NCBI RefSeq assembly: GCF_028882255.1
Contig: NZ_JARBUY010000002.1
Span: forward strand, 632,342 to 696,341
Direction: 5' to 3'
From: Maribacter polysaccharolyticus
GTDB lineage: Bacteria > Bacteroidota > Bacteroidia > Flavobacteriales > Flavobacteriaceae
DNA length: 64,000 nucleotides
Within the stretch, counting starts at the first letter, position 1. Every line of letters starts with the position of its first letter. Positions 1 to 64,000 of this stretch are shown one piece after another. A program made the translations under genes and the position numbers. The notes beneath the pieces are model-generated. The model had not been told where the DNA came from and searched no databases. It worked only from the letters and a program-made list of their open reading frames with translations.

Positions 1-262
1 TGCCCAATAGATAGAGTTGCAGATTGCTTTTTTGGGTGAGTTTTACCTGGAGTCCATGAAAATAAAGGTTGAGCCTTACCGATGCCAAGACCTTTGAACC
101 TATAAAAAACAAGATGGCGGCCATCAGGTAAAACGGATTCGATTTCCTTACGGTTTGGACTACCTCTTTAAAATCGACCTTGGTAAATATAAAATAGATT
201 AAAATCGCACTAATGGCAATTTTGGCTATTGTTACCAGTTTTTTACGCAACCTTTTATCCAA
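1..262 (-). CDS. Flippase-like membrane protein (LPG synthase TM/UPF0104 family), N-terminal fragment
   Basis: This is the N-terminal part of a gene that runs off the left edge. Reading leftward, the frame gives a basic start followed by a hydrophobic helix and the sequence FTKVDFKEVVQTVRKSNPFY. That layout (basic N-terminus, helix, a short 'K-V-D' segment, second helix) is typical of the AglD/MprF-transmembrane-like family of lipid-linked sugar or lysyl-lipid flippases. There is no ATG. Candidate starts are TTG at 262, overlapping the stop of the upstream glycosyltransferase, or TTG at 250. I chose 262 because it gives a positively charged N-terminus, but this is uncertain. Pairing with a polyprenyl-phosphate glycosyltransferase is common for the family and suggests a shared envelope glycolipid role. 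Confidence 0.6.
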   Translation of the reverse strand, partial: MDKRLRKKLVTIAKIAISAILIYFIFTKVDFKEVVQTVRKSNPFYLMAAILFFIGSKVLASVRLNLYFHGLQVKLTQKSNLQLYLLG

Positions 263-1202
263 TCGTTACTTTTTTAATTCGATAAGGCCTTTTCTTCTGT
301 GACTCGTAATAGGTCCTGATCAGGAGTTCCATGACAATACCGATGGTAAAGACCTGAATACCTGCCAAGATGAACATTAGACCGAAGATCAATAACGGAC
401 GTGTGCCGATATCCTCTCCAAAACCGAATTTTACGATTAGGAGGTATATGTTGATGAACACGCCCAATAAGATCATCAAAAAGCCAAAGATGCCGAAAAG
501 GTGAATGGGCCGTTGAAAATATTTTCGAATGAAAAGCAACAGCATCATGTCGGCAACGACCTTAAAGACACGTTCCAATCCGTATTTGGAAACCCCGGCA
601 TGTCGTGCATGGTGTTTTACGGGAACCTGTTTTATCTGTGCTCCTTCCAAATGGGCGAGCAAGGTTATAAAACGATGCATTTCACCGTAAAGGTTCAAAT
701 CTTTGGCAATATCCTTGGTAAAGACCTTTAAGGCACAGCCATTATCCTTAATATCGAGTTTGGTAACCCTTCGAACCAAAAAATTAGCAATCTTCGAAGG
801 AATTTTTTTGACCAATGAATCCTTCCGTTTTTGTCGTATTCCGGTAATCACATCGTATTCCTCGTTTACGGCATAAGCCAACATTTGGGGAATATCACTG
901 GGGTCATTTTGTAGATCGCCGTCCATGGTAATGATATATTCCCCTTCGGCATAGTCCAAACCGGCCGCCAAGGCCAAACTCTGTCCGTAATTCTTCTTGA
1001 GCTCTATAAGGTGTACCTTATCATCTTTCATGTCCTTGACCACCTTTCGGGTACCGTCCTTTGAAAAGTCGTCTATATAGATGATTTGGTATTGGTAACC
1101 AACTAGACTTTCATGGATTTTTTGGGTCAATAAGACTACATTTTCCTCTTCATTGTAAAGGGGAACAACAATTGAAAGTAATGATTCTGTGATAGGTTGC
1201 AT
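255..1202 (-). CDS. Family 2 glycosyltransferase, polyprenyl-phosphate sugar transferase type
   Basis: A 315-aa GT-A fold glycosyltransferase with a C-terminal membrane anchor. The nucleotide-sugar site is visible as DDFSKDG (residues 44-50) and the metal-binding DGD of TMDGDLQNDP (about 92-101). Two long hydrophobic helices at about 232-256 and 269-294 match the DPM1/GtrB/ArnC class, which moves a hexose from a nucleotide sugar to undecaprenyl phosphate at the cytoplasmic face. The sugar cannot be told from sequence. The stop overlaps or abuts the start of the flippase-like gene, so the two are probably cotranscribed. The ATG at 1202 gives the normal family N-terminus with SIVVPLYNEEENV at residues 10-22. 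Confidence 0.9.
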   Translation of the reverse strand: MQPITESLLSIVVPLYNEEENVVLLTQKIHESLVGYQYQIIYIDDFSKDGTRKVVKDMKDDKVHLIELKKNYGQSLALAAGLDYAEGEYIITMDGDLQNDPSDIPQMLAYAVNEEYDVITGIRQKRKDSLVKKIPSKIANFLVRRVTKLDIKDNGCALKVFTKDIAKDLNLYGEMHRFITLLAHLEGAQIKQVPVKHHARHAGVSKYGLERVFKVVADMMLLLFIRKYFQRPIHLFGIFGFLMILLGVFINIYLLIVKFGFGEDIGTRPLLIFGLMFILAGIQVFTIGIVMELLIRTYYESQKKRPYRIKKVTIG

Positions 1203-1340
1203 GCCGTAAAATTATAGTGGCGCAAATTTATGCTTTTTATTAGTGAAACACTATTCCCGACATGGATCTTCAAAAAGGCAGTGAAAATGGCTGCCTTCAA
1301 TCGTTGTACCGTATTTTGGGATTTAGGGATATCAGCTGCC

Positions 1341-1904
1341 TTATTTTTTATTGAGGGGTACTTTTATTTTGGTATGATCCCAAGAAAGCACAAGGTACAA
1401 TTGCCCGTCATCCTCGAAATTTAAGGTAAGTTGTTCTTGTACGGAAGCGATTTGTCCCGAGGGCACTTCGACCGTTATGACATCGGCTTCAGGGTTTCTT
1501 GTGGTTTCTTTACCGCCACTGAGAATGGTAACGCCCCAATCGGGTATTTCACTATTGAAAATCACCTTCCAACTGGTTTCACCCGGTACGGTCCAAAAAG
1601 AATAGGAGCCGGCAGGTAGCGGTTTGTCGATGATTTTTATGGCATTTGCCGTAGCAAAGATCGTGGGCTCGTTGGCCCCGGTACGCCAGACCCTATCATA
1701 GGGGACAAGCTCCCCAAATATCACACGGTCTTTTTTAAACGGTGCGGAATAATTGATCGATAGGTCGAAGCCGTTTTGGTTGTAATTTTTCGTGACTTCC
1801 GGACTGATTTTCTTGGTCTGTTTTTTTAGGTAGGGCATGCCTACAAAAATGAACAAGGCCACCAAAGCGACCAAACTTAGGATGATCCATTTAATTTTTT
1901 TCAT
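1341..1904 (-). CDS. DUF2911 domain protein, membrane-anchored
   Basis: A 187-aa protein with one N-terminal hydrophobic helix (about residues 5-24) followed by a DUF2911 domain. The marks of the family are RVWRTGANEPT, then PAGSYSFWTVPG and the C-terminal SWDHTKIKVPL. DUF2911 proteins are common in Bacteroidota and are exported beta-rich proteins of unknown function. The helix has no lipobox, so the protein is probably held in the inner membrane with its domain in the periplasm, or is cleaved. It lies 22 nt downstream of the aldose epimerase gene on the same strand and may share its transcript. Confidence 0.85.
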   Translation of the reverse strand: MKKIKWIILSLVALVALFIFVGMPYLKKQTKKISPEVTKNYNQNGFDLSINYSAPFKKDRVIFGELVPYDRVWRTGANEPTIFATANAIKIIDKPLPAGSYSFWTVPGETSWKVIFNSEIPDWGVTILSGGKETTRNPEADVITVEVPSGQIASVQEQLTLNFEDDGQLYLVLSWDHTKIKVPLNKK

Positions 1905-1926
1905 AATGTTTTTTGTTGGTTTTCCC

Positions 1927-2835
1927 CTAAGTTACTAAATCGAACTTAAAGATAGACGCATTGCGATAGGTTTCATTGGGACGCAACACGCTGCTTGGGA
2001 AATGGGGATGGTTCGGGGCATCGGGGAAATTTTGGGTCTCGAAACATATGGCTGGGAAACCTTTAGGGGTATATACGACCATTCCCCGCTGATTCGTATG
2101 GACTTCCATGGAAATACCCGATCTTTTTGAATATACCATGGCCGCAAAACTACTGTCGTCATCGGTCGCAAAAGGGGTGTCAAAACGGGTTTTTCCAATT
2201 TGACGTGCCGACTTAAAATCATATTCGGTACCCGAAACCGGGGTCAATTTTCCTGTAGGGAGCAGGTTTTTATCGGTTTCTACCTTTTTTGGGCAATTCA
2301 ATTTTAAAAAATAGTGGTCAATGCTGTTTTCATTGTCCAACTTAAAATAAGAATGGTTGGTCAAATTCACCACTGTTGATAAATCGGTAGTCGCCTCATG
2401 GATAATGTAAAGCTCGTTATTCCTGATCTTATAGGTTACAGTGGCTTTTAAGTTACCAGGATAGCCTTCTTCCAGATGTTTGCTGAAATAGGATAATCGA
2501 ACAAATGGTTCATCGCCATGGTTTACCTCTTCGATGGTCCAATGTTTTTTGCCAAAACCTTGATTGCCTCCGTGTAAATGAATGCCGTTGACGGTCGGTA
2601 GGGTGTAATTCTTGAAATCAAGATTAAAGCCTCCATTGGAAATACGCCCGGCATACCTTCCCACACAAGCCCCTAAAGAAGCCGTGTCACTGGGATATTG
2701 ACTGGGGTAGTTGTAGCCTACGACTACATTCATATACCTTCCCTCATCGTCCTTTACCAATAATTTTTGGATAACCGCACCGTAATCGAGTACGATCAAA
2801 GTGATGAAAGGGTTGCTTATCGTAACTTGTTTCAA
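1927..2835 (-). CDS. galM: Aldose 1-epimerase (mutarotase)
   Basis: A 302-aa protein of the galactose mutarotase family, which interconverts alpha and beta anomers of aldoses. The substrate-binding and catalytic residues can be placed: HLHGG around His88, the catalytic His161 in NHSYF, and the catalytic base Glu266 in FETQNFPDAPNHP. There is no signal peptide, so it should be cytoplasmic. The start is a TTG. The next in-frame ATG is at residue 35 and would remove a core strand. A consensus -7 box (TAATTTTG, 2856-2863) lies about 20 nt upstream of the TTG, which supports it. The gene is divergent from the ECF sigma gene. Confidence 0.9.
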   Translation of the reverse strand: MKQVTISNPFITLIVLDYGAVIQKLLVKDDEGRYMNVVVGYNYPSQYPSDTASLGACVGRYAGRISNGGFNLDFKNYTLPTVNGIHLHGGNQGFGKKHWTIEEVNHGDEPFVRLSYFSKHLEEGYPGNLKATVTYKIRNNELYIIHEATTDLSTVVNLTNHSYFKLDNENSIDHYFLKLNCPKKVETDKNLLPTGKLTPVSGTEYDFKSARQIGKTRFDTPFATDDDSSFAAMVYSKRSGISMEVHTNQRGMVVYTPKGFPAICFETQNFPDAPNHPHFPSSVLRPNETYRNASIFKFDLVT

Positions 2836-2855
2836 GAAAAATGAATTTTAAAGGG

Positions 2856-2863
2856 CAAAATTA
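2856..2863 (-). promoter_or_regulatory. Bacteroidota -7 promoter box for galM
   Basis: TAATTTTG is an exact match to the TAnnTTTG consensus of Bacteroidota primary sigma promoters. It lies 21 nt before the TTG start of galM. No well-spaced TTG -33 element is visible, so this is a candidate only. Confidence 0.4.
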
Positions 2864-2938
2864 ACTGTTTTTGCAACATTGACCTATTATTATCGTCCTT
2901 AGGGAAACAGAACGACCAAAACAACACCGAGACCTGAA

Positions 2939-3481
2939 ATGTTTCAAATTGATGTGGTAGAAAAATGCAAGGCCAACGACCGTAAGGCCCAAATGCAACT
3001 TTACAAACAATATTGTGAAGGGATGTTCTGTGTGGCCATGCGCTATGTGCAAGATGCCAACGATGCCGAGGATGTGATTCAAGAGGCATTCATCAAGGCT
3101 TTTCAGAAGATCCATCAATTTAAGGGTGAGGTCACTTTCGGGGCTTGGTTGAAACGGATCGTCATCAATAAGAGTATCGATTTTTTGAAAGGGAAAAAAC
3201 AGCATTTGGTAGCCTTGGATGAGAATTATCTGCAGGTTTCCGATGATGATGATTGGACGGTTGACCATGGGGTCACTATAGATCATGTAAAATCGGCAAT
3301 AGAAAAACTGCCGGAAAAGTATAAATATGTGGTAATGATGTTCTTGATCGAAGGGTACGACCATAAAGAAATAGCACAGGTCTTGAAACTGACCGAAACG
3401 GCAAGCAGGACCCGGTTATTACGGGGTAAAAGTTATTTAAAGGAAGTATTAAAGGAAAAGAAATATGGCACAGGATCTTAG
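2939..3481 (+). CDS. ECF-type RNA polymerase sigma factor
   Basis: A 180-aa sigma-70 family factor of the extracytoplasmic function class. Region 2 spans about residues 22-90, with DANDAEDVIQEAFIKAF as the core -10 recognition helix area. Region 4 spans about 118-170, with LPEKYKYVVMMFLIEGYDHK followed by the helix-turn-helix EIAQVLKLTETASRTRLLRG. It has no extra C-terminal domain. The gene overlaps the next one by 17 nt and heads a three-gene cluster with a single-TM partner and a secreted protein. That is the usual setting for an ECF factor controlled by a membrane-bound regulator. The target regulon cannot be read from this window. Confidence 0.93.
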   Translation: MFQIDVVEKCKANDRKAQMQLYKQYCEGMFCVAMRYVQDANDAEDVIQEAFIKAFQKIHQFKGEVTFGAWLKRIVINKSIDFLKGKKQHLVALDENYLQVSDDDDWTVDHGVTIDHVKSAIEKLPEKYKYVVMMFLIEGYDHKEIAQVLKLTETASRTRLLRGKSYLKEVLKEKKYGTGS

Positions 3482-4049
3482 GGGTTTGTTCGAAAAGGAA
3501 AAATGTAACGAAAAGTTCACCATGAACCATGGGCATGAAAAACGATTTGCGGATCGTTTGGCAAGTGAACTTCCCCAAAAAAGGAAATCTTCATTCTTTA
3601 TCGTAAGGATTGCCGCAACCATTCTTGTTCTTATCGGAGTGATAACCTTCTTTGTTTTGGAAAGGGATAGACCGGAGATTCCGACCACTGTGGTCGATAA
3701 GCATATCCTGAAGGAGGGTAAGATCGGAATCTCTTTGGGAGACCTTTCGCCCGATTTGAAAAAAGTGGAGAGTTATTATGTGGCCAATATCAACCTGGAG
3801 TTGGCAAAATTGGATGTGTCCGTTGAAAACAGGGAGGTGGTGGATGGTTATATGGAACGTTTGGCGGATTTGAACAAGGAGTATAAAAACCTTACCGCCG
3901 AACTTAATCAAATCGGCCCCAATGATCAAACCATTTCAGCTTTGATAAAAAACCTACAGTTACGATTGCAACTGTTACAGCAATTAAAAATGAAGTTAAG
4001 GGAAGTACAATCATCAAAAAACGAAGAATATGGAACGAATGCGATTTAA
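3465..4049 (+). CDS. Single-TM protein, probable anti-sigma partner of the adjacent ECF factor
   Basis: A 194-aa protein with a charged N-terminal cytoplasmic part of about 42 residues, one transmembrane helix (about 44-64, IVRIAATILVLIGVITFFVL) and a periplasmic region that is largely alpha-helical (LAELNQIGPN, then a leucine-rich LQLRLQLLQQLKMKL stretch). No zinc-type anti-sigma HxxxCxxC motif is present. The role is inferred from topology and from the overlap with the sigma gene (17 nt) and with the following secreted-protein gene (20 nt). Such overlaps imply translational coupling. It could instead be a structural envelope protein. Confidence 0.65.
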   Translation: MAQDLRGLFEKEKCNEKFTMNHGHEKRFADRLASELPQKRKSSFFIVRIAATILVLIGVITFFVLERDRPEIPTTVVDKHILKEGKIGISLGDLSPDLKKVESYYVANINLELAKLDVSVENREVVDGYMERLADLNKEYKNLTAELNQIGPNDQTISALIKNLQLRLQLLQQLKMKLREVQSSKNEEYGTNAI

Positions 4050-5466
4050 ATCGATTGCCTTGACCGTTTTCCTAATAACGATAGGGATGTATGGTCAGGA
4101 AAAACATAAGACCTATAATGAGGTTTTCAATGTGAATGCGGAAACCATTCTCGATATCAATACCAGTAATGTGGATATTGAATTTGAGACATGGGGAAAA
4201 AACCAGATTACCGTAGAGGCGAATATTGACCTGGAGGGGGCCACCGATGAAGAAGCGGCGGCGTATTTTGAACATAGGGGTATTGAAATCGTTGGCAATA
4301 GTGAAAAAGTATCGATTACAACAGGTAGTGAAAACGCATGGGTTTTTAAACATGCCACCGGGGGGTTGGAACATTTCAATATCTCAATACCCGATTTTGA
4401 TTTTGATTTCGAAATGCCCATAATGCCAGAGGTACCTGAATTGGATTTAGCGGAGTTACACCTAGACTTGTCCGACATGCCCATGCCCCCGGTACCTGAA
4501 GTCGAATTTGACTACGAAGCGTATCAAAAAGAAGGGGAAAAATACCTGAAAAAATGGCAAAAGAAGTTTGATAAAGGTTTCGATAAGGAATATGAGGAAA
4601 AAATGGAAGCCTGGGGTGCTAAAATGGAGGCTAGGCAAGAAGCTTTGCGCAAACGTAGGGAGGAAATGATGGAGCAAAGAATGGAAGCCCAAGAAAAACG
4701 CATGGAGGCCAAGGCCGGGGCCAGGGAGAAACGTGCGGATATCATCGAGAAGAAAGCCAAGGAAATGGAAGAACGACGGGAGCAGATCTTTGAAATGCGT
4801 GAAAGGCATGAAAATGAACCCAACATTTTTTATTATTCCACTGACGGGGAGAATAAACGCTTCAAGGTGAAAAAGACCATTAAGGTCAAAATGCCAAAAA
4901 GTATCAAAATACAAATGAACGTTCGTCATGGTGCGGTCAAATTGGCCGAAACCACCAAAAACATCAATGCAAGACTATCCTATTCCACTCTTTCGGCAAT
5001 GACCATAGATGGGGAAGAAACCACGATAATGACATCGTATTCGCCAGTGCAGGTAGAACGATGGAATTATGGGGCATTGCAAACTTCGTATTCCGAAAAA
5101 GTCGATTTGAACGAAGTGCTTGACTTAAGGTTGAGTGCCACCTCTTCCGATGTTACGATCCATCGCCTTTTGGAAAGCGCAATAATAGACAATAAAATGG
5201 GGCCGCTGAAAATCAATTCCGTTTCGGACGGATTTAGGGATATCGATATATCGCTTCAAAATGCCGAAATGACCTGCAACCTACCGGAAACCGATTTTGT
5301 CATTGCGGTGAAAAGCAACCTGTCCAAGGTAGCATATCCCCAAAACCTGGAGCTGCAAACAACAAAACAAAATAATACCGTGTTATACAAAGGTTTTCAA
5401 GGCGACGGCAGTAGTTCCCGATCCATCAATATCAATTCAAAATATAGCGATGTCGTCTTGAAATAG
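4030..5466 (+). CDS. Secreted protein with a highly charged coiled-coil centre and beta-rich (DUF4097-like) ends
   Basis: A 478-aa protein with a signal peptide (MERMRFKSIALTVFLITIGMYG, cleavage likely near residue 22). The N-terminal part (to about 125) and the part after about 275 are beta-rich, with repeated 'I-x-T-S-x-x-D-V' type strands such as DINTSNVDIEFE, similar to the DUF4097 putative adhesin fold. Between them lie an acidic/proline stretch (MPIMPEVPELDLAELHLDL) and about 100 residues of Glu/Lys/Arg/Met-rich coiled coil (repeats of the type MEARQEALRKRREEMMEQR). It is the third overlapping gene of the ECF cluster, so it may be the effector or ligand sensed by that system. Function is unknown. 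Confidence 0.7.
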   Translation: MERMRFKSIALTVFLITIGMYGQEKHKTYNEVFNVNAETILDINTSNVDIEFETWGKNQITVEANIDLEGATDEEAAAYFEHRGIEIVGNSEKVSITTGSENAWVFKHATGGLEHFNISIPDFDFDFEMPIMPEVPELDLAELHLDLSDMPMPPVPEVEFDYEAYQKEGEKYLKKWQKKFDKGFDKEYEEKMEAWGAKMEARQEALRKRREEMMEQRMEAQEKRMEAKAGAREKRADIIEKKAKEMEERREQIFEMRERHENEPNIFYYSTDGENKRFKVKKTIKVKMPKSIKIQMNVRHGAVKLAETTKNINARLSYSTLSAMTIDGEETTIMTSYSPVQVERWNYGALQTSYSEKVDLNEVLDLRLSATSSDVTIHRLLESAIIDNKMGPLKINSVSDGFRDIDISLQNAEMTCNLPETDFVIAVKSNLSKVAYPQNLELQTTKQNNTVLYKGFQGDGSSSRSININSKYSDVVLK

Positions 5467-5622
5467 AAATATGGCCCATATCCCCTAGAACATCACTTCA
5501 ATACCGGGAATCAGTAGTCAGTACTACATCACATAAGGGTATTACCGATAGTACCGGTTGACCTGAGGGAGTTTGATCGGAATTCATTTTCCCCGTTTTC
5601 ACAGCTTCCCGTACGGGTACAT

Positions 5623-6300
5623 TCAATGGCCTCCTTTTTTCAATAATTCAGGATATTTGGCTTTAAACCTGTTGTATCTTGGAATGGAGATGTTGATAAT
5701 GTAGGGATTGTTCGGATTCAATTTTTCATAATCCTGATGATAATCCTCGGCATCATGGAATGTTGTAAATTTTTGGACTTGGGTAACTATCGGGTCCCGA
5801 TAGACTTTATCTTTTTCCAATTGCTTCATGTAATCTTCAATGATCTTTTTTTCGGCTGCATTGGAATAAAATGCAATGGATCGGTATTGGGCACCATGAT
5901 CAGGGCCTTGACGGTTAAGGGTGGTAGGGTCATGGGATCCAAAGAAAACCTTTACCAAGGTTGTAAAATCGACCTCTTTGGGGTCATAATACACCTTTAC
6001 AGCTTCTGCATGGGAGGTGAGTCCCCGAGCTACCTGTTCATAAGTTGGGTTTGTTTCCGTACCTCCGGCGTAACCTGAAATCACTTCCTTGACACCGATC
6101 ACATCCTCATAAATGGCCTCGACACACCAAAAACAACCACTGGCAAAATAAGCGACTTTGTAATCTTGCAATTCACTGGGAGCAATTTTAGTGGTCGGTT
6201 CGATAGGGGAATCGGTCGATACTTGTTTCCCGTTCTTTACTTTGGATTCGCAATTCAAAGAGAGCAATAGTGTAAATGCCAAAAAGATTGATTTATGCAT
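5623..6300 (-). CDS. msrA: Peptide-methionine (S)-S-oxide reductase, probable lipoprotein
   Basis: A 225-aa MsrA that reduces methionine-S-sulfoxide in proteins. The catalytic motif GCFWCVE places the active Cys at residue 56, followed by the family sequence GVKEVISGYAGG, and DHGAQYRS further on. The ATG at 6300 is preferred over an upstream in-frame ATG at 6366 because it begins directly with a signal sequence (MHKSIFLAFTLLLSLNC). The Cys at 17 is a plausible lipidation site, so the enzyme probably works in the periplasm. There is no fused MsrB domain. It is convergent with the ECF cluster and 82 nt downstream of the dienelactone hydrolase gene. Confidence 0.93.
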   Translation of the reverse strand: MHKSIFLAFTLLLSLNCESKVKNGKQVSTDSPIEPTTKIAPSELQDYKVAYFASGCFWCVEAIYEDVIGVKEVISGYAGGTETNPTYEQVARGLTSHAEAVKVYYDPKEVDFTTLVKVFFGSHDPTTLNRQGPDHGAQYRSIAFYSNAAEKKIIEDYMKQLEKDKVYRDPIVTQVQKFTTFHDAEDYHQDYEKLNPNNPYIINISIPRYNRFKAKYPELLKKGGH

Positions 6301-6382
6301 GAAAGTTGTTTTTATGGATTTAGTAGACTTATTTGATCTTAACTTACAAGTTGAATGATAAAACACCTATGCCGGGTAGGGG

Positions 6383-7102
6383 TCAATCAAAGATTTCCTT
6401 AAGAAAATAGCACATTGAATGCCAAGAGCGCTTATTTGAACGAGGTTCAAAAAACAATCCCTTGTCTCGAAATTTAGCTTTGGGGTTGGTGAAGGCGTGT
6501 CCGGCATGCCCGTATATATTTACGTTCCAATCGGCATTATATTGGTTCATTTCATGGGCAAGCTTAACCATGGCATCGGGTAAGGCCATGGGGTCTTCCC
6601 AACCGTGAAGCACAAGTACCGCACTTTTGATTTCTTTCTTGGGATGTGGGGTTGGAGGGTCCAATAAGCCATGAAAACTCACCACTCCCTTAATGTCGGC
6701 TCCTGATCGGGCAAGATCCAAAACACATTTCCCACCAAAACAAAATCCAATGGCCCCGATTTTCATGGCATTCACCGCTTTGTGCTTTTTCAAAGTTTCC
6801 ACGGCCAATACCATACGCGATAGTAATAACGGCCGATCATGGTCCAGGACGTCCATGAGTTTTTGTGCCTCTTCAGGATGGTTGGCCCTAAGCCCTTTCC
6901 CATAATTGTCAATGGCAAATCCTACATAGCCTAATTTGGCTAATTCAGTGGCTTTGTCCACCTCAAATTCCGATTGTCCACTCCACATATGGGAGACTAA
7001 AATACCCGGTTTTTGTCCGGTGTGGGAGTCATCCCAAACCACAACGCCCTCAAATTGTTTTTTTGAAGCGTCCTCATAAATGATTTTCTCTTTAATGATC
7101 AT
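6383..7102 (-). CDS. Dienelactone hydrolase family protein
   Basis: A 239-aa alpha/beta hydrolase. The nucleophile elbow GFCFGG gives Cys121 as the nucleophile, as in dienelactone hydrolases rather than serine esterases. Asp170 (HGWEDPM) and His202 (YGHAGHAF) complete the triad. There is no signal peptide, so it is cytoplasmic. Members often have broad activity on lactones or carboxyl esters, and the true substrate is unknown. It is probably cotranscribed with msrA, with 82 nt between the genes. Confidence 0.88.
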   Translation of the reverse strand: MIIKEKIIYEDASKKQFEGVVVWDDSHTGQKPGILVSHMWSGQSEFEVDKATELAKLGYVGFAIDNYGKGLRANHPEEAQKLMDVLDHDRPLLLSRMVLAVETLKKHKAVNAMKIGAIGFCFGGKCVLDLARSGADIKGVVSFHGLLDPPTPHPKKEIKSAVLVLHGWEDPMALPDAMVKLAHEMNQYNADWNVNIYGHAGHAFTNPKAKFRDKGLFFEPRSNKRSWHSMCYFLKEIFD

Positions 7103-7406
7103 GGTTCTGCGCTTTTTGCTTCAAGAATACGAAGTTTTTCCATTGCTGTAAATTTCTAAATAATTGGGTATTCTTCTAAAATTAGGGCCCTTTAATAGGA
7201 TTTTCGGAACCGATTATGTTATAACTATCTTAAAATTATGATAAATGCGGCTATTGTTGATGAATAATTAATAACTATTTTGGTAATTGCGATGCTTTAG
7301 CTATTTTTTGCTGTAGGTTCGGCTTTTGTTTTACGACTTCTATACTACGGTAGCATTGGAATGGAAAAAGAGAACACTTACATTAACTTAGAATAGAATT
7401 AATATT
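7103..7406. other. AT-rich intergenic region
   Basis: About 300 bp between the divergent dienelactone hydrolase gene and the small gene at 7407. It is AT-rich and must hold both promoters. I see no RNA gene, repeat or clear terminator in it. Confidence 0.5.
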
Positions 7407-7613
7407 ATGGGAAGACCGGCAACGAAACCGACTGAATTAAGGGACGGATTTTATATAGAAATCAGGAATAGAGGTTCCAAGACAGGAGTGAAAATCCGAC
7501 GCGATACCAAGGAACAAATGCTTATGGCCATCGATGAGTATGAAGCCACCAAGGATGTCGTTGTTATTGGCGAGGTAAGTAAAGGGAAGATTTTGGATAA
7601 TGTGGTAAAATAA
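7407..7613 (+). CDS. Small conserved flavobacterial protein
   Basis: A 68-aa soluble protein with no signal peptide or membrane helix. It starts MGRPATKPTELRDGFYIEIR and is rich in charged residues, with an IKIRRDT-like strand (VKIRRDTKEQMLMAIDEYE) and a C-terminal VVVIGEVSKGKI. The pattern of short beta strands plus one helix suggests a compact basic domain. I recall similar short proteins across Flavobacteriaceae, but none with a known function. A strong A-rich leader precedes the ATG, and the gene stands alone. Confidence 0.75.
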   Translation: MGRPATKPTELRDGFYIEIRNRGSKTGVKIRRDTKEQMLMAIDEYEATKDVVVIGEVSKGKILDNVVK

Positions 7614-7817
7614 TTTGCCATTACCATCCGCTACTTTGGGTTTTTTTAAATCCGATTCCACAACTTTTCAAGAGGATTGCTTAAAGCGATAATCCCAATT
7701 AATACACAATTTTCATATAAACCCATGCTTTTGGTGCTTGGATGTTCTTCGGACAGTTTCAGTACTGAATGGTTATGGTTGCCATTGCCCTGAAAAAGGG
7801 GGTTGGCTATGTGCACC

Positions 7818-8525
7818 TTAATGGCGACTGTTTTCATCGATGATCATCAGTGGCCGCAAGGTCTCCCATATCGTATTCGCTATGATCTGGTGCCCTTCCT
7901 TTGTAGGGTGTATGCCATCTTCTTGGTTCAAGGCAGGAATCCCGGCAACATCCTTTAGTAAAAAGGGAATGAGGCCGGTATCGTTTTTCTCTGCCAATTC
8001 AGGAAAAATATTCTTGAATTCCGTGGTATAGGCTTCTCCCATATTCGGGGGGATCTGCATCCCTGCCAATACTATTTCCGCATTGGGATTTTTGGAGCGT
8101 ACGTAATCAATGATAAATTGTAGGTTATTTCGAGTTTCGGATAAAGGAATGCCCCTTAAGCCATCATTGGCGCCAAGTTCCAATACGAAAATGTCCACTT
8201 TCTGGTTTAGGACCCAATCCAATCTATTCCTGCCGCTGGCGGTAGTCTCTCCGCTAAGGCCGGCGTTGATGACTTTATAGGCCATTTGCAGGGTGTCCAG
8301 TTTGTCCTGTATCAATGCGGGGAAGGCCTCATTAGGATCTAATCCCATGCCCGCCGTTAGACTATTGCCGAAGAATACAATGACCTTACTTTCAGTACTT
8401 TTAAGGGTGTTGGTTTGTGTGTTTGTCGCATCCGGACTTTCGGTTCCTTGTCTGGACTTGTTTTCGCCACAGGAAAAGGATAGGAACAGAATGAAAAAAT
8501 AACTAAACTTTATGAGGGTCTTCAT
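7818..8525 (-). CDS. SGNH/GDSL-type esterase lipoprotein (TesA-like)
   Basis: A 235-aa SGNH hydrolase. Block I is FFGNSLTAGMG (nucleophile Ser55, with Asn in place of the Asp of GDSL), block III is GANDGLRG, and block V is DGIHPTKEGH, supplying Asp and His. The ATG at 8525 begins a lipoprotein signal with LSFSCG and Cys19 as the lipidation site, better than an in-frame ATG nine codons upstream. Members act as arylesterase, thioesterase or lysophospholipase. The gene is divergent from a lolD/ybbP-like ABC pair, a neighbourhood that matches tesA-ybbA-ybbP of E. coli and implies a shared lipid-related task. Confidence 0.92.
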   Translation of the reverse strand: MKTLIKFSYFFILFLSFSCGENKSRQGTESPDATNTQTNTLKSTESKVIVFFGNSLTAGMGLDPNEAFPALIQDKLDTLQMAYKVINAGLSGETTASGRNRLDWVLNQKVDIFVLELGANDGLRGIPLSETRNNLQFIIDYVRSKNPNAEIVLAGMQIPPNMGEAYTTEFKNIFPELAEKNDTGLIPFLLKDVAGIPALNQEDGIHPTKEGHQIIANTIWETLRPLMIIDENSRH

Positions 8526-8543
8526 GATGCAATGGGTATTATT

Positions 8544-8574
8544 CAAATCCATTTTCTTATTTTGTCCCTTTCAA
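8544..8574 (-). promoter_or_regulatory. Candidate promoter of the TesA-like gene
   Basis: On the minus strand TTTG (8571-8574) and TGGATTTG (8544-8551, one mismatch to TAnnTTTG) are separated by about 19-20 nt. That is the normal spacing for a Bacteroidota promoter, and it sits just upstream of the ATG at 8525. Confidence 0.4.
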
Positions 8575-8599
8575 AGCAAGGGATTCCTATTAGCGTACT

Positions 8600-9289
8600 A
8601 TGACAAAGATATTAAACGTTCGTAACCTAAAGAAAACTTATAATAATGGAGCGAATACCATCACCGTTTTGGATGGTATTTCCTTTGAAATCGAGAAAGG
8701 GGAAACCTTTGCCATAGTAGGTCCTTCCGGTAGTGGTAAGACCACTTTGTTGGGGCTATGTGCAGGATTGGATCAACCTGAAAATGGTAGTATTGAACTC
8801 TGTGGTGTTGAATTGGGTGCATTGGATGAAGACGAACGGGCGGTACTTCGAAACAGGAATGTCGGATTCATTTTTCAGGATTTTCAATTACTTCCCACTT
8901 TAACCGCATTGGAGAATGTTAGTGTACCCTTGGAATTACAGGGTTCTAAAAATGCCGGTAGGGTGGCCAAGGAACTGTTGGATAAGGTCGGATTGGCCAA
9001 ACGTTATCATCATTATCCTTCCCAATTGTCCGGAGGGGAACAACAACGGGTAGCCCTAGCGCGGGCCTTTAGCAATAACCCCTCGATTCTTTTCGCGGAT
9101 GAACCTACGGGGAACCTTGATGATGAGACCGGGGAAAAAGTTATACAATTGCTCTTTGAATTGAATAAGGATGCGGGGACCACCTTGGTCATAGTCACCC
9201 ATGACCTTGATTTGGCCAAACGAAATAACCGTATTTTAAGATTGAAAGGCGGGAAGATTATTGCGAACGAAAAGACCGTACAATCTTGA
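8600..9289 (+). CDS. ABC transporter ATP-binding protein, LolD/YbbA type
   Basis: A 229-aa ABC ATPase. Walker A is GPSGSGKTT (41-49), the signature is LSGGEQQRVALARAF, and Walker B is ILFADEPTGNLD, the PTGNLD form being typical of the MacB/LolD/FtsE group. These ATPases drive non-transporting or lipid/lipoprotein extraction complexes together with FtsX-like permeases. The partner follows directly and overlaps by 4 nt. With the divergent TesA-like esterase this reproduces the tesA/ybbA/ybbP arrangement, so YbbA is the best functional comparison. Confidence 0.93.
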   Translation: MTKILNVRNLKKTYNNGANTITVLDGISFEIEKGETFAIVGPSGSGKTTLLGLCAGLDQPENGSIELCGVELGALDEDERAVLRNRNVGFIFQDFQLLPTLTALENVSVPLELQGSKNAGRVAKELLDKVGLAKRYHHYPSQLSGGEQQRVALARAFSNNPSILFADEPTGNLDDETGEKVIQLLFELNKDAGTTLVIVTHDLDLAKRNNRILRLKGGKIIANEKTVQS

Positions 9290-11841
9290 AGGATCAAAGG
9301 GATTATAGGAAAACGACCCGGATAGGATGGCTTCTCAAGATGGCATGGCGGGATGGCAAGGCCAGTAGTAGAAGATTGGTGCTTTTTATGGCATCGATTG
9401 TCCTGGGTATCGCCGCCGTGGTATCGATACAATCTTTCAGTGATAATCTCCAACGAAATATTACCACCCAATCCAAAGAACTCATGGGGGCCGACTATCT
9501 TATCGATAGCAATGATTTGCCCAATGGCAAAGTGCAGGCGATCATCGATTCTTTGGGGGGTGAAGCGGGCAGGGAAGTCAAATTTGCTTCAATGGCCACC
9601 TTTTCGAAAGGTAAAGCGACCAAATTGGTCCAGATTAGGGGTATTGAAGGGGATTACCCGTTATATGGTACCTTGGAAACAGAACCGGTCAAGGTTGCGA
9701 ACGATTACCAAGAGGAGGGTGCGGCACTGGTCGATGCTACCCTAATGCTTCAGTTCGATCTTCACCCTGGGGACAGTGTCAAGGTAGGGAATTTGACCTT
9801 CCCAATAGCCGGGGCCTTACTATCGGCACCTGGGAGTTCCGCAATTTCAAGCACGGTTGCACCGCCCATTATCATTCCGTTTCGCTTTGTTGAGGAAACG
9901 GGCTTACTGCAAAAAGGGAGCAGGATCGAGTACGATTATTATTTCCTTGCTGATGGGAAGACTGATTTAGAAGAATTGAATAAGGTGGTAGACCCCTTGC
10001 TAGATGCCCAGAATGCGGATTTGGATACCCATATCGATACAAGTCGACGATTGGGTAGACGCTATGAAAATATGGGCAAATTCCTGAATATGGTGGCATT
10101 TATCGCACTGCTGTTGGGTTGTTTGGGTATTGCCAGTTCGGTGCACATTTATATCAAGGAAAAATTGCGGGCTTTGGCCATACTTAAATGTTTAGGGGCG
10201 ACGGGAAAGCAGACCTTTTTGATCTATCTGATACAGATTGCGGGAATGGGTTTTGTGGGCGGACTTCTAGGTACGGCATTGGGGATAGGGTTGCAATTTG
10301 TTTTTCCCATGTTCCTCCAAGATTTCCTGCCTTTTGAAATAGAGATCTCCCTAGCGTTAAAACCCATACTTACGGGGTTGTTCTTGGGGATCTTTATGTC
10401 GGTTTTATTTGCCCTTTCCCCTTTATTGGTTACCTGGTATGTTTCCCCATTGGTCGTTTTACGGATCGGGGAGGTAGACAATTCCAAATCCGTAAAAGCC
10501 ATGGCGATAGTGGGTATGGTCATCCTTATTTCCGTGTTGTTCCTTGCATATGGACTTTTACAGCGTTGGACCTATGCCTTGGCGTTCGTACTGGGTATTG
10601 TTTTGACCTTTGGGATCTTGGCCGGTTTTGCAAAGTTGTCGATGGGATTGATAAAAAAATACTTTCCCTTATCATGGGGTTTTACGGCCCGCCAAAGCTT
10701 GTTGAATTTATTTAGGCCCAACAACCAGACCATGGTCTTGATTTTGGCGATAGGGGTGGGGTCTTTTTTGGTAAGCACCTTATATTTTACCAAGGAAATT
10801 TTATTGTCGAAGACCACATTGGAAAATAGATCGGGGAATCCGAATATCATATTGTTCGATGTACAGACCGAACAGAAAGATGAGGTTGCAAACAGTATAA
10901 CCTCGAGAGATCTGCGGCTCATAGATAATATCCCGATCGTTACCATGAGGGTCCAAAGTATCAACGGTAGGCCCGTGAACGATATTCGATTGGATAGTAC
11001 GTCCCAGGTACACCAATGGATTTTGAACCACGAGTTTCGGGTAACCTATCGTGATTCCCTTATGGCCTCCGAACAATTGCTTGAGGGCGAGTGGATGCCG
11101 AAGATGCACAGCGAGGGGCCCATACCCATATCCATATCGGACAATGTCGCCAGGGATGCCAAAGTAGGTGTCGGTGATACCTTGGAATTCAATGTACAGG
11201 GGGTGTTGATGGAAACGGTAGTAGGGAATATCCGTGCTGTCGACTGGGGACAAATGCAATTGAACTTTTCCATTGTTTTTCCTAAAGGGGTGTTGGAAAA
11301 TGCACCCCAATTTCATGTGCTGACCACCAATGTGCCCGATACCGAAGGTTCGGCTAGGTTGCAAAAGGAAATGGTAAGTAGGTTCCCGAATGTTTCCATT
11401 ATCGATCTACGTCAGGTCATTGGGGTCATTGAAGGTATATTGGACAAGATTTCTTGGGCCATAAACTTTATGGCGTTTTTTAGCATCCTCACAGGGGTCA
11501 TTGTTTTGATAGGGGCTGTGCGCAACAGTAAGTATCAAAGAATTAGGGATAATGTATTATTACGTACGTTAGGGGCCCGAAGTATTCAAATACTTAGGAT
11601 TACCGCTTTGGAGTATTTGTATTTAGGCCTATTGGGTAGTGGAATCGGCATAGTACTTTCCTTATTGGGGAGTGGACTCATGGCGGTATTTGTTTTTGAA
11701 ACCCCTTTTATTCCTACTATGGAACCTTTCCTTGTTCTTGTTCCCGGTATTACCTTATTGGTTTTAAGCATTGGGTTATTCAACAGTAGGGGGGTCATTA
11801 GTAGTCCTCCATTACAGGTGTTGCGTAAGGAAGTTCGTTGA
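9286..11841 (+). CDS. FtsX-like ABC permease, YbbP type
   Basis: An 851-aa permease with an N-terminal membrane anchor (about residues 30-50) followed by a large periplasmic domain, then two FtsX-type blocks of three to four helices (around 265-400 and 715-840) and a middle helical pair near 405-450. This double-FtsX layout and length match YbbP rather than LolC/E. The start is TTG at 9286, overlapping the TGA of the ATPase gene (TTGA), which implies translational coupling. The first in-frame ATG (MAWRDGKASS) is 15 codons later and is an alternative. With its ATPase it probably moves or extracts lipophilic substrates from the inner membrane. Confidence 0.9.
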   Translation: MKDQRDYRKTTRIGWLLKMAWRDGKASSRRLVLFMASIVLGIAAVVSIQSFSDNLQRNITTQSKELMGADYLIDSNDLPNGKVQAIIDSLGGEAGREVKFASMATFSKGKATKLVQIRGIEGDYPLYGTLETEPVKVANDYQEEGAALVDATLMLQFDLHPGDSVKVGNLTFPIAGALLSAPGSSAISSTVAPPIIIPFRFVEETGLLQKGSRIEYDYYFLADGKTDLEELNKVVDPLLDAQNADLDTHIDTSRRLGRRYENMGKFLNMVAFIALLLGCLGIASSVHIYIKEKLRALAILKCLGATGKQTFLIYLIQIAGMGFVGGLLGTALGIGLQFVFPMFLQDFLPFEIEISLALKPILTGLFLGIFMSVLFALSPLLVTWYVSPLVVLRIGEVDNSKSVKAMAIVGMVILISVLFLAYGLLQRWTYALAFVLGIVLTFGILAGFAKLSMGLIKKYFPLSWGFTARQSLLNLFRPNNQTMVLILAIGVGSFLVSTLYFTKEILLSKTTLENRSGNPNIILFDVQTEQKDEVANSITSRDLRLIDNIPIVTMRVQSINGRPVNDIRLDSTSQVHQWILNHEFRVTYRDSLMASEQLLEGEWMPKMHSEGPIPISISDNVARDAKVGVGDTLEFNVQGVLMETVVGNIRAVDWGQMQLNFSIVFPKGVLENAPQFHVLTTNVPDTEGSARLQKEMVSRFPNVSIIDLRQVIGVIEGILDKISWAINFMAFFSILTGVIVLIGAVRNSKYQRIRDNVLLRTLGARSIQILRITALEYLYLGLLGSGIGIVLSLLGSGLMAVFVFETPFIPTMEPFLVLVPGITLLVLSIGLFNSRGVISSPPLQVLRKEVR

Positions 11842-11880
11842 AAGGTGACGATAAATCGGATTTCGAAAAATAATAGCCTC

Positions 11881-12070
11881 TTTATCTGATAAAATGATAA
11901 AAAGCGGGATTTAATGACCATAAATTCGTAATGGATGCTATTTGTGTATCGATAAAAAGTAAGAAAACATCGATGAAATGCATTTTCAATAGTTGGGTTA
12001 AGCGGTTGAAATACTGTAGTTTATCGATAAAATTACACTTCATCCGTGAAATGATACCTTTTATCGAATA
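11881..12070. repeat. Cluster of ATCGATAAA-like palindromic sequences
   Basis: This noncoding stretch contains several related sequences: TTTATCTGATAAA at 11881, GTATCGATAAAAAG at 11945, ACATCGATGAAAT near 11967, the exact 12-bp palindrome TTTATCGATAAA at 12020-12031, and TTTTATCGAATAA at 12058. They sit between ybbP and a small secreted-protein gene and could be operator copies or chance AT-rich similarity. Confidence 0.3.
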
Positions 12071-12126
12071 ATTGGGTTGGAAAATTAGGTCGTGGGGTTT
12101 TAAGGTAACCAAACTAACCATGAACT

Positions 12127-12405
12127 ATGCGAACCTTTTTCTTAGTTACCTTTTTTTTATTTACGGGCTTTATATCCTTTGCCCATTGTATTGGTCCTGA
12201 TAAACAGATGGAAACTATTGGGAAGGGTTCGTTACTAACGTTAACGGTGTTGCCCGTACGCCCGGATCTTAAGTTGGCGAAGAACCATACCGGATTATTG
12301 AGTCCATGGCCAAGTAATGCGGTAAGTATTTATGTTTTTAGGGACACGAAGGTGAAAAGGGCCCTGGAATTCAAGGCAAAGAAAGATAAACCTTTATGGG
12401 GGTAA
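12127..12405 (+). CDS. Small secreted protein related to the one at 15623-15880
   Basis: A 92-aa protein with an N-terminal signal sequence (about residues 1-20, ending FISFAHC). The last 28 residues (SIYVFRDTKVKRALEFKAKK followed by DKPLWG) align without gaps with the end of the small secreted protein at 15623-15880, sharing the Y-x-F-(K/R)-(N/D)-(S/T)-(K/R)-V-K-(K/R)-A-L-x-F pattern and KKDKP. The middle is different. No function is known for the family. It stands alone on the plus strand and its codon use looks like that of its neighbours. Confidence 0.6.
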   Translation: MRTFFLVTFFLFTGFISFAHCIGPDKQMETIGKGSLLTLTVLPVRPDLKLAKNHTGLLSPWPSNAVSIYVFRDTKVKRALEFKAKKDKPLWG

Positions 12406-12985
12406 ACCTATGATAATGTTATAATAGCAATTGATTACCGGTGCGAGGCAAACGTAACAGTAAAACAATTTCCGGAAACACCACGGCACTTCAATTTTTC
12501 ACGACGTATCGTTTAGCCAAGAACTACCCCATACTTTTTTTTGCCAACCATCGATCTTCCTAATCAAACGACGAATGGGTAAATTTTTGGTAAGTACCGG
12601 TCAAATCCGATAAACATCCAGGAACGATTACATTGAGAGACCTCACAGTGTAGACATTTCATAATATTACCCTTGGTTTAAAAAAAAAGGTGGTTTCATG
12701 GGAGGTGTGGGGCATTAAAACCATTACATCCATATAAGGATTTTGGGATATCTTTTCTTCTATCACAACTGTTTTGGGTATATTTAAATGACGATATCAA
12801 ACGGGGAAATCAAATCAACGGATAAAAAAATCCAATGGTTCCGGTTTTTCAAATGGTGTATGTTCTTTTGTCCCTTTGGATGATAGTAGCGGTAGGTATC
12901 AATCAACCATTTGAAACACTATTGGTTTTTTAATTTGAATTTTCTTACTTCTTTGTGGACGGATAAGTGGAATGGTAAATTAAAA
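12406..12985. other. Long intergenic region without a recognisable gene
   Basis: About 580 bp of AT-rich sequence with stop codons in all frames and no coherent ORF, tRNA or terminator. It may include decayed sequence and the promoter of the methyltransferase gene. Confidence 0.45.
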
Positions 12986-13678
12986 ATGAAATACATGGCA
13001 AAATTATATTTAACCTTTTTAGGAACCTTGTTAACCTGTGTTTTGGCATTTTCGCAGCACAAACCCGATCAAAAAAACGCGTCGAAGGACAGTACGGAAA
13101 CTGCCAACGAATATATGCACCGATCCCATACCGATGATTTGATCGAACGTTTTGAATCGCCAGAACGGGATGCCTACCAGAAACCTGAAAAGGTTCTGGA
13201 CTATTTAGGAAATGTATTAAATAAAAAAATCATGGATATCGGGGCGGGCTCGGGTTATTTTTCCGTGAAATTGGCCGATAGAGGAGCGAAGGTAATTGCT
13301 GCGGACGTGAGTGATGAATTCCAAAATGCGTTAAAAAAACGTATCGAGGTACAGGGGATCAAAAATATTGAACTGCGTAAAATTCCTTATGACGATCCAA
13401 ATTTACATGATCATGAAGTGGATATTGCATTAATTGTCAATACCTATCACCATATAGAAGACAGAAGCACGTATTTTTCAAAAGTGAAGAAAGGAACTAA
13501 GGGGAAAGGCGAATTGGTGATTATTGATTTCTTTAAAACAGAGGTTCCCGTAGGTCCGCCAACCGGCCATAAAATTTCAATAGATCAAGTAATAGCAGAG
13601 CTAAAAGAGGCCGGCTATTCCCAATTTGAGGTAAACGTTGATCTCTTACCATATCAATACATCATAAAAGCCAAATAG
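12986..13678 (+). CDS. Exported class I SAM-dependent methyltransferase-like protein
   Basis: A 230-aa protein with a signal peptide (MKYMAKLYLTFLGTLLTCVL, then AFSQ, cleavage near residue 24) and a Rossmann methyltransferase domain. Motif I is IMDIGAGSGYFS, the acidic loop is VIAADVSDEF, and the later strand is VDIALIVNTYHHIED. All the SAM-binding landmarks are present, so the fold is intact, yet the signal points to the periplasm, where SAM is not expected. I chose ATG 12986 because it begins the signal. An upstream ATG at 12911 would add 25 residues with no family look. The substrate is unknown, and the ubiquinone/phospholipid-type methylases are the nearest recognisable group. Confidence 0.8.
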   Translation: MKYMAKLYLTFLGTLLTCVLAFSQHKPDQKNASKDSTETANEYMHRSHTDDLIERFESPERDAYQKPEKVLDYLGNVLNKKIMDIGAGSGYFSVKLADRGAKVIAADVSDEFQNALKKRIEVQGIKNIELRKIPYDDPNLHDHEVDIALIVNTYHHIEDRSTYFSKVKKGTKGKGELVIIDFFKTEVPVGPPTGHKISIDQVIAELKEAGYSQFEVNVDLLPYQYIIKAK

Positions 13679-14018
13679 TCAATTAAAGATTTTTGGAACG
13701 AAAGATATGGAGGGAAAATGTTTAAAATGTCTCCCAACCAATGCTTTAATGAAAAACTTGGACGGGTCCTTTGACGTAAGGAGGGTGCGGTTATACTTAA
13801 AAGGGGCATCCGATTCACATTTCAACCCTTTTTTTCCAAGTGACAACATGGCGACTACCGTTGCATCCTTTCGGTAAATTACCATAACTTTAGGGCTGAC
13901 GGTCCACGCGCCGGAAGCCGGTAGGCATTTCCCAAGAGGGAGCCATGGTCGTGTGGTCATTGGTGGCGACCATATCGTAACTCAAAAAATAAGTACCTGA
14001 TTTAGACTGTACAAGAAA
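13679..14018. other. Intergenic region, possible decayed coding sequence on the minus strand
   Basis: No intact gene is supported. On the minus strand two adjacent frames each give a protein-like stretch (one with YDMVATNDHTTMAPSWEMP, the next with KVMVIYRKDATVVAML running to a stop at 13679). That would fit a frameshifted remnant, but I recognise no family. Confidence 0.3.
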
Positions 14019-14861
14019 ATGAAATATACATTACTATCAATTTGCCTTTTGATTTTACCTTTATCGCTATTTGCAGCAAACGTGGATACCTTAGTGGTTT
14101 ACAGTAAATCCATGAAGAAAAACACCAAAACCTGTGTGATTACTCCTGACAATTATAAAAAAACCGGGGAATCCTATCCAGTTCTGTATTTATTGCATGG
14201 ATATAGCGGGAATTATGCGTCATGGGTAAAGGATTTTCCTCAGCTCAAACACTTTTCCGACCGGTATAATTTAATCATTGTGGGGGTTGATGGTGACTTT
14301 TCGAGCTGGTATTTCGATAGTCCGGTCGATTCCACCATGAGATATGAGACCTATGTGACAAAGGAGTTGATAGACTTTATCGATAATAGGTATAACTCCA
14401 TTAAAAGTAGGGAAGGTCGTGCAGTTACGGGTTTGAGCATGGGTGGACATGGCGCATTGTATTTGGCCATACGGCATCAAGATATTTTTGGGGCTTCAGG
14501 AAGTATGAGTGGCGGGGTTGATATTCGACCCTTCCCACAAAATTGGGATTTGGCAAAAAGACTGGGTGATAAGGCCACACATCCTGAAAATTGGGAAAAA
14601 CACACGGTAATAAATCAATTGTACCTGCTTGAAGATGATCGATTGGCACTAATTATCGATTGTGGTATAGATGATTTTTTTATCGATGTCAACCGTCATC
14701 TACATGAAAAGCTACTTTATTTTAATATACCGCATGATTATATAGAACGACCTGGAGGACATACTTTAGCCTATTGGGATAATGCATTGCAATATCAAAT
14801 CCTGTATTTCGACAACTTCTTTAGAACAAACAATTCGAAAAAAGCAGTACACACCAAGTAA
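14019..14861 (+). CDS. Exported alpha/beta-hydrolase esterase (esterase D/antigen 85 family)
   Basis: A 280-aa protein with a signal peptide ending LSLFAA (about residue 20) and a PF00756-type esterase domain. The nucleophile elbow is GLSMGGHGA with Ser140. The acid is likely in IIDCGIDDFF and the catalytic His in RPGGHTLAYW. Oxyanion-side residues are in YLLHGYSGN. Members include S-formylglutathione hydrolase, feruloyl or acetylxylan esterases and trehalose mycolyltransferases. The export signal favours an esterase acting on external carbohydrate esters, but the substrate cannot be fixed. Confidence 0.88.
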   Translation: MKYTLLSICLLILPLSLFAANVDTLVVYSKSMKKNTKTCVITPDNYKKTGESYPVLYLLHGYSGNYASWVKDFPQLKHFSDRYNLIIVGVDGDFSSWYFDSPVDSTMRYETYVTKELIDFIDNRYNSIKSREGRAVTGLSMGGHGALYLAIRHQDIFGASGSMSGGVDIRPFPQNWDLAKRLGDKATHPENWEKHTVINQLYLLEDDRLALIIDCGIDDFFIDVNRHLHEKLLYFNIPHDYIERPGGHTLAYWDNALQYQILYFDNFFRTNNSKKAVHTK

Positions 14862-14979
14862 CTACAAAATAGGTGGAAAAATGGCGGCTTCACAGGCAGG
14901 AGTCAGCTGAAATACTTTATGGGTTCGACAAGATTAAGGCCCAGACCAGCCCTTAATTTAAAAAAAGACAATAGGGTAT

Positions 14980-15084
14980 TTACTGGTGGGGTCGATTTTT
15001 AATGAGCCCTGATAGAATGAAAATAATGACACTTGTGGCAAAAATGATCGATATAGGCGCGATATAGTATATAAGTGAATCCAT
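14980..15084 (-). CDS. Possible 34-aa single-pass membrane protein
   Basis: A short frame encoding MDSLIYYIAPISIIFATSVI followed by a further hydrophobic run and a basic tail ending KNRPHQ. It is one continuous transmembrane helix with the positive-inside rule obeyed, preceded by an A-rich leader of the type usual in Bacteroidota. No family is recognised. It could be chance, since it lies in a 760-bp region with nothing else. Confidence 0.4.
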   Translation of the reverse strand: MDSLIYYIAPISIIFATSVIIFILSGLIKNRPHQ

Positions 15085-15622
15085 GGGTTGTTGTTTTTAA
15101 ATTCTAGACAATTCTTATATAGGGGGGAGGGCGTAATTTTTATGTTAAATTAGTAACTGATCCTTGATTTCAGGGGTGTAATTGTATAAAGTGTCGTCCT
15201 TTTTGTATGAAATGTAGGAAAATCAACATATTTTCTGATAACCGTTTGGTCAAAATCGATATGGTTTTGAGTGGTCATGTTCAAAATAAGGCTCTCTTTT
15301 TCCCTGTGTTTGAAATTGGGAACCACCTAACAAAAGAGGGTAAGGCTTTTTTGTTTTAGCCAATTACGGTAACATCTTCCAAATTAGGAAGGGGTTCTTT
15401 CCACCTCTTTCATTCCACTTCCTTTTAAAATTGGCATCTAAGAATACCGATAAAAAGACCATTTGCCCGTTAAGTGGTATTTGGTGTTGAAAACGTTTAT
15501 CGGACAAACAGTACGCTTTGTCCAATCTTTTCCCGATAGCCGAAAAATAAGGGCTCTTCACCGTTTTAAGGACCTCCCCCAGTATCGTTTGGAGTTAAAT
15601 TTATGTAACCCAAGTCGATATT
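15085..15622. other. Intergenic region without a recognisable gene
   Basis: About 540 bp of AT-rich sequence containing only short frames that look random. It must carry the promoter of the small secreted protein at 15623. I see no RNA gene or repeat here. Confidence 0.45.
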
Positions 15623-15880
15623 ATGAAAGCAATTTTCACCTTTATTTTCGCTCTTTTTTTAAGTACCGCCGCCTTTGCCCAAAATGCAGATACCAATGAT
15701 ACCGTGGAGCCAATTAAAATGGATTTTGTTTTGGATAGTGGGGTTGTCACTTTTACTCCTGCTCAGGAAACTAAAATCATTTCAGGAAAAAGTGTTGCAC
15801 GTTTATACAAGTTCAAAAACTCTAGAGTAAAGAAAGCTTTGGCTTTTACCACTAAAAAGGATAAACCAAAATTGTCTTGA
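15623..15880 (+). CDS. Small secreted flavobacterial protein
   Basis: An 85-aa protein with a clear signal peptide (MKAIFTFIFALFLSTAAFAQ, cleavage before or at residue 20). The mature part is VDSG/beta-rich and ends RLYKFKNSRVKKALAFTTKK plus DKPKLS. I recall similar short secreted proteins in Maribacter and Zobellia-like bacteria, with no assigned role. The basic C-terminus resembles that of the protein at 12127-12405, so the two are probably diverged paralogues. It is monocistronic as far as can be seen. Confidence 0.75.
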   Translation: MKAIFTFIFALFLSTAAFAQNADTNDTVEPIKMDFVLDSGVVTFTPAQETKIISGKSVARLYKFKNSRVKKALAFTTKKDKPKLS

Positions 15881-15943
15881 TCCGTAGTGTTTTTTAAGAA
15901 TAATGAAAAGTCCCCCTTTTTTTTAATCTAAAATATACGCCAT

Positions 15944-16054
15944 ATGATACTTTTCTTTCTTTTGCTTCCGGTTGCTTTGTTGGTTTTGAATAGCCTAATA
16001 TTCCCCAAAACAAACGGTTTTTTACAACCTTTGAAAGTACGGGTCAAAAAATAA
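15944..16054 (+). CDS. Possible 36-aa single-pass membrane protein
   Basis: A frame starting MILFFLLLPVALLVLNSLIF, followed by PKTNGFLQPLKVRVKK and a stop: one hydrophobic helix and a basic tail. It lies 64 nt after the small secreted gene with an AAAATATACGCC leader. No family is recognised, and it could be spurious. Confidence 0.4.
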   Translation: MILFFLLLPVALLVLNSLIFPKTNGFLQPLKVRVKK

Positions 16055-16140
16055 TTTGAAAGATTCCGAATGATACTGGTCTGTGGGAGGACAATGGGAA
16101 TCGGCCATCGATTGCCATGGGTCTCCCATTTGCCATTCAT

Positions 16141-17706
16141 TCATTCATTTATTCCGGGTTGTTTGATTTGGTATCCCGTTTTTTGCTTTTCGGCAGCTAC
16201 CATGTCTTTCACTTCCTTTAAAAGTGCGGGGGCATCATAGATAATACCGTCTTTAATGGTGTATTTTACCCCTCCGACCCGAACTACTTCATTAGCTTCG
16301 GTTAAACGGATAGCTCCTGTACCGTAGAGTACTTTTAGATTTTTTAGAGGGTTTTCCCCAACAACCACGAAATCGGCTAATTTACCGACAGAGACACTGC
16401 CTATTTTATCGTCCATACCTAAAGCTTCAGCCCCATTGAGGGTAGCCGATTTAATGATCTCAAGTGGATGGAATCCGGCTTCCCGTAATAACTCCAGTTC
16501 ACGGATATAGGCAAATCCATAAAGTTGAAAAATGAATCCTGAATCGGAACCCGCAGTAACACGGCCCCCGCGATTTTTATATTCGTTTACAAAAGTCATC
16601 CAGAGTCTATAGTTTTCTTTCCAAGCGACTTCTTGTTCGGTACCCCAGTCATGCCAATACGAACCATGGGAGACCTTGCTGGGTTGGTAAAACTCCCAAA
16701 GCGATGGTAGGGTATACTCCTCGTGCCATTCTGCCCTTCTCGCCCGTTGTAGGTCACGACTGGCTTCGTAAATATTGAAGGTGGGGTCAATGGTGAAATC
16801 CAGGGCCAAAAGCTCATCCATAACCGCATTCCAATGTTCCGAATATGGCTCGGCGGCCTGTTTCCAAAGTCGACCGGCTTCTTCAAACCTGTCCTGTTCG
16901 TTGTTATAGTTATAATCGAGCGGATACGCTTGTACCGTCCGATCTTCGAAAAGGGCTTCCGGCAACCCATACCAATGTTCCATGCTGGTCAATCCGGCCC
17001 GGGCCGAATGCAGTACATTCCAGCGGGCAACATTCATCTGTGCATGGTGACAGGCGGAACGCAACCCCAATTTTTTATTTTCCTGTAAGGCTGCATCCAT
17101 GATTTCGGGCTCGGCCCCGAAAAATTTCACTCCATCGGCACCCTTTTTCGCATTGTTCCTTACCCATTCCCTAGCCATTTCCGGGCTGGTTATGGGGCCA
17201 TCATTACCTTGGCCAAATCTTGTATAGGCCAAAATTCGGGGTGCAACGATCTCATTATGGGCACTTTTTTGTTTTAGGTCGAGTGTAAAGTCCACCCCAC
17301 GGCCGCTAGGTTCGCGAACGGTGGTCACCCCATGTGCCATCCACAACCTGAAAACATAGTTGGGTTCCGCACCTTGGGCCTTTCCGCCAATGTGGCCATG
17401 CATGTCTATAAATCCGGGCATTAAAAACATATCGGTACAATCGAGTTCTTTTCCTCCGGCTTTTAATTTTGGTCGGTTTTCATCCTTTATGGGCACCCCG
17501 GGATAACCAACCACCTGTATTTTCTTGATGACATTCCCTTCAACCACAATATCAACAGGACCTTGTGGGGGAGCGCCATTACCATTGATCAACATGACCC
17601 CTCTAATGATCAATTGGTTGTAGGGTCCGTCTCCAGAGGCACTTTGGCCCCAACTGTTTGAATTCGATAAGAGAAGTGCGATTAAGGCTATAAGGGTTTT
17701 TTTCAT
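16141..17706 (-). CDS. Exported amidohydrolase family protein
   Basis: A 521-aa protein with a signal peptide (MKKTLIALIALLLSNSNSWG) and a metal-dependent amidohydrolase barrel. Metal ligands can be placed: the HxH of MPGFIDMHGHIGG, the Lys of GVKFFG, His in RSACHHAQMN and SMEHWYG, and the Asp of TAGSDSG. The closing beta-sandwich contains GKLADFVVVGENPLKNL. This is the imidazolonepropionase/prolidase-like group seen in secreted peptidase or cyclic-amide hydrolases of Bacteroidota. The ATG at 17706 is chosen because it opens the signal peptide. The longer frame upstream to 17904 lacks family character. The substrate is unknown. Confidence 0.87.
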   Translation of the reverse strand: MKKTLIALIALLLSNSNSWGQSASGDGPYNQLIIRGVMLINGNGAPPQGPVDIVVEGNVIKKIQVVGYPGVPIKDENRPKLKAGGKELDCTDMFLMPGFIDMHGHIGGKAQGAEPNYVFRLWMAHGVTTVREPSGRGVDFTLDLKQKSAHNEIVAPRILAYTRFGQGNDGPITSPEMAREWVRNNAKKGADGVKFFGAEPEIMDAALQENKKLGLRSACHHAQMNVARWNVLHSARAGLTSMEHWYGLPEALFEDRTVQAYPLDYNYNNEQDRFEEAGRLWKQAAEPYSEHWNAVMDELLALDFTIDPTFNIYEASRDLQRARRAEWHEEYTLPSLWEFYQPSKVSHGSYWHDWGTEQEVAWKENYRLWMTFVNEYKNRGGRVTAGSDSGFIFQLYGFAYIRELELLREAGFHPLEIIKSATLNGAEALGMDDKIGSVSVGKLADFVVVGENPLKNLKVLYGTGAIRLTEANEVVRVGGVKYTIKDGIIYDAPALLKEVKDMVAAEKQKTGYQIKQPGINE

Positions 17707-17959
17707 AGGATATTTTTCTGTGGTTTGGTCAATTTTGTTCCCGAGGTTTTTGGTAATCACCTTGATTTTACCTTCTAAAAATAAGGCTTTCAAAGATAAA
17801 CCGTAATGGTCTTGTCCAAAATGACATGCATTTGAACACGGGGATGACGGTGTCATGCTTATCGGAAGGGTAGTGGTGGGCCAAAGCCATGGGTGTCTTG
17901 GCACCGAAAAAAAGGTCTAAATGACTAAGGAATTATAGGATGGGGATTCCAAATTTAGT

Positions 17960-19177
17960 TTAAGCGACGGCATTGAAATGTTTGCCAACTTCATGGAATT
18001 TTATAATATAGTTGGTGCCTTTTTTCGTTGGGTCCTTGTGGATGCTACCCTTAAGTTGACGTGCTAGGTTGTGGATCAACTTCAAACCAAGTGAATTCGT
18101 TGTTTTATAATCAATGGTATCCGGGAAACCAATGCCATTGTCCCCGATACGCAGCTCATAAGCATTATCCCCATCTTGTTGTATGGAAATACTTATTTCC
18201 CCCTCCTTTTGATTGGGGAAGCCATATTTCAATGCATTGGTAATCGCTTCATTGATCAAAAGTCCCAATGGTATTGCCGTATCTATCCCTAATTTGATGT
18301 CCGGAATATCGATATCGAGTTTTACTTTGTTGTCGGAACCTTTTATGGATCGGACCAGAAATTCGCTTAATTCCTTGACGTAGGATTTATACTCGATTTT
18401 AGAAAGATCTTCATCCCGCATATATAGCATTTCATGGACCATGGCCATTGAAACAACCCTATTCTGACTGCTTTTGATGATGGTTTTCATTTTCTCGTCT
18501 TTGATGTTCCTCGATTGTAGGCTTAAAAGACTTGATACGGTTTGTAGATTGTTTTTTACCCGATGATGGACTTCCCGTAATAAGGTTTCCTTTTCTTTGA
18601 TCCGCTTTTCAATTTCGTTTCGCGATTTGTAAAGGTTGTGGTGGGCCTTTAAGAGGTTTTTACCCAATACCCCTCCTAAAAGGTATACCGAAAATAGGAT
18701 ACTGAATAAGCTAAAAAGATCACGGGATGCTTCCGGTACGGCGTTGAAGGCCACACGGTAAGCAGGAAGGCTTTCGAGGTATAAAAGACATACAATGGTC
18801 AGGTTTATGTAAAGGTAAACCTTCCCGTACAGTTTTGTGGTTACATAGCCCGTAAATACGATCAGTGCAAGAACAAAGATAAACGGACTGTTTATGCCGC
18901 CGCTAAATAAAGTAATGATGGTGCTACATAATAATCCGAGAACTGAGGTAATGTTATAGGTTACCGTTAGATTCGAATGCGATTTAAAGGCGAAAGTATT
19001 TAAAAGGTTGATAACCCCGTACGCAAAAAAAGCATAGGGAAGAATTTCATGGATATCGAGTGCGTATATGCATAGAAACCCAAATATAATGGCAAGTACC
19101 GAGGAAAAATAATTTACCCTCAATGTTAATTTGACCTTGTCCTCTAAGCGATATTCATCTTTTACGGGCGTTTCCAT
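17960..19177 (-). CDS. Sensor histidine kinase, HisKA_2 family, with membrane sensor domain
   Basis: A 405-aa kinase. Six or so hydrophobic helices fill the first 180 residues, followed by a short coiled linker (KSRNEIEKRIKEKETLLRE) and the HisKA_2 phosphoacceptor VHHRVKNNLQTVSSLLSLQS (His near residue 205). The ATPase follows with N-box NEAITNALKYGF and G1 box GDNGIGFPD. The HHRVKNNL form is typical of HWE/HisKA_2 kinases, which often work with a separate response regulator. None is nearby, so this is an orphan kinase. The ATG at 19177 is preferred over a TTG 12 codons upstream. Confidence 0.88.
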   Translation of the reverse strand: METPVKDEYRLEDKVKLTLRVNYFSSVLAIIFGFLCIYALDIHEILPYAFFAYGVINLLNTFAFKSHSNLTVTYNITSVLGLLCSTIITLFSGGINSPFIFVLALIVFTGYVTTKLYGKVYLYINLTIVCLLYLESLPAYRVAFNAVPEASRDLFSLFSILFSVYLLGGVLGKNLLKAHHNLYKSRNEIEKRIKEKETLLREVHHRVKNNLQTVSSLLSLQSRNIKDEKMKTIIKSSQNRVVSMAMVHEMLYMRDEDLSKIEYKSYVKELSEFLVRSIKGSDNKVKLDIDIPDIKLGIDTAIPLGLLINEAITNALKYGFPNQKEGEISISIQQDGDNAYELRIGDNGIGFPDTIDYKTTNSLGLKLIHNLARQLKGSIHKDPTKKGTNYIIKFHEVGKHFNAVA

Positions 19178-19583
19178 TGTCGAAATATTTGGCACTTTAA
19201 TAGCGAATCCCAATTTGGTAATGAAAGGCGATTTCCTATTATTAGGGTTATTCGTGGTAAATCTAAATATGTTTTGGTATTAAATCAACTTCAAACACAA
19301 AAATAAAGTCCGTTCGGTTATATTTTATGCATAGCTATTGATCTATTCCATTTTACGAAGCCGTGTTATGGTGTTTTGTTGAACCGTAAATCTAAAGGTA
19401 GGTCTTTTTTGAAACTTCCATAGCTTGGTTTGGGGCAAATATGGATTTGGTTCCCGATTATATTCATGGATGGTGATGGGGAGCCTTTTTTTGGTGTTTG
19501 ATGTTCCTTGGAAAAGGAGATAAACGGACATAAAAAAAAAGCGACCGGGAAAGGTCGCTTTTTTTTATCTATCGAATTTCGGT
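19178..19583. other. Intergenic region between secA and the histidine kinase gene
   Basis: About 400 bp. Apart from the secA terminator at 19532-19566 I see nothing in it. The short frames are low-complexity shadows. Confidence 0.5.
19532..19566 (-). terminator. Rho-independent terminator of secA
   Basis: A run of A, then AGCGACC, loop GGGAAA, then GGTCGCT and a run of T. The stem is perfect and has T-tracts on both strands. It starts 18 nt after the secA stop. Confidence 0.9.
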
Positions 19584-22500
19584 TCAATCTTCCGTCAATA
19601 CCCATTCTCCCTTATCAATCAAGGGTTCGGCCTGTTTGTACTTGACGGTTTTGCTTTCCCCGGACATCACATTTTTGATTGTCACACGCTCGTTACGACC
19701 TATTTTCGGACGTTCTCGCACTATGGTTTCCGTTATCTGTGGTCTTTGTCCTTGGGATTGGCCAACAGCCCTATTTTGGGCCGCCAATTCATCGCTATTC
19801 GGAATCTCCTCTTTGCTGGTCTGTATGTTTTCTTTGGGTCTTCTTATGTTACCGGCATTTTGTATTTGGTTGGGATTCTCTGTGGGTAGTTCCCCTTTGA
19901 ACAAGAACGATACCACTTCTTTGTTCACCTTATCGATCATACTTTTGAAAAGTTCAAAGGCCTCGAATTTGTAGATCAATAAAGGGTCCTTTTGTTCATG
20001 AACGGCCAATTGCACCGATTGCTTCAATTCATCCATTTTTCGCAAATGGGTTTTCCAAGCATCATCAATGATCGCCAAGGTAATGTTCTTTTCAAAATCG
20101 GTGACCAACTGTTTTCCATCGGATTCATAGGCATCCTTAAGGTTGGTAACCACGTTCAGGCTTTTTATGCCGTCGGTAAATGGAACTACGATACGTTCGA
20201 ATGAGTTTGAATTGTCCTCATAAACTTTTTTAATGACCGGGAAAGCCGTGGCGGCATTCCTTTCCATTTTTTCTTTATAGAATTCATAGCCTGAGGTATA
20301 AATGGCATTGGTGATCTCAGGAACGCTCATTTTACCGAATTCGGCTTCGTTTATCGGTGAGGTGATCGAGAAGAACTTAATCAATTCGAATTCGAAGTTC
20401 TTATAGTCCATCGCACCTTTATTGGTTTCGGCAATTGATTCACATGTATCATAGATCATGTTGGCAATATCCACCTTAAGACGTTCCCCTTGTAGGGCAT
20501 GTCGCCTCCTTTTGTACACGACTTCACGTTGGGCGTTCATCACGTCATCATATTCCAAGAGACGTTTACGGACACCAAAGTTGTTTTCCTCAACTTTTTT
20601 CTGTGCGCGTTCGATGGACTTTGTCATCATGGAATGCTGAATGACCTCCCCATCTTCCAAGCCCATCTTGTCCATCATCTTGGCGACTCGGTCAGAACCG
20701 AATAGACGCATTAGGTTATCTTCCAACGATACATAAAATTGCGAGCTTCCTGGATCTCCTTGACGCCCTGAACGACCCCTTAACTGTCTGTCGACACGTC
20801 GGGAATCGTGGCGTTCCGTACCGATTATCGCCAATCCGCCAGCTTTTTTGACTTCATCGCTCAATTTGATATCCGTACCACGACCTGCCATGTTGGTTGC
20901 TATGGTGACCACACCCGGTTTACCGGCTTCCGCGACCACATCGGCTTCTTTTTTATGCAATTTCGCGTTCAATACATTATGGGGTACTTTTCGAATGTTC
21001 AACATTCGGGAAAGTAATTCTGAAATTTCCACAGAGGTGGTACCGATCAAAACCGGCCTACCGGCTTGGGATAATTTGGTAACCTCTTCGATTATGGCGT
21101 TGTATTTTTCGCGCTTTGTTTTATAGATCAAATCATGCCGGTCTTCCCGGGCAATGGGACGGTTGGTAGGAATCTCCATAACGTCCAATTTGTAAATTTC
21201 CCAAAATTCCCCGGCTTCTGTAATGGCTGTACCCGTCATACCCGACAGTTTTTTGTACATCCTAAAATAGTTCTGAAGGGTAACCGTGGCGAACGTCTGT
21301 GTCAGTGCTTCGATCTTTACGTTTTCCTTGGCTTCAATGGCTTGGTGCAATCCGTCGGAATAACGACGGCCATCCATAATACGGCCGGTTTGCTCATCAA
21401 CGATCATTACTTTATTGTCGATGACCACATACTCCACATCCTTTTCAAAAAGGGTATAAGCCTTTAACAATTGGCTCAAGGTATGTATGCGCTCGCTTTT
21501 TATGGTAAAATCCTTGAAAAGTTCCTCTTTAAGCTCGGCCTCTTTTTCAATATCGAGATTTTGACTTTCTATCTTAGCGATTTCCCCACCAATGTCGGGC
21601 ATGACAAAGAAATCCCTGTTTTGTTCCCCGGAGATGTAATCGACCCCTTTCTCGGTCAATTCTATCTGATTGTTTTTCTCATCGATCACGAACAACAGGT
21701 CTTCATCTACCTTCGGCATTTCCCTATTGTTATCCTGCATGTAGAAGTTCTCGGTTTTCTGCAATAGTTGCTTGATCCCTTCTTCACTTAGATATTTGAT
21801 CAATGCCTTGTTTTTGGGTAACCCCCTAAATACGCGTAGTAATAAAAATCCGCCTTCTTTCGTGTCACCGGCAGCTATGGCTTTTTTGGCTTCGGCCAAT
21901 ACTCCGGTCAAATGTTGTCTTTGTTTTTGCACGATATCATTGACCTTGGGTTTAAGCTCGTTGAATTCGTGCCGATCGCCTTCGGGTACCGGTCCTGAAA
22001 TGATCAAAGGGGTACGGGCATCATCGACCAAAACGGAATCGACCTCATCGACAATGGCATAATGATGCGGTCTTTGGACCAAATCAGCAGGGGTATGCGC
22101 CATGTTGTCCCTCAGGTAATCAAATCCGAATTCGTTATTGGTGCCATAGGTGATATCGGCATTGTAGGCAGCCCTACGACCTTCCGAATTGGGTTTGTGA
22201 TGATCGATACAGTCTACCGAAAGACCATGGAATTCGAAAATCGGTGCCATCCAAGCACTATCCCTTTTGGCTAGATAATCGTTGACCGTTACCAAATGGG
22301 CGCCATGGCCAGAAAGTGCATTTAGGTACATAGGAAGTGTGGCGACCAAAGTTTTACCTTCACCCGTTTGCATTTCGGCTATTTTACCTTGATGTAAGGC
22401 AATACCACCGATCAACTGTACATCGTAATGTACCATGTCCCAAGTAACAGCTTTCCCTGCAGCGTCCCAGGAGTTTTTCCAGATGGCCTTATCCCCATCC

Positions 22501-22946
22501 AAAGAAACATAATCCTTACTTCCCGATATTTTCCTGTCGAATTCCGAGGCGGTAACTTCCATGGTTTCGTTGGCGACAAATCGCTTAGCGGTTTCCTTTA
22601 CAACGGCAAAGGCTTCCGGTAGGATGTCGTTCAAGGTGTTTTCCGATATCTTATAGGCTTCTTCCTGTAGTTTGTCGATCTCCGCATATATATCCTCATT
22701 CTTGTCGATATCGGATGAGGCGTGTACTTGCTCGGTCAGTTCAGCTATCTTATCGTCCAACTCTTGGCGGTCGGCCTTGATCCTTGCCTTGAACTCCGCC
22801 GTTTTGGCCCTTAGTTCATCAAGGCTTAAACCTTCCAAGGCAGATTCAAATGACTTTATTTGTTTGAGAATGGGTTGTAGTTCTTTTACGTCTTTCTTTG
22901 ATTTGTCACCGACAAATGCCTTCAGTACTGAATTTAATAAACTCAT
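19584..22946 (-). CDS. secA: Protein translocase ATPase SecA
   Basis: A 1120-aa SecA, the motor of the Sec translocon. Walker A is [14 protein letters not shown], the DEAD-type box is [20 protein letters not shown], and the second motor domain carries [12 protein letters not shown] and the [13 protein letters not shown] motif. The protein is longer than E. coli SecA (901 aa), as usual in Bacteroidota, with extra sequence in the first motor domain region. The C-terminus ends in [20 protein letters not shown] and lacks the zinc-binding CxCxSGxxxxxC(H/C) tail used for SecB binding. The gene is monocistronic and closed by a strong hairpin. Confidence 0.98.
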
Positions 22947-23251
22947 AATTCTATTTATTATCGTATTGAAAGTGACGGGAAGCGTCTTCTTTCTATATTC
23001 TTATCTCCTTTATATTTAAAAACCCTTCAATGGGTTATCGCAGGGATATCGCAAAAGGTGTTCCAGTTTTTGTTCTTATGGGTGAAGACCTGATTTACTG
23101 CCAAATTTACCGAGAAAATTCCCTGTGGATCCTATTTCACTGCGAAGTTAACATTTTGGATGCTATTTTCTTCCTTTTTATCCGGGCAGTGATGATAATA
23201 TAATCATAAAAAAAAGTCTCCGAAGAGACCTTTTAATACATTTTAACTTAT
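22947..23251. other. Intergenic region upstream of secA
   Basis: About 300 bp holding the secA promoter region and, at its far end, the terminator of the DUF2795 gene. No gene is seen. Confidence 0.5.
23207..23234 (-). terminator. Terminator of the DUF2795 gene
   Basis: A-tract, GTCTC, loop CGAA, GAGAC, then CTTTTAAT: a short but well-formed stem-loop just after the stop of the gene at 23252. Confidence 0.7.
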
Positions 23252-23476
23252 CTAATATTCATCCTCGTTCCAGAGGTAATCTTCTTCAGTAGGGTAATCT
23301 GGCCAAATTTCTTCGATGGACTCGTAAATTTCACCACCCTCTTCTTCCATTGATTGTAAATTTTCTACAACCTCCAAAGGGGCACCTGTTCTAATGGAAT
23401 AATCGATTAGTTCGTCTTTGGTAGCCGGCCAAGGTGCATCACTTAAATATGACGCTAGTTCTAAAGTCCAATACAT
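23252..23476 (-). CDS. DUF2795 domain protein
   Basis: A 74-aa acidic protein. The N-terminal WTLELASYLSDAPWPATKDE and ELIDYSIRTGAPLEVVENL match DUF2795, a small helical domain. The C-terminal third is strongly acidic and aromatic (EIWPDYPTEEDYLWNEDEY). It is cytoplasmic and of unknown function, and is almost always a single-copy, single-gene unit in Flavobacteriia. It has its own consensus promoter and its own terminator here, which suggests strong independent expression. Confidence 0.9.
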   Translation of the reverse strand: MYWTLELASYLSDAPWPATKDELIDYSIRTGAPLEVVENLQSMEEEGGEIYESIEEIWPDYPTEEDYLWNEDEY

Positions 23477-23501
23477 TTTAAAAGATGGTTTTAAATTTTT
23501 G

Positions 23502-23531
23502 CAAAAATAATTTTAATCTTGAAATAGCCAA
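23502..23531 (-). promoter_or_regulatory. Promoter of the DUF2795 gene
   Basis: On the minus strand TTG (23529-23531), a 19-nt spacer and TATTTTTG (23502-23509) match the Bacteroidota -33/-7 consensus. The expected transcription start is about 20 nt before the ATG at 23476. Confidence 0.65.
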
Positions 23532-23585
23532 GGGTTTTTGCAATTATTTATGCGATAATTGTTTGATAACGAAGAAAATCGAAAT

Positions 23586-24164
23586 TTATTGGTCCTTTTT
23601 TTCTGGAATCCATTTGATTTCCTTCGCATTAAGGTCCTTCGACAATTTTCGTGCCAAGACAAAAAGGAAGTCCGAGAGGCGATTTATATAGGACATTACG
23701 TTTTCTTCAAAGGGTTCCTTTTCGAAAAGTTCCGTGGCCATTCTTTCGGCCCTACGACAAACTGTACGTGCAATATGACAGTATGACACCGTGGTATGTC
23801 CGCCAGGCAGTATAAAATGGGTCATGGGTGGCAGGGATTCATTCATGACATCCATTTCGTTCTCCAATAATTCAATGTCCGATGCATCGATCTTGGGGAT
23901 GTTCAATCGTTCCCTTCCGTTTTTTAGGATGGCTTTTTTAGGGTCGGTAGCCAAAATGGCACCCAAAGTAAAAAGTTTATGCTGTATAAGGGTAAGGAGG
24001 TTTTTGGTATAGGCATCCATTTCCTGATCGCGGATAAGGCCGATCCAGGCATTCAGCTCGTCAATGGTGCCGTAACTGTCTATTCTGATATGGTTTTTTG
24101 AGACTCGGGTACCTCCGAAAAGGGCCGTAGTTCCTTTGTCACCTGTCTTAGTGTATATTTTCAT
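23586..24164 (-). CDS. Cob(I)alamin adenosyltransferase, PduO type
   Basis: A 192-aa ATP:cob(I)alamin adenosyltransferase, which makes adenosylcobalamin. The ATP-binding N-terminus is MKIYTKTGDKGTTALFGGTR, followed by SYGTIDELNAWIGL. The C-terminal CRRAERMATELFE and YINRLSDFLFVLARKLS complete the PduO family marks. It is cytoplasmic and probably trimeric. The following small membrane-protein gene is on the same strand. In this window adenosylcobalamin has one visible possible user, the CarH-like regulator at 51500-52399. Methylmalonyl-CoA mutase elsewhere in the genome would be the other usual one. Confidence 0.93.
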   Translation of the reverse strand: MKIYTKTGDKGTTALFGGTRVSKNHIRIDSYGTIDELNAWIGLIRDQEMDAYTKNLLTLIQHKLFTLGAILATDPKKAILKNGRERLNIPKIDASDIELLENEMDVMNESLPPMTHFILPGGHTTVSYCHIARTVCRRAERMATELFEKEPFEENVMSYINRLSDFLFVLARKLSKDLNAKEIKWIPEKKDQ

Positions 24165-24196
24165 GAATGAAATGAGTAATGTTGTTAGGTTTATTC

Positions 24197-24340
24197 TTAG
24201 TTCTTTTTTTTGTCTTCACGGCGATAATTTTCCATGAATTTTTTGGATTTTCTTCTTTTGGACTTGTTCCTGTTGAAAATCAAAAAAAACAAATAAATGA
24301 TAATGAGTACCCCTAACACCGTATAAATTGGATATTCCAT
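24197..24340 (-). CDS. Small (47-aa) single-pass membrane protein with a basic tail
   Basis: The frame gives MEYPIYTVLGVLIIIYLFFL, then IFNRNKSKRRKSKKFMENYR and a charged end to a stop at 24197: one N-terminal helix and a very basic cytoplasmic tail. It lies 32 nt upstream of the adenosyltransferase gene on the same strand, so the two are probably cotranscribed. The composition and position resemble small membrane proteins common next to such genes in Flavobacteriaceae. Function is unknown. It is too short for usual gene finders but has a convincing helix plus basic tail. Confidence 0.6.
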   Translation of the reverse strand: MEYPIYTVLGVLIIIYLFFLIFNRNKSKRRKSKKFMENYRREDKKKN

Positions 24341-24433
24341 AATTTCTCGACTTAGATTTCCCTTTGGGGATTATTTTTTTCGTATTCCACATCGCTCGGC
24401 ATCGTGGTGATGCCATGTATTAAAGTTACGGGT

Positions 24434-24934
24434 TTATATTCGAATCTTAAAATGTTCCTTTGCTTGTTCTTTTCTGAAAAATAGCGCCCCACAGCTGAAC
24501 ATATCTACGGAGACGGTTACTTTTTCATGTTGTTTGAAAGCTTCCCACTCTTGGGTATTTTTCTTGTTTCCATAAATCTTATCGATGAGGAGTATGGTAT
24601 CGTTATGATACGATTTGCCTTTTAGGATTTGGGTAAATTGGGTTGCACATGGGGTGCCCATATAGATAAGGTCTGATGGGGCATTGAATTTGGTTTGGGG
24701 GAATGATTCCCGAATCAGTTCGATCAGGGTGCCGTCTTCAGGGAGGACACTTATGTGCACTGCGTTGAAATAGGTGATGCTTTTTAAAAGGGTTTTAATC
24801 GTTTTCCGACCTTTGTACTTGGATTTTCCGTACAGGCATTTAGTGATGAAATTATAGATGAAAGGCGAATGCACACCGTGTTGGTTGGTCGAACTGAAAA
24901 TAAAACCGATATAGGAAATAAAGCGGTACAACAT
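24434..24934 (-). CDS. Shortened O-methyltransferase-like protein lacking the SAM-binding core
   Basis: A 166-aa protein whose N-terminus (SSTNQHGVHSPFIYNFITKC) and C-terminus (DKIYGNKKNTQEWEAFKQHE, then KVTVSVDMFSCGALFFRKEQ) match a flavobacterial class I methyltransferase family that is usually about 230 aa. The middle, where relatives have the glycine-rich SAM motif (type ILEIGTSLG) and the acidic loop, is replaced by a shorter stretch (YFNAVHISVLPEDGTLIELI) without it. Catalytic methyl transfer is therefore doubtful. It lies 25 nt downstream of the ABC-F gene. No frame break is visible, so the loss is a clean deletion or divergence. Confidence 0.7.
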   Translation of the reverse strand: MLYRFISYIGFIFSSTNQHGVHSPFIYNFITKCLYGKSKYKGRKTIKTLLKSITYFNAVHISVLPEDGTLIELIRESFPQTKFNAPSDLIYMGTPCATQFTQILKGKSYHNDTILLIDKIYGNKKNTQEWEAFKQHEKVTVSVDMFSCGALFFRKEQAKEHFKIRI

Positions 24935-24959
24935 GTTTTTATTGATGTGTTACTGATTT

Positions 24960-26837
24960 TTATTCCATCATGGCAGAAAGTTCAAACCAACGTTCGGTTT
25001 TCGTTTCTATCGCTTCCGTTATTTCTTTCAGTTCAATGGAAAGGGCGTCTATTTCCTCTCCCGTTAGGCCACTATCGGTAAAACGGTGTTGGACTTTTTC
25101 TTTTTGCTCCTCTAAGCGATGTATTTCCCGCTCCAAGGATTTAAACTCTTTTTGTTCCAAATAGGACAATTTTGTTCCACTACTTTCTTCTTTCCACGAA
25201 TTCTTGGTGGTATTGTTTTCACTGCCCTTGTTTTTTTCAGATCTGTTTTCGGCCACCTGACTGTCTTCATAGGCCCTGTAATCGGAGTAATTGCCCGGAA
25301 AGTCTTCGATAACGGCATCGCCCCTGAACACAAAGAGGTGATCCACGATCTTATCCATAAAGTAGCGATCGTGGGATACGACCATAAGGCAGCCCGGAAA
25401 ATCCAACAGGAAACTTTCCAATACGTTCAGGGTCATGATGTCCAGGTCGTTGGTAGGTTCGTCCAAAATGAGAAAGTTGGGGTTCTGGATCAAAACGGTA
25501 CATAAATACAGGCGCTTGCGTTCGCCCCCACTTAGTTTCTCGACAAAATCATATTGTTTTTTGCGATCGAACAGAAATCGTTCCAACAGCTGCTGGGCAG
25601 AAATTTGTTTGCCTTTTTTCAAAGGGATGTAATCCCCGAACTCCCGGATGACATCGATGACCTTTTGGCCTTGTTTTATGGTAATGCCTTTCTGGGTATA
25701 GTATCCTATTTTAATGGTATCGCCGATAACCACTTTTCCGCCGTCTGCTTTTTCCGTTCCCGAGAGGATATTCAGGAATGTTGATTTCCCGGTGCCGTTC
25801 TTGCCGATAATCCCGACACGTTCCCCTTTGGTAAACGTATAATCGAACTGGTCTAGAATAGGCTTCCCCGGAAAGGATTTGGAGATTTTGTGCAACTCCA
25901 AGATCTTGCTGCCGATTCTTTCCATATTGATTTCCAGTTGTACCTCATGTTCATTGCGACGTTGATGCGCTTTTTCTTTAATGGCTTGGAAATCATCGAT
26001 CCTTGACTTCGATTTAGTTGTCCTGGCCTTAGGTTGCCTACGCATCCAGCTCAACTCCTTTTTAAAGAGCAACTTGGATTTATGCTGTTCTACGGCTTCC
26101 TGTTCCAATCGGGCTTCCTTTTTTTCCAGATAGTACGAATAATTCCCCTTGTAAGGGTATAGTTTTCCGCCATCAAGTTCGATGATTTCGTTGCAGACAC
26201 GCTCTAGGAAATAACGGTCGTGGGTAACCATGAACAAGGTTATGTTTTCCTTGGAGAAATACTGTTCTAGCCATTCGATCATTTCCAGGTCCAAATGGTT
26301 GGTGGGCTCATCTAGGATCAGGAGGTCGGGTTTGTTTATAAGTGCATTGGCCAAGGCCAAACGTTTTTTTTGTCCTCCGGAGAGGAGTCCAACCTTGGCG
26401 TGTATGTCCTCTAATTTAAGTTTAAAGAGTATTTGCTTGTATTGGGTTTCAAAGTCCCAAGCATCGTTGCGGTCCATGGCTTCGAAGGCCTTTTGGTAGG
26501 CTTCTTCGTCTTCCGGGTTTTCCAAGGCCTTTTCATAAGCAAGGATGACTTTCAATATATCGTTATCCGAAGCGAAAATGGTTTCTTCGATCGTCAGGTC
26601 CGGATTCATGTCAGGTTCCTGTTCCAAAAAGGAAACACGGGTCCCTTTGCGGTAGTTTACCAAGCCTGAGTCCGGTACATCTTTCCCCGATAAAATGTTC
26701 AATATCGAGGTTTTGCCATCACCATTCTTCGCGATCAAAGCAATTTTTTGGTCTTTGTTCACCCCAAAGGAGATGTCATCGAAGAGTACCAGCTCGCCGT
26801 AGGATTTGGCTATATTTTCAACAGAAAGTAGGTTCAT
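24960..26837 (-). CDS. uup: ABC-F family ATPase, Uup-like
   Basis: A 625-aa protein with two ABC domains and no membrane helices. The Walker A motifs are AKNGDGKTS and GKNGTGKST. The signatures LSGGQKKRLALA and LSGGERKRLYL are each followed by LDEPTN(H/D)LD. Between the domains is the basic linker (P-site tRNA interaction motif region, RRQPKARTTKSKSRID), and the C-terminus (from about 545) is a coiled-coil Uup-type tail. Such proteins act on ribosomes or on branched DNA. The ATG overlaps the stop of the Lnb-like gene by 4 nt, indicating coupled translation. Confidence 0.92.
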   Translation of the reverse strand: MNLLSVENIAKSYGELVLFDDISFGVNKDQKIALIAKNGDGKTSILNILSGKDVPDSGLVNYRKGTRVSFLEQEPDMNPDLTIEETIFASDNDILKVILAYEKALENPEDEEAYQKAFEAMDRNDAWDFETQYKQILFKLKLEDIHAKVGLLSGGQKKRLALANALINKPDLLILDEPTNHLDLEMIEWLEQYFSKENITLFMVTHDRYFLERVCNEIIELDGGKLYPYKGNYSYYLEKKEARLEQEAVEQHKSKLLFKKELSWMRRQPKARTTKSKSRIDDFQAIKEKAHQRRNEHEVQLEINMERIGSKILELHKISKSFPGKPILDQFDYTFTKGERVGIIGKNGTGKSTFLNILSGTEKADGGKVVIGDTIKIGYYTQKGITIKQGQKVIDVIREFGDYIPLKKGKQISAQQLLERFLFDRKKQYDFVEKLSGGERKRLYLCTVLIQNPNFLILDEPTNDLDIMTLNVLESFLLDFPGCLMVVSHDRYFMDKIVDHLFVFRGDAVIEDFPGNYSDYRAYEDSQVAENRSEKNKGSENNTTKNSWKEESSGTKLSYLEQKEFKSLEREIHRLEEQKEKVQHRFTDSGLTGEEIDALSIELKEITEAIETKTERWFELSAMME

Positions 26838-28024
26838 GCTATGGATTGGGTTTTTTGTTTGTGATTATGAACGTATAGAAACGAATATCGAATGCCCAAA
26901 GCCAATAGAATTGGGATAAGCACAGGGGAAAAAATCTGGACCTCTAAGACCCATAAGGGAACAACGGCCATTAATAGCGCCAATACCATCAGTAAGTATT
27001 TGTTTGTCCACCAAGGGAGTGATTGTTTTCGGCCAATGAAAAAAGCGGTAATCAAATTAAATGGAAAGGCCCAAAGGATGTTGAAATTGTTGGCGGTTGC
27101 CGTATGATCCGTTATAAACCAAAGGAAAAAAATGACCATACCGGCGATGCCCGTTAAAAGGAACAGGGCAAGATCGACTCCTTTTGTTCTTCGGTTGTTC
27201 CTATGATCCGAAAAAGTAAAGATGATAACCAAGAGCAGTAAACCCAAGGCCCAAAATAATGGGGATCCCAGGAAATTGCTTTTGGGTTCTTGGGGTTGGG
27301 GCTTGTATATGGTTTTTAAGGTACGCAACAAGGGTTTTGTCCCAAGTTTCGCTTTATTTATCTCCTTCATGATGTATATGGGCAAGAACATATGTTCTTT
27401 AGGGGTGGCGATATCATCGATAACCGCTCCAAGGGCTAGATCTATGCCAAATGCCGACCATGAATTGAGTGGCATATTAAGCCGGATAAGTTCGCGGTGC
27501 GTATATTGTTTTTCAAGATAATCTTCGTCGAACACCAATTTTTCGGGAAAGACCGTATCGAGTACGTCCCAAATTTTCGTGGCACAGTTGTTATAAAAGA
27601 AATCGTATGGGTAGGTACTGTTTTCGGGAAGGGCATTGTTCTCTAAAAATCGGAACAATTCATTTTTTTCGGATTGGGATAACTGTAAGACCTGTTCATT
27701 TACCCATCTATTGTCGTATTTGTATTCCCTGATAAAATTGGAGTAACGCTGGCGTGCGAGTTTATAATCCAATTTGCCTTTGGCAAAATTCACATAAAAA
27801 TTATCCGAATAAAAGTCAAAAACCCCATAATTGTAGATGATATCCAAACCTATTGCCGGGTCTTTTACCCTAAAGGCGCTATGGCCAAAGGTAGCATAGA
27901 GCTCTTCACCAGGACCACAGGTCATGACACTGATTTTGGATAATGGGGATAAATCCGGAATCTGGGAATGCCCTACCATTGAAAGGGCAAATAAAAGGAA
28001 TGTGGTCAACCTTTTTAGCGGCAT
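26834..28024 (-). CDS. DUF4105/Lnb-like membrane protein (possible lipoprotein N-acyltransferase)
   Basis: A 396-aa protein with a signal sequence (MPLKRLTTFLLFALSMVGHS), a periplasmic DUF4105 domain and five C-terminal hydrophobic helices from about residue 260. Conserved polar residues of the domain are present: His in ATFGHSAFRV and Cys in YNNCATKIWD, which would suit a thiol-type acyl transfer. Proteins with this domain, now called the Lnb N-terminal periplasmic domain, have been linked to lipoprotein N-acylation in Bacteroidota. I state that from memory of the family, not from this sequence. The gene overlaps the ABC-F gene by 4 nt, and its own promoter is likely just upstream. Confidence 0.8.
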   Translation of the reverse strand: MPLKRLTTFLLFALSMVGHSQIPDLSPLSKISVMTCGPGEELYATFGHSAFRVKDPAIGLDIIYNYGVFDFYSDNFYVNFAKGKLDYKLARQRYSNFIREYKYDNRWVNEQVLQLSQSEKNELFRFLENNALPENSTYPYDFFYNNCATKIWDVLDTVFPEKLVFDEDYLEKQYTHRELIRLNMPLNSWSAFGIDLALGAVIDDIATPKEHMFLPIYIMKEINKAKLGTKPLLRTLKTIYKPQPQEPKSNFLGSPLFWALGLLLLVIIFTFSDHRNNRRTKGVDLALFLLTGIAGMVIFFLWFITDHTATANNFNILWAFPFNLITAFFIGRKQSLPWWTNKYLLMVLALLMAVVPLWVLEVQIFSPVLIPILLALGIRYSFLYVHNHKQKTQSIA

Positions 28025-28263
28025 ACTTTTTTATTGGAAAATTTTCAGTGGCAAATATCTGAATAAATTGTTTAGAAGGGGGGTTATTGTTAATGGTTCT
28101 TAAAAGGGATCCTTTTTTGGTCGTGTTGAGGGGTGGGATCGGAGGCTTTATTTTATGCCGGGATAACGAATTTCCCTTTTGCCATCTTAATTTTTTTGCT
28201 TGAAAAGTACCCTGCAACCCCTGCTTCGTAATATTTGTATTATTTTTACGTAAACATTTTTAT

Positions 28264-29013
28264 ATGAAACGCCATATACCCAATTTCCTTACTTTGATGA
28301 ATGTTTTTTGTGGAAGTGTGGCCACGGTCTTCGCTGTTTTGAACCAGTTGGAACTTGCCGCATTTTTTGTCTTTCTAGGGATTATCTTTGACTTTTTTGA
28401 CGGAATGGCAGCCCGTATTTTAAATGTGAAAAGTGAATTGGGATTGCAATTGGACTCATTGGCCGATGTAATTACCAGTGGACTTGTTCCTGGTATCGTT
28501 ATGTTTCAATTATTGGGCATGTCGATGAGTGGGGGGTGGAATGTGAATCTTTCTTCCGAAATTGCCCACGATACTTTTTGGGTCGGATTGAAGGTTGCTC
28601 CATTGCCCTTTTTGGGATTTTTGATTACCATGGCCTCTGCATACCGTTTGGCCAAATTCAATATAGATGAAAACCAGACAAGCTCCTTTATAGGTTTGCC
28701 GACCCCGGCCAATGCCTTATTGATCTTATCCCTACCGTTGATATTATTATATCAGGGTAATGATATTTTAAACAGTGTTATCCTTAACCAGTGGTTTTTG
28801 ATCGGGATCACCTTGTTAAGTACCTATTTATTGAATGCGAAAATCGAATTGTTCGCCTTGAAATTCAAGACATGGAATTTCAAGGATAATTCGCAGCGTT
28901 ATATTTTCCTTATCGTTAGTTTGGTGTTGCTGATGACCATGAAGTATTTGGCCATTCCGGCGATAATCGTTTTTTATGTCCTTAGTTCGTTGGTGGGGCG
29001 TTTACAGTCCTGA
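28264..29013 (+). CDS. pssA: CDP-diacylglycerol--serine O-phosphatidyltransferase
   Basis: A 249-aa integral membrane enzyme that makes phosphatidylserine, the precursor of phosphatidylethanolamine. The CDP-alcohol phosphotransferase motif is complete: Asp46-Gly47, Ala50-Arg51, Gly60, Asp64 and Asp68 (DGMAAR then LDSLAD). About seven hydrophobic helices follow the family plan. It is divergent from the Lnb-like gene. A possible weak terminator (GCCC, CTTT, GGGC, TTTT at 29031-29046) follows the stop. Confidence 0.95.
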   Translation: MKRHIPNFLTLMNVFCGSVATVFAVLNQLELAAFFVFLGIIFDFFDGMAARILNVKSELGLQLDSLADVITSGLVPGIVMFQLLGMSMSGGWNVNLSSEIAHDTFWVGLKVAPLPFLGFLITMASAYRLAKFNIDENQTSSFIGLPTPANALLILSLPLILLYQGNDILNSVILNQWFLIGITLLSTYLLNAKIELFALKFKTWNFKDNSQRYIFLIVSLVLLMTMKYLAIPAIIVFYVLSSLVGRLQS

Positions 29014-29403
29014 CGTATCCCCTTCTTTGGGCCCCTTTGGGCTTTTAATGACGTGATTACTGCTTTTTCACAAAAAATGTCCCATTAATTCCACTCCTGG
29101 CATTCCAGATCCCAGCCCATTAGGGCCATCAGGAATACGGATCTTCTTTAAGGTAATCGCTCCTTTTCATCATGTCGGTAATCTGGTCGTAGCGCTATCG
29201 GGTTGACCTGCCCATTAAGGGCTACTTTCGTATGGGTATATGGGTCATTGCCTAATGGAGAACTATTGAACGGACAGGAAATTAGGGTGCGAACAATAGG
29301 TTGATGCCTTACTGGGACCTATAAAGTGTAAGGATGGGAATATATGCGCAACGGAATCCACGCGGGAAAACGGACAAAATTAAAAAGGGTTGCCGTTGGT
29401 TGC
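29014..29403. other. Intergenic region between pssA and lptB (convergent)
   Basis: About 390 bp between two convergent genes. The only structure seen is the short hairpin GCCCCTTTGGGC followed by TTTT at 29031-29046, which may terminate pssA. No other gene is supported. Confidence 0.45.
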
Positions 29404-30144
29404 TTAAAAATCCAACTTCTTTTTACGCAGTTCAAAGTTTTGCCCCAGGTATACCTTACGCACCATTTCATCGGCTGCAAGATCTTCGGGAATACCTGAT
29501 TTTAGGATACCCCCTTCGAACATCAAATAGGAGCGCTCGGTAATCGCCAAGGTTTCCTGAACATTATGGTCGGTAATCAAGATACCGATATTCTTATCTT
29601 TTAAATGGGCCACGATCCGTTGGATATCCTCAACGGCCACGGGGTCGACCCCTGCAAAGGGCTCATCCAACAGAATGAATTTAGGGTCGGTGGCAAGGGC
29701 CCTGGCAATCTCGGTCCTTCGTCGTTCCCCTCCGGAAAGTAGATCGCCCCTGTTTTTTCGAATATGCCCAAGACCGAATTCCTCTATGAGCGATTCCATT
29801 TTCATGCGTTGTTCTTTTTTGCTCAGGCTTGTGAGTTGCAGAACGCTTAGGATATTCTTTTCAATGCTCAATTTGCGAAAGACCGAAGCTTCCTGTGCCA
29901 AATAGCCAATACCGTTTTGGGCCCTTTTGTACATCGGGAAGTTGGTTATTTCCATGTCATCCAGATAGATGTTTCCACTATTGGGTTTAATAAGCCCGAC
30001 GATCATGTAGAACGAAGTCGTTTTTCCAGCTCCATTGGGCCCAAGGAGTCCAACGATTTCCCCTTGGTTGACTTCCAGTGAAATGCCTTTAACAACCTGT
30101 CGCCCTCGATAGGCTTTCATAATATTATCTGCTCTGAGCTTCAT
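29404..30144 (-). CDS. lptB: LPS export ABC transporter ATP-binding protein LptB
   Basis: A 246-aa ABC ATPase that powers LPS extraction from the inner membrane with LptF/G. Walker A is GPNGAGKTT, the signature [15 protein letters not shown], and Walker [20 protein letters not shown], the latter diagnostic for LptB. The Q-loop region [13 protein letters not shown] also fits. It is the last gene of a kdsD-tatC-lptB run on the minus strand, common in Bacteroidota, and so sits beside a Kdo-pathway isomerase. A TAGATTTG box at 30180-30187 may give it its own promoter. Confidence 0.95.
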
Positions 30145-30226
30145 ATATGGCTTTGGATAAAATCAAACATAACATCCATCAAATCTAAATCTAAATACTG
30201 GGAGATGTCGTTTTATTCATGGTTTT

Positions 30227-31081
30227 TTAACCTTTTTTAGTATTCTTGGCGGCCATCCTGGCTTCTTTTTTGGCTTCGGACTTCAAGACCATTTTTGAAA
30301 TATAGATGCTTACTTGGTATAAAATAAGAACGGGAACGGCTACGATTATTTGACTCGCGACATCCGGAGGGGTAATTACAGCCGATAAAATAAGGACGAT
30401 GACCAAAGCGATTTTTCGATATTTCTTCATCAAATCGGGAGTGACCAATCCTATTTTGGTTAAAAAGTATATCAGGATAGGTAGTTCAAATAGGATGCCA
30501 CATGCGATTACCGAAGAACGTACGGTAGCGATATAGGATCCTATGTCAAACTCGTTCAGTACCAATTCACTGACTTGATAGGTGCCCAGGAAATTGATCG
30601 ATAGTGGCGCAACGACGTAATAGCCGAAGAGTACCCCGATAAAAAACAGAAAAGAAGCGATAAGGATGAAACCACGGGAGTTTCTCCGTTCCTTTTCGTA
30701 CAGACCCGGACTGATGAACTTCCATAATTCGTAGAGAACATAAGGGAATCCCAAGATGAAACCTGCCCAAATAGAGGTCCAGATATGGGCTGAAAATTGC
30801 CCCGACATTAAACGGCTCTGTATGGTAAACGGTAATTTTTCGGCACAAAATGCCGAGTCGAAACCTAAGGAGGTCGCTATCTCACAAAACAGGCGATAGG
30901 TAGGGAAGTCCATTTTTGAAGGCCCGAAAATGACGGTGTCAAAAATAAAGCCTCTCATAAGAAAAGCTACGGCCCCAATAATGACAATCGCCAGGGTAGC
31001 GCGTATCAGATGCCATCGCAATTCCTCTAGATGATCAAGAAAAGACATTTCGTCCGGACTTTTTGCTTCGGTTTTTGCCAT
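30227..31081 (-). CDS. tatC: Sec-independent protein translocase subunit TatC
   Basis: A 284-aa membrane protein with six helices. The N-terminal cytoplasmic motif SFLDHLEELRWHLIRA is the conserved signal-peptide-binding segment, and the FxxYELWKFISPGLYEKER region is the second family mark. The first periplasmic loop is longer than in E. coli and contains two Cys. Its ATG overlaps the TAA of kdsD by one base, so the two are coupled. No tatA is adjacent. Confidence 0.95.
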   Translation of the reverse strand: MAKTEAKSPDEMSFLDHLEELRWHLIRATLAIVIIGAVAFLMRGFIFDTVIFGPSKMDFPTYRLFCEIATSLGFDSAFCAEKLPFTIQSRLMSGQFSAHIWTSIWAGFILGFPYVLYELWKFISPGLYEKERRNSRGFILIASFLFFIGVLFGYYVVAPLSINFLGTYQVSELVLNEFDIGSYIATVRSSVIACGILFELPILIYFLTKIGLVTPDLMKKYRKIALVIVLILSAVITPPDVASQIIVAVPVLILYQVSIYISKMVLKSEAKKEARMAAKNTKKG

Positions 31082-32046
31082 TATAATATGCCTTCGTTAA
31101 TTAAGTTGTGTAAATGGACGATACCTTTATAAACCCCTTTTTCAACTGCCAATAACTGGGAAATCTCATTTTCTTGCATCAGTTCAAGGGCCGTAATGGC
31201 CAGTTTTTTGGTTTCAATGGTCTTGGGGGAAAGGGTCATGATGTCCTTGGCCTTTAATCCATTGATGTTTTCATATTTATTCAACATTCTACGAATATCC
31301 CCATCCGTGACCACTCCTACAAGTTTTTTTTCATGTATGACGGCGGCCACACCCAACATTTTTTCGGAAATCTCGACGATGACCTTGCGAATATCGGTAT
31401 CTATGTCAACTTGGGGTTTCATGTTGGTTTGTACAATGTCGCCTACGGTAAGGTACAAGCGTTTGCCCAAGGAGCCACCTGGATGGTATTTGGCAAAATC
31501 CTTGCTGCTGAATCCCTTTGATTCCAATAAACAAATGGCCAATGCGTCGCCCATGACCAATTGCGCCGATGTGCTGGTCGTAGGTGCGAGATTGTTGGGA
31601 CAGGCCTCTTTCTCTACAAAGGTGTTCAATACGTGGTGGGCTTGTTGGGCCAGGAACGAATCGGTATTTCCGGTCATCGCGATCAGGATATTTTTACCTC
31701 TTTTGATCAAAGGAACCAGCATTTTGATCTCTGGAGTATTGCCGCTTTTGGAAATGCATATCACGACGTCATCGTCCTGTATGGTTCCCAAATCACCATG
31801 TATGGCGTCACCTGCGTGCATGAATACGGCCGGTGTCCCCGTAGAATTCAACGTGGCCACTATTTTGGTGGCGATTATGGCGCTTTTACCGATCCCCGTG
31901 ATAATGACACGTCCTTTGGAATTTAAGATCCGATTTACCGTTAATGCAAAATCCTCATTTAGGAGGTTTGCCAAATTACCTATGGCCTTACTTTCGGTTT
32001 CAATGGTTTTTCTGGCTAATTGAAGTATGGTATCTGAATTGTTCAA
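31081..32046 (-). CDS. kdsD: D-arabinose 5-phosphate isomerase (KpsF/GutQ family)
   Basis: A 321-aa protein with an N-terminal SIS sugar isomerase domain (VIITGIGKSAIIATKIVATL, then SGNTPEI and PTTSTSAQLVMGDALA) and two C-terminal CBS domains (from about 205). It converts D-ribulose 5-phosphate to D-arabinose 5-phosphate, the first step to Kdo for lipid A. Its position at the head of a cluster with tatC and lptB agrees. The ATG at 32046 has a candidate promoter 60 nt upstream. Confidence 0.93.
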   Translation of the reverse strand: MNNSDTILQLARKTIETESKAIGNLANLLNEDFALTVNRILNSKGRVIITGIGKSAIIATKIVATLNSTGTPAVFMHAGDAIHGDLGTIQDDDVVICISKSGNTPEIKMLVPLIKRGKNILIAMTGNTDSFLAQQAHHVLNTFVEKEACPNNLAPTTSTSAQLVMGDALAICLLESKGFSSKDFAKYHPGGSLGKRLYLTVGDIVQTNMKPQVDIDTDIRKVIVEISEKMLGVAAVIHEKKLVGVVTDGDIRRMLNKYENINGLKAKDIMTLSPKTIETKKLAITALELMQENEISQLLAVEKGVYKGIVHLHNLINEGIL

Positions 32047-32104
32047 TGTATATTTGAGGTTAAGGATTGTAATCCTAATAAAGAATGTATTATATTTAAG
32101 TTTA

Positions 32105-32133
32105 CAAAATTACATAAACTTACTATTATACAA
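32105..32133 (-). promoter_or_regulatory. Candidate promoter of the kdsD-tatC-lptB cluster
   Basis: On the minus strand TTG (32131-32133), an 18-nt spacer and an exact -7 box TAATTTTG (32105-32112). The leader to the ATG would be about 54 nt. The same 195-bp gap must also hold the recQ promoter. Confidence 0.5.
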
Positions 32134-32240
32134 TAGTTAAGTTTTAAAGGATATTAAGGTGCAATTTGTATAGTAGGATAAAACACCTTATCTTGAATGA
32201 ATATTGGTTGATGACCTAGGTCATTGAATATGAAGAACAG

Positions 32241-34451
32241 ATGGCAAAAAAGGAGATGGGGCTAAATGATATGGATATACATGCCTCGTTAAAAAAGTAT
32301 TTCGGATTTTCCCGATTCAAGGGACTACAGGAAGAAGTAATCACAAACATTGTTAAGGGCAATAACACTTTCGTCATAATGCCGACGGGCGGCGGTAAGT
32401 CACTTTGCTACCAATTACCGGCCTTAATGAAGCAGGGTACGGCCATTATCGTATCCCCTTTGATTGCTTTGATGAAAAACCAGGTCGATGCAATACGCGG
32501 CATTTCGGATAACCATGGCGTTGCCCATGTGCTTAATTCCTCATTGAACAAAACTGAAGTTAAGAAAGTAAAGAGCGATATCTCGAAAGGGGTGACCAAG
32601 CTGCTTTATGTTGCTCCGGAATCGCTTACAAAGGAAGAGTATGTCGATTTTTTGAAAACACAGGAAATTTCTTTCGTGGCGGTTGATGAGGCGCATTGTA
32701 TTTCGGAATGGGGGCACGATTTTAGACCGGAATATAGAAACCTGCGTACCATTGTGGGTCGATTGGGTGAAAATATACCGATCATCGGTTTGACGGCAAC
32801 GGCTACCCCAAAAGTGCAGGAGGACATTATCAAGAATTTAGGGATCAATGATGCCAAGGTTTTTAAGGCTTCGTTCAATAGGCCCAATCTATTCTATGAA
32901 ATTCGACCTAAAACGGCGAATGTCGACGCGGATATTATTCGGTTTGTCAAGCAAAATCAAGGTAAATCGGGCATTATCTATTGCTTGAGCAGAAAACGGG
33001 TAGAGGAATTGGCACAGGTTTTACAGGTAAACGGGATCAGTGCGGTTCCTTATCATGCCGGTTTTGATGCCAAGACGCGATCAAAGTATCAGGATATGTT
33101 TCTTATGGAAGATGTTGATGTTGTGGTCGCGACCATAGCTTTTGGTATGGGTATCGACAAACCCGATGTTCGTTTTGTCATTCACCACGATATTCCAAAA
33201 AGCATCGAAAGTTATTATCAGGAAACCGGTCGCGCCGGTCGGGATGACGGGGAAGGGCATTGTTTGGCCTTCTATTCCTATAAGGATATCGAGAAACTCG
33301 AAAAATTCATGTCCGGGAAGCCTGTTGCGGAACAAGAGATCGGAAATGCCCTGTTGCAAGAAGTCGTCGCCTATGCGGAAACCTCCATGTCCCGAAGAAA
33401 ATTCATGCTTCACTACTTTGGGGAAGAATTTGATGAGGTGAATGGGGAAGGTGCCGATATGGATGACAATGCACGTAATCCGAAGGAAAAACAGGAAGCA
33501 AAAGACGATGTCGTTAAAATATTGCGCACCGTTGAGGAAACCAGTGGCAAATTTAAATCCAAGGAAATCGTAAAAACCATTATCGGGCAGGTGAATGCCT
33601 TGATATCTTCCCATAAGGCCAATGAAAAATCGGTTTTTGGGATAGGTTCGGACAAAAGTGAGAATCATTGGATGGCCTTGATACGGCAAATGTTGGTCGC
33701 CGGTCTTTTGAAGAAAGAAATAGAGTCGTACGGTGTCCTTCATGTTACCGAAAGCGGAAAGGCCTTCCTTGCCCATCCCACATCGTTCATGATGACCAAG
33801 GATCATGAGTACAGCAAAGAAAGGGATGAAGCCATTGTAAGCGCCTCAAAAGGTGGTGTTGCCGATGAGAAACTCTTGAAGCTCCTGAAATCGCTTCGAA
33901 AAAAACAGGCCGACGCACTAGGTGTGCCTCCTTTTGTAGTGTTCCAGGACCCCTCTTTACAGGATATGGCTTTAAAATACCCCATTACCATGGAAGAGAT
34001 GTTGAACATCTATGGGGTAGGAGAGGGTAAGGCCAAAAAGTATGGAAAACCCTTCCTTAAGGCCATTGCAGAATATGTGGAAGGGAATGACATTATTCGG
34101 CCAGACGACCTTGTCGTCAAAAGTACAGGCGCAAATTCAGGGCTTAAACTCTATATTATCCAGAATGTGGATCGCAAACTGGATCTGGAGGATATTGCCT
34201 CGGCCAAAGGACTTGAAATTTCTGAGCTCATCAAGGAAATGGAGCAAATAGTCTATAGCGGTACAAAATTGAATATCGGTTATTATATCGATGAGGTTTT
34301 GGATGAAGATCAACAGGAAGAGATCCATGACTATTTCTTGGAGGCCGAGACCGATGATCTTGAGGAGGCCATGCAAGAGTTCGATGGGGAATATGAAGAA
34401 GAAGACCTTAGGTTGTATCGGCTTAAATTCATTAGTGAAGTGGCCAATTGA
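32241..34451 (+). CDS. recQ: ATP-dependent DNA helicase RecQ, without zinc-ligand cysteines
   Basis: A 736-aa 3'-5' helicase of recombination and repair. Walker A is PTGGGKSLCYQLPA, motif II AVDEAHCISEWGHDF includes the aromatic-rich loop, and motif VI is YYQETGRAGRDD. An RQC winged-helix region, an HRDC domain (about 540-610) and an acidic C-terminal tail follow. In the RecQ-Ct region, where E. coli RecQ binds zinc with four Cys, this protein reads SMSRRKFMLHYFGEEFDEVN and then an acidic stretch with no Cys at all. Length beyond 610 aa comes from the C-terminal tail, which is usual in Flavobacteriia. Confidence 0.95.
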   Translation: MAKKEMGLNDMDIHASLKKYFGFSRFKGLQEEVITNIVKGNNTFVIMPTGGGKSLCYQLPALMKQGTAIIVSPLIALMKNQVDAIRGISDNHGVAHVLNSSLNKTEVKKVKSDISKGVTKLLYVAPESLTKEEYVDFLKTQEISFVAVDEAHCISEWGHDFRPEYRNLRTIVGRLGENIPIIGLTATATPKVQEDIIKNLGINDAKVFKASFNRPNLFYEIRPKTANVDADIIRFVKQNQGKSGIIYCLSRKRVEELAQVLQVNGISAVPYHAGFDAKTRSKYQDMFLMEDVDVVVATIAFGMGIDKPDVRFVIHHDIPKSIESYYQETGRAGRDDGEGHCLAFYSYKDIEKLEKFMSGKPVAEQEIGNALLQEVVAYAETSMSRRKFMLHYFGEEFDEVNGEGADMDDNARNPKEKQEAKDDVVKILRTVEETSGKFKSKEIVKTIIGQVNALISSHKANEKSVFGIGSDKSENHWMALIRQMLVAGLLKKEIESYGVLHVTESGKAFLAHPTSFMMTKDHEYSKERDEAIVSASKGGVADEKLLKLLKSLRKKQADALGVPPFVVFQDPSLQDMALKYPITMEEMLNIYGVGEGKAKKYGKPFLKAIAEYVEGNDIIRPDDLVVKSTGANSGLKLYIIQNVDRKLDLEDIASAKGLEISELIKEMEQIVYSGTKLNIGYYIDEVLDEDQQEEIHDYFLEAETDDLEEAMQEFDGEYEEEDLRLYRLKFISEVAN

Positions 34452-34475
34452 TCGAATCCATTATTACGGAATAAA

Positions 34476-34511
34476 AAGAAACGTCCTGAAATATCATCAG
34501 GACGTTTCTAT
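34476..34511. terminator. Bidirectional terminator between recQ and the 34530 gene
   Basis: A perfect inverted repeat: AGAAACGTCCTGA, short loop, TCAGGACGTTTCT, with A-rich and T-rich flanks. It lies between two convergent stops. Confidence 0.9.
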
Positions 34512-34529
34512 TCTATGTCCCTATCGGTT

Positions 34530-35861
34530 TTAAGGAGCTGTACTTCCCTCGTTGGTATTCGACTTTTTAAGTTGGCGTTGTATTTTCTTTATTGCCGACT
34601 CTATCGATTTTTCCGGTTCGATGATGTTGTATTCGCCCCAGAAATCGGGGTCTGAAAATCCTACCGCCTCGTCTTCCAAAATAATGGAGGCCTTGATCCG
34701 TTCCCTGGCCTTGGGCATATCGTCGGTTAGGTTCTTTTCCCAATCGGTAACGGCCATTTCGCAAGATAGGCTATAGACCGAGTTGAAGAGTTTTTTATCC
34801 CAATCGATTTTGAATTCCAACAGTACATTGCTGTATCCATAATACCATTTATTGTCTTTTTCCCGATAGTCTACCCGGTAGGCGACCTTGGTGGGCCATA
34901 CCCTTGCATTGGCGGGTTTTTTACGAACGAATAATTTAGCGGCCTCGTACTTGTTGGTAATGTTCAGTTCGTAAATCGCACTGGTAAGTATCTTACGTTC
35001 CGGATCAATGAATAATTGACCTGTGTATAATTGGTGGGTGATATTGGGTTTTTGGTTGAACTTGATCACGTAAATCTGTCGGTTGTCGATCCGGGTGGAG
35101 CGTTCGAATTTAAAATCATAGTAATCCAAGGCATTTTCATGGAAAATATACTCCGGGTACTTCATGACGTCTACATGGAGGGTATTGAAGGGCCCTCCTT
35201 GTAATTTGAGCGCAATGGTATCCAATTTGCTGTAATCGGTGCTTTTGCGTGCTTTGTATAAGGTGATCCCATCATTTTTACTTGAATTATAGGGGGCTTT
35301 ATAGATATTGACCACAGCTTCGGAAAGGGAGACGTTTTTCTTTCTTTTTTTTATGGTTTCCCTATAAAAGGCGGTCATTAAGGTGGGGTCGTTAAAATAG
35401 TTCTGTCCTTTTCTGTTCAGGGTTTCACGCACCAATTCCTCAGCATCCTTGGGAATACTTAAACTGACTTCGCTTAGGGCTTCCACAAAAACATCCATAT
35501 AGATTTTGTTCTTATCTTCACTGAATTCTGAAAGCGGGATCGTTTTGGTCCTGTAGCCCAAGAAAGTGACCGTAACGTTGCCCGATTCCATAGTGGACGG
35601 AACCTTTAGCACGAATTCGCCATCCGTATTGGAAATTATGCTAATGTTCGTGTTTTCAACTGAAAGGGTGGCAAAAACCAAGGGATTTTTGGTGTCGGCA
35701 TCCATGATTTTACCCTTGTACTGCTTGTATTCCATTTCTTGCTCTTGGATATCTTGGAAAAAAGCGAATGCTTTGGGTGTGCCTATCAATCCTATGAACA
35801 AGAAGGCGAACAGTAGGATTTTGCAGGTCTTTATGGACGGTTGTCGGATTTTATTTCTCAT
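34530..35861 (-). CDS. Exported protein with carboxypeptidase-like regulatory domain
   Basis: A 443-aa protein with a signal sequence (about residues 12-33, LLFAFLFIGLIGTPKAFAFF). A CarboxypepD_reg-like beta-sandwich spans about 45-125 (GKIMDADTKNPLVFATLSVE, then FLGYRTKTIPL). The remaining 300 residues are a beta-rich domain typical of Bacteroidota outer-membrane-associated proteins (with NRQIYVIKFNQKP and GQLFIDPERKILTSAIYEL). There is no TonB plug or barrel, so it is probably a periplasmic or surface accessory protein. The function is unknown. It is a single gene ended by the shared terminator. Confidence 0.8.
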   Translation of the reverse strand: MRNKIRQPSIKTCKILLFAFLFIGLIGTPKAFAFFQDIQEQEMEYKQYKGKIMDADTKNPLVFATLSVENTNISIISNTDGEFVLKVPSTMESGNVTVTFLGYRTKTIPLSEFSEDKNKIYMDVFVEALSEVSLSIPKDAEELVRETLNRKGQNYFNDPTLMTAFYRETIKKRKKNVSLSEAVVNIYKAPYNSSKNDGITLYKARKSTDYSKLDTIALKLQGGPFNTLHVDVMKYPEYIFHENALDYYDFKFERSTRIDNRQIYVIKFNQKPNITHQLYTGQLFIDPERKILTSAIYELNITNKYEAAKLFVRKKPANARVWPTKVAYRVDYREKDNKWYYGYSNVLLEFKIDWDKKLFNSVYSLSCEMAVTDWEKNLTDDMPKARERIKASIILEDEAVGFSDPDFWGEYNIIEPEKSIESAIKKIQRQLKKSNTNEGSTAP

Positions 35862-36111
35862 GATCGAATTTTAAATGTTGAGTAGCTTATATGCCTTAAA
35901 CAAGTTAGTGATTTTTAGTTGAATAAGTTGTTAAATTTAACTTATAAACCCGTCAGATGCTTGCTGCTCCGGAATCTCTAAATCGCTTAAAGATCCCAAT
36001 TCGTTCGTGATTTGGCAATGATTTATATCAGCGTGTATTCGACTACCCGTAAAATCGTCTTGGGGTGTTATCGAAGCTTTCCTTGGCGCTGTTAAGGGGG
36101 TGTTGGTGATA

Positions 36112-36852
36112 TCAGGAAATATCATCATGGGTTTTGGAAGAGGTCGCTACAAGCCGGTTTATTTCGGCCAATTCCGCTGGGGTAAGATCCCTCCACTTCC
36201 CAACGGGAACGTCTAACTTAACATTCATGATACGAATGCGCTTCAGTTTTTTAACGTTGTATCCCAAATATTCGCACATACGACGTATTTGTCGGTTTAA
36301 GCCTTGGGTAAGGATGATCTTGAATTGGTATTTGCCAAGGCTTTCAACCTCGCATTTTCGTGTAACGGTATCCAAAATGGGAACCCCATTACGCATTTTT
36401 TCTAAAAAATCTTGGGTAATCGGTCTGTCAACGGTGACTAAATATTCTTTTTCATGGTGGTTTCTCGCACGGAGTATCTTATTTACGATATCACCATCAT
36501 TGGTTAAGAAAATGAGTCCTTCACTGGGCTTATCCAATCTTCCGATCGGGAAAATACGTTTCGGATAATTGATGAAATCGACGATATTGTCTTTCTCGAC
36601 CCTTGTGTCCGTGGTGCAGACAATGCCAATGGGTTTGTTGAATGCGAGATATACGGGTTTCTCTTTAGGTTCGGATATGAGTTCTCCATCCACGCGAACC
36701 TCGTCCCCTGGAACGATTTTAGTTCCCATTTCGGGAACGGAGCCATTGATGGTCACCCTACCTTGATCGATTAATTTATCGGCCGCTCTACGGGAGCAAT
36801 AACCAACTTCACTTAGGTATTTATTGATTCGGGTTTGTTTGGGTGCTGACAT
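36112..36852 (-). CDS. rluF: 23S rRNA pseudouridine synthase, RluF type
   Basis: A 246-aa pseudouridine synthase. The N-terminal S4 RNA-binding domain reads [20 protein letters not shown]. The catalytic motif [11 protein letters not shown] puts the nucleophile at Asp107, and the C-terminal [20 protein letters not shown] is typical of RluB/E/F. The match is best to RluF (23S U2604). The ATG at 36852 is supported by an exact -7 box TAAATTTG at 36877-36884. A longer frame to 36900 would start upstream of that promoter. Confidence 0.92.
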
Positions 36853-36876
36853 TCGGGACGTTTCTTGGTGTGACTG

Positions 36877-36884
36877 CAAATTTA
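36877..36884 (-). promoter_or_regulatory. -7 promoter box of rluF
   Basis: TAAATTTG on the minus strand matches TAnnTTTG exactly and would start transcription about 20 nt before the ATG at 36852. The -33 element is not clear. Confidence 0.45.
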
Positions 36885-36903
36885 CGGTTTTCCATCTCAA
36901 AAA

Positions 36904-38139
36904 TCAGGATTCCTTTTTTGACATCATTTTAAGGGTGAATCCACCCAAAACAAAAATGATGGTCCCTAGGATGCCCCAAAGCCAAAGTTTGTTTTTGAAC
37001 AAGGGGGTAGGTTGCGCTTTCTTTTTCTTTGGAATGCGTATTTCATTTCCCAATCCGACATTGTCCAAAGTTTCGGGGATGTTCTTACTGGTATATGCAA
37101 TGTCGTAATTTGGAGTGTGGGCATTGGCATTTCCATAGACCAAAAAGTAATCCCGATTTTCGGAAAACCGGGTTATTAACCAGTGAACATAGCCTTTAAC
37201 CTGTACATTCTTAATGTTGAGGGGTTGGTTATCATGGTCTTCGATTATGATCTTCAGTTTCCGGGCCATAACGGAATTGAACCTGAATCCGTTCTTTTCA
37301 ATCGAATTGAGTGTACCTCGGTAAAGGGTTCGGTAACCGTAGTGTGTCCCTTTTTCGGTATTCGTACTGTCCAGGGCATATTGAATTTGGAAGGATCGAT
37401 AATAATCGAATCCATTTTCGATATCCAGGTTGAGAAAGCTTATGGGGGCCCTTTGGTCCATGTCTATGTCCAGAATGGTTTGTTTTAGATCCTTGTCCCT
37501 TGAAATCCCAACATGGGCAATGTCCATGCTTTTATATTGGGCTTCAATATCCTGGTTCAAAAAAATATGTGCACCTTGTAATTCAGGAGCTATCCCGCTT
37601 TTGAATGATATGCGATAATATCGGAATTTTGCATTGGGGAAGTTCAAATGGGTAAACCGGTAATCGGTTTGCTCGTTTTTTACGGATAGGATTCGGGAAT
37701 CCCTTAAAATCGTAAACCAATCGGACTGATCTTGACTGCCCTCCAAAGTAACTTTCCAGTCAAAGTTTTCAGTGGCGAAATCCAAAATGATTTCGTTTAA
37801 GCTTTCATGGGTAGGGACTTCGAAAGTAAAGTAATGCACCTTGTTTTTCTTGGAAACATTGATTAATTCAAAAGGAAGTTCATGTTGTACACGTTCCGCT
37901 TTTCCCACCTTCAAAAGGTAAGGGGCTTCTATAGTGTCGTTTGGGGATATTCCGAATATCCGAATATCGGAAAGGTCGTTCGATACCCCATTGAAGACAG
38001 CAGTGGGCAGTTCCAGGGCATGCCACTGTTCCGTGATGCCCACAATTTTCCTTTTGGCACTATATTCGCCCATTTGGGCATAAGATCGTAGACCGAAAAC
38101 GAGTAAAATAAAAAGAAGGGGGCTATACACGATCTTCAT
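36904..38139 (-). CDS. DUF3999 family exported protein
   Basis: A 411-aa protein with a signal peptide (MKIVYSPLLFILLVFGLRSYAQ), a large beta-rich periplasmic part (first sandwich with ITEQWHALELPTAVFNGVSN, then SDIRIFG) and a C-terminal transmembrane helix (about 385-405, LWLWGILGTIIFVLGGFTL). That matches DUF3999, which commonly pairs with DUF2339 proteins. It overlaps the DUF2339 gene by 17 nt. The pair probably forms an inner-membrane complex of unknown role. Confidence 0.88.
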   Translation of the reverse strand: MKIVYSPLLFILLVFGLRSYAQMGEYSAKRKIVGITEQWHALELPTAVFNGVSNDLSDIRIFGISPNDTIEAPYLLKVGKAERVQHELPFELINVSKKNKVHYFTFEVPTHESLNEIILDFATENFDWKVTLEGSQDQSDWFTILRDSRILSVKNEQTDYRFTHLNFPNAKFRYYRISFKSGIAPELQGAHIFLNQDIEAQYKSMDIAHVGISRDKDLKQTILDIDMDQRAPISFLNLDIENGFDYYRSFQIQYALDSTNTEKGTHYGYRTLYRGTLNSIEKNGFRFNSVMARKLKIIIEDHDNQPLNIKNVQVKGYVHWLITRFSENRDYFLVYGNANAHTPNYDIAYTSKNIPETLDNVGLGNEIRIPKKKKAQPTPLFKNKLWLWGILGTIIFVLGGFTLKMMSKKES

Positions 38140-40489
38140 CCGATATTCTTTTTTTGTATTTGTTGTACAGAAAGGAGATGATCAATAACAGCATTCCCAA
38201 CGATACGAAGACAATGGTTTTTGAAATCGTATTGAGGGAGGCAATGTCATAGAAAAATAATTTGATCAAGGTGGTCGCGAAAAGGATCAAGGCCAATACC
38301 CGTAGTATTTTCATACCGTGCCAAATTCCCAAAATCACCAATAAAAGGGCGTATGATCCCCAAAGGATACTGAGGCCGAGCTTGTAACTCTGGTGCGAAC
38401 CGGCTATATCCATCCAATGCAGTAATTCGCTGCTGGAAACCCAGATGATCGTCATATGGAGTATAACCACGAAGGGGATGTTGGGTTTTGTTTTAAGGAA
38501 GGGTTGTCGGATCAATTGGTAAAGGCTTGCGATTAATAGGGCTAGGAAACCAAAGCATACGTATCGAACGATCAAATTAAAAGACCCAATCCCATAATAT
38601 TGCGCCAAGGGCTGGTCTAAATAACTTTCCCTTAACTCGCTCAAAATATACAGGCCCATTGTCAAAAAGGCAAAAAGTGTAAAAAGGGCCGCAGCGATGG
38701 TACCGATGCCCAATACCCGATGGTGTAATTTTTTAATGTTAATGAAGTTCAATAGGGATACGAATACCAAGGAATAATTGAGCAACCAGATATGCCCCAT
38801 ATATTTAAGATCTTGGTTATAGGTAGAGCGGTCAAGGCCATTTTCTTCAACCAGCGCAACTTTAGAGCCTTCATACAAGGTGTCCCAATAGTAGTATATT
38901 TCCAGAAAGAAGCCCATGTAGAGTACGAAAAGCAATATGCTCGGAATTAGAAAGGACACGATGCCGTATAGGGTGTTTTTCGCTGTTGTTGCATCTGTTT
39001 TTCCTGTTCTTGTGTGGGTCCATTGAATAAAGCCAAAAGCGGCTGCCAGCAATAGTGAGGTTAGGAAAGTTGTGTTTAGGACGGGATTCATTCGTATGGC
39101 ATTGGAAGGGAAGGAGGTATAACCCATGATCCAATCGTGACATAGACTAAAAAGTGCTAGAACCATTAAGGGGTAGGATAGGTTTTCGTACACCGTAACA
39201 TTTCTTTTTCGGCCTATCCAAAATAGCAAGGCAGCTTCAAAGCCCCAAAGTAAGGTGACCCAATTACCATCCAACTGAATGGGAATGGAGATGGTCAGGA
39301 ATACCAAAACCAATCCGGAAACCAAATTATACAGGTTTTGGTCTGCCAATTTTCTTTTGTGGACGATCACACTTACTATAAAATGCACTACCGCATTGCC
39401 CAAGGTATAAACCCCGAAAAGTTGTGCTCCGGTCTCACTTTCCGAAAGTAGACCATAGCCCAAACCGAAAAATATGAAAGAGTTGCTCAATAGCAGGGTT
39501 ATATCCGATTTTTTGAATTTTTCAGTGGCTTTCAGTTTATAGGACAAAAAAGTGGCATAGAAAATCAGGAAGAAAATCAAGCAGAACAGTAAGGCCGTGG
39601 TGTAATATTCTTCATAAGCATAGGAGAACGCCAGCCAACTGCCAAAAATCAACCAAGTAATTATGAATGATGAAAAATAGAGGGGGCTCCAATATTTTTT
39701 ATAAGCGATAACAAGGATTCCGATATTGATGATGCCCATATAACTGAATAGGGTGTCTGGGCTACCGGTGTCGTTACTTAGGAGAAAAGGAACCGCATAG
39801 GCACCCACAAGTCCTATGTGGGCAATGAGTTGATTGTCGTAATGGAGTGCCGCAACGACACCAAAAACGGTAAAAATGAGCATAAGACCAAAGGCGGTGG
39901 CCTGTGGAAAGAGTCCATAAAAACCATAGGCGGCAAAGGTTATGAAATAAAGGGTGGCAAGGGCACCACTAACCAGAACGGCACTGTAATTGGTATACTT
40001 GGTTTTTAGCTTTATTCCAAGACCGAGTAAACATAAGCCCGCCAGGTACCCCAGTATGATCCGGGTCAATGGACTTATCAAATTGTTGTCTATCGAATAT
40101 TTGGCCCCGATGGCAATACCCAAGACCGTAATGATGATCCCAATTTTATTGATCAGGTTCTCTCCTATGAATTTTTCCCAATTCGATTTGATCTTTGGTT
40201 TTCGAAGAACCTTTGTCGGTGGTTGTGGTGTTGTTTGCGGTGGAACGATCGGTTCCTTTTCGGCATCATTTACCCCTTTTGCTTTGCTGATTTCAAGGGG
40301 TGGCAATTGGTTTTTGTCCCGCTTGGGAAGTGGGGGACTTGCTGTTTGGGCATCCCCATTTTCCCTTTTTTCCAAAGCTTTGATTTCTTGATGCAGGGAC
40401 ATTAGTTCTTTGGCAAAACCCTCTTGCTTGCTTAAAAGTGCCTCTAATTTTTGCTTGAGCTCCTCAATACGGTTTTCATGTTCCAACAT
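38123..40489 (-). CDS. DUF2339 family polytopic membrane protein
   Basis: A 788-aa protein. The first 50 residues are a coiled coil (HENRIEELKQKLEALLSKQE), then a Pro/Lys linker and, from about residue 105, more than 20 hydrophobic helices in the DUF2339 pattern (start KFIGENLINKIGIIITVLGI). It is the upstream member of the DUF2339/DUF3999 pair with a 17-nt overlap. No transport or catalytic motif is visible. It resembles large membrane scaffolds found next to envelope stress or polysaccharide genes, but the function is unknown. Confidence 0.9.
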   Translation of the reverse strand: MLEHENRIEELKQKLEALLSKQEGFAKELMSLHQEIKALEKRENGDAQTASPPLPKRDKNQLPPLEISKAKGVNDAEKEPIVPPQTTPQPPTKVLRKPKIKSNWEKFIGENLINKIGIIITVLGIAIGAKYSIDNNLISPLTRIILGYLAGLCLLGLGIKLKTKYTNYSAVLVSGALATLYFITFAAYGFYGLFPQATAFGLMLIFTVFGVVAALHYDNQLIAHIGLVGAYAVPFLLSNDTGSPDTLFSYMGIINIGILVIAYKKYWSPLYFSSFIITWLIFGSWLAFSYAYEEYYTTALLFCLIFFLIFYATFLSYKLKATEKFKKSDITLLLSNSFIFFGLGYGLLSESETGAQLFGVYTLGNAVVHFIVSVIVHKRKLADQNLYNLVSGLVLVFLTISIPIQLDGNWVTLLWGFEAALLFWIGRKRNVTVYENLSYPLMVLALFSLCHDWIMGYTSFPSNAIRMNPVLNTTFLTSLLLAAAFGFIQWTHTRTGKTDATTAKNTLYGIVSFLIPSILLFVLYMGFFLEIYYYWDTLYEGSKVALVEENGLDRSTYNQDLKYMGHIWLLNYSLVFVSLLNFINIKKLHHRVLGIGTIAAALFTLFAFLTMGLYILSELRESYLDQPLAQYYGIGSFNLIVRYVCFGFLALLIASLYQLIRQPFLKTKPNIPFVVILHMTIIWVSSSELLHWMDIAGSHQSYKLGLSILWGSYALLLVILGIWHGMKILRVLALILFATTLIKLFFYDIASLNTISKTIVFVSLGMLLLIISFLYNKYKKRISDEDRV

Positions 40490-40617
40490 ATAATCGGTTA
40501 ACTGTCAATTAAAGAATTTAAAATCAGGTTTTAGTTCTAGGGGCATCAATTTAACGGTTATATCCCAGATTTATTGATTTTGTGAGAGCCAAAGTATGGG
40601 TAAACAGTAATGGCGGT

Positions 40618-41781
40618 CTATTCTTGTCGTGTTGAACGTAATTCATAGGTGTAGATCTCTTGCCCCAAGGCGGATAAAAAAGGAATGCCGATAGTATCAT
40701 ATTCATAAGTGTTGTCATTGAAGATGTGGTTGTCGTTGACCAGGATCGTTGCCGTAAGTAGGAACTCCACTTTGTTTGTGGTGTCCTTGATATAGGCACA
40801 ATCGGTTAAAGTACCGTATGCATAGCCCACTTTGTTAAATATTTGGATGTGTGCCGGAAGGTCTTCATTACTGTCGCCGAACATAAAGAATTTCACATAG
40901 CTGTCATAATATTCAGGGGTAGGGTATCCTGCTTCTTTGGGCAGCATCCTCATGGTCTCAAGAAGAAAATTCCGCTGTGCCGTTGTTAGCTTGAAGCGTT
41001 CATTTTTATGAAAACCATCCGGAAAAATGAGCCTTTTCATCACACGGTGTTGGGCGTTGATAGGGTAGTGGTTCTTTAAACCGAAATCGAAGGGTTCGTC
41101 GATCACTATATCATCTTCATAATACCCCGTTCCCTTGCGTATTTTGTTTAATTCCAATGGAACGGCAGGGGTGTTGATGGTGTTCTTCAGCATGGTTGTG
41201 GTACTGTCATTCAAGTACACTATCAATGGTTTGGTCGTAAGTTCATAGGGGTTCTCGGTTGACAGTCGGTGGGAAATACGAACCGAATCGATCCCTTTTT
41301 CCCGTAAGGTGTTATTGATGGCATCCTGCCCCAGGAACTCGAATAAACGGTTGTTGGCTTCATTGTCACTGACCACGAAAATTTTTGTGATATCGGAAGC
41401 AAAAGTGGTTTCCACCGAATCGCCTTCTACGTAAAATCGGGTATCTTTGTCAAGGGAATCCAATACGTTCAATTTTTCCAGGGCCAGTACGGCTATGGGC
41501 AGTTTTACGGTACTGGCGGGGTAGAAATAATTAGTGCTATTGACCTGAAAATCATAGTCCTTAAAAAAAATACTGTCCTTATCCCGTAGGATTTTGCTGT
41601 ATTTTATTTGCACCTCATAAGGAGGCAAACTGTCCATGATCCGTTTTATCCTGGGATCTTTGGAAGCCAGGGCGTAATCAAGGGCATTGTTGGCTTGTGG
41701 TTCTTTTTTGCAGGCCCCTAGAAAACACATCGAACATAGGAACAAAATTATTTTTTTTGTCATTTTGTTAAGGTTGGTCAT
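40618..41781 (-). CDS. Serine hydrolase of the class A beta-lactamase fold, lipoprotein
   Basis: A 387-aa protein with a lipoprotein signal (LCSMCFLGACKKE, Cys24 if the start is 41781). The three beta-lactamase/PBP motifs are present: Ser90-x-x-Lys93 (PASTVKLP), SDN at 138-140 (VVSDNEANN), and KVG in FNKVGYAYGT. That supports an active-serine enzyme of PF13354, either a beta-lactamase-like or a peptidoglycan-type hydrolase. Substrate activity is not deducible. The ATG at 41781 overlaps the upstream stop by 4 nt. An ATG at 41763 (MTKKIILFL) would also give the signal. Confidence 0.85.
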   Translation of the reverse strand: MTNLNKMTKKIILFLCSMCFLGACKKEPQANNALDYALASKDPRIKRIMDSLPPYEVQIKYSKILRDKDSIFFKDYDFQVNSTNYFYPASTVKLPIAVLALEKLNVLDSLDKDTRFYVEGDSVETTFASDITKIFVVSDNEANNRLFEFLGQDAINNTLREKGIDSVRISHRLSTENPYELTTKPLIVYLNDSTTTMLKNTINTPAVPLELNKIRKGTGYYEDDIVIDEPFDFGLKNHYPINAQHRVMKRLIFPDGFHKNERFKLTTAQRNFLLETMRMLPKEAGYPTPEYYDSYVKFFMFGDSNEDLPAHIQIFNKVGYAYGTLTDCAYIKDTTNKVEFLLTATILVNDNHIFNDNTYEYDTIGIPFLSALGQEIYTYELRSTRQE

Positions 41782-42017
41782 TCTTGGTACACTTCCCCAC
41801 GATGGGGTTTTAAAGCATCCCGAACCTTAAGCATGTCTTTTTCCTCAACGACCATATAGGCCAGACAATACATGTCATTGACCACTTGGTGTCCCGTGAT
41901 TTTGGGTTCAAAATCTTCCAATAAAAGATATTCCTTTAAGTGTTTTTCGTGATGTTCGGCCGTCTTGGCTGCAGCCGGACCCCTAAAGTCCCAGATAAGT
42001 TTTATTTTTCTGTTCAT
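41778..42017 (-). CDS. Small conserved cytoplasmic protein
   Basis: A 79-aa protein (MNRKIKLIWDFRGPAAAKTA, then EHHEKHLKEYLLLE). It has a compact alpha/beta look with two conserved His near the front and a hydrophobic strand DMYCLAYMVVEE. It is a recurring unnamed family in Flavobacteriia, usually near serine hydrolase or phosphatase genes. The ATG at 42017 starts at the family N-terminus and is preferred over a further upstream ATG at 42038. Its stop overlaps the next start by 4 nt. Confidence 0.75.
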   Translation of the reverse strand: MNRKIKLIWDFRGPAAAKTAEHHEKHLKEYLLLEDFEPKITGHQVVNDMYCLAYMVVEEKDMLKVRDALKPHRGEVYQE

Positions 42018-42235
42018 GGCGTTCCTCGATCTTTCCATTTCGATAGGTCTAAAATACTTCTTTTTGGAGAGTTCGACGATGATTCCCGTTTTTAAGTGTA
42101 AACGGGTTTTGGCTTTTTCATTGTAGGTGATCGGGTTACGGGTAATTTATTTTGCAAAGTGGCATAGGTTGCTTTTATTATGTGGGCAACTCTCCGTATG
42201 CATTGAAGGATTGTGTTAATGAAAGTTTATATAGC

Positions 42236-42265
42236 TTGTTTTACAGGGAGTATTTATTATTTTTG
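42236..42265 (+). promoter_or_regulatory. Promoter of the parvulin-surA-moxR operon
   Basis: TTG (42236-42238), a 19-nt spacer and TATTTTTG (42258-42265) give a full match to the Bacteroidota promoter. Transcription should begin near 42270, which is the A of the ATG chosen for the next gene, so the mRNA may be leaderless. Confidence 0.6.
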
Positions 42266-42269
42266 CGGG

Positions 42270-43157
42270 ATGCTTTTTAATTTAAAAAATACAGGCCTTT
42301 TAAGATGTTCCTGTTTTATTTTGGTCCTGTTCTTGGTGTCGTGCGATTCACTATGGAAAGAAAGCCATGACGGGGACCCCATTGCAAGGGTAGGGGAATT
42401 GTATTTGTACAAAGATGAAATCGCCCCACTTTTGACAGCGAATATGAGTCAGGCGGATAGTGCCTCGTTTGTGACGGACTATATCAATAATTGGGCCTCC
42501 AAGCAACTCTTGCTTTCAAAAGCCAAAATAAATCTGTCCGAAGAAAAACTTGCGGAATTCGATGCTTTGGTGGAAACCTATAAGACCGATCTTTATACCC
42601 GTGCCTATAAAGAGGCACTGGTGCAACAGAGCAGTGATTCGGTAATTAGCCGATCGCAAATGGAGGCGTTCTATGAGAAGGAAAAAGAGAATTTTAAAAT
42701 AAGGGAAAAATTGGTCAGCCTGAGGTTTATCCATTTACCGCTTCAATTCATGGATAAGGAAACGGTTATTGAAAAATTAAAGGATTTTAAGGAAGAGGAT
42801 GTCCGGTATTTGGATTCCATAGGCGTGCAGTTCAAAAAATTGAATTTTAACGATTCGATATGGGTTAGCGTCTCAAGGGTTCGGGAAGAAATTCCGCCCT
42901 TGACCCTTGAAAATCAAGATAGATACTTAAAAAAATCACAATTTTTTGAATTGCAGGATTCATTAGGGGTATATTTGGCAAAGATTACGGGGGTCTTGGA
43001 AATCAATGACATTGCTCCCTTGTCCTATATAGAGCCATCCATTCGACAGGTACTTCTAAATCGCAGGAAATTGGACTATATTCGAAAATTGGAAACAGAA
43101 ATAATAGATGAAGCTATTAAAGAAAAAGAATTCGAAGTCTATGTACAAGACAACTAA
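42270..43157 (+). CDS. Parvulin-type peptidyl-prolyl isomerase-like lipoprotein
   Basis: A 295-aa lipoprotein (signal MLFNLKNTGLLRCSCFILVL then FLVSCDS, Cys27). It has the general SurA/PpiC layout: a helical N-domain (VGELYLYKDEIAPLLTANMS) then a charged helical chaperone part with ENFKIREKLVSLRFI, and no recognisable complete parvulin domain. It is probably a chaperone-like protein that follows outer-membrane protein substrates. An ATG at 42213 lies upstream of the consensus promoter, so 42270 is preferred. Its stop overlaps the surA-like start by 17 nt. Confidence 0.75.
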   Translation: MLFNLKNTGLLRCSCFILVLFLVSCDSLWKESHDGDPIARVGELYLYKDEIAPLLTANMSQADSASFVTDYINNWASKQLLLSKAKINLSEEKLAEFDALVETYKTDLYTRAYKEALVQQSSDSVISRSQMEAFYEKEKENFKIREKLVSLRFIHLPLQFMDKETVIEKLKDFKEEDVRYLDSIGVQFKKLNFNDSIWVSVSRVREEIPPLTLENQDRYLKKSQFFELQDSLGVYLAKITGVLEINDIAPLSYIEPSIRQVLLNRRKLDYIRKLETEIIDEAIKEKEFEVYVQDN

Positions 43158-44592
43158 AATCACCCTTTTATTATCCGTATTGTTCATTTCAGGAAATGCC
43201 ATTGCCCAAGCATCCGGTGAAACTCCCGATACCCAAATTGAACCCCCACAACCCGAATTGCAGGCCGATAAAGGTTACGTAAAGGATTCGGTCCCAAAGT
43301 TCAAAAAAGTGAAATTGGATGGTATCGCCGCAGTTGTCGGCGATTATGTGATATTGGAATCCGATATAGAAAAGACCCTGATCGATCTTAAAAATCAAGG
43401 TGCGATGACAGAGGATATTACCCGATGCAGTTTGTTGGGTAAATTAATGGAAGATCGCTTATACGCCCATCAAGCGGTACAGGATAGTTTGCTTGTCTCC
43501 GACGATGAGGTGGAAATGACCACCGAAAGACAGATCCAATCCTTTGTGGCCCAAATGGGATCCATGAAAAAATTGCTGAAATTCTACAGGAAGGAAAGTG
43601 AGGCGAGTTTAAGGGAAGATATCAATAAGATCAATAAATTAAGGATGCTTTCTGAAAAAATGCAGAACAACATCATTTCTGAAATTGAGATCACCCCTGA
43701 AGAAGTCCGTCAGTTCTTCAATAAGATACCCGAGGATGAGCGTCCCGTATTCGGGGCGGAAATGGAGATTTCCCAAATAATAAAACAGCCGGTGGCAACG
43801 GATGCCGAAAAGCAAAAGGTCATAGATAAACTGAACACCATCAAGGCCGATGTTGAGGATAATGGTGCGAAATTCAGCGTAAAGGCGATATTATATTCCC
43901 AAGACCCCGGTTCTAAATCCAAAGGTGGTTTTTACAGCATCACCAAAGACACCGGTTTCGATAAAACCTTTAAAGATGTCGCGTTTAGCCTTCAGGAAGG
44001 TGAAGTTTCCGAACCTTTTGAGACCCAGTTCGGTTTCCATTTGATCTACATTGAAAAAATCAGGGGACAAGAATTGGATTTACGCCATATCCTGATTACC
44101 CCGGAGATTTCCCAAGAGTCGTTGGATGAGGCTAAGGCCGAATTGGACAGCATACGTCGTCAGGTCATGGAGGGTAAATATTCCTTTGCGGAAGCTGCCC
44201 GTAATTTTTCGGATGAAAAAGAAACCAAGTTCGATGGGGGATTATTGAGGAATCCCATTGATTACAGTTCCAGGTTCGAATTGACCAAGATGGATCCCAC
44301 ACTTTATAATCAAGTCCGGAACCTGAAAGATGACGAGATCTCATATCCCATATTGGAACAAGACCCTAGGGGTGGTGGACCCAAATACAAGATATTGAAA
44401 GTAACCAATAGGTACGATGAGCATGTAGCCGATTTTGCAAAGGATTATATTAGGATCCAGCAGCTTGCCTTGACCGAAAAGCAGTATGAGGCCATAAAGG
44501 AATGGATGGCCGAGCATATTGACGAAACGTATATCAGTGTCAATGATGCCAACAAGGACTGTAAGTTTGCGAATAATTGGGTTAAGGAATAA
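43141..44592 (+). CDS. SurA-like periplasmic peptidyl-prolyl isomerase/chaperone
   Basis: A 483-aa protein with a signal peptide (MYKTTKITLLLSVLFISGNA, IAQ). It has a SurA_N-like helical domain (to about 205) and two parvulin domains (about 215-315, ending EPFETQFGFHLIYIEKIRGQ, and about 320-425, beginning ELDLRHILITPEI). This is the SurA plan: binding unfolded outer membrane proteins in the periplasm. It overlaps the preceding lipoprotein by 17 nt and is 5 nt before moxR. The ATG at 43141 starts the signal peptide. An upstream in-frame ATG adds only basic residues. Confidence 0.9.
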   Translation: MYKTTKITLLLSVLFISGNAIAQASGETPDTQIEPPQPELQADKGYVKDSVPKFKKVKLDGIAAVVGDYVILESDIEKTLIDLKNQGAMTEDITRCSLLGKLMEDRLYAHQAVQDSLLVSDDEVEMTTERQIQSFVAQMGSMKKLLKFYRKESEASLREDINKINKLRMLSEKMQNNIISEIEITPEEVRQFFNKIPEDERPVFGAEMEISQIIKQPVATDAEKQKVIDKLNTIKADVEDNGAKFSVKAILYSQDPGSKSKGGFYSITKDTGFDKTFKDVAFSLQEGEVSEPFETQFGFHLIYIEKIRGQELDLRHILITPEISQESLDEAKAELDSIRRQVMEGKYSFAEAARNFSDEKETKFDGGLLRNPIDYSSRFELTKMDPTLYNQVRNLKDDEISYPILEQDPRGGGPKYKILKVTNRYDEHVADFAKDYIRIQQLALTEKQYEAIKEWMAEHIDETYISVNDANKDCKFANNWVKE

Positions 44593-44597
44593 TACTG

Positions 44598-45551
44598 ATG
44601 TCGGACGTAGCCGCTATAAACAATCTGGTACAAAAACATGCTGCCCTTAAAAAGGAAATAGCAAAGATCATTATTGGGCAAGAAGATGTCATAGACCTGA
44701 TCCTCTTATCGGTTTATACGGGAGGGCATTCCTTGTTGATCGGAGTTCCCGGCTTGGCAAAGACCTTAATGGTGAATACCATAGCCCAAACCTTGGGACT
44801 GGACTTTAAACGGATACAATTTACTCCCGATTTAATGCCCAGCGATATTTTGGGCAGTGAGATTTTAGATCAAAATCGAAATTTCAAATTCATAAAGGGA
44901 CCTGTTTTCTCCAATATCATCTTGGCCGATGAGATAAATAGGACGCCACCGAAAACGCAGGCCGCATTGTTGGAAGCGATGCAGGAAAGGGCTGTGACCA
45001 TAGCGGGCCAGCAGCATAAACTGGAACTACCTTATTTTGTACTGGCGACCCAAAACCCCATTGAGCAAGAAGGGACCTATCCGTTGCCCGAAGCACAATT
45101 GGACCGCTTTATGTTTGCCATTGAATTGAAATATCCGTCCATAGCGGAGGAAATCGCCGTCGTTAAGGCGACGACTTCGGATGAGACCGTAAAAATAGAT
45201 GCACTTTTTAATGCAGAACAGATTTTGGAGGTGCAACATCTGATACGCCGTATACCCGTACCCGACAATGTGGTCAAATATGCGGTGACCCTTGTGAATA
45301 AAACAAGGCCCAACCTTGATACCGCCCCAGGCTTCATTAAACAATATCTTGATTGGGGAGCAGGCCCAAGGGCTTCACAGAATTTGATTTTGGGAGCAAA
45401 GGCCCACGCTGCCGTCAATGGGAAGTTTTCGCCCGATATTGAGGATGTACAGGCCGTGGCCATGGGAATTCTTCGGCATAGGGTCATCAAGAATTATAAG
45501 GCGGAAGCCGAGGGTATATCGGAAGAGGATATCATCAGAAAACTTTTTTGA
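44598..45551 (+). CDS. MoxR-family AAA+ ATPase
   Basis: A 317-aa AAA+ ATPase. Walker A is GVPGLAKTLMVNTIA, Walker B ILADEINRTPPKTQAALLEA, with sensor 1 ATQNPIEQEGTYPLPEAQLD. MoxR ATPases act as chaperones with VWA-domain proteins to insert metal cofactors or mature enzymes. No vWA gene follows here, which is unusual, since Bacteroidota moxR is often followed by DUF58 and BatA genes. It is closely spaced after the surA-like gene, so it belongs to the same operon. Confidence 0.92.
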   Translation: MSDVAAINNLVQKHAALKKEIAKIIIGQEDVIDLILLSVYTGGHSLLIGVPGLAKTLMVNTIAQTLGLDFKRIQFTPDLMPSDILGSEILDQNRNFKFIKGPVFSNIILADEINRTPPKTQAALLEAMQERAVTIAGQQHKLELPYFVLATQNPIEQEGTYPLPEAQLDRFMFAIELKYPSIAEEIAVVKATTSDETVKIDALFNAEQILEVQHLIRRIPVPDNVVKYAVTLVNKTRPNLDTAPGFIKQYLDWGAGPRASQNLILGAKAHAAVNGKFSPDIEDVQAVAMGILRHRVIKNYKAEAEGISEEDIIRKLF

Positions 45552-45728
45552 TAAAGGTTTTTTCCGCGTTCCCGTTAATTGAATACTTTTCAATGATTTT
45601 ACCATAAAGTTGTAATTGTCTTCGACTCCTGATAAAAATCATAGTAATCCTTGAATAAAAATTTTATTAGCGACTCGGATTTTAGTAATTTCGCTTAACT
45701 AGTACGTTAATTCTAAATTTTCAATATA

Positions 45729-47996
45729 ATGGCATTTGATATCGAAATGATCAAGAGTGTTTACTCCAACATGGCTGAACGGGTTGACAAGGCCCGCGAA
45801 ATTGTCGGTAAACCCCTTACCCTATCTGAAAAAATATTGTACTCCCATTTGTGGGATGGCGAGCCTACCACGGCTTTTGTACGCGGTAAGGATTATGTGG
45901 ATTTCGCCCCGGATCGTATTGCTTGCCAGGATGCGACCGCACAGATGGCGCTATTGCAGTTTATGCAGGCCGGTAAACCAAAAGTGGCGGTTCCTACCAC
46001 GGTGCACTGTGATCACTTGATCCAAGCAAAAAGTGGTGCTACTGCAGATTTAAAGGTTGCCAATACCACCAGTGCCGAAGTTTTCGATTTCTTGGAATCG
46101 GTTTCGAATAAATACGGAATCGGATTTTGGAAACCGGGAGCAGGGATTATCCACCAAGTGGTTTTGGAAAATTATGCTTTTCCGGGAGGAATGATGATCG
46201 GTACCGATTCACACACCGTGAATGCTGGCGGATTGGGTATGGTTGCCATCGGAGTCGGTGGGGCGGATGCCGTTGATGTAATGGCCGGTATGGCCTGGGA
46301 GTTGAAATTCCCTAAATTGATCGGGGTTAAGTTAACCGGAAATATTTCCGGGTGGACGTCTGCCAAGGATGTAATTTTAAAAGTAGCCGGTATACTTACT
46401 GTTAAAGGTGGTACAGGGGCGATTATCGAATATTTTGGGGAAGGGGCAAAGAACCTTTCCTGTACGGGTAAAGGAACCATCTGTAATATGGGTGCGGAAG
46501 TAGGGGCAACTACCTCTACTTTTGGTTATGATGATTCTATGGAGCGCTATCTTAGGGCTACCGATAGAAACGATGTAGCCGATGCGGCCAATGAAGTCAA
46601 GGAATATTTGACCGCTGATCCAGAGGTCTATGCCAATCCCGAAAAATACTTTGATGAGATCATTGAGATTGATCTGAACAAATTGAAACCACATTTGAAT
46701 GGGCCTTTTACCCCGGATTTGGCAACCCCGGTGGGTGAATTGGGCAAAAAAGCCAAAGAGAACGATTGGCCAATCGATGTGGATTGGGGACTGATCGGTT
46801 CCTGTACAAACTCTTCCTATGAGGATTTATCCCGTGCGGCATCGATTGCCAAACAAGCGGTGGCCAAGAATATAAAACCAAAATCGGATTTCGGGATCAA
46901 CCCGGGGTCGGAACAAATCAGGTATACGGCAGAACGTGACGGACTGCTAAAGACTTTCGAGGATTTAGGGGCAACCATATTCACCAATGCCTGTGGACCA
47001 TGTATCGGTCAGTGGGACCGTAGTGACCTTAAAGGGGAAGAAAAGAATACGATCGTACATTCATTTAACCGTAACTTCTCTAAAAGGGCCGACGGTAATC
47101 CCAATACCCATGCATTCGTGGGTTCTCCGGAAATGGTCGCAGCTATAGCCATTTCAGGTAGGTTGGACTTCGATCCAATGAATGACACGTTGGTCAATGA
47201 GGATGGAGAGGAAGTGAAATTGGATGAGCCTATGGGTATTGAACTTCCGCCTCAAGGTTTTGCGGTTGAGGATGCCGGTTATTTGGAGCCCGATGAAGAT
47301 GGTTCAGGGGTAGAGGTCAAGGTGAGTCCTACTTCGGAAAGACTTCAATTATTGGACTCTTTCGAGCCGATTACGCCAGATCAATTGCAAGGGGTTAAAT
47401 TGCTGATCAAGGCCTTCGGTAAATGTACTACAGATCACATTTCCATGGCAGGTCCATGGTTGCGTTTCCGTGGACATTTGGACAATATCGCAAACAATAC
47501 GTTGATAGGTGCCGTGAATGCCTTCAACAAGAAAACCAACTTTGTCAAAAATCAGTTGACAGGGGAATATGGCGGAGTTCCCGATACCCAAAGGGCTTAT
47601 AAAGCTGCCGGTATTAAGTCCATAGTCGTGGGTGACCATAACTACGGAGAAGGTTCTTCAAGGGAACATGCGGCCATGCAGCCAAGACATTTGGGTGTCG
47701 CAGCTGTTTTGGTCAAATCATTCGCAAGGATCCATGAGACCAACCTTAAAAAACAAGGTATGTTGGGATTGACGTTTGCCAATGAAAATGATTATGATCT
47801 GATTCAGGAAGATGATACCTTCAACTTTATCGATATTGCTGAATTCGCCCCAGGTAAACCTTTGACCATCGAAGTGGTCCATGCTGATGGTTCCAAAGAT
47901 ACCATAATGGCAAACCATACCTATAACGAATCACAGATCGGTTGGTTTAATGAAGGTTCTGCCTTGAATGTTATCAAAAGGGAGAATGCCGCTTAA
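45729..47996 (+). CDS. acn: Aconitate hydratase (mitochondrial-type)
   Basis: A 755-aa aconitase, the TCA-cycle enzyme interconverting citrate and isocitrate with a [4Fe-4S] cluster. Cluster ligands are [11 protein letters not shown] and the pair in [12 protein letters not shown]. Substrate residues occur in [12 protein letters not shown] and in the swivel domain with [17 protein letters not shown]. The length and the motif set match the mitochondrial-type aconitases of Bacteroidota. It is a single gene with its own terminator. Confidence 0.97.
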
Positions 47997-48052
47997 TCAT
48001 TTTGCTGAAAATGGTACAAGGGTATTATTCTGAAAAATAATATTTTTATTGA

Positions 48053-48084
48053 TAAAAACTCCCGGTTTTGGCCGGGAGTTTTTT
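48053..48084. terminator. Rho-independent terminator of acn
   Basis: AAAACTCCCGG, loop of about five bases, CCGGGAGTTTTTT: a strong GC stem with A- and T-tracts, 57 nt after the acn stop and just before the next gene on the same strand. Confidence 0.9.
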
Positions 48085-48107
48085 AGTTTTGGATAAATTG
48101 CCTACCA

Positions 48108-48665
48108 ATGAAGATCAAAAGAAAAACGGTCCTTAATATTGTATTGATCGCCATAGTCCTGTCGTTTTTTGTAACTCCATTGGGGTACTATGGAAAGGTT
48201 TTCCTTAATCGACTTTTAGCTGCTACCCCCGATATCATCAGGGAAGATTCCAGAGAACGGCTCCCCTCTTACGACTGGACACTTAAAGATGCCAATTGGG
48301 ATTTTTTCAGTTTCGAAAGGTCAAAGGGAAAAGTGGTTTTCATAAACTTTTGGGCCTCTTGGAAATTACCGTCCGAAGCGGAATTCAAAGGGATACAAAA
48401 GCTTTATGATGCCTATGGGGACCAGGTTGATTTTTATGTGATCACCAATGAGGAAAGGCCTCCGGTAGAGGAGTTCATGCAGCTTAAAAACTTTACGTTT
48501 CCAATTACCTATCTAATTATTGGGGATCCGGCCCCCTTGGAAATATTGGATCCACCGGGCTCCTATATCATTGATAAGGATGGTTATATCGTAGTAAAGG
48601 AAAATGATATCGCGGATTGGGATTCAAGGAAAATCCGGGATTTGTTGGACCAATTGGTAAAGTGA
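48108..48665 (+). CDS. Thioredoxin-fold (TlpA-like) protein lacking the CxxC motif
   Basis: A 185-aa protein with a membrane anchor (about residues 8-24) and a periplasmic TlpA-like domain. The strand and loop KGKVVFINFWASWKLPSEAE align exactly with the redox site of TlpA proteins (normally W-A-T-W-C-x-x-C). The two Cys are replaced by Lys86 and Ser89, and no other Cys is present in the domain. The later PPGSYIIDKDGYIV corresponds to the P-T-T-F-L-I-D-x-x-G strand. It cannot do thiol-disulfide exchange at this site, so a binding or chaperone role is more likely. It is flanked by the acn terminator and the convergent crt operon. Confidence 0.85.
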   Translation: MKIKRKTVLNIVLIAIVLSFFVTPLGYYGKVFLNRLLAATPDIIREDSRERLPSYDWTLKDANWDFFSFERSKGKVVFINFWASWKLPSEAEFKGIQKLYDAYGDQVDFYVITNEERPPVEEFMQLKNFTFPITYLIIGDPAPLEILDPPGSYIIDKDGYIVVKENDIADWDSRKIRDLLDQLVK

Positions 48666-48712
48666 TGCGCAGCACCCCATAAGTCAATGACGTACTTCCG
48701 GTAAGGATGTAT

Positions 48713-49165
48713 TCATTTCCTTTTGAAATATTTAAAAGGAACGAACAACATACCGAAACATTCACCATCCTCTTTTCCTAAATGTTTATGATGCATTTTA
48801 TGCGCCCTGCGTACCCCTCGGGAGTACCAATTATTGGCATTCCTGAATATTTTGAAACGTTGGTGTATAAAGATGTCATGCACCAGGAAGTAGGCGGCCC
48901 CATAGGCCATGATGCCAAATCCAATGGGCCAGCCATACCAAAACCCGGTATTGGCACCCGCATAAAAGAAAGCGATGCTCACAACGGCATAGAAAATAAA
49001 AAAGGCATCATTGCGCTCGAACCAAGAAGCGTGGTCTTTTTTATGATGGTCTTTATGAAGACTCCATAAGAAGCCATGCATAATGTATTTATGGGTAAAC
49101 CATGCCATAAACTCCATAAAGCAGAATACAAGTATAAAGATCAGTATGCCTATTGCGATATCCAT
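48713..49165 (-). CDS. crtZ: Beta-carotene hydroxylase (CrtZ)
   Basis: A 150-aa membrane di-iron hydroxylase that makes zeaxanthin from beta-carotene. The four histidine boxes are present: THKYIMHG, HKDHHKKDH, HDIFIHQR and HKMHHKHLG, among four hydrophobic segments. It lies 1 nt downstream of crtB and is the last gene of the carotenoid operon. There is no fused domain, and the length fits the family. Confidence 0.93.
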   Translation of the reverse strand: MDIAIGILIFILVFCFMEFMAWFTHKYIMHGFLWSLHKDHHKKDHASWFERNDAFFIFYAVVSIAFFYAGANTGFWYGWPIGFGIMAYGAAYFLVHDIFIHQRFKIFRNANNWYSRGVRRAHKMHHKHLGKEDGECFGMLFVPFKYFKRK

Positions 49166-49166
49166 T

Positions 49167-50006
49167 CTAAAACATATTTAATTTAAAATTGACATAGGAC
49201 TTGGCCAATAGTCCCAATTTTTGATAATCGGGCACTCGGATCCTGGCCTTTCGTATCAAGGAGGACGGGGTCTTCTCTAATTTGCCCAATAATCTATTAT
49301 AATATTTATAGGCCGTATATACCCCTAATTTCGCTTCTCTGGGCAACTGCTTGATGCCCGTGTAACTTCGTTGAAAATCGTCCTTTATTTCCTCGATAAT
49401 CCGTTTTTTGGATTCCTCATCCAACTCATTTACATTGGTGTTCGGAAAATAGGAGCGGTGCAATACCTCAAAATCGGCCTTCAGGTCCCTTAAAAAATTA
49501 ACTTTTTGAAAAGCCGATCCCAAAGACATGGCCGAATCTTTCAATTGTTCGTATTTCTCTTTGTCCCCTTTTACGAAAACCATTAAGCACATAAGGCCCA
49601 CCACATCGGCAGAACCGTAAATATATTCCTGGTATTCCTTTTCACTGTAATAGGTGCTCTTGGTTAGGTCCATTCTCATACTCTTCATAAAAGACGCTAC
49701 CAAATGATAGGGAATGTCATATTTGTGAAAGGTATGTTGAAATGAATTCAATATCGGGTTCAAACTGATTTTATCGGCAAGGGCCGCTTCAAGGCTTTTT
49801 TCAAAATCGTCCAAAAGCTGTTCTCTTTGGTAATCATGGAAACTATCCACGATTTCATCCGCAAAACGGACAAAACCATAAATATTATAGATATCGGGGC
49901 GTATCGAAGCCCCCAACATTTTTGTGGCAAGCGCAAATGAAGTGCTGTAGGTCTGTGTGACGATCTTGCTGCAATCATAGGATACCTTATCGAATAGTGC
50001 CTTCAT
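49167..50006 (-). CDS. crtB: Phytoene synthase (CrtB)
   Basis: A 279-aa enzyme that joins two geranylgeranyl diphosphates to phytoene. The two aspartate-rich substrate sites appear as FADEIVDSFHD and as KVNFLRDLKADFEVL, with YSTSFALATK at the front typical of the family. It is 9 nt downstream of crtI and 1 nt upstream of crtZ. This is the first committed step of the pathway encoded by the operon. Confidence 0.95.
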   Translation of the reverse strand: MKALFDKVSYDCSKIVTQTYSTSFALATKMLGASIRPDIYNIYGFVRFADEIVDSFHDYQREQLLDDFEKSLEAALADKISLNPILNSFQHTFHKYDIPYHLVASFMKSMRMDLTKSTYYSEKEYQEYIYGSADVVGLMCLMVFVKGDKEKYEQLKDSAMSLGSAFQKVNFLRDLKADFEVLHRSYFPNTNVNELDEESKKRIIEEIKDDFQRSYTGIKQLPREAKLGVYTAYKYYNRLLGKLEKTPSSLIRKARIRVPDYQKLGLLAKSYVNFKLNMF

Positions 50007-50015
50007 TATCTTACG

Positions 50016-51476
50016 TTATTTTTTATTAGCGATTAATTCAGAAACCAACTTGCCAGATATCAGTGAAGGGGGCACTCCTGGGCCGGGAACGGTCAATTGA
50101 CCTGTAAAATACAAATTTTTTACTTTTTTACTTTTTAATTTAGGCCGTAAGAAAGCGGTTTGGGTTAAAGTATTGGCCATACCATAGGCATTGCCCTTAT
50201 AGGAATTGTACTTGGCCATGAAATCATTGATACAGAACGATTCATGAAACAAGATACTGTCTTTTACTTTTTGGCCCGTCCTGGTTTCCAACCTTTCCAT
50301 GATAAGGTCAAAGTATTGTTTTCTGAGTTCCGGTGTATCTTCCAATCCAGGGGCTATGGGTATTAGGAAAAAACCTGTTTCACAATCTGCCGGCGCCATG
50401 GTCGAATCTGTTATGGAAGGAAAATTCGCATAGAACAAAGGAGCTTTCGGCCAATTGGGTTCATCGTAAATATCGTAGGTATGTTGCTCAAAATCGGTGT
50501 CGAAGAATAGATTGTGGTGCTCTACGTTTGTTAATTTCTTATTGAAACCTACATAGAATAAGAGCGATGAAGGGGCAAATGTGCGTTGATCCCAATATTT
50601 TTCACTGTATTGTCTGTGTTGTTCCTCGAGTAAGGTTTCCGAGTGATGGTAATCGGCTCCACTCAGTACGATATCGGCATGAATGTCATTTCCTTGGACC
50701 GATATACCCAAAGCGTTTCCCTTGTCGTCAACCCGGATGCGTTCCACCGGACTGTTGACATGGAATTTTACACCCAATTCCTTGGCCAAAGAATGCATGG
50801 CTTTTATGATCTCATACATTCCACCTTCTGGATGCCACGTACCCAACCCAAAATCCGCAAAGTTCATAAAACTATAAAACGAAGGTGTATTACTGGGTTT
50901 GGCACCTAGAAAAAGAACGGGGAATTCCAAGGTAGAGATCAGTTTTGGATTTTTGAATTTTTTCCTGACCTCCCCACTTATGGTCTTAAAGAATTGGTCT
51001 ACCTTTAAAATGGTGTCTTTCGTAATTAGTTCAAAAGGTGACAACCCGGGTTTTAAGACTACCTTGTTTATGGCAATATCATAGTTTTCCTGGGCACTTG
51101 ATATGAATTTTCTCAAAGGAATGGAGCTTCCTTTCTCGATCCGTTCAAATTCGGTACAGATTTTTTCCATGGTATCCCCGATGGAAATAGAATCTTGTTC
51201 AAAGAAGATTTTATAGGCCGGGTCCAATTTGTGCAAAGTGTAATAGTCGCGGGTCTTTTTGCCAAAATCCGAAAAGAAATTGTCAAAGATATCGGGCATC
51301 CAATACCAACTTGGTCCGAGGTCAAAAGTAAATCCTTCCTTGATCATTTGACCGGCCCTGCCCCCAATGGAAGCGTTTTTTTCATAAACGGAAACGTCAT
51401 AACCCCCTTTGGCCAGATAGCAAGCAGCTGAAAGTGACGAAAACCCAGAACCGATTATGACAACTTTTTTTCCCAT
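50016..51476 (-). CDS. crtI: Phytoene desaturase (CrtI)
   Basis: A 486-aa FAD-dependent desaturase. The N-terminal dinucleotide-binding fold is VVIIGSGFSSLSAACYLAKG with the second acidic residue in VSVYEKNASIGGRAG. The C-terminal motif NLYFTGQLTVPGPGVPPSLI is the family mark. It converts phytoene to lycopene (or similar) by three to four desaturations. It is 23 nt downstream of the regulator gene, so it lies in the same operon. Confidence 0.95.
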   Translation of the reverse strand: MGKKVVIIGSGFSSLSAACYLAKGGYDVSVYEKNASIGGRAGQMIKEGFTFDLGPSWYWMPDIFDNFFSDFGKKTRDYYTLHKLDPAYKIFFEQDSISIGDTMEKICTEFERIEKGSSIPLRKFISSAQENYDIAINKVVLKPGLSPFELITKDTILKVDQFFKTISGEVRKKFKNPKLISTLEFPVLFLGAKPSNTPSFYSFMNFADFGLGTWHPEGGMYEIIKAMHSLAKELGVKFHVNSPVERIRVDDKGNALGISVQGNDIHADIVLSGADYHHSETLLEEQHRQYSEKYWDQRTFAPSSLLFYVGFNKKLTNVEHHNLFFDTDFEQHTYDIYDEPNWPKAPLFYANFPSITDSTMAPADCETGFFLIPIAPGLEDTPELRKQYFDLIMERLETRTGQKVKDSILFHESFCINDFMAKYNSYKGNAYGMANTLTQTAFLRPKLKSKKVKNLYFTGQLTVPGPGVPPSLISGKLVSELIANKK

Positions 51477-51499
51477 TTTGATTTTTGGTGTAAGGATTA

Positions 51500-52399
51500 T
51501 TAATGTTCGATCTGTTCTATCAACTTTGTAATGGAGCTGAATATCGTTATGTTCGGGGCAAGGTTATCACTAGCTAAATATTGGGTTTGCCTACCTAACA
51601 ACCACACCTCGTTTCCTGAATGCAAGACCTGCGAAAGTTCCTCCATATACTTCTTGATTTTGTCCTTGGCAGGGGCTACCGTAAAGTAAGATATGAAAAT
51701 AATGTTTTCAATGAATCCTGTCAGCTCTTCTAAATTTTCCAACGGAATGGACTGGCCTAGGTAAATTGCTTTGTAACCCTGTAGGGAAACCTCATAATTC
51801 AGGTACAATAAACCTATTTCATGTATCTCATTTTCGGGAAGATATAAAACAAAGGTTTTGTCTTTTTTTGTGGGTTCGTTGAGTTGTAACTTTTCGATAT
51901 TGACCTGGATCTTTTGTTTGATCAACCCCGTTATAAAATGTTCGTGGGCCGGGGTGATGGTGTCGGTTTGCCACAAAAGTCCGAGTTCGTGAAGTAAGGG
52001 AATGAAATAGTTTTTGAAAATTTCCCGGAAGGAGTGTTCGGTCAACAAACCATTGTAGGTATTGGCAAATAGTGTTTGGTCAAAATTGATCATGGCCATC
52101 TTAAAAGCGTTCAGGATATGACTTTGACTATTTTCAACGGCGACTATTTCTTGGACCTTTACGGGGATTTCAGCCTCTTTCAATTTGGCGATCTTCGATA
52201 TCTTAAGCCCATTGTTGTACAATAGGGTGATATTCAAAAGTTTTTGTAAGCTCTGAAGGCTGTATGTTCTAATGTTGGTCGTTGTCCTTTCAGGGGAAAG
52301 TAAATTGTATCTTTTTTCCCAGATGCGTATGGTATGTGCTTTTATACCGGAAAGGTTTTCCAGGTCACGGATACTGAAATTCTTTTTTACATTGTTCAT
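51500..52399 (-). CDS. CarH/LitR-like cobalamin-binding MerR regulator, probable light-sensing repressor
   Basis: A 299-aa protein with a MerR helix-turn-helix (about 1-75, IRDLENLSGIKAHTIRIWEK then RYNLLSPERT) and a C-terminal B12-binding region. The four-helix segment carries the CarH signature W143-x9-Glu153-His154 (LLWQTDTITPAHEHF), in the same spacing as the Trp, Glu and His that hold adenosylcobalamin in CarH. The Rossmann part has ENEIHEIG, an E-x-H-x-x-G form of the cobalamin lower-ligand motif with His193. That supports a B12-based photoreceptor. It is the first gene before crtI-crtB-crtZ, so autoregulation and light control of carotenoids are likely. Direct binding is inferred. Confidence 0.87.
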   Translation of the reverse strand: MNNVKKNFSIRDLENLSGIKAHTIRIWEKRYNLLSPERTTTNIRTYSLQSLQKLLNITLLYNNGLKISKIAKLKEAEIPVKVQEIVAVENSQSHILNAFKMAMINFDQTLFANTYNGLLTEHSFREIFKNYFIPLLHELGLLWQTDTITPAHEHFITGLIKQKIQVNIEKLQLNEPTKKDKTFVLYLPENEIHEIGLLYLNYEVSLQGYKAIYLGQSIPLENLEELTGFIENIIFISYFTVAPAKDKIKKYMEELSQVLHSGNEVWLLGRQTQYLASDNLAPNITIFSSITKLIEQIEH

Positions 52400-52420
52400 C
52401 TTTTACTTAAAAAGTTTAAA

Positions 52421-52428
52421 CAAATATA
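52421..52428 (-). promoter_or_regulatory. -7 promoter box of the MerR-crtIBZ operon
   Basis: TATATTTG on the minus strand, an exact TAnnTTTG match. Transcription would begin about 17 nt before the regulator start at 52399. It lies between the last GIY-YIG unit terminator and the regulator, and is the obvious site for autorepression. Confidence 0.6.
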
Positions 52429-52496
52429 GAATTTATTTTTTACGGTTATATAAAAGGAAAGTTAAAATCGGAAATTGTCCACGGATACGGAGCAAA

Positions 52497-52549
52497 AAAA
52501 AAGCTTCCCTTTTTACGGGGAAGCTTAAGTGCCCACGACTGGAGTCGAA
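52497..52549 (-). repeat. 53-bp direct repeat, copy 1 (terminator plus tRNA-Leu 3' end)
   Basis: Identical to 52861-52913 and 53225-53277. It contains the tRNA-Leu terminator hairpin (stem AAGCTTCCC/GGGAAGCTT) and about the last 20 nt of the tRNA gene. This copy is a remnant after GIY-YIG ORF copy 1 and has no tRNA upstream of it. See the findings for the unit structure. Confidence 0.95.
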
Positions 52550-52595
52550 TGCTGACGCTTTGGTCGGCATTCTGATTTTAGCAAGCTAAACATCA
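52550..52595 (-). repeat. 46-nt double-hairpin insert in a tRNA T-arm remnant (unit 1)
   Basis: Two stem-loops (AATGCCGAC/GTCAGCATT arms with one mismatch, and CTGATGTTTAGC/GCTAAAATCAG) lie between GAA at 52547-52549 and GAACCAGCA at 52596. Removing the insert with one GAA rebuilds the tRNA T-arm sequence. The copy in the second unit (52914-52959) differs only at one base (52566 G versus 52930 A). Confidence 0.7.
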
Positions 52596-52855
52596 GAACC
52601 AGCATCTTCGTTATATTTTATAATGAATTCCTTGGTGCGTTCTTTAGAGAGGTTTTTAAGTTTTCTTTCAAGGGCCATGGCATCGGCCCTACTTTTCTTT
52701 TTGGTGAACCAAACAAGTTTCCATGGTCGATAGCGCGCCGTGGCTTTTTCCTTTCCAGAATTATGGCGGTGGAATCGTTCAAATACATTTTTTGTCTGTC
52801 CTTTATAGAAGGTGTCAAAGGCTTCTGAATATAATATGTAAGTGTAGTATTTCAT
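52586..52855 (-). CDS. GIY-YIG nuclease family protein, copy 1
   Basis: An 89-aa protein with the GIY-YIG fold: MKYYTYILYSEAFDTFYKGQ carries Y-x-Y and Y-K-G in place of G-I-Y and Y-I-G, and is followed by RFHRHNSGK, ARYRPWKLVWF and the helix ALERKLKNLSKERTKEFI. This is the small UvrC-N/Slx1-like form found in many copies in Bacteroidota. The protein is identical to copy 2. The last residues DAGSDV are encoded by a tRNA T-arm remnant. Only 5 nt separate the terminator T-tract of the unit from the ATG, so expression would need read-through from upstream. Confidence 0.9.
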   Translation of the reverse strand: MKYYTYILYSEAFDTFYKGQTKNVFERFHRHNSGKEKATARYRPWKLVWFTKKKSRADAMALERKLKNLSKERTKEFIIKYNEDAGSDV

Positions 52856-52860
52856 AAACG

Positions 52861-52913
52861 AAAAAAGCTTCCCTTTTTACGGGGAAGCTTAAGTGCCCAC
52901 GACTGGAGTCGAA
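52861..52913 (-). repeat. 53-bp direct repeat, copy 2
   Basis: Terminator plus tRNA-Leu 3'-end remnant, exactly as at 52497-52549 and 53225-53277. The repeat period is 364 bp. Confidence 0.95.
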
Positions 52914-52959
52914 TGCTGACGCTTTGGTCAGCATTCTGATTTTAGCAAGCTAAACATCA
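52914..52959 (-). repeat. 46-nt double-hairpin insert in a tRNA T-arm remnant (unit 2)
   Basis: Same as in unit 1. Here the first stem AATGCTGAC/GTCAGCATT is perfect. Confidence 0.7.
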
Positions 52960-53219
52960 GAACCAGCATCTTCGTTATATTTTATAATGAATTCCTTGGT
53001 GCGTTCTTTAGAGAGGTTTTTAAGTTTTCTTTCAAGGGCCATGGCATCGGCCCTACTTTTCTTTTTGGTGAACCAAACAAGTTTCCATGGTCGATAGCGC
53101 GCCGTGGCTTTTTCCTTTCCAGAATTATGGCGGTGGAATCGTTCAAATACATTTTTTGTCTGTCCTTTATAGAAGGTGTCAAAGGCTTCTGAATATAATA
53201 TGTAAGTGTAGTATTTCAT
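52950..53219 (-). CDS. GIY-YIG nuclease family protein, copy 2
   Basis: An 89-aa protein identical to that at 52586-52855, again starting five bases after the terminator T-tract and ending at a T-arm remnant. This copy is the first behind the complete tRNA-Leu gene and so is the one most directly exposed to read-through of the tRNA transcript. The identical protein and almost identical DNA argue for a recent duplication, or for a collapsed or misassembled repeat, since only one base in 364 differs. Confidence 0.9.
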   Translation of the reverse strand: MKYYTYILYSEAFDTFYKGQTKNVFERFHRHNSGKEKATARYRPWKLVWFTKKKSRADAMALERKLKNLSKERTKEFIIKYNEDAGSDV

Positions 53220-53224
53220 AAACG

Positions 53225-53254
53225 AAAAAAGCTTCCCTTTTTACGGGGAAGCTT
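53225..53254 (-). terminator. Terminator of tRNA-Leu
   Basis: Stem AAGCTTCCC/GGGAAGCTT with loop CGTAAAAA and T-tract on the minus strand. It lies 3 nt after the tRNA. Copies without the tRNA follow at 52861-52890 and 52497-52526. Confidence 0.85.
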
Positions 53255-53277
53255 AAGTGCCCACGACTGGAGTCGAA
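53225..53277 (-). repeat. 53-bp direct repeat, copy 3 (at the complete tRNA)
   Basis: The copy that lies in its normal context: it covers the 3' end of the complete tRNA-Leu gene and its terminator. Confidence 0.95.
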
Positions 53278-53341
53278 CCAGCACGTCCTTACGAACACTA
53301 CCCCCTCAAGGTAGCGTGTCTACCAATTCCACCACGTGGGC
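53258..53341 (-). tRNA. tRNA-Leu (anticodon GAG)
   Basis: Read on the minus strand from 53341. The acceptor stem GCCCACG pairs with CGTGGGC. The D-arm contains GAATTGGTAGAC, and the anticodon arm is CTACC, loop TTGAGGG, GGTAG, giving GAG. The long variable arm and T-arm (GCTGG TTCGACT CCAGT) follow. The length of 84 nt without CCA is right for a class II tRNA. The CCA end is not encoded. The 3' end is duplicated twice downstream. Confidence 0.95.
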
Positions 53342-53419
53342 ATGAAATCGGTCTGCAAATATAGGAAGGTGTGATAGAAGATAAAATTTATTGGCATATT
53401 TATTTTACGGTACCCAGCC

Positions 53420-54361
53420 TTACGGATTCCTATGGTATACATCAGGTAAGATGATAATCGAGTCATTTGCCGTGGTTATTTGTAGATCATAACGAATTCG
53501 GAGAGGGGTGCCAATAGGGCACTGGTAATAAATGACCCAGGCATCACTTTCCTTTACCCCGATGCAACCGTTGGAGTATGCTTTTCCCAAGGTCTTGGGA
53601 TTTGTGGTAGGGTGAATTAACTGTCCGTTCATGGCGCCGTTTATTTCCGTTAGTATCCATGGTATTTGGGGCATCAGGGTCAATTGACCATCATCCCTTG
53701 TCGTATAATGGAACGGCTTGCCCGTAACGGGATCATAGAAGTCGGGATCTCTTTGAAAACCTGAGATATGTCCTTCCCCGGTCAAGGTCCTTAAATTGGT
53801 GATACGATCTCCCATTTTCAGATACTTGCTTTTATTTTGGCCTATCCTTATGGGCATGGTGTACAAAGGGATGGAATCTCGATAGATTCTTAGTTTATAT
53901 TCAGGCAGATTAACATCGATATTCGTTTTTGAAAATAAGGTGTTGATGGTTACGGCTTCCAAGGAGTCGGGAATCTTAAGGGTGTTCTTGGGATAAAAAA
54001 CAATCATTTTCCGTTGGTCGAACACAAAGGAGTCCCTTTGGATCATATGATAGTAATCCGTATGGGCCAAGGTATCTATGATCCATGGGTTTGCGTTCAC
54101 CAATAGGTGTTCGGTAAGCCGATAATTTGTTAAAGGGTCATACTGGGAGACCAAAGAGTCGATATAATTAAAATAACCTGCAATATGGATGGTGTCTTCA
54201 ACAATAAGGGGGGCAATGGTTTTTGGGTAGCTTGTGGCTACCTCATCCACGATCTTTTTCTCCGGTATCGGAGCCGAATGGATCTCTAAGAATTTGGCGA
54301 TCGTGATGGTGATCATTAAGAGCAATAGCAACGAGAGGGTATAGGCCAGACTTTTAGACAT
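53420..54361 (-). CDS. L,D-transpeptidase family protein (YkuD domain)
   Basis: A 313-aa protein with an N-terminal signal anchor (about residues 7-25) and a YkuD catalytic domain from about 145. The active-site block reads LIHPTTNPKTLGKAYSNGCI, then GVKESDAW. It has the His and the nucleophile Cys of SNGC, but Gly follows where many enzymes have Arg. The enzyme should crosslink peptidoglycan or attach proteins to it. It lies 20 nt downstream of the small HMA-like gene on the same strand. Confidence 0.9.
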   Translation of the reverse strand: MSKSLAYTLSLLLLLMITITIAKFLEIHSAPIPEKKIVDEVATSYPKTIAPLIVEDTIHIAGYFNYIDSLVSQYDPLTNYRLTEHLLVNANPWIIDTLAHTDYYHMIQRDSFVFDQRKMIVFYPKNTLKIPDSLEAVTINTLFSKTNIDVNLPEYKLRIYRDSIPLYTMPIRIGQNKSKYLKMGDRITNLRTLTGEGHISGFQRDPDFYDPVTGKPFHYTTRDDGQLTLMPQIPWILTEINGAMNGQLIHPTTNPKTLGKAYSNGCIGVKESDAWVIYYQCPIGTPLRIRYDLQITTANDSIIILPDVYHRNP

Positions 54362-54380
54362 AAGGTTGATGGTGTTGTGT

Positions 54381-54617
54381 TCAGGGTTTTATGTTTTTAT
54401 TCAAATGATGGGAATCGTTCACTACATAATATCCCATCGAAAACAATTCTTTCCTGACCATTTCCAGAACGGGATGTTGCTGATAATCAAATGAGATCAA
54501 TCCGTTTTTATCATCAACGTCGATATTCCAAATATTTTTAAGCGTAAGGAGTCTTTCTACGATTTCCTTGTCTTTCAATGTATGGGACGTGTGTTGTATT
54601 TCAAAAGTCGTTCTCAT
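54381..54617 (-). CDS. Small HMA-fold-like protein without the metal CxxC motif
   Basis: A 78-aa protein that follows the beta-alpha-beta-beta-alpha-beta plan of heavy-metal-associated domains (FEIQHTSHT, helix KDKEIVERLL, strand IWNIDVDDKN, LISFDY, helix EMVRKELFSMGYYV). The usual metal-binding CxxC of the first loop is absent (HTSHT), so copper binding is unlikely. It lies 20 nt upstream of the L,D-transpeptidase gene on the same strand and probably shares its mRNA. The fold assignment is by pattern only. Confidence 0.6.
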   Translation of the reverse strand: MRTTFEIQHTSHTLKDKEIVERLLTLKNIWNIDVDDKNGLISFDYQQHPVLEMVRKELFSMGYYVVNDSHHLNKNIKP

Positions 54618-54749
54618 GGATATCGGATTCTTAAACCAAGTTATTTTAAATTAAGATTCCTTCAAATGAGTTAAATCAGTTGCGGTCCGATTTCAATTTA
54701 ATCAGCCCGGGCTATGACCGTGGTCATTTAATAGCCGCAGGATTAAAGG

Positions 54750-54757
54750 TACATTTG
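54750..54757 (+). promoter_or_regulatory. -7 promoter box of the mla operon
   Basis: TACATTTG is an exact TAnnTTTG match 28 nt before the mlaE start at 54786. No TTG is seen at the normal -33 distance. Confidence 0.45.
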
Positions 54758-54785
54758 GGAAGTACTTTAAAGAACATCAACTGAA

Positions 54786-55568
54786 ATGGCATATGCTTAT
54801 CGTACAACCGAAAAGTTAAAACAGTTCTTTGTTGAAGTGGGGGAGTTGGCCTATTTTGCGATGCGGTATTTCAAAGAAGTATTGAAACCGCCATTGGAAT
54901 TCAAGGAGCTGTTACGACAATGTTACCATATGGGTAATAGGTCAATTATACTTGTTGGGGTAACCGGTTTCATAATAGGGTTGGTACTGACCCTTCAATC
55001 CCGCCCTACTTTAATGGAATTCGGTGCCGTTTCGTGGATGCCCAATATGGTAGGGATATCCATAGTTCGGGAAATAGGGCCGGTAATAACCGCCTTGATC
55101 TGTGCGGGACGGATTGCCTCGGGTATCGGGGCCGAATTGGGTTCTATGCGGGTAACCGAGCAGATTGATGCCATGGAGGTATCGGGTACCAATCCGTTCA
55201 AATATTTGGTGGTCACACGAATAACGGCCACTACCTTGATGCTTCCGATATTGGTCGTCTTTGGGGATACGATTGCCCTTTATGGTTCGGCCTTGGTCGA
55301 GAACCTGAAAGGGGATGTGTCTTTTCAGCTGTATTTCAATACCGTTTTCGACGCTTTGGAGTTCGGGGATTTAATACCTGCCACTGTCAAGTCTTTTTTC
55401 TTCGGATTTACGATTGGTCTGGTCGGATGTTACAAAGGGTACTATAGTAAAAAAGGAACGGCAGGGGTGGGTATTGCGGCAAATACTGCAGTAGTAACGG
55501 CTTCCCTCCTTCTTTTTGTGGTCGATTTCATCGCGGTATTCGTATCGGATATATTTTATGATCTATGA
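54786..55568 (+). CDS. mlaE: MlaE-type ABC transporter permease
   Basis: A 260-aa permease of the Mla lipid-transport family with about five hydrophobic helices. The family core GVTGFIIGLVLTLQSRPTLM, then EIGPVITALICAGRIASGIGAELGSMRVTEQIDAM, and GCYKGYYSKKGTAGVG are present. It moves phospholipids between the inner membrane and the MCE-protein complex. It overlaps mlaF by 4 nt and is followed by an MCE gene, so this is a complete three-gene set (mlaE-mlaF-mlaD). Confidence 0.95.
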   Translation: MAYAYRTTEKLKQFFVEVGELAYFAMRYFKEVLKPPLEFKELLRQCYHMGNRSIILVGVTGFIIGLVLTLQSRPTLMEFGAVSWMPNMVGISIVREIGPVITALICAGRIASGIGAELGSMRVTEQIDAMEVSGTNPFKYLVVTRITATTLMLPILVVFGDTIALYGSALVENLKGDVSFQLYFNTVFDALEFGDLIPATVKSFFFGFTIGLVGCYKGYYSKKGTAGVGIAANTAVVTASLLLFVVDFIAVFVSDIFYDL

Positions 55569-56356
55569 TGGATATGAAAGGACAATATCAAATGGTCAAG
55601 CAAGACAGCCTGCGAGGTACGGGCGAAGTGGTAATAGAGATCCGAGATTTGCGAAAAAGTTTTGGCGATAACCATGTTTTGAACGGATTTTCAATGACAC
55701 TTTATAAAGGGGAGAATCTGGTCGTCATGGGGAAGTCGGGATCGGGGAAGTCGGTGATGATCAAATGTTTGGTAGGGTTAATGCTCGCCGATAGCGGGTT
55801 TTTGGCCGTTATGGGGAAGGAAATAAAAACATTGGATCGAAAAACATTGGATGCCTTGCGATCCGATATCGGGTTTTTGTTTCAAGGGAGCGCTCTTTAT
55901 GATTCCATGACGGTTCGGGAGAATTTGGAATTTCCCTTGCGGAGGCATAAAGAAAAGTTGGGCGAAATAAAAGATACCCTGCCGTTGGTGCAAGAGGCTT
56001 TGGAAAATGTGGGATTGGCACATACGATGGATCTCATGCCCTCCGAACTTTCAGGAGGAATGAAACGGCGTGTGGCCTTGGCAAGGACCTTGATCTTAAA
56101 ACCAAAGATCATATTATATGATGAGCCGACCAGTGGGTTGGATCCCATAACCTCCAAAGAGATTATCCAACTCATGAGGAATATACAGAAAATGTACGGC
56201 ACTTCCTCGTTGATCATTACACACGATGTGGATTGTGCACGGGTAATTTCGGAACGGATGGTGCTTTTGGTAGATGGTGTGAATTATGCGGAAGGTACTT
56301 ATGAGGAACTATCCAAGTCGACCGATCCAAAAGTAGAAGCATTCTTTAAAAAGTAA
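55565..56356 (+). CDS. mlaF: MlaF-type ABC transporter ATP-binding protein
   Basis: A 263-aa ATPase. Walker A is GKSGSGKSVMIKCLVG, the signature is LSGGMKRRVALARTL, and Walker B is IILYDEPTSGLDPITSKEI, the last typical of MlaF. Its ATG overlaps the TGA of mlaE (ATGA). It would drive the MCE lipid-transport complex. Confidence 0.95.
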   Translation: MMDMKGQYQMVKQDSLRGTGEVVIEIRDLRKSFGDNHVLNGFSMTLYKGENLVVMGKSGSGKSVMIKCLVGLMLADSGFLAVMGKEIKTLDRKTLDALRSDIGFLFQGSALYDSMTVRENLEFPLRRHKEKLGEIKDTLPLVQEALENVGLAHTMDLMPSELSGGMKRRVALARTLILKPKIILYDEPTSGLDPITSKEIIQLMRNIQKMYGTSSLIITHDVDCARVISERMVLLVDGVNYAEGTYEELSKSTDPKVEAFFKK

Positions 56357-56360
56357 CGAC

Positions 56361-57344
56361 ATGGCAAAAACAACATTGGAAAACTTACGATTGGGGATTT
56401 TTGTGGTAATAGGCACCGCTTTACTGGTCGTTGCCTCCTACTTGATCGGAAATCGACAGAATATGTTCGGTAAGACCCTTACCATAAGTGCCATATTCAA
56501 TAATGCCAACGGACTCCAGCTTGGAAATAATGTACGGTTTTCAGGTATTCAAGTCGGTACGGTAAAGGCTATAGAAATGCTGAATGATACAACGATACAA
56601 GTTTATATGATTATTGACCGTAAAGTTCAGCGGCATATCAAAAAAGATGCCGTGGCAACTATCGGTTCCGATGGGCTGGTAGGCAGTATGATCCTCAATA
56701 TCCTTCCGGGGAAAGGAACCGATGCTACGATTGAAGAGGGAGATATATTAAAATCTTACAGTAGGATCGCCTCCCAGGATATGTTGAGTACATTGAACAC
56801 CACAAATGAGAACGCGGCCATTTTAACATCGAATTTGGTACATGTGACCGAAGCATTGACCAATGGTAAAGGGACCATGGGCCTGTTGTTGAACGATACG
56901 CTTATGGCAAGCGATTTAACACAGACGATCAACCATTTGAAAAATGCCAGTAGCAATGCCGATCATACCCTACGAAAATTAAATTCCTTATTGGATCGTA
57001 TCGATATGGAAAAAAGTGCGGCCGGAATTCTTTTGAACGATTCGGTAAACGGCATAAAAATACAAAACATGATCGCCAATTTGGAGCGCTCGAGTATGGA
57101 GATGGCCAAAATGACCGAAAATTTAAATTTGGTTGTCGATGATGTCAAGGAAGGGGAAGGGGTCGTCCACTATCTGGCCAATGATACGGTTCTGGTGAAT
57201 ACTTTGGACAATACCTTAAAAAATATAGAGGAAGGGTCCGTTAAATTCAATGAGAACATGGAAGCCTTGAAGCATAATTTTCTTACCAGAAGGTATTTCA
57301 GGAAATTGGAGAAAAAGGAAAAAAAACAAAACAACGAAGAATAG
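56361..57344 (+). CDS. mlaD: MCE-domain protein (MlaD type)
   Basis: A 327-aa protein with an N-terminal helix (about 10-27) and an MCE domain (about 36-115, with NNANGLQLGNNVRFSGIQVG then TVKAIEMLND). It is followed by about 200 residues of mostly alpha-helical coiled sequence. This is the substrate-binding subunit that bridges to the outer membrane. It lies 4 nt after mlaF. No MlaC or MlaB gene is adjacent, as is common in Bacteroidota. Confidence 0.93.
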   Translation: MAKTTLENLRLGIFVVIGTALLVVASYLIGNRQNMFGKTLTISAIFNNANGLQLGNNVRFSGIQVGTVKAIEMLNDTTIQVYMIIDRKVQRHIKKDAVATIGSDGLVGSMILNILPGKGTDATIEEGDILKSYSRIASQDMLSTLNTTNENAAILTSNLVHVTEALTNGKGTMGLLLNDTLMASDLTQTINHLKNASSNADHTLRKLNSLLDRIDMEKSAAGILLNDSVNGIKIQNMIANLERSSMEMAKMTENLNLVVDDVKEGEGVVHYLANDTVLVNTLDNTLKNIEEGSVKFNENMEALKHNFLTRRYFRKLEKKEKKQNNEE

Positions 57345-57385
57345 CGGATTCAATACGAATTTTAAGAACACAAAAGCACATACAA

Positions 57386-57775
57386 ATGGACTATTACTTT
57401 AATAAGACGTTTACGGAATCAACTTTTGAAAACGTCATCGAGAAAACAACGGAAGCCTTGAAGAAAGAGGGCTTTGGGATACTTACCGAAATTGATATCA
57501 AAGCTACGTTTAAGAAAAAATTGGATGTCGATTTCCCTAAGTATATGATTTTGGGTGCCTGCAATCCGGGGTTTGCCCATAAGGCCCTACAGGCCGAGAA
57601 CAAGATCGGTACCATGCTTCCCTGCAATGTTATTGTTAGGGAAACCGATAATGGGGAAATCGAGGTAGCTGCGGTTGATCCCATGGCTTCAATGATGGGG
57701 GTAGAGAATATTGCTTTAGCGGAAATCGCGGAGGAAGTAAGGAGTAAGCTGAAGAAAGCGGTCGATAGCCTTTGA
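57386..57775 (+). CDS. DUF302 domain protein
   Basis: A 129-aa cytoplasmic protein of the DUF302 family (FENVIEKTTEALKKEGFGIL, with TEIDIKATFKKKLDV and ILGACNPGFAHKALQAENKI). Family members are alpha/beta domains of unknown function often next to thioredoxin or redox genes. It begins 41 nt after mlaD and may be a separate transcript or an add-on to the operon. Confidence 0.9.
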   Translation: MDYYFNKTFTESTFENVIEKTTEALKKEGFGILTEIDIKATFKKKLDVDFPKYMILGACNPGFAHKALQAENKIGTMLPCNVIVRETDNGEIEVAAVDPMASMMGVENIALAEIAEEVRSKLKKAVDSL

Positions 57776-57890
57776 TTTTTTGTTCCCGATAGGATATTGG
57801 TTCAGGATTCCTGTAGGCCTGATGCAGATCATTACACATTTTGACCATACGATGTATTTTTAGTATTCGTCGAAATCAACGATACACTGC

Positions 57891-58502
57891 ATGGAAACCT
57901 TACAACAAGATGGGTTGATATCCTTGGATATCCATTTGCCGATTTGGGAACGCTTCTTTACGATTGCGCCCTTGGTGGTTATCGGGACCAAAGAGGGAAA
58001 TGGGTATGATCTTGCCCCAAAGCACATGGTCACCCCTTTGGGGTTCAAGAATTATTTTGGGTTTGTTTGTACACCACGTCATGGTACGTACCAAAATATA
58101 AGGCGTGAGAAAGAATTTACAGTAAGCTTTCCGAAACCGGAACAGATCATCACCACTTCTTTAAGTGCTGCCCCGCGTAATGAACAAATTTCGAAATCAA
58201 AGGGGGTTATTGCTTCCTTGCCCATTGCAAAGGCCATTACGATGGATGCCCCTTTGATTAAAGACGCCTATCTATATTTTGAATGTTCCCTGTATAGGTT
58301 CATAGACGGATTCGATGATTACAGTCTTATTACAGGTGCCATAGATGCCGCCCATGTTCATAAGGATTATTTAAGGGTTTCCGATGGGGATGAGCAAGAG
58401 CAACTAAATAGAAATCCGTTATTGGCCTATATTGCACAAGGGCGTTTTGCCGAGATTAAAGCGTCCTATAATTTTCCATTCCCAAAAGGCTTTAAAATAT
58501 GA
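57891..58502 (+). CDS. Flavin reductase-like FMN-binding domain protein
   Basis: A 203-aa protein of the flavin reductase split-barrel family. Family marks include GNGYDLAPKHMVTPLGFKNY, HGTYQNIRREKEFTVSFPKP and the later LYFECSLYRFIDGF. Without a partner monooxygenase gene nearby it may be a stand-alone FMN-binding enzyme. It overlaps the start of the M20 peptidase gene by 4 nt, so the two are coupled. Confidence 0.87.
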   Translation: METLQQDGLISLDIHLPIWERFFTIAPLVVIGTKEGNGYDLAPKHMVTPLGFKNYFGFVCTPRHGTYQNIRREKEFTVSFPKPEQIITTSLSAAPRNEQISKSKGVIASLPIAKAITMDAPLIKDAYLYFECSLYRFIDGFDDYSLITGAIDAAHVHKDYLRVSDGDEQEQLNRNPLLAYIAQGRFAEIKASYNFPFPKGFKI

Positions 58503-59671
58503 TTGCTGAGGGGGCACATATTGCAGGGAGTATCTTGGATCATCTCCAAAATAATAAAAATGGGATGATCGATTTTCTTGAAAAAATGGTATCCATGGAA
58601 TCCCCTTCCAAAGATATGCCTTCCCAGACCGTGGTGTTGGACTTTCTTGGGGATGCCTTGCGCGATTTGGATTTTTATGTGCTTCCGATACCTGGGAAGC
58701 ATACCGGGGGATATCTCTATGCCCGCCCCAATGATAGGGACAAGACCAAGCCTTTACAACTGTTATTGGGTCATTGTGATACCGTATGGGATAAGGAAAC
58801 CTTGAAAACCATGCCGATTACCCAATCCGAGGGTAAGATGACAGGTCCGGGTATATACGATATGAAGGCCGGTCTTACCCAAATGGTCTTTGCCTTGAAA
58901 ACGATCAAGGAATCGTCACTTTCCATGCCATTGTCACCCGTGATACTGATAAATACGGATGAGGAAATTGGAAGTAAGGAATCCACGGCAGCTATCAAAC
59001 GGCTTGCAAAAATCGCAGTTAGGACCTTTGTCATGGAGCCGCCTTTGGGTCTCGAAGGAAAACTTAAAACAGCCAGAAAAGGCTTGGGCCGTTTTACCAT
59101 TACCGTAAAGGGTAAGGCCGCCCATGCGGGATTGGATCCGGGTAAAGGAGTAAACGCGATTGTGGAACTTTCCCATCAAGTACAGGCACTCTATGCCATG
59201 AACGATTTAGATAAGGGCATAACCGTGAATGTCGGTACCATTCAAGGGGGTATCTCCCCCAACGTCGTGGCACCGGAAAGTAAAGCAGTGGTTGATGTAA
59301 GGGTTTTGGATAATGAAGATGGAAAAAGAATCACAGAGAAGATCTATGCACTTCAACCAACCATTCCGAATGTTGAGGTACATGTTGAAGGTGGGATGGG
59401 GCGCCCGCCCATGCAACGTACACCAAGGAATCAAAAATTATGGAAGTTGGCAAAATCAAAGGCGCTTCTTTTGGGATTGGAGCTACAGGAGGCAACGGCA
59501 GGTGGGGGGTCTGATGGCAATACGACCAGTATGTATACCGCTACCTTGGATGGACTGGGGACAACCGGTGATGGTGCACATGCGGTTCATGAGTTTATTT
59601 ATCTGGATCAATTATTGCAAAGAACGGCCTTGTTGGCCCTATTGATCATTTCAAATGAAAAAGACACCTAA
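58499..59671 (+). CDS. M20 family metallopeptidase (carboxypeptidase G2-like)
   Basis: A 390-aa zinc peptidase. The metal ligands are His and Asp of LGHCDTVWD and GIYDMKAGL, Glu in NTDEEIGS, the ligand region VMEPPLG, and the final His in GAHAVHE. The dimerisation lid is GLGRFTITVKGKAAHAGLDP. It has no signal peptide. Members hydrolyse N-acyl amino acids or C-terminal glutamate. It is coupled to the flavin reductase gene and 3 nt before the DUF1611 gene, so the three form one unit. Confidence 0.92.
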   Translation: MIAEGAHIAGSILDHLQNNKNGMIDFLEKMVSMESPSKDMPSQTVVLDFLGDALRDLDFYVLPIPGKHTGGYLYARPNDRDKTKPLQLLLGHCDTVWDKETLKTMPITQSEGKMTGPGIYDMKAGLTQMVFALKTIKESSLSMPLSPVILINTDEEIGSKESTAAIKRLAKIAVRTFVMEPPLGLEGKLKTARKGLGRFTITVKGKAAHAGLDPGKGVNAIVELSHQVQALYAMNDLDKGITVNVGTIQGGISPNVVAPESKAVVDVRVLDNEDGKRITEKIYALQPTIPNVEVHVEGGMGRPPMQRTPRNQKLWKLAKSKALLLGLELQEATAGGGSDGNTTSMYTATLDGLGTTGDGAHAVHEFIYLDQLLQRTALLALLIISNEKDT

Positions 59672-59674
59672 GGT

Positions 59675-60697
59675 ATGAACAGCCATAAGTACATATTCAC
59701 TTCCTTGACCCGGATTACCGATTTGGCAGAACGGACATTCGATTTAAAGAAAATGGATTTTGGCCAATGGGCAACAGGGGATTATGTGGTTACCGAAATT
59801 GTAGATCCCGGTAGCAACACTTTGTTGCTGGAACTTCCCAATGGTCGCATGCGTGGGGTTATCGGTGGGGAGATGGTCATTGGGGCCCTGGGCGAACGTT
59901 TTGCAACCTTAGAGGCTACCGGTACCTGGAAGAAGGTGGGTGAGGACCTAAAAATGAATGTGTTGACCGGAGCTGGACTTTTGGGTAAACTTACTTCAAA
60001 ATCGGCATTCATCCCGAATATGATGGAGGTGTTATACAAAGGCCATGTGGTAAGGAATGATAGTAAACTTACGATGCAGGGGTTTATAGAACCCATTGTG
60101 GATATTCCTTTCAATACCCCTGTGGTATTGTTTGTAGGTACATCAATGTCTGCGGGTAAGACCACTTCGGCACGTATTGTAACCAATTTGTTCAAGTTGG
60201 CAGGATATAAGGTCGTAGGGGCCAAATTGACCGGAGCCGGCCGGTATAAGGATATTTTGGCCATAAAGGATGTTGGGGCCGATGTGGTGATGGATTTTGT
60301 GGATGCCGGACTCCCTTCGTCTATCTATCCCAAGGAAAAATATAAGGAAATATTAAAGCATTTGCTCAGTCGAATAGCGCTTCAAAAAGCGGATGTGGCC
60401 ATCATTGAGATCGGGGCATCCCCTTTGGAACCCTATAATGGTGATTGTGCCATTGAAGCCATTCGGGATCATGTGAGATGTACGATACTGGCAGCATCCG
60501 ACCCTTATGCGGTTTACGGACTGATGAAGGCTTTTGATATTGTTCCGGATATCGTAACGGGTATTGCATCCAATACCTTGGCGGGTATTGAAATGGTGGA
60601 AAAACTGTGTAAGGTGAAAGCATTGAATTTAATAGATGCGTCAACGACCGGGGCATTGAAAAATCTACTCTCCAAAAAGACGGGATTACCGTTGTGA
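59675..60697 (+). CDS. DUF1611 P-loop protein
   Basis: A 340-aa protein with a beta-rich N-terminal domain (to about 150) and a P-loop NTPase domain. Walker A is GTSMSAGKTT, and later motifs are GAKLTGAGRYKDILAIKD and IIEIGASPLEPYNGDCAI. This is the DUF1611 family; one branch, DgcN, acts in D-glutamate breakdown, where it works with a DgcA epimerase, but no such partner is here. The M20 peptidase neighbour could supply or process an N-acyl amino acid. The exact reaction is unknown. Confidence 0.8.
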   Translation: MNSHKYIFTSLTRITDLAERTFDLKKMDFGQWATGDYVVTEIVDPGSNTLLLELPNGRMRGVIGGEMVIGALGERFATLEATGTWKKVGEDLKMNVLTGAGLLGKLTSKSAFIPNMMEVLYKGHVVRNDSKLTMQGFIEPIVDIPFNTPVVLFVGTSMSAGKTTSARIVTNLFKLAGYKVVGAKLTGAGRYKDILAIKDVGADVVMDFVDAGLPSSIYPKEKYKEILKHLLSRIALQKADVAIIEIGASPLEPYNGDCAIEAIRDHVRCTILAASDPYAVYGLMKAFDIVPDIVTGIASNTLAGIEMVEKLCKVKALNLIDASTTGALKNLLSKKTGLPL

Positions 60698-60789
60698 GCT
60701 TCAGGGGGAAGACCTTATGTTTCATAGGGTGATCGAGTTTGATTTTGTTGCGTATAATGTATTGTGATTATTAACTTAAAACTGAAAAC

Positions 60790-61548
60790 ATGAATCCAAT
60801 TTTTCTATTTACGACTGTCCTCGGTCTTTTTCTTTTGGCCGGAATACGTATAATATTCGAATATAAAAGAGCTTTGAAATTCCGGTTCGGGAAGTATGTC
60901 AAAACCCTACAACCTGGTTTCAGATGGGTTATCCCGCTTGTAGAGACCATTCAGGTGGTCGATATACGGGTAATTACCATCAATATCATCTCCCAAGAGG
61001 TTATGACCGAGGACAATGTGCCTTGTAGCATTGACGGAGTGGTCTTTTTTAAGATCGATAATCCGGAAAAGGCCGTTCTCGAAGTCGAGGAGTATAACTT
61101 TGCCATTACCCAACTCGCCCAAGCCGCCTTACGTGATGTCTGCGGGAAAGTGGAGCTGGATACCATTCTGTCCAAAAGGGAAGAAATGGGAAAAAACATC
61201 AAAGCGATAGTTGAGAACGAGACCCATCATTGGGGGATCGAAATAATCGATGTAAAGATCAAGGATATCCAACTTCCTGAAAATATGAGGCGTATGATGG
61301 CCAATCAGGCCGAGGCTGAGCGATCAAGAAGGGCACGGGTCATTTTGGCGGAAGCCGAAAACCAAGCGGCAGCAAAACTTCTTGAGGCCGGCCTACAGAT
61401 CGATAAATCACCATCGGCCATAAAACTGAGGTTGTACCAAACCCTATCGAATATAGCGGCGGAAAAGAATTCGACCATTTTATTCCCATTTCCCGAAGAA
61501 GTTTTACCTAGGAAAAATAAAAAGGAAAATAAAAAGGGAAAATCATAA
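60790..61548 (+). CDS. Slipin/SPFH domain (stomatin-like) protein
   Basis: A 252-aa protein with an N-terminal helix (about 3-20) and a Band 7/SPFH domain. The core is RFGKYVKTLQPGFRWVIPLV, then DIRVITINIISQEVMTEDNV and the helical tail with EAERSRRARVILAEAENQAA. It forms oligomeric membrane scaffolds. There is no NfeD gene beside it. It is 92 nt after the DUF1611 gene and its relation to the cluster is unclear. A hairpin (CCCAAAG, CGTTTT, CTTTGGG, 61559-61578) follows the stop. Confidence 0.92.
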   Translation: MNPIFLFTTVLGLFLLAGIRIIFEYKRALKFRFGKYVKTLQPGFRWVIPLVETIQVVDIRVITINIISQEVMTEDNVPCSIDGVVFFKIDNPEKAVLEVEEYNFAITQLAQAALRDVCGKVELDTILSKREEMGKNIKAIVENETHHWGIEIIDVKIKDIQLPENMRRMMANQAEAERSRRARVILAEAENQAAAKLLEAGLQIDKSPSAIKLRLYQTLSNIAAEKNSTILFPFPEEVLPRKNKKENKKGKS

Positions 61549-61641
61549 AGGGGGCAAGCCCAAAGCGTTTTCTTTGGGTACATCATGTCAGCTGAAGTCC
61601 AAGGTTCATCATTTGCATACTTCCCTTGGTAAGGGTGAACC

Positions 61642-62151
61642 TTATTTTTGAACATTTATTGATAACGTGGCTCCCTTTTCATCTCCCATGAGCATCACGA
61701 CCAAGTTGTCCTTTTCTGCAGCAAAATGGATGCCTCGGCCTGCCTTGGTTGTAAAGTTTATATTGAAATTTTCGTCTTCCAATTGCTTTTTGTAATCTTC
61801 GAAGGCCTCTTGGGACACCTCCTCGAATATAACCACCCAATTGTTGCCATCGGTCATTTCCTGGATATTTACCATGACGATCTTACCTTCAGTGAATTCA
61901 GGGATTTCATCGGGTATTTCACTGGGCCAATCGTGTTGGGTCGCGTCTGTCGTAAAGGTACCCTCTTCGGTTTTGATCACCACTTTTTCATCGTCGATAT
62001 CCACCTCCGCATTGTCGCCTATGGATTGCTCGATTAATTTTTCCTGGGTTTTTTCCACTGCTTTTTTACAAGAATGGTTCAATCCAAAAATCGTAAGAAA
62101 GGCGAATAGCGTGATGAGGGGTTTCGTTGCATTTACATATAAATTTTTCAT
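61642..62151 (-). CDS. Lipoprotein of unknown function
   Basis: A 169-aa lipoprotein (signal ends FGLNHSCKK, Cys28). The mature part is acidic with strands such as TEEGTFTTDATQHDW, and a C-terminal segment rich in alpha/beta alternation (NNWVVIFEEVSQEAFEDYKK). No conserved domain is recognised. It looks like a small envelope protein with a beta-sandwich or alpha/beta core. It is convergent with the slipin gene. Confidence 0.75.
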   Translation of the reverse strand: MKNLYVNATKPLITLFAFLTIFGLNHSCKKAVEKTQEKLIEQSIGDNAEVDIDDEKVVIKTEEGTFTTDATQHDWPSEIPDEIPEFTEGKIVMVNIQEMTDGNNWVVIFEEVSQEAFEDYKKQLEDENFNINFTTKAGRGIHFAAEKDNLVVMLMGDEKGATLSINVQK

Positions 62152-62259
62152 CGTATTATCTTTAAAATTAGTGTCAGGGTGTATCCTTTTAAAATTTCGA
62201 TTCGTGTAGGCGTTTTGGTTTCAATTTGTTCATCATGTGACTTTAGGGGCGGTCATCGT

Positions 62260-62775
62260 TTAATTCAACTTCGCAAACAATACCATATAATTATGTCCGG
62301 CTTCCTTCGCACATTTTGGACAATAGGCATAGTGCACATAGTAATCGTTGACCTTTATGCCCGATTCGACGAATTTGTTGTCCATTTGTTTGATGAATTT
62401 TGGAAGCTCTTTGTAGTCGACCTCGAATACCTTACCCATGAATGTACCGGTCAGGGAGGTGTTTTGGGCATCGGGAACTACATCGGTGACCGACAAATAG
62501 AGTTCTGTTCTAAACGGATTCGGGTCTGTGAACAACAATAGAATTTCCTTCTTCTCAGGATGTAGCCTATGCGCATCTTCGGCCATCTTCATCATTTGTG
62601 TTATTTTCTTATCTAACATGGGGGTAAATGGGATATGGAACAGGGTAGGGACCGATGCCTTTATAAATTTCTTGTTGTTCCAGTGGTGCGTTTTTCCATC
62701 CCATTTTTCCGGATGGAAAAGAGGGCAACATTCTTTGGTAAGTTGTGTAGTGTCTTGGTCGATTATTGTTTCCAT
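62260..62775 (-). CDS. Uncharacterised protein annotated as hydrolase-like in relatives
   Basis: A 171-aa cytoplasmic protein (start METIIDQDTTQLTKECCPLF, then HPEKWDGKTHHWNNKKFI). It has a CC motif near the front and a CPKCAKEAG pair near the end, suggesting a zinc or thiol site. I know related flavobacterial sequences with the same start but no experimental role. An upstream in-frame ATG at 62886 would add 37 residues with no family look, so 62775 is chosen. Neighbours give no clue. Confidence 0.7.
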   Translation of the reverse strand: METIIDQDTTQLTKECCPLFHPEKWDGKTHHWNNKKFIKASVPTLFHIPFTPMLDKKITQMMKMAEDAHRLHPEKKEILLLFTDPNPFRTELYLSVTDVVPDAQNTSLTGTFMGKVFEVDYKELPKFIKQMDNKFVESGIKVNDYYVHYAYCPKCAKEAGHNYMVLFAKLN

Positions 62776-63043
62776 GATTCCATTTTCCTTTGTTTTTTCG
62801 GAAATTCCTTTATACGGATTTTTAGGGTCTTTTTTTTGTATAAAGGGCAACTTGACCCTTAGGGCGTATTCCATTGATCCGTGCATAAGGGTTTCATCGG
62901 GCAGCTTATGAAATAAGACCGGTTATCCCGAAATACATCCATATCCCCTTGTAAAACAAAACTATTCCTGCTTGGTTGTTTTTGCAATGATGTAAGTCAT
63001 TGGGGTTGGGACAAGGAGAAGGGAATGGAGCTTTGGATCACGG

Positions 63044-63190
63044 TCAAAAAACAATTTCAGCGTGTAGTTTTTTTCCGATTTCCTTAAGCGGGGGACCCAA
63101 GACAAATCGATCTTTATCGGAGTAATCGTTCAGAGCTGGGTGTACCTTCCGTTCTTTAAAGAGCCCAAGAATCTTAGATGGAATTTCCAT
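63044..63190 (-). CDS. Possible small gene or remnant downstream of the SDR gene
   Basis: A 48-aa frame beginning MEIPSKILGLFKERKVHPAL, then NDYSDKDRFVLGPPLKEIGK and a stop. The composition looks like a normal soluble protein and it starts 18 nt after the SDR stop on the same strand. No family is recognised and it is shorter than most domains, so it may be a truncated gene. Confidence 0.35.
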   Translation of the reverse strand: MEIPSKILGLFKERKVHPALNDYSDKDRFVLGPPLKEIGKKLHAEIVF

Positions 63191-63207
63191 TGAAAGTTGG
63201 CGATGGA

Positions 63208-63969
63208 TCAAGAGGTTATCATGCCCCCATCGATGACGTAGGTGCTACCGGTAATGAACTTGCTCTCATTTGAAGCAAGGAATAATACCAAATCGGCAAT
63301 TTCTTCCACCTCGGCATAGCGGCCAAAGGGTACGCCTGCCTCAAAACCTTTTTTTGCTTTTTGGGCATTGTCGGGTGAAATTTCCTTTTCTATGGAGCGC
63401 ATCATTCTCGTATTGACGGGTCCTGGGTGTATGGTGTTTACCCGAATATTCCTTACTGCAGATTCCAGGGCGGCGACACGCATGATGCCAATGACCCCAT
63501 GTTTACTGGTCGTATAGGCACCCAAGCCCGAAAAACCCTTTAAACCTGCAACGGAAGAGGTGATGATCACACTGCCACCTTCACTCATTCTGGGAATGGC
63601 ATATTTACATCCTAACCAAACCCCTTTTAGGTTGATGGCGATCACGGAATCGAACATTTCTTCGGGATAATCCGCTATGGGTCTAAAAGGCCCTTCAATA
63701 CCTGCATTGGCAAACAGCACATCGATCTTTCCAAAGCGATCCATGGTTTGCTGAATGTAGCGTATGGTATCTGCCGATTTTGATACATCGGCAACGGCAT
63801 ACGCTACATTTTCGCTATTCAAATCGGTTACGGCTTTTCTTAAGGTGCTTTCGGTACGGCCTACAAGCATTACCTTGGCCCCTTCCTTTAAAAACGATCG
63901 GCATGTGGCAAGCCCTATTCCACCCGCACCACCGGTGATAATGGCAACCTTGTTTTTTAGTCGTTCCAT
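63208..63969 (-). CDS. Short-chain dehydrogenase/reductase
   Basis: A 253-aa SDR. The cofactor motif is TGGAGGIGLA, the NAG motif is FANAGIEG, the catalytic Ser is in IITSSVAGLKG and the Tyr-Lys pair in AYTTSKHGVIG. The C-terminal FITGSTYVIDGG is typical of the classical family. The acidic Asp or basic Arg that would discriminate NAD from NADP is GRTEST at the end of strand 2, and the Arg favours NADP. The substrate is unknown. Confidence 0.92.
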   Translation of the reverse strand: MERLKNKVAIITGGAGGIGLATCRSFLKEGAKVMLVGRTESTLRKAVTDLNSENVAYAVADVSKSADTIRYIQQTMDRFGKIDVLFANAGIEGPFRPIADYPEEMFDSVIAINLKGVWLGCKYAIPRMSEGGSVIITSSVAGLKGFSGLGAYTTSKHGVIGIMRVAALESAVRNIRVNTIHPGPVNTRMMRSIEKEISPDNAQKAKKGFEAGVPFGRYAEVEEIADLVLFLASNESKFITGSTYVIDGGMITS

Positions 63970-64000
63970 GGTCTTGGATTTATTATAGATATTGATTCAA

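Follow-up and report, generated by a model that had tools for sequence, protein, structure and literature searches.

Organization of the tRNA-Leu locus

The window, that is, the whole 64,000-nucleotide stretch of the Maribacter polysaccharolyticus genome analyzed here, contains a single tRNA gene, tRNA-Leu(GAG), which lies on the minus strand at positions 53257–53341 according to ARAGORN (53258–53341 according to Rfam) and has no second full match in its own genome. The ARAGORN, ORF, and repeat coordinates confirmed the original prediction that this gene is followed on its strand by two 364-bp units, each composed of an 89-aa GIY-YIG ORF and a copy of the tRNA 3′ end and terminator. The features of the locus are as follows.

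53257–53341, minus strand: intact tRNA-Leu(GAG), the home gene (ARAGORN, Rfam)
53225–53254, minus strand: terminator-like hairpin and T-run 3′ of the intact tRNA
52914–53277, minus strand: unit 1, 364 bp (tRNA 3′ part, terminator, ORF, and hairpin)
52950–53219, minus strand: GIY-YIG ORF of unit 1, 89 aa, protein identical to that of unit 2 (PF01541)
52911–52936, minus strand: junction hairpin closing unit 1, 10-bp perfect stem
52861–52913, minus strand: 53-bp repeat 2, tRNA from T54 to the 3′ end plus terminator
52550–52913, minus strand: unit 2, 364 bp, with a single base change relative to unit 1
52586–52855, minus strand: GIY-YIG ORF of unit 2, 89 aa, protein identical to that of unit 1
52547–52572, minus strand: junction hairpin closing unit 2, one mismatch caused by the single base difference
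52497–52549, minus strand: 53-bp repeat 3, distal tRNA 3′ part plus terminator

The 53-bp direct repeats are exact, start at 52497, 52861, and 53225 with a spacing of 364 bp, and repeat the tRNA end directly at each of the two junctions. The repeated tRNA part opens at T54, where the T-loop begins (TTCGACTCC...), and is immediately preceded by the unit-end hairpin GAATGCTGAC-CAAAGC-GTCAGCATTC, the distal copy of which has one mismatch. In our model, unit 1 includes the tRNA sequence from T54 onward (53277 downward), and repeat 3 would be the original 3′ end of the host gene, displaced by the insertion. As had been noted from the sequence, the units differ at one base only (plus strand, 52566 G versus 52930 A). 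Each unit has 94 bp outside the ORF; the GIY-YIG ORF is the only recognizable family in the 364 bp, and the element has no site-specific recombinase gene. Because only 5 bases separate the T-run from the ATG, the ORF may be expressed by read-through from the tRNA gene.

Chance does not account for a near-perfect 364-bp tandem repeat attached to a tRNA 3′ end. An array arising from an assembly error is also unlikely, because the window copies differ at one base, genome G007 of the same genus has its own pair of units (the same 364-bp period, with ORFs differing at five sites), and arrays of three to five ORFs occur in the single-contig genomes G386, G329, and G228.

Directly beyond the element, the region 49167–52399 includes a gene for a MerR regulator with a B12-binding domain. 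By eye, the two genes beside it look like those for phytoene desaturase and phytoene synthase, and the region is perhaps a light-controlled carotenoid locus.

The encoded GIY-YIG protein

The second ORF in the window matched PF01541 with an E-value of 2e−15, and all 37 members of our protein profile A1 (described below) also matched this family. Residues Y6, Y17, G19, R27, E63, and K67, which we take to be catalytic, are invariant in A2. An AlphaFold2 model of the 89-aa protein had a mean pLDDT of 90.9, and its best PDB matches were UPF0213 proteins (BH0048; 1zg2 and 1ywl), followed by SLX1, whereas the match to the I-TevI catalytic domain was far weaker. The protein thus has its fold and sequence in common with the stand-alone UPF0213 and prokaryotic Slx1-like GIY-YIG proteins (PDB 1zg2, 1ywl, SLX1), but unlike them it is linked to, and specialized for, a target gene. 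No NCBIfam model matched the window protein at E ≤ 1; a group I intron endonuclease model was matched by 23 of the 37 A1 members (E ≤ 0.01), and two PHROG homing-endonuclease families by four and three of them, respectively. A group I intron at the locus was considered and rejected: an Rfam search of positions 51900–53900 at E-values up to 1 returned only the tRNA and a Phe_leader match far below its own threshold. Known homing endonucleases usually carry a DNA-binding part, and the fact that the 89-aa protein is little more than a catalytic domain counts against a homing reading.

The tRNA-Leu site across Maribacter

The tRNA region was searched for in 12 Maribacter genomes, and the loci of 11 were read. 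Two units were present in the window genome (G000) and in G007. A single unit with a decayed distal end was found in G004, one unit plus the beginning of a second at a contig end in G011, and a unit interrupted by a contig end in G005 and G006, while G010 retained a decayed ORF start without a tRNA copy. The site was empty in G009, which has the same downstream MerR gene as the filled genomes, and also in G001, G003, and G008, in which the downstream region is different; G002 gave a match of only 25 bases. A remnant also lies beside the same MerR gene on an uncultured Flavobacteriaceae contig (L053). The comparison of empty and filled tRNA-Leu sites that had been proposed showed that the layout is not always fixed: with the MerR gene downstream, filled (G000, G007, and G004), decayed (G010), and empty (G009) sites coexist, between species rather than within one.

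The genome of the window also has a decayed GIY-YIG ORF located 40 bases after tRNA-Asp(GTC) (L009, 1387–1617). It has an internal stop and a 63-aa open frame (remnant at G000:C15:504522–504638) and is probably the remnant of a second element.

Related loci in other bacteria

More than 100 related copies beside RNA genes were found in several bacterial groups. Relatives of the window protein (E ≤ 0.001) occurred in 60 of 99 related genomes, many of them in tandem, and 70 loci were kept from these 99 genomes after repeats of one place were dropped. At a profile score of at least 82, 32 of 37 loci lay within 450 bases of a tRNA gene and five had no RNA link by ARAGORN, whereas below this score only 1 of 33 was linked; the threshold was chosen after the data had been seen, and the A1 profile was built from 37 RNA-linked members taken partly from the same sample, which makes this split partly circular.

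When A1 was compared with 395 genomes of Bacteroidota, 223 matched at E ≤ 1e−14, a count that includes relatives scoring below the RNA-linked level. About 118 loci were among the matches listed, of which 112 were taken, 109 of them new. The search of other genomes for GIY-YIG ORFs beside tRNA genes, suggested with the original prediction together with a search for 3′ copies, found them widely: 96 of the 109 listed top-scoring loci adjoined a tRNA or tmRNA gene. All 99 locus–RNA pairs in this sample were on the same strand, at a median distance of 50 bases, and 89 were within 150 bases. The other 13 loci comprised three inside RNase P RNA genes (L160, L162, and L230), two with tRNA 3′ copies for which no intact tRNA was called (L161 and L220), six at contig ends (L142, which repeats a tRNA-like 3′ end, L147, L165, L194, L196, and L199), one at an epimerase-like gene (L207), and one within a protein gene (L192). 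Tandem ORFs were seen at 30 of the 109 listed loci, in support of the suggestion that the units amplify by recombination.

Outside the Bacteroidota, a Neomarinimicrobiota genome had seven matches, and the three loci read included the layout at tRNA-Ser and (in tandem) at tRNA-Lys, as well as an ORF 123 bases after a tmRNA gene. In the phylum of a Staskawiczbacteria genome, presumably Patescibacteria, 99 of 192 genomes matched at E ≤ 1e−18. Among 24 new loci from this phylum, 17 were 31–86 bases upstream of a tRNA gene on the same strand and one was 207 bases downstream of a tRNA gene, counts that cover proximity to a tRNA gene. Searches of phages, plasmids, and viral contigs turned up no relative of the window protein, which counts against the homing reading. 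The many matches at contig ends led us to guess at an association with rRNA genes, which we rejected: Rfam searches of 20 loci, in 19 of which ARAGORN had called no tRNA, returned only two tRNAs (L009 and L050).

Layouts, insertion sites, and palindromes

The loci showed two mirror layouts, and a partial copy of the RNA gene was detected in 91 of the 99 pairs at the 109 listed loci, a few of which may be false owing to the likeness of neighboring tRNA genes. In type A (intact RNA, ORF, 3′ fragment), the 3′ copy was detected in 61 of 67 pairs and undetected in six; in type B (5′ fragment, ORF, intact RNA), the 5′ copy was detected in 30 of 32 pairs and undetected in two. The corresponding numbers in the related-genome sample were 17 of 20 for type A and 10 of 14 for type B, with the copy undetected in three and four pairs, respectively. 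Together, the two types point to an insertion at one point in the target, with the displaced part restored by the insert.

These observations bear on one alternative, namely that recombination merely duplicated a tRNA gene in tandem beside an unrelated housekeeping GIY-YIG gene. The 53-bp repeats may suffice for unequal recombination, and tandem copies do occur; however, the family is RNA-linked in three phyla, its lower-scoring GIY-YIG relatives are mostly unlinked (1 of 33 linked), and the partial copy is present in single units too. We consider a plain duplication extremely improbable.

The insertion site was constant for each target: T54 in four tRNA-Leu(GAG) loci, the T-arm in eight tRNA-Asp loci, TTC^GA in several tRNA-Ser loci and one tmRNA locus, and the codons for TGGAGF in four epimerase-like genes. 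In type A, the distal copy often contained a palindrome that was flanked on either side by tRNA sequence and whose position depended on the isotype: the T-arm for Asp, the anticodon arm for Val, Ala, Arg(TCT), Gly, Gln, and Lys, TTC^GA in the T-loop for several Ser genes and tmRNA, and a place beside T54 for the clade of the window. Hairpins at p ≤ 0.05 were found in 65 of 117 junction segments, compared with 6 of 117 segments inside the ORF; some of the 52 junction segments without a hairpin had simply missed the palindrome, and native tRNA arms can themselves score as hairpins. The hairpin at the locus described above recurred in other tRNA-Leu(GAG) members (L014, L015, and L016) and, in altered form, at L131 and at L043, a tRNA-Ser locus of Saprospiraceae whose protein shares 58% identity with the window protein, the highest value among A1 members outside the genus.

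A further candidate, that the elements generate genome-wide REP-like palindromes, was rejected after the pattern TCCCGAN{2,14}TCGGGA was counted in 22 genomes (0–74 matches): the window genome had 10 matches versus 7 for the control, and 43 were counted in G408, a genome without any A1 match at E ≤ 1e−14. This palindrome is dispersed in 43–74 copies per genome in G265, G319, and G408 (control, 0–4), with no clear link to the elements, and is of interest only as a lead. Separately, a tRNA-Arg 5′ fragment forms an 80-bp tandem repeat, with the palindrome and no ORF, at L036 (1–157), upstream of an intact tRNA gene that also has units downstream.

Insertions outside tRNA genes

At L230, L160, and L162, the Rfam match to RNase P RNA starts within the tail of the ORF, and in the L230 alignment several positions in the first RNase P helices are mispaired. 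In all three loci, the sequence 5′ of the ORF pairs with the 3′ end of the RNA over 10 bp (for example, TGGGAAAGCC with GGCTTTCCTG) and an inverted repeat of 19–24 bp flanks the ORF, indicating that the ORF lies inside the RNase P RNA gene. Judging from its position, we take the insertion to be in helix P3.

At L207, L105, L038, and L107, a 5′ gene fragment ends after the codons for TGGAGF, the element has a common start, and a gene with the same TGGAGF motif follows 3′ of the ORF; this layout was seen in all four such loci. The host genes appear to be distinct genes for sugar epimerases or dehydratases. Since the elements have homes in such genes, the target is a DNA sequence and not necessarily a folded RNA. 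At L192 (1231–1504), a GIY-YIG ORF with 13-bp inverted ends splits a small protein gene, presumably for an S23-type four-helix bundle. The layout is therefore not confined to tRNA-Leu or to tRNA 3′ ends, as first described, but extends to the mirror 5′ type, tmRNA, RNase P RNA, and protein genes.

Target specialization and movement

A tree was constructed from 186 proteins over 83 columns, with 136 linked proteins (nine labeled by hand); 82 of its 182 inner branches are open and many forks are weak. The target isotype required 36 changes on the 136 rows, compared with a mean of 98.9 when shuffled. When both were scored on the 131 rows for which host codes were available, the target required 33 changes (95.8 when shuffled) and the host family 53 (81.1 when shuffled), with the protein phylogeny tracking the target more closely than the host. 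The distinction between linked and unlinked rows required 18 changes.

Partial tRNA genes are known to arise from integration, and tRNA genes are common integration sites, as stated in the available text of PMC9897764. A restored tRNA gene with a displaced 3′ fragment is also the layout of tRNA-integrated islands and prophages, in which an intact tRNA gene lies at one end and a tRNA fragment at the other. On this basis, a recombinase acting in trans might integrate a small circle at the tRNA gene, with the GIY-YIG gene as a passenger. However, those islands and prophages have a tyrosine integrase, whereas the window element has one 89-aa ORF and no integrase, and GIY-YIG is the only protein found in the unit. 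Moreover, the phylogeny follows the target RNA, which is not expected of a passenger, and the mirror 5′ layout and the RNase P and epimerase-like sites would each demand further recombinases; unlike tRNA islands, the class shows 5′ restoration in 32 of 99 pairs and has homes in RNase P RNA and protein genes. Integration in trans is accordingly a distinctly improbable account.

Evidence of movement came from genome G061, in which two tRNA-Val(TAC) loci are situated 1.58 Mb apart on one contig (near 0.41 and 1.99 Mb). From within the tRNA gene to near the distal terminator, the two loci are 94–100% alike per 50 columns, whereas the flanks on both sides are 38–62% alike, which is the level of unrelated sequence. 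A similar pair occurs at tRNA-Arg in G095, where the neighboring tRNA-Pro region upstream is alike too. This near-identical element at two tRNA-Val loci, together with the filled, decayed, and empty tRNA-Leu sites, supports the earlier suggestion of a minimal tRNA-associated mobile element.

At fourfold sites, the element in the window differed from that of G007 at 7 of 32 positions, compared with 79 of 141 for the MerR and YkuD genes (p = 7e−4), and from that of G005 at 4 of 31, compared with 50 of 81 for YkuD (p = 2e−6; MerR, 39 of 75, was left out of the test). Against G004, the divergence of the element matched that of its flanks (17 of 24; MerR, 36 of 54; YkuD, 47 of 65). Thus, the element is less diverged than the neighboring genes in two of three species comparisons; the low values could also reflect constraint on synonymous sites. 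The dN/dS between the ORFs of G000, G005, and G007 was 0.14–0.27 (0.20–0.27 for the window ORF versus those of G005 and G007), and the two G007 copies gave 0.40, based on five changes; these values indicate purifying selection on the ORF.

Such selection, the structural relatives UPF0213 and Slx1, and the frequent use of tRNA genes as integration sites (available text of PMC9897764) would also suit a nuclease that serves its host from beside tRNA genes, in repair, tRNA dosage, or defense, for example, by cutting phages or islands that have tRNA attachment sites or by blocking those sites. Nevertheless, the patchy presence in one genus, the decayed remnants, the insertions in RNase P and epimerase-like genes, the recurrence of one element at two loci of a genome, and the target specialization all fit a selfish element better than a host service, which we regard as unlikely.

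Proposed mechanism and comparison with known systems

Anatomy, site specificity, the occurrence of empty and filled alleles, and horizontal spread were all as in homing endonucleases. From the sequence comparisons, we consider it probable that the locus carries a minimal free-standing homing endonuclease element that brings along the half-gene displaced by its insertion. The 89-aa GIY-YIG protein would cleave element-free copies of the tRNA-Leu gene at T54 or close to it, and homologous repair from a filled copy would insert the unit. Because the insert would open with its own tRNA 3′ part and terminator, the tRNA gene would be whole again; the insert would close with the hairpin, perhaps functional, next to the old 3′ end that was displaced. 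Another unit could then enter the restored site, and the 53-bp repeats would permit units to be gained and lost by recombination; a repaired site combined with these repeats would explain the arrays. Elsewhere, related proteins specialized for their targets would act at D-, anticodon-, and T-arm sites of many tRNA genes, with the 3′ or the 5′ part restored, as well as at tmRNA, RNase P RNA, and epimerase-like genes. Tentatively, and with slightly more doubt than belief, we extend this to a large and previously unrecognized class of selfish elements of prokaryotes, namely single-domain GIY-YIG homing endonucleases in tRNA, tmRNA, and RNase P RNA genes and conserved protein motifs, in which the half-gene is restored from either side and the palindrome at the cut site serves as the element's own end or as a mark protecting the displaced copy. 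A literature search found no description of this bacterial class.

The nearest experimental precedent is SegB, a free-standing GIY-YIG homing endonuclease of phages T4 and T6. According to the available text of PMC13096335, its gene lies beside tRNA genes, the T6 enzyme makes breaks within tRNA genes at the motif RAWTSGAAC, and it drives the amplification of tandem tRNA-Tyr and segB units via homologous recombination. On our own reading, the reverse complement of this motif appears to fit the T-loop consensus, and the unit junction at T54 fits a SegB motif in the T-loop. SegB differs in being phage-borne, and half-gene restoration and a junction palindrome are not described in that text; the likeness is one of description. 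The same text states that free-standing GIY-YIG enzymes usually cut their own donor allele poorly, and it counts against homing that the intact tRNA gene of the filled allele still resembles the target.

Half-gene replacement itself has a parallel. Fungal mitochondrial homing-endonuclease insertions of the Allomyces atp6 type supply a substitute 3′ part for the gene that they occupy. As in the elements described here, they are intronless, reside in an essential conserved gene, bring their own replacement part, and leave the old part as a fragment; the difference is that the hosts are organelle protein genes and not tRNA genes. Truncated atp6 and atp9 copies and free-standing homing endonuclease genes are both reported in the available text of PMC4162613, which does not link the two.

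Implications

The finding in the window is real and is part of a much larger class, and the element seems to move between tRNA genes without breaking them. If the proposed reading is true, these elements would be among the smallest mobile elements known, with one ORF and roughly 300–450 bp per unit, and would inhabit genes that cannot be lost by supplying their own replacement part, as a bacterial-chromosome parallel of phage SegB. They would explain the tRNA fragments and multicopy small GIY-YIG genes in many Bacteroidota genomes, and they would be a natural source of compact target-specific nucleases, with protein clades keyed to one tRNA arm. Site finding by a bare GIY-YIG domain, the avoidance of self-cutting, and homing on bacterial chromosomes would become testable. 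Furthermore, such elements would have shaped the neighborhoods of tRNA genes across Bacteroidota, Patescibacteria, and Neomarinimicrobiota.
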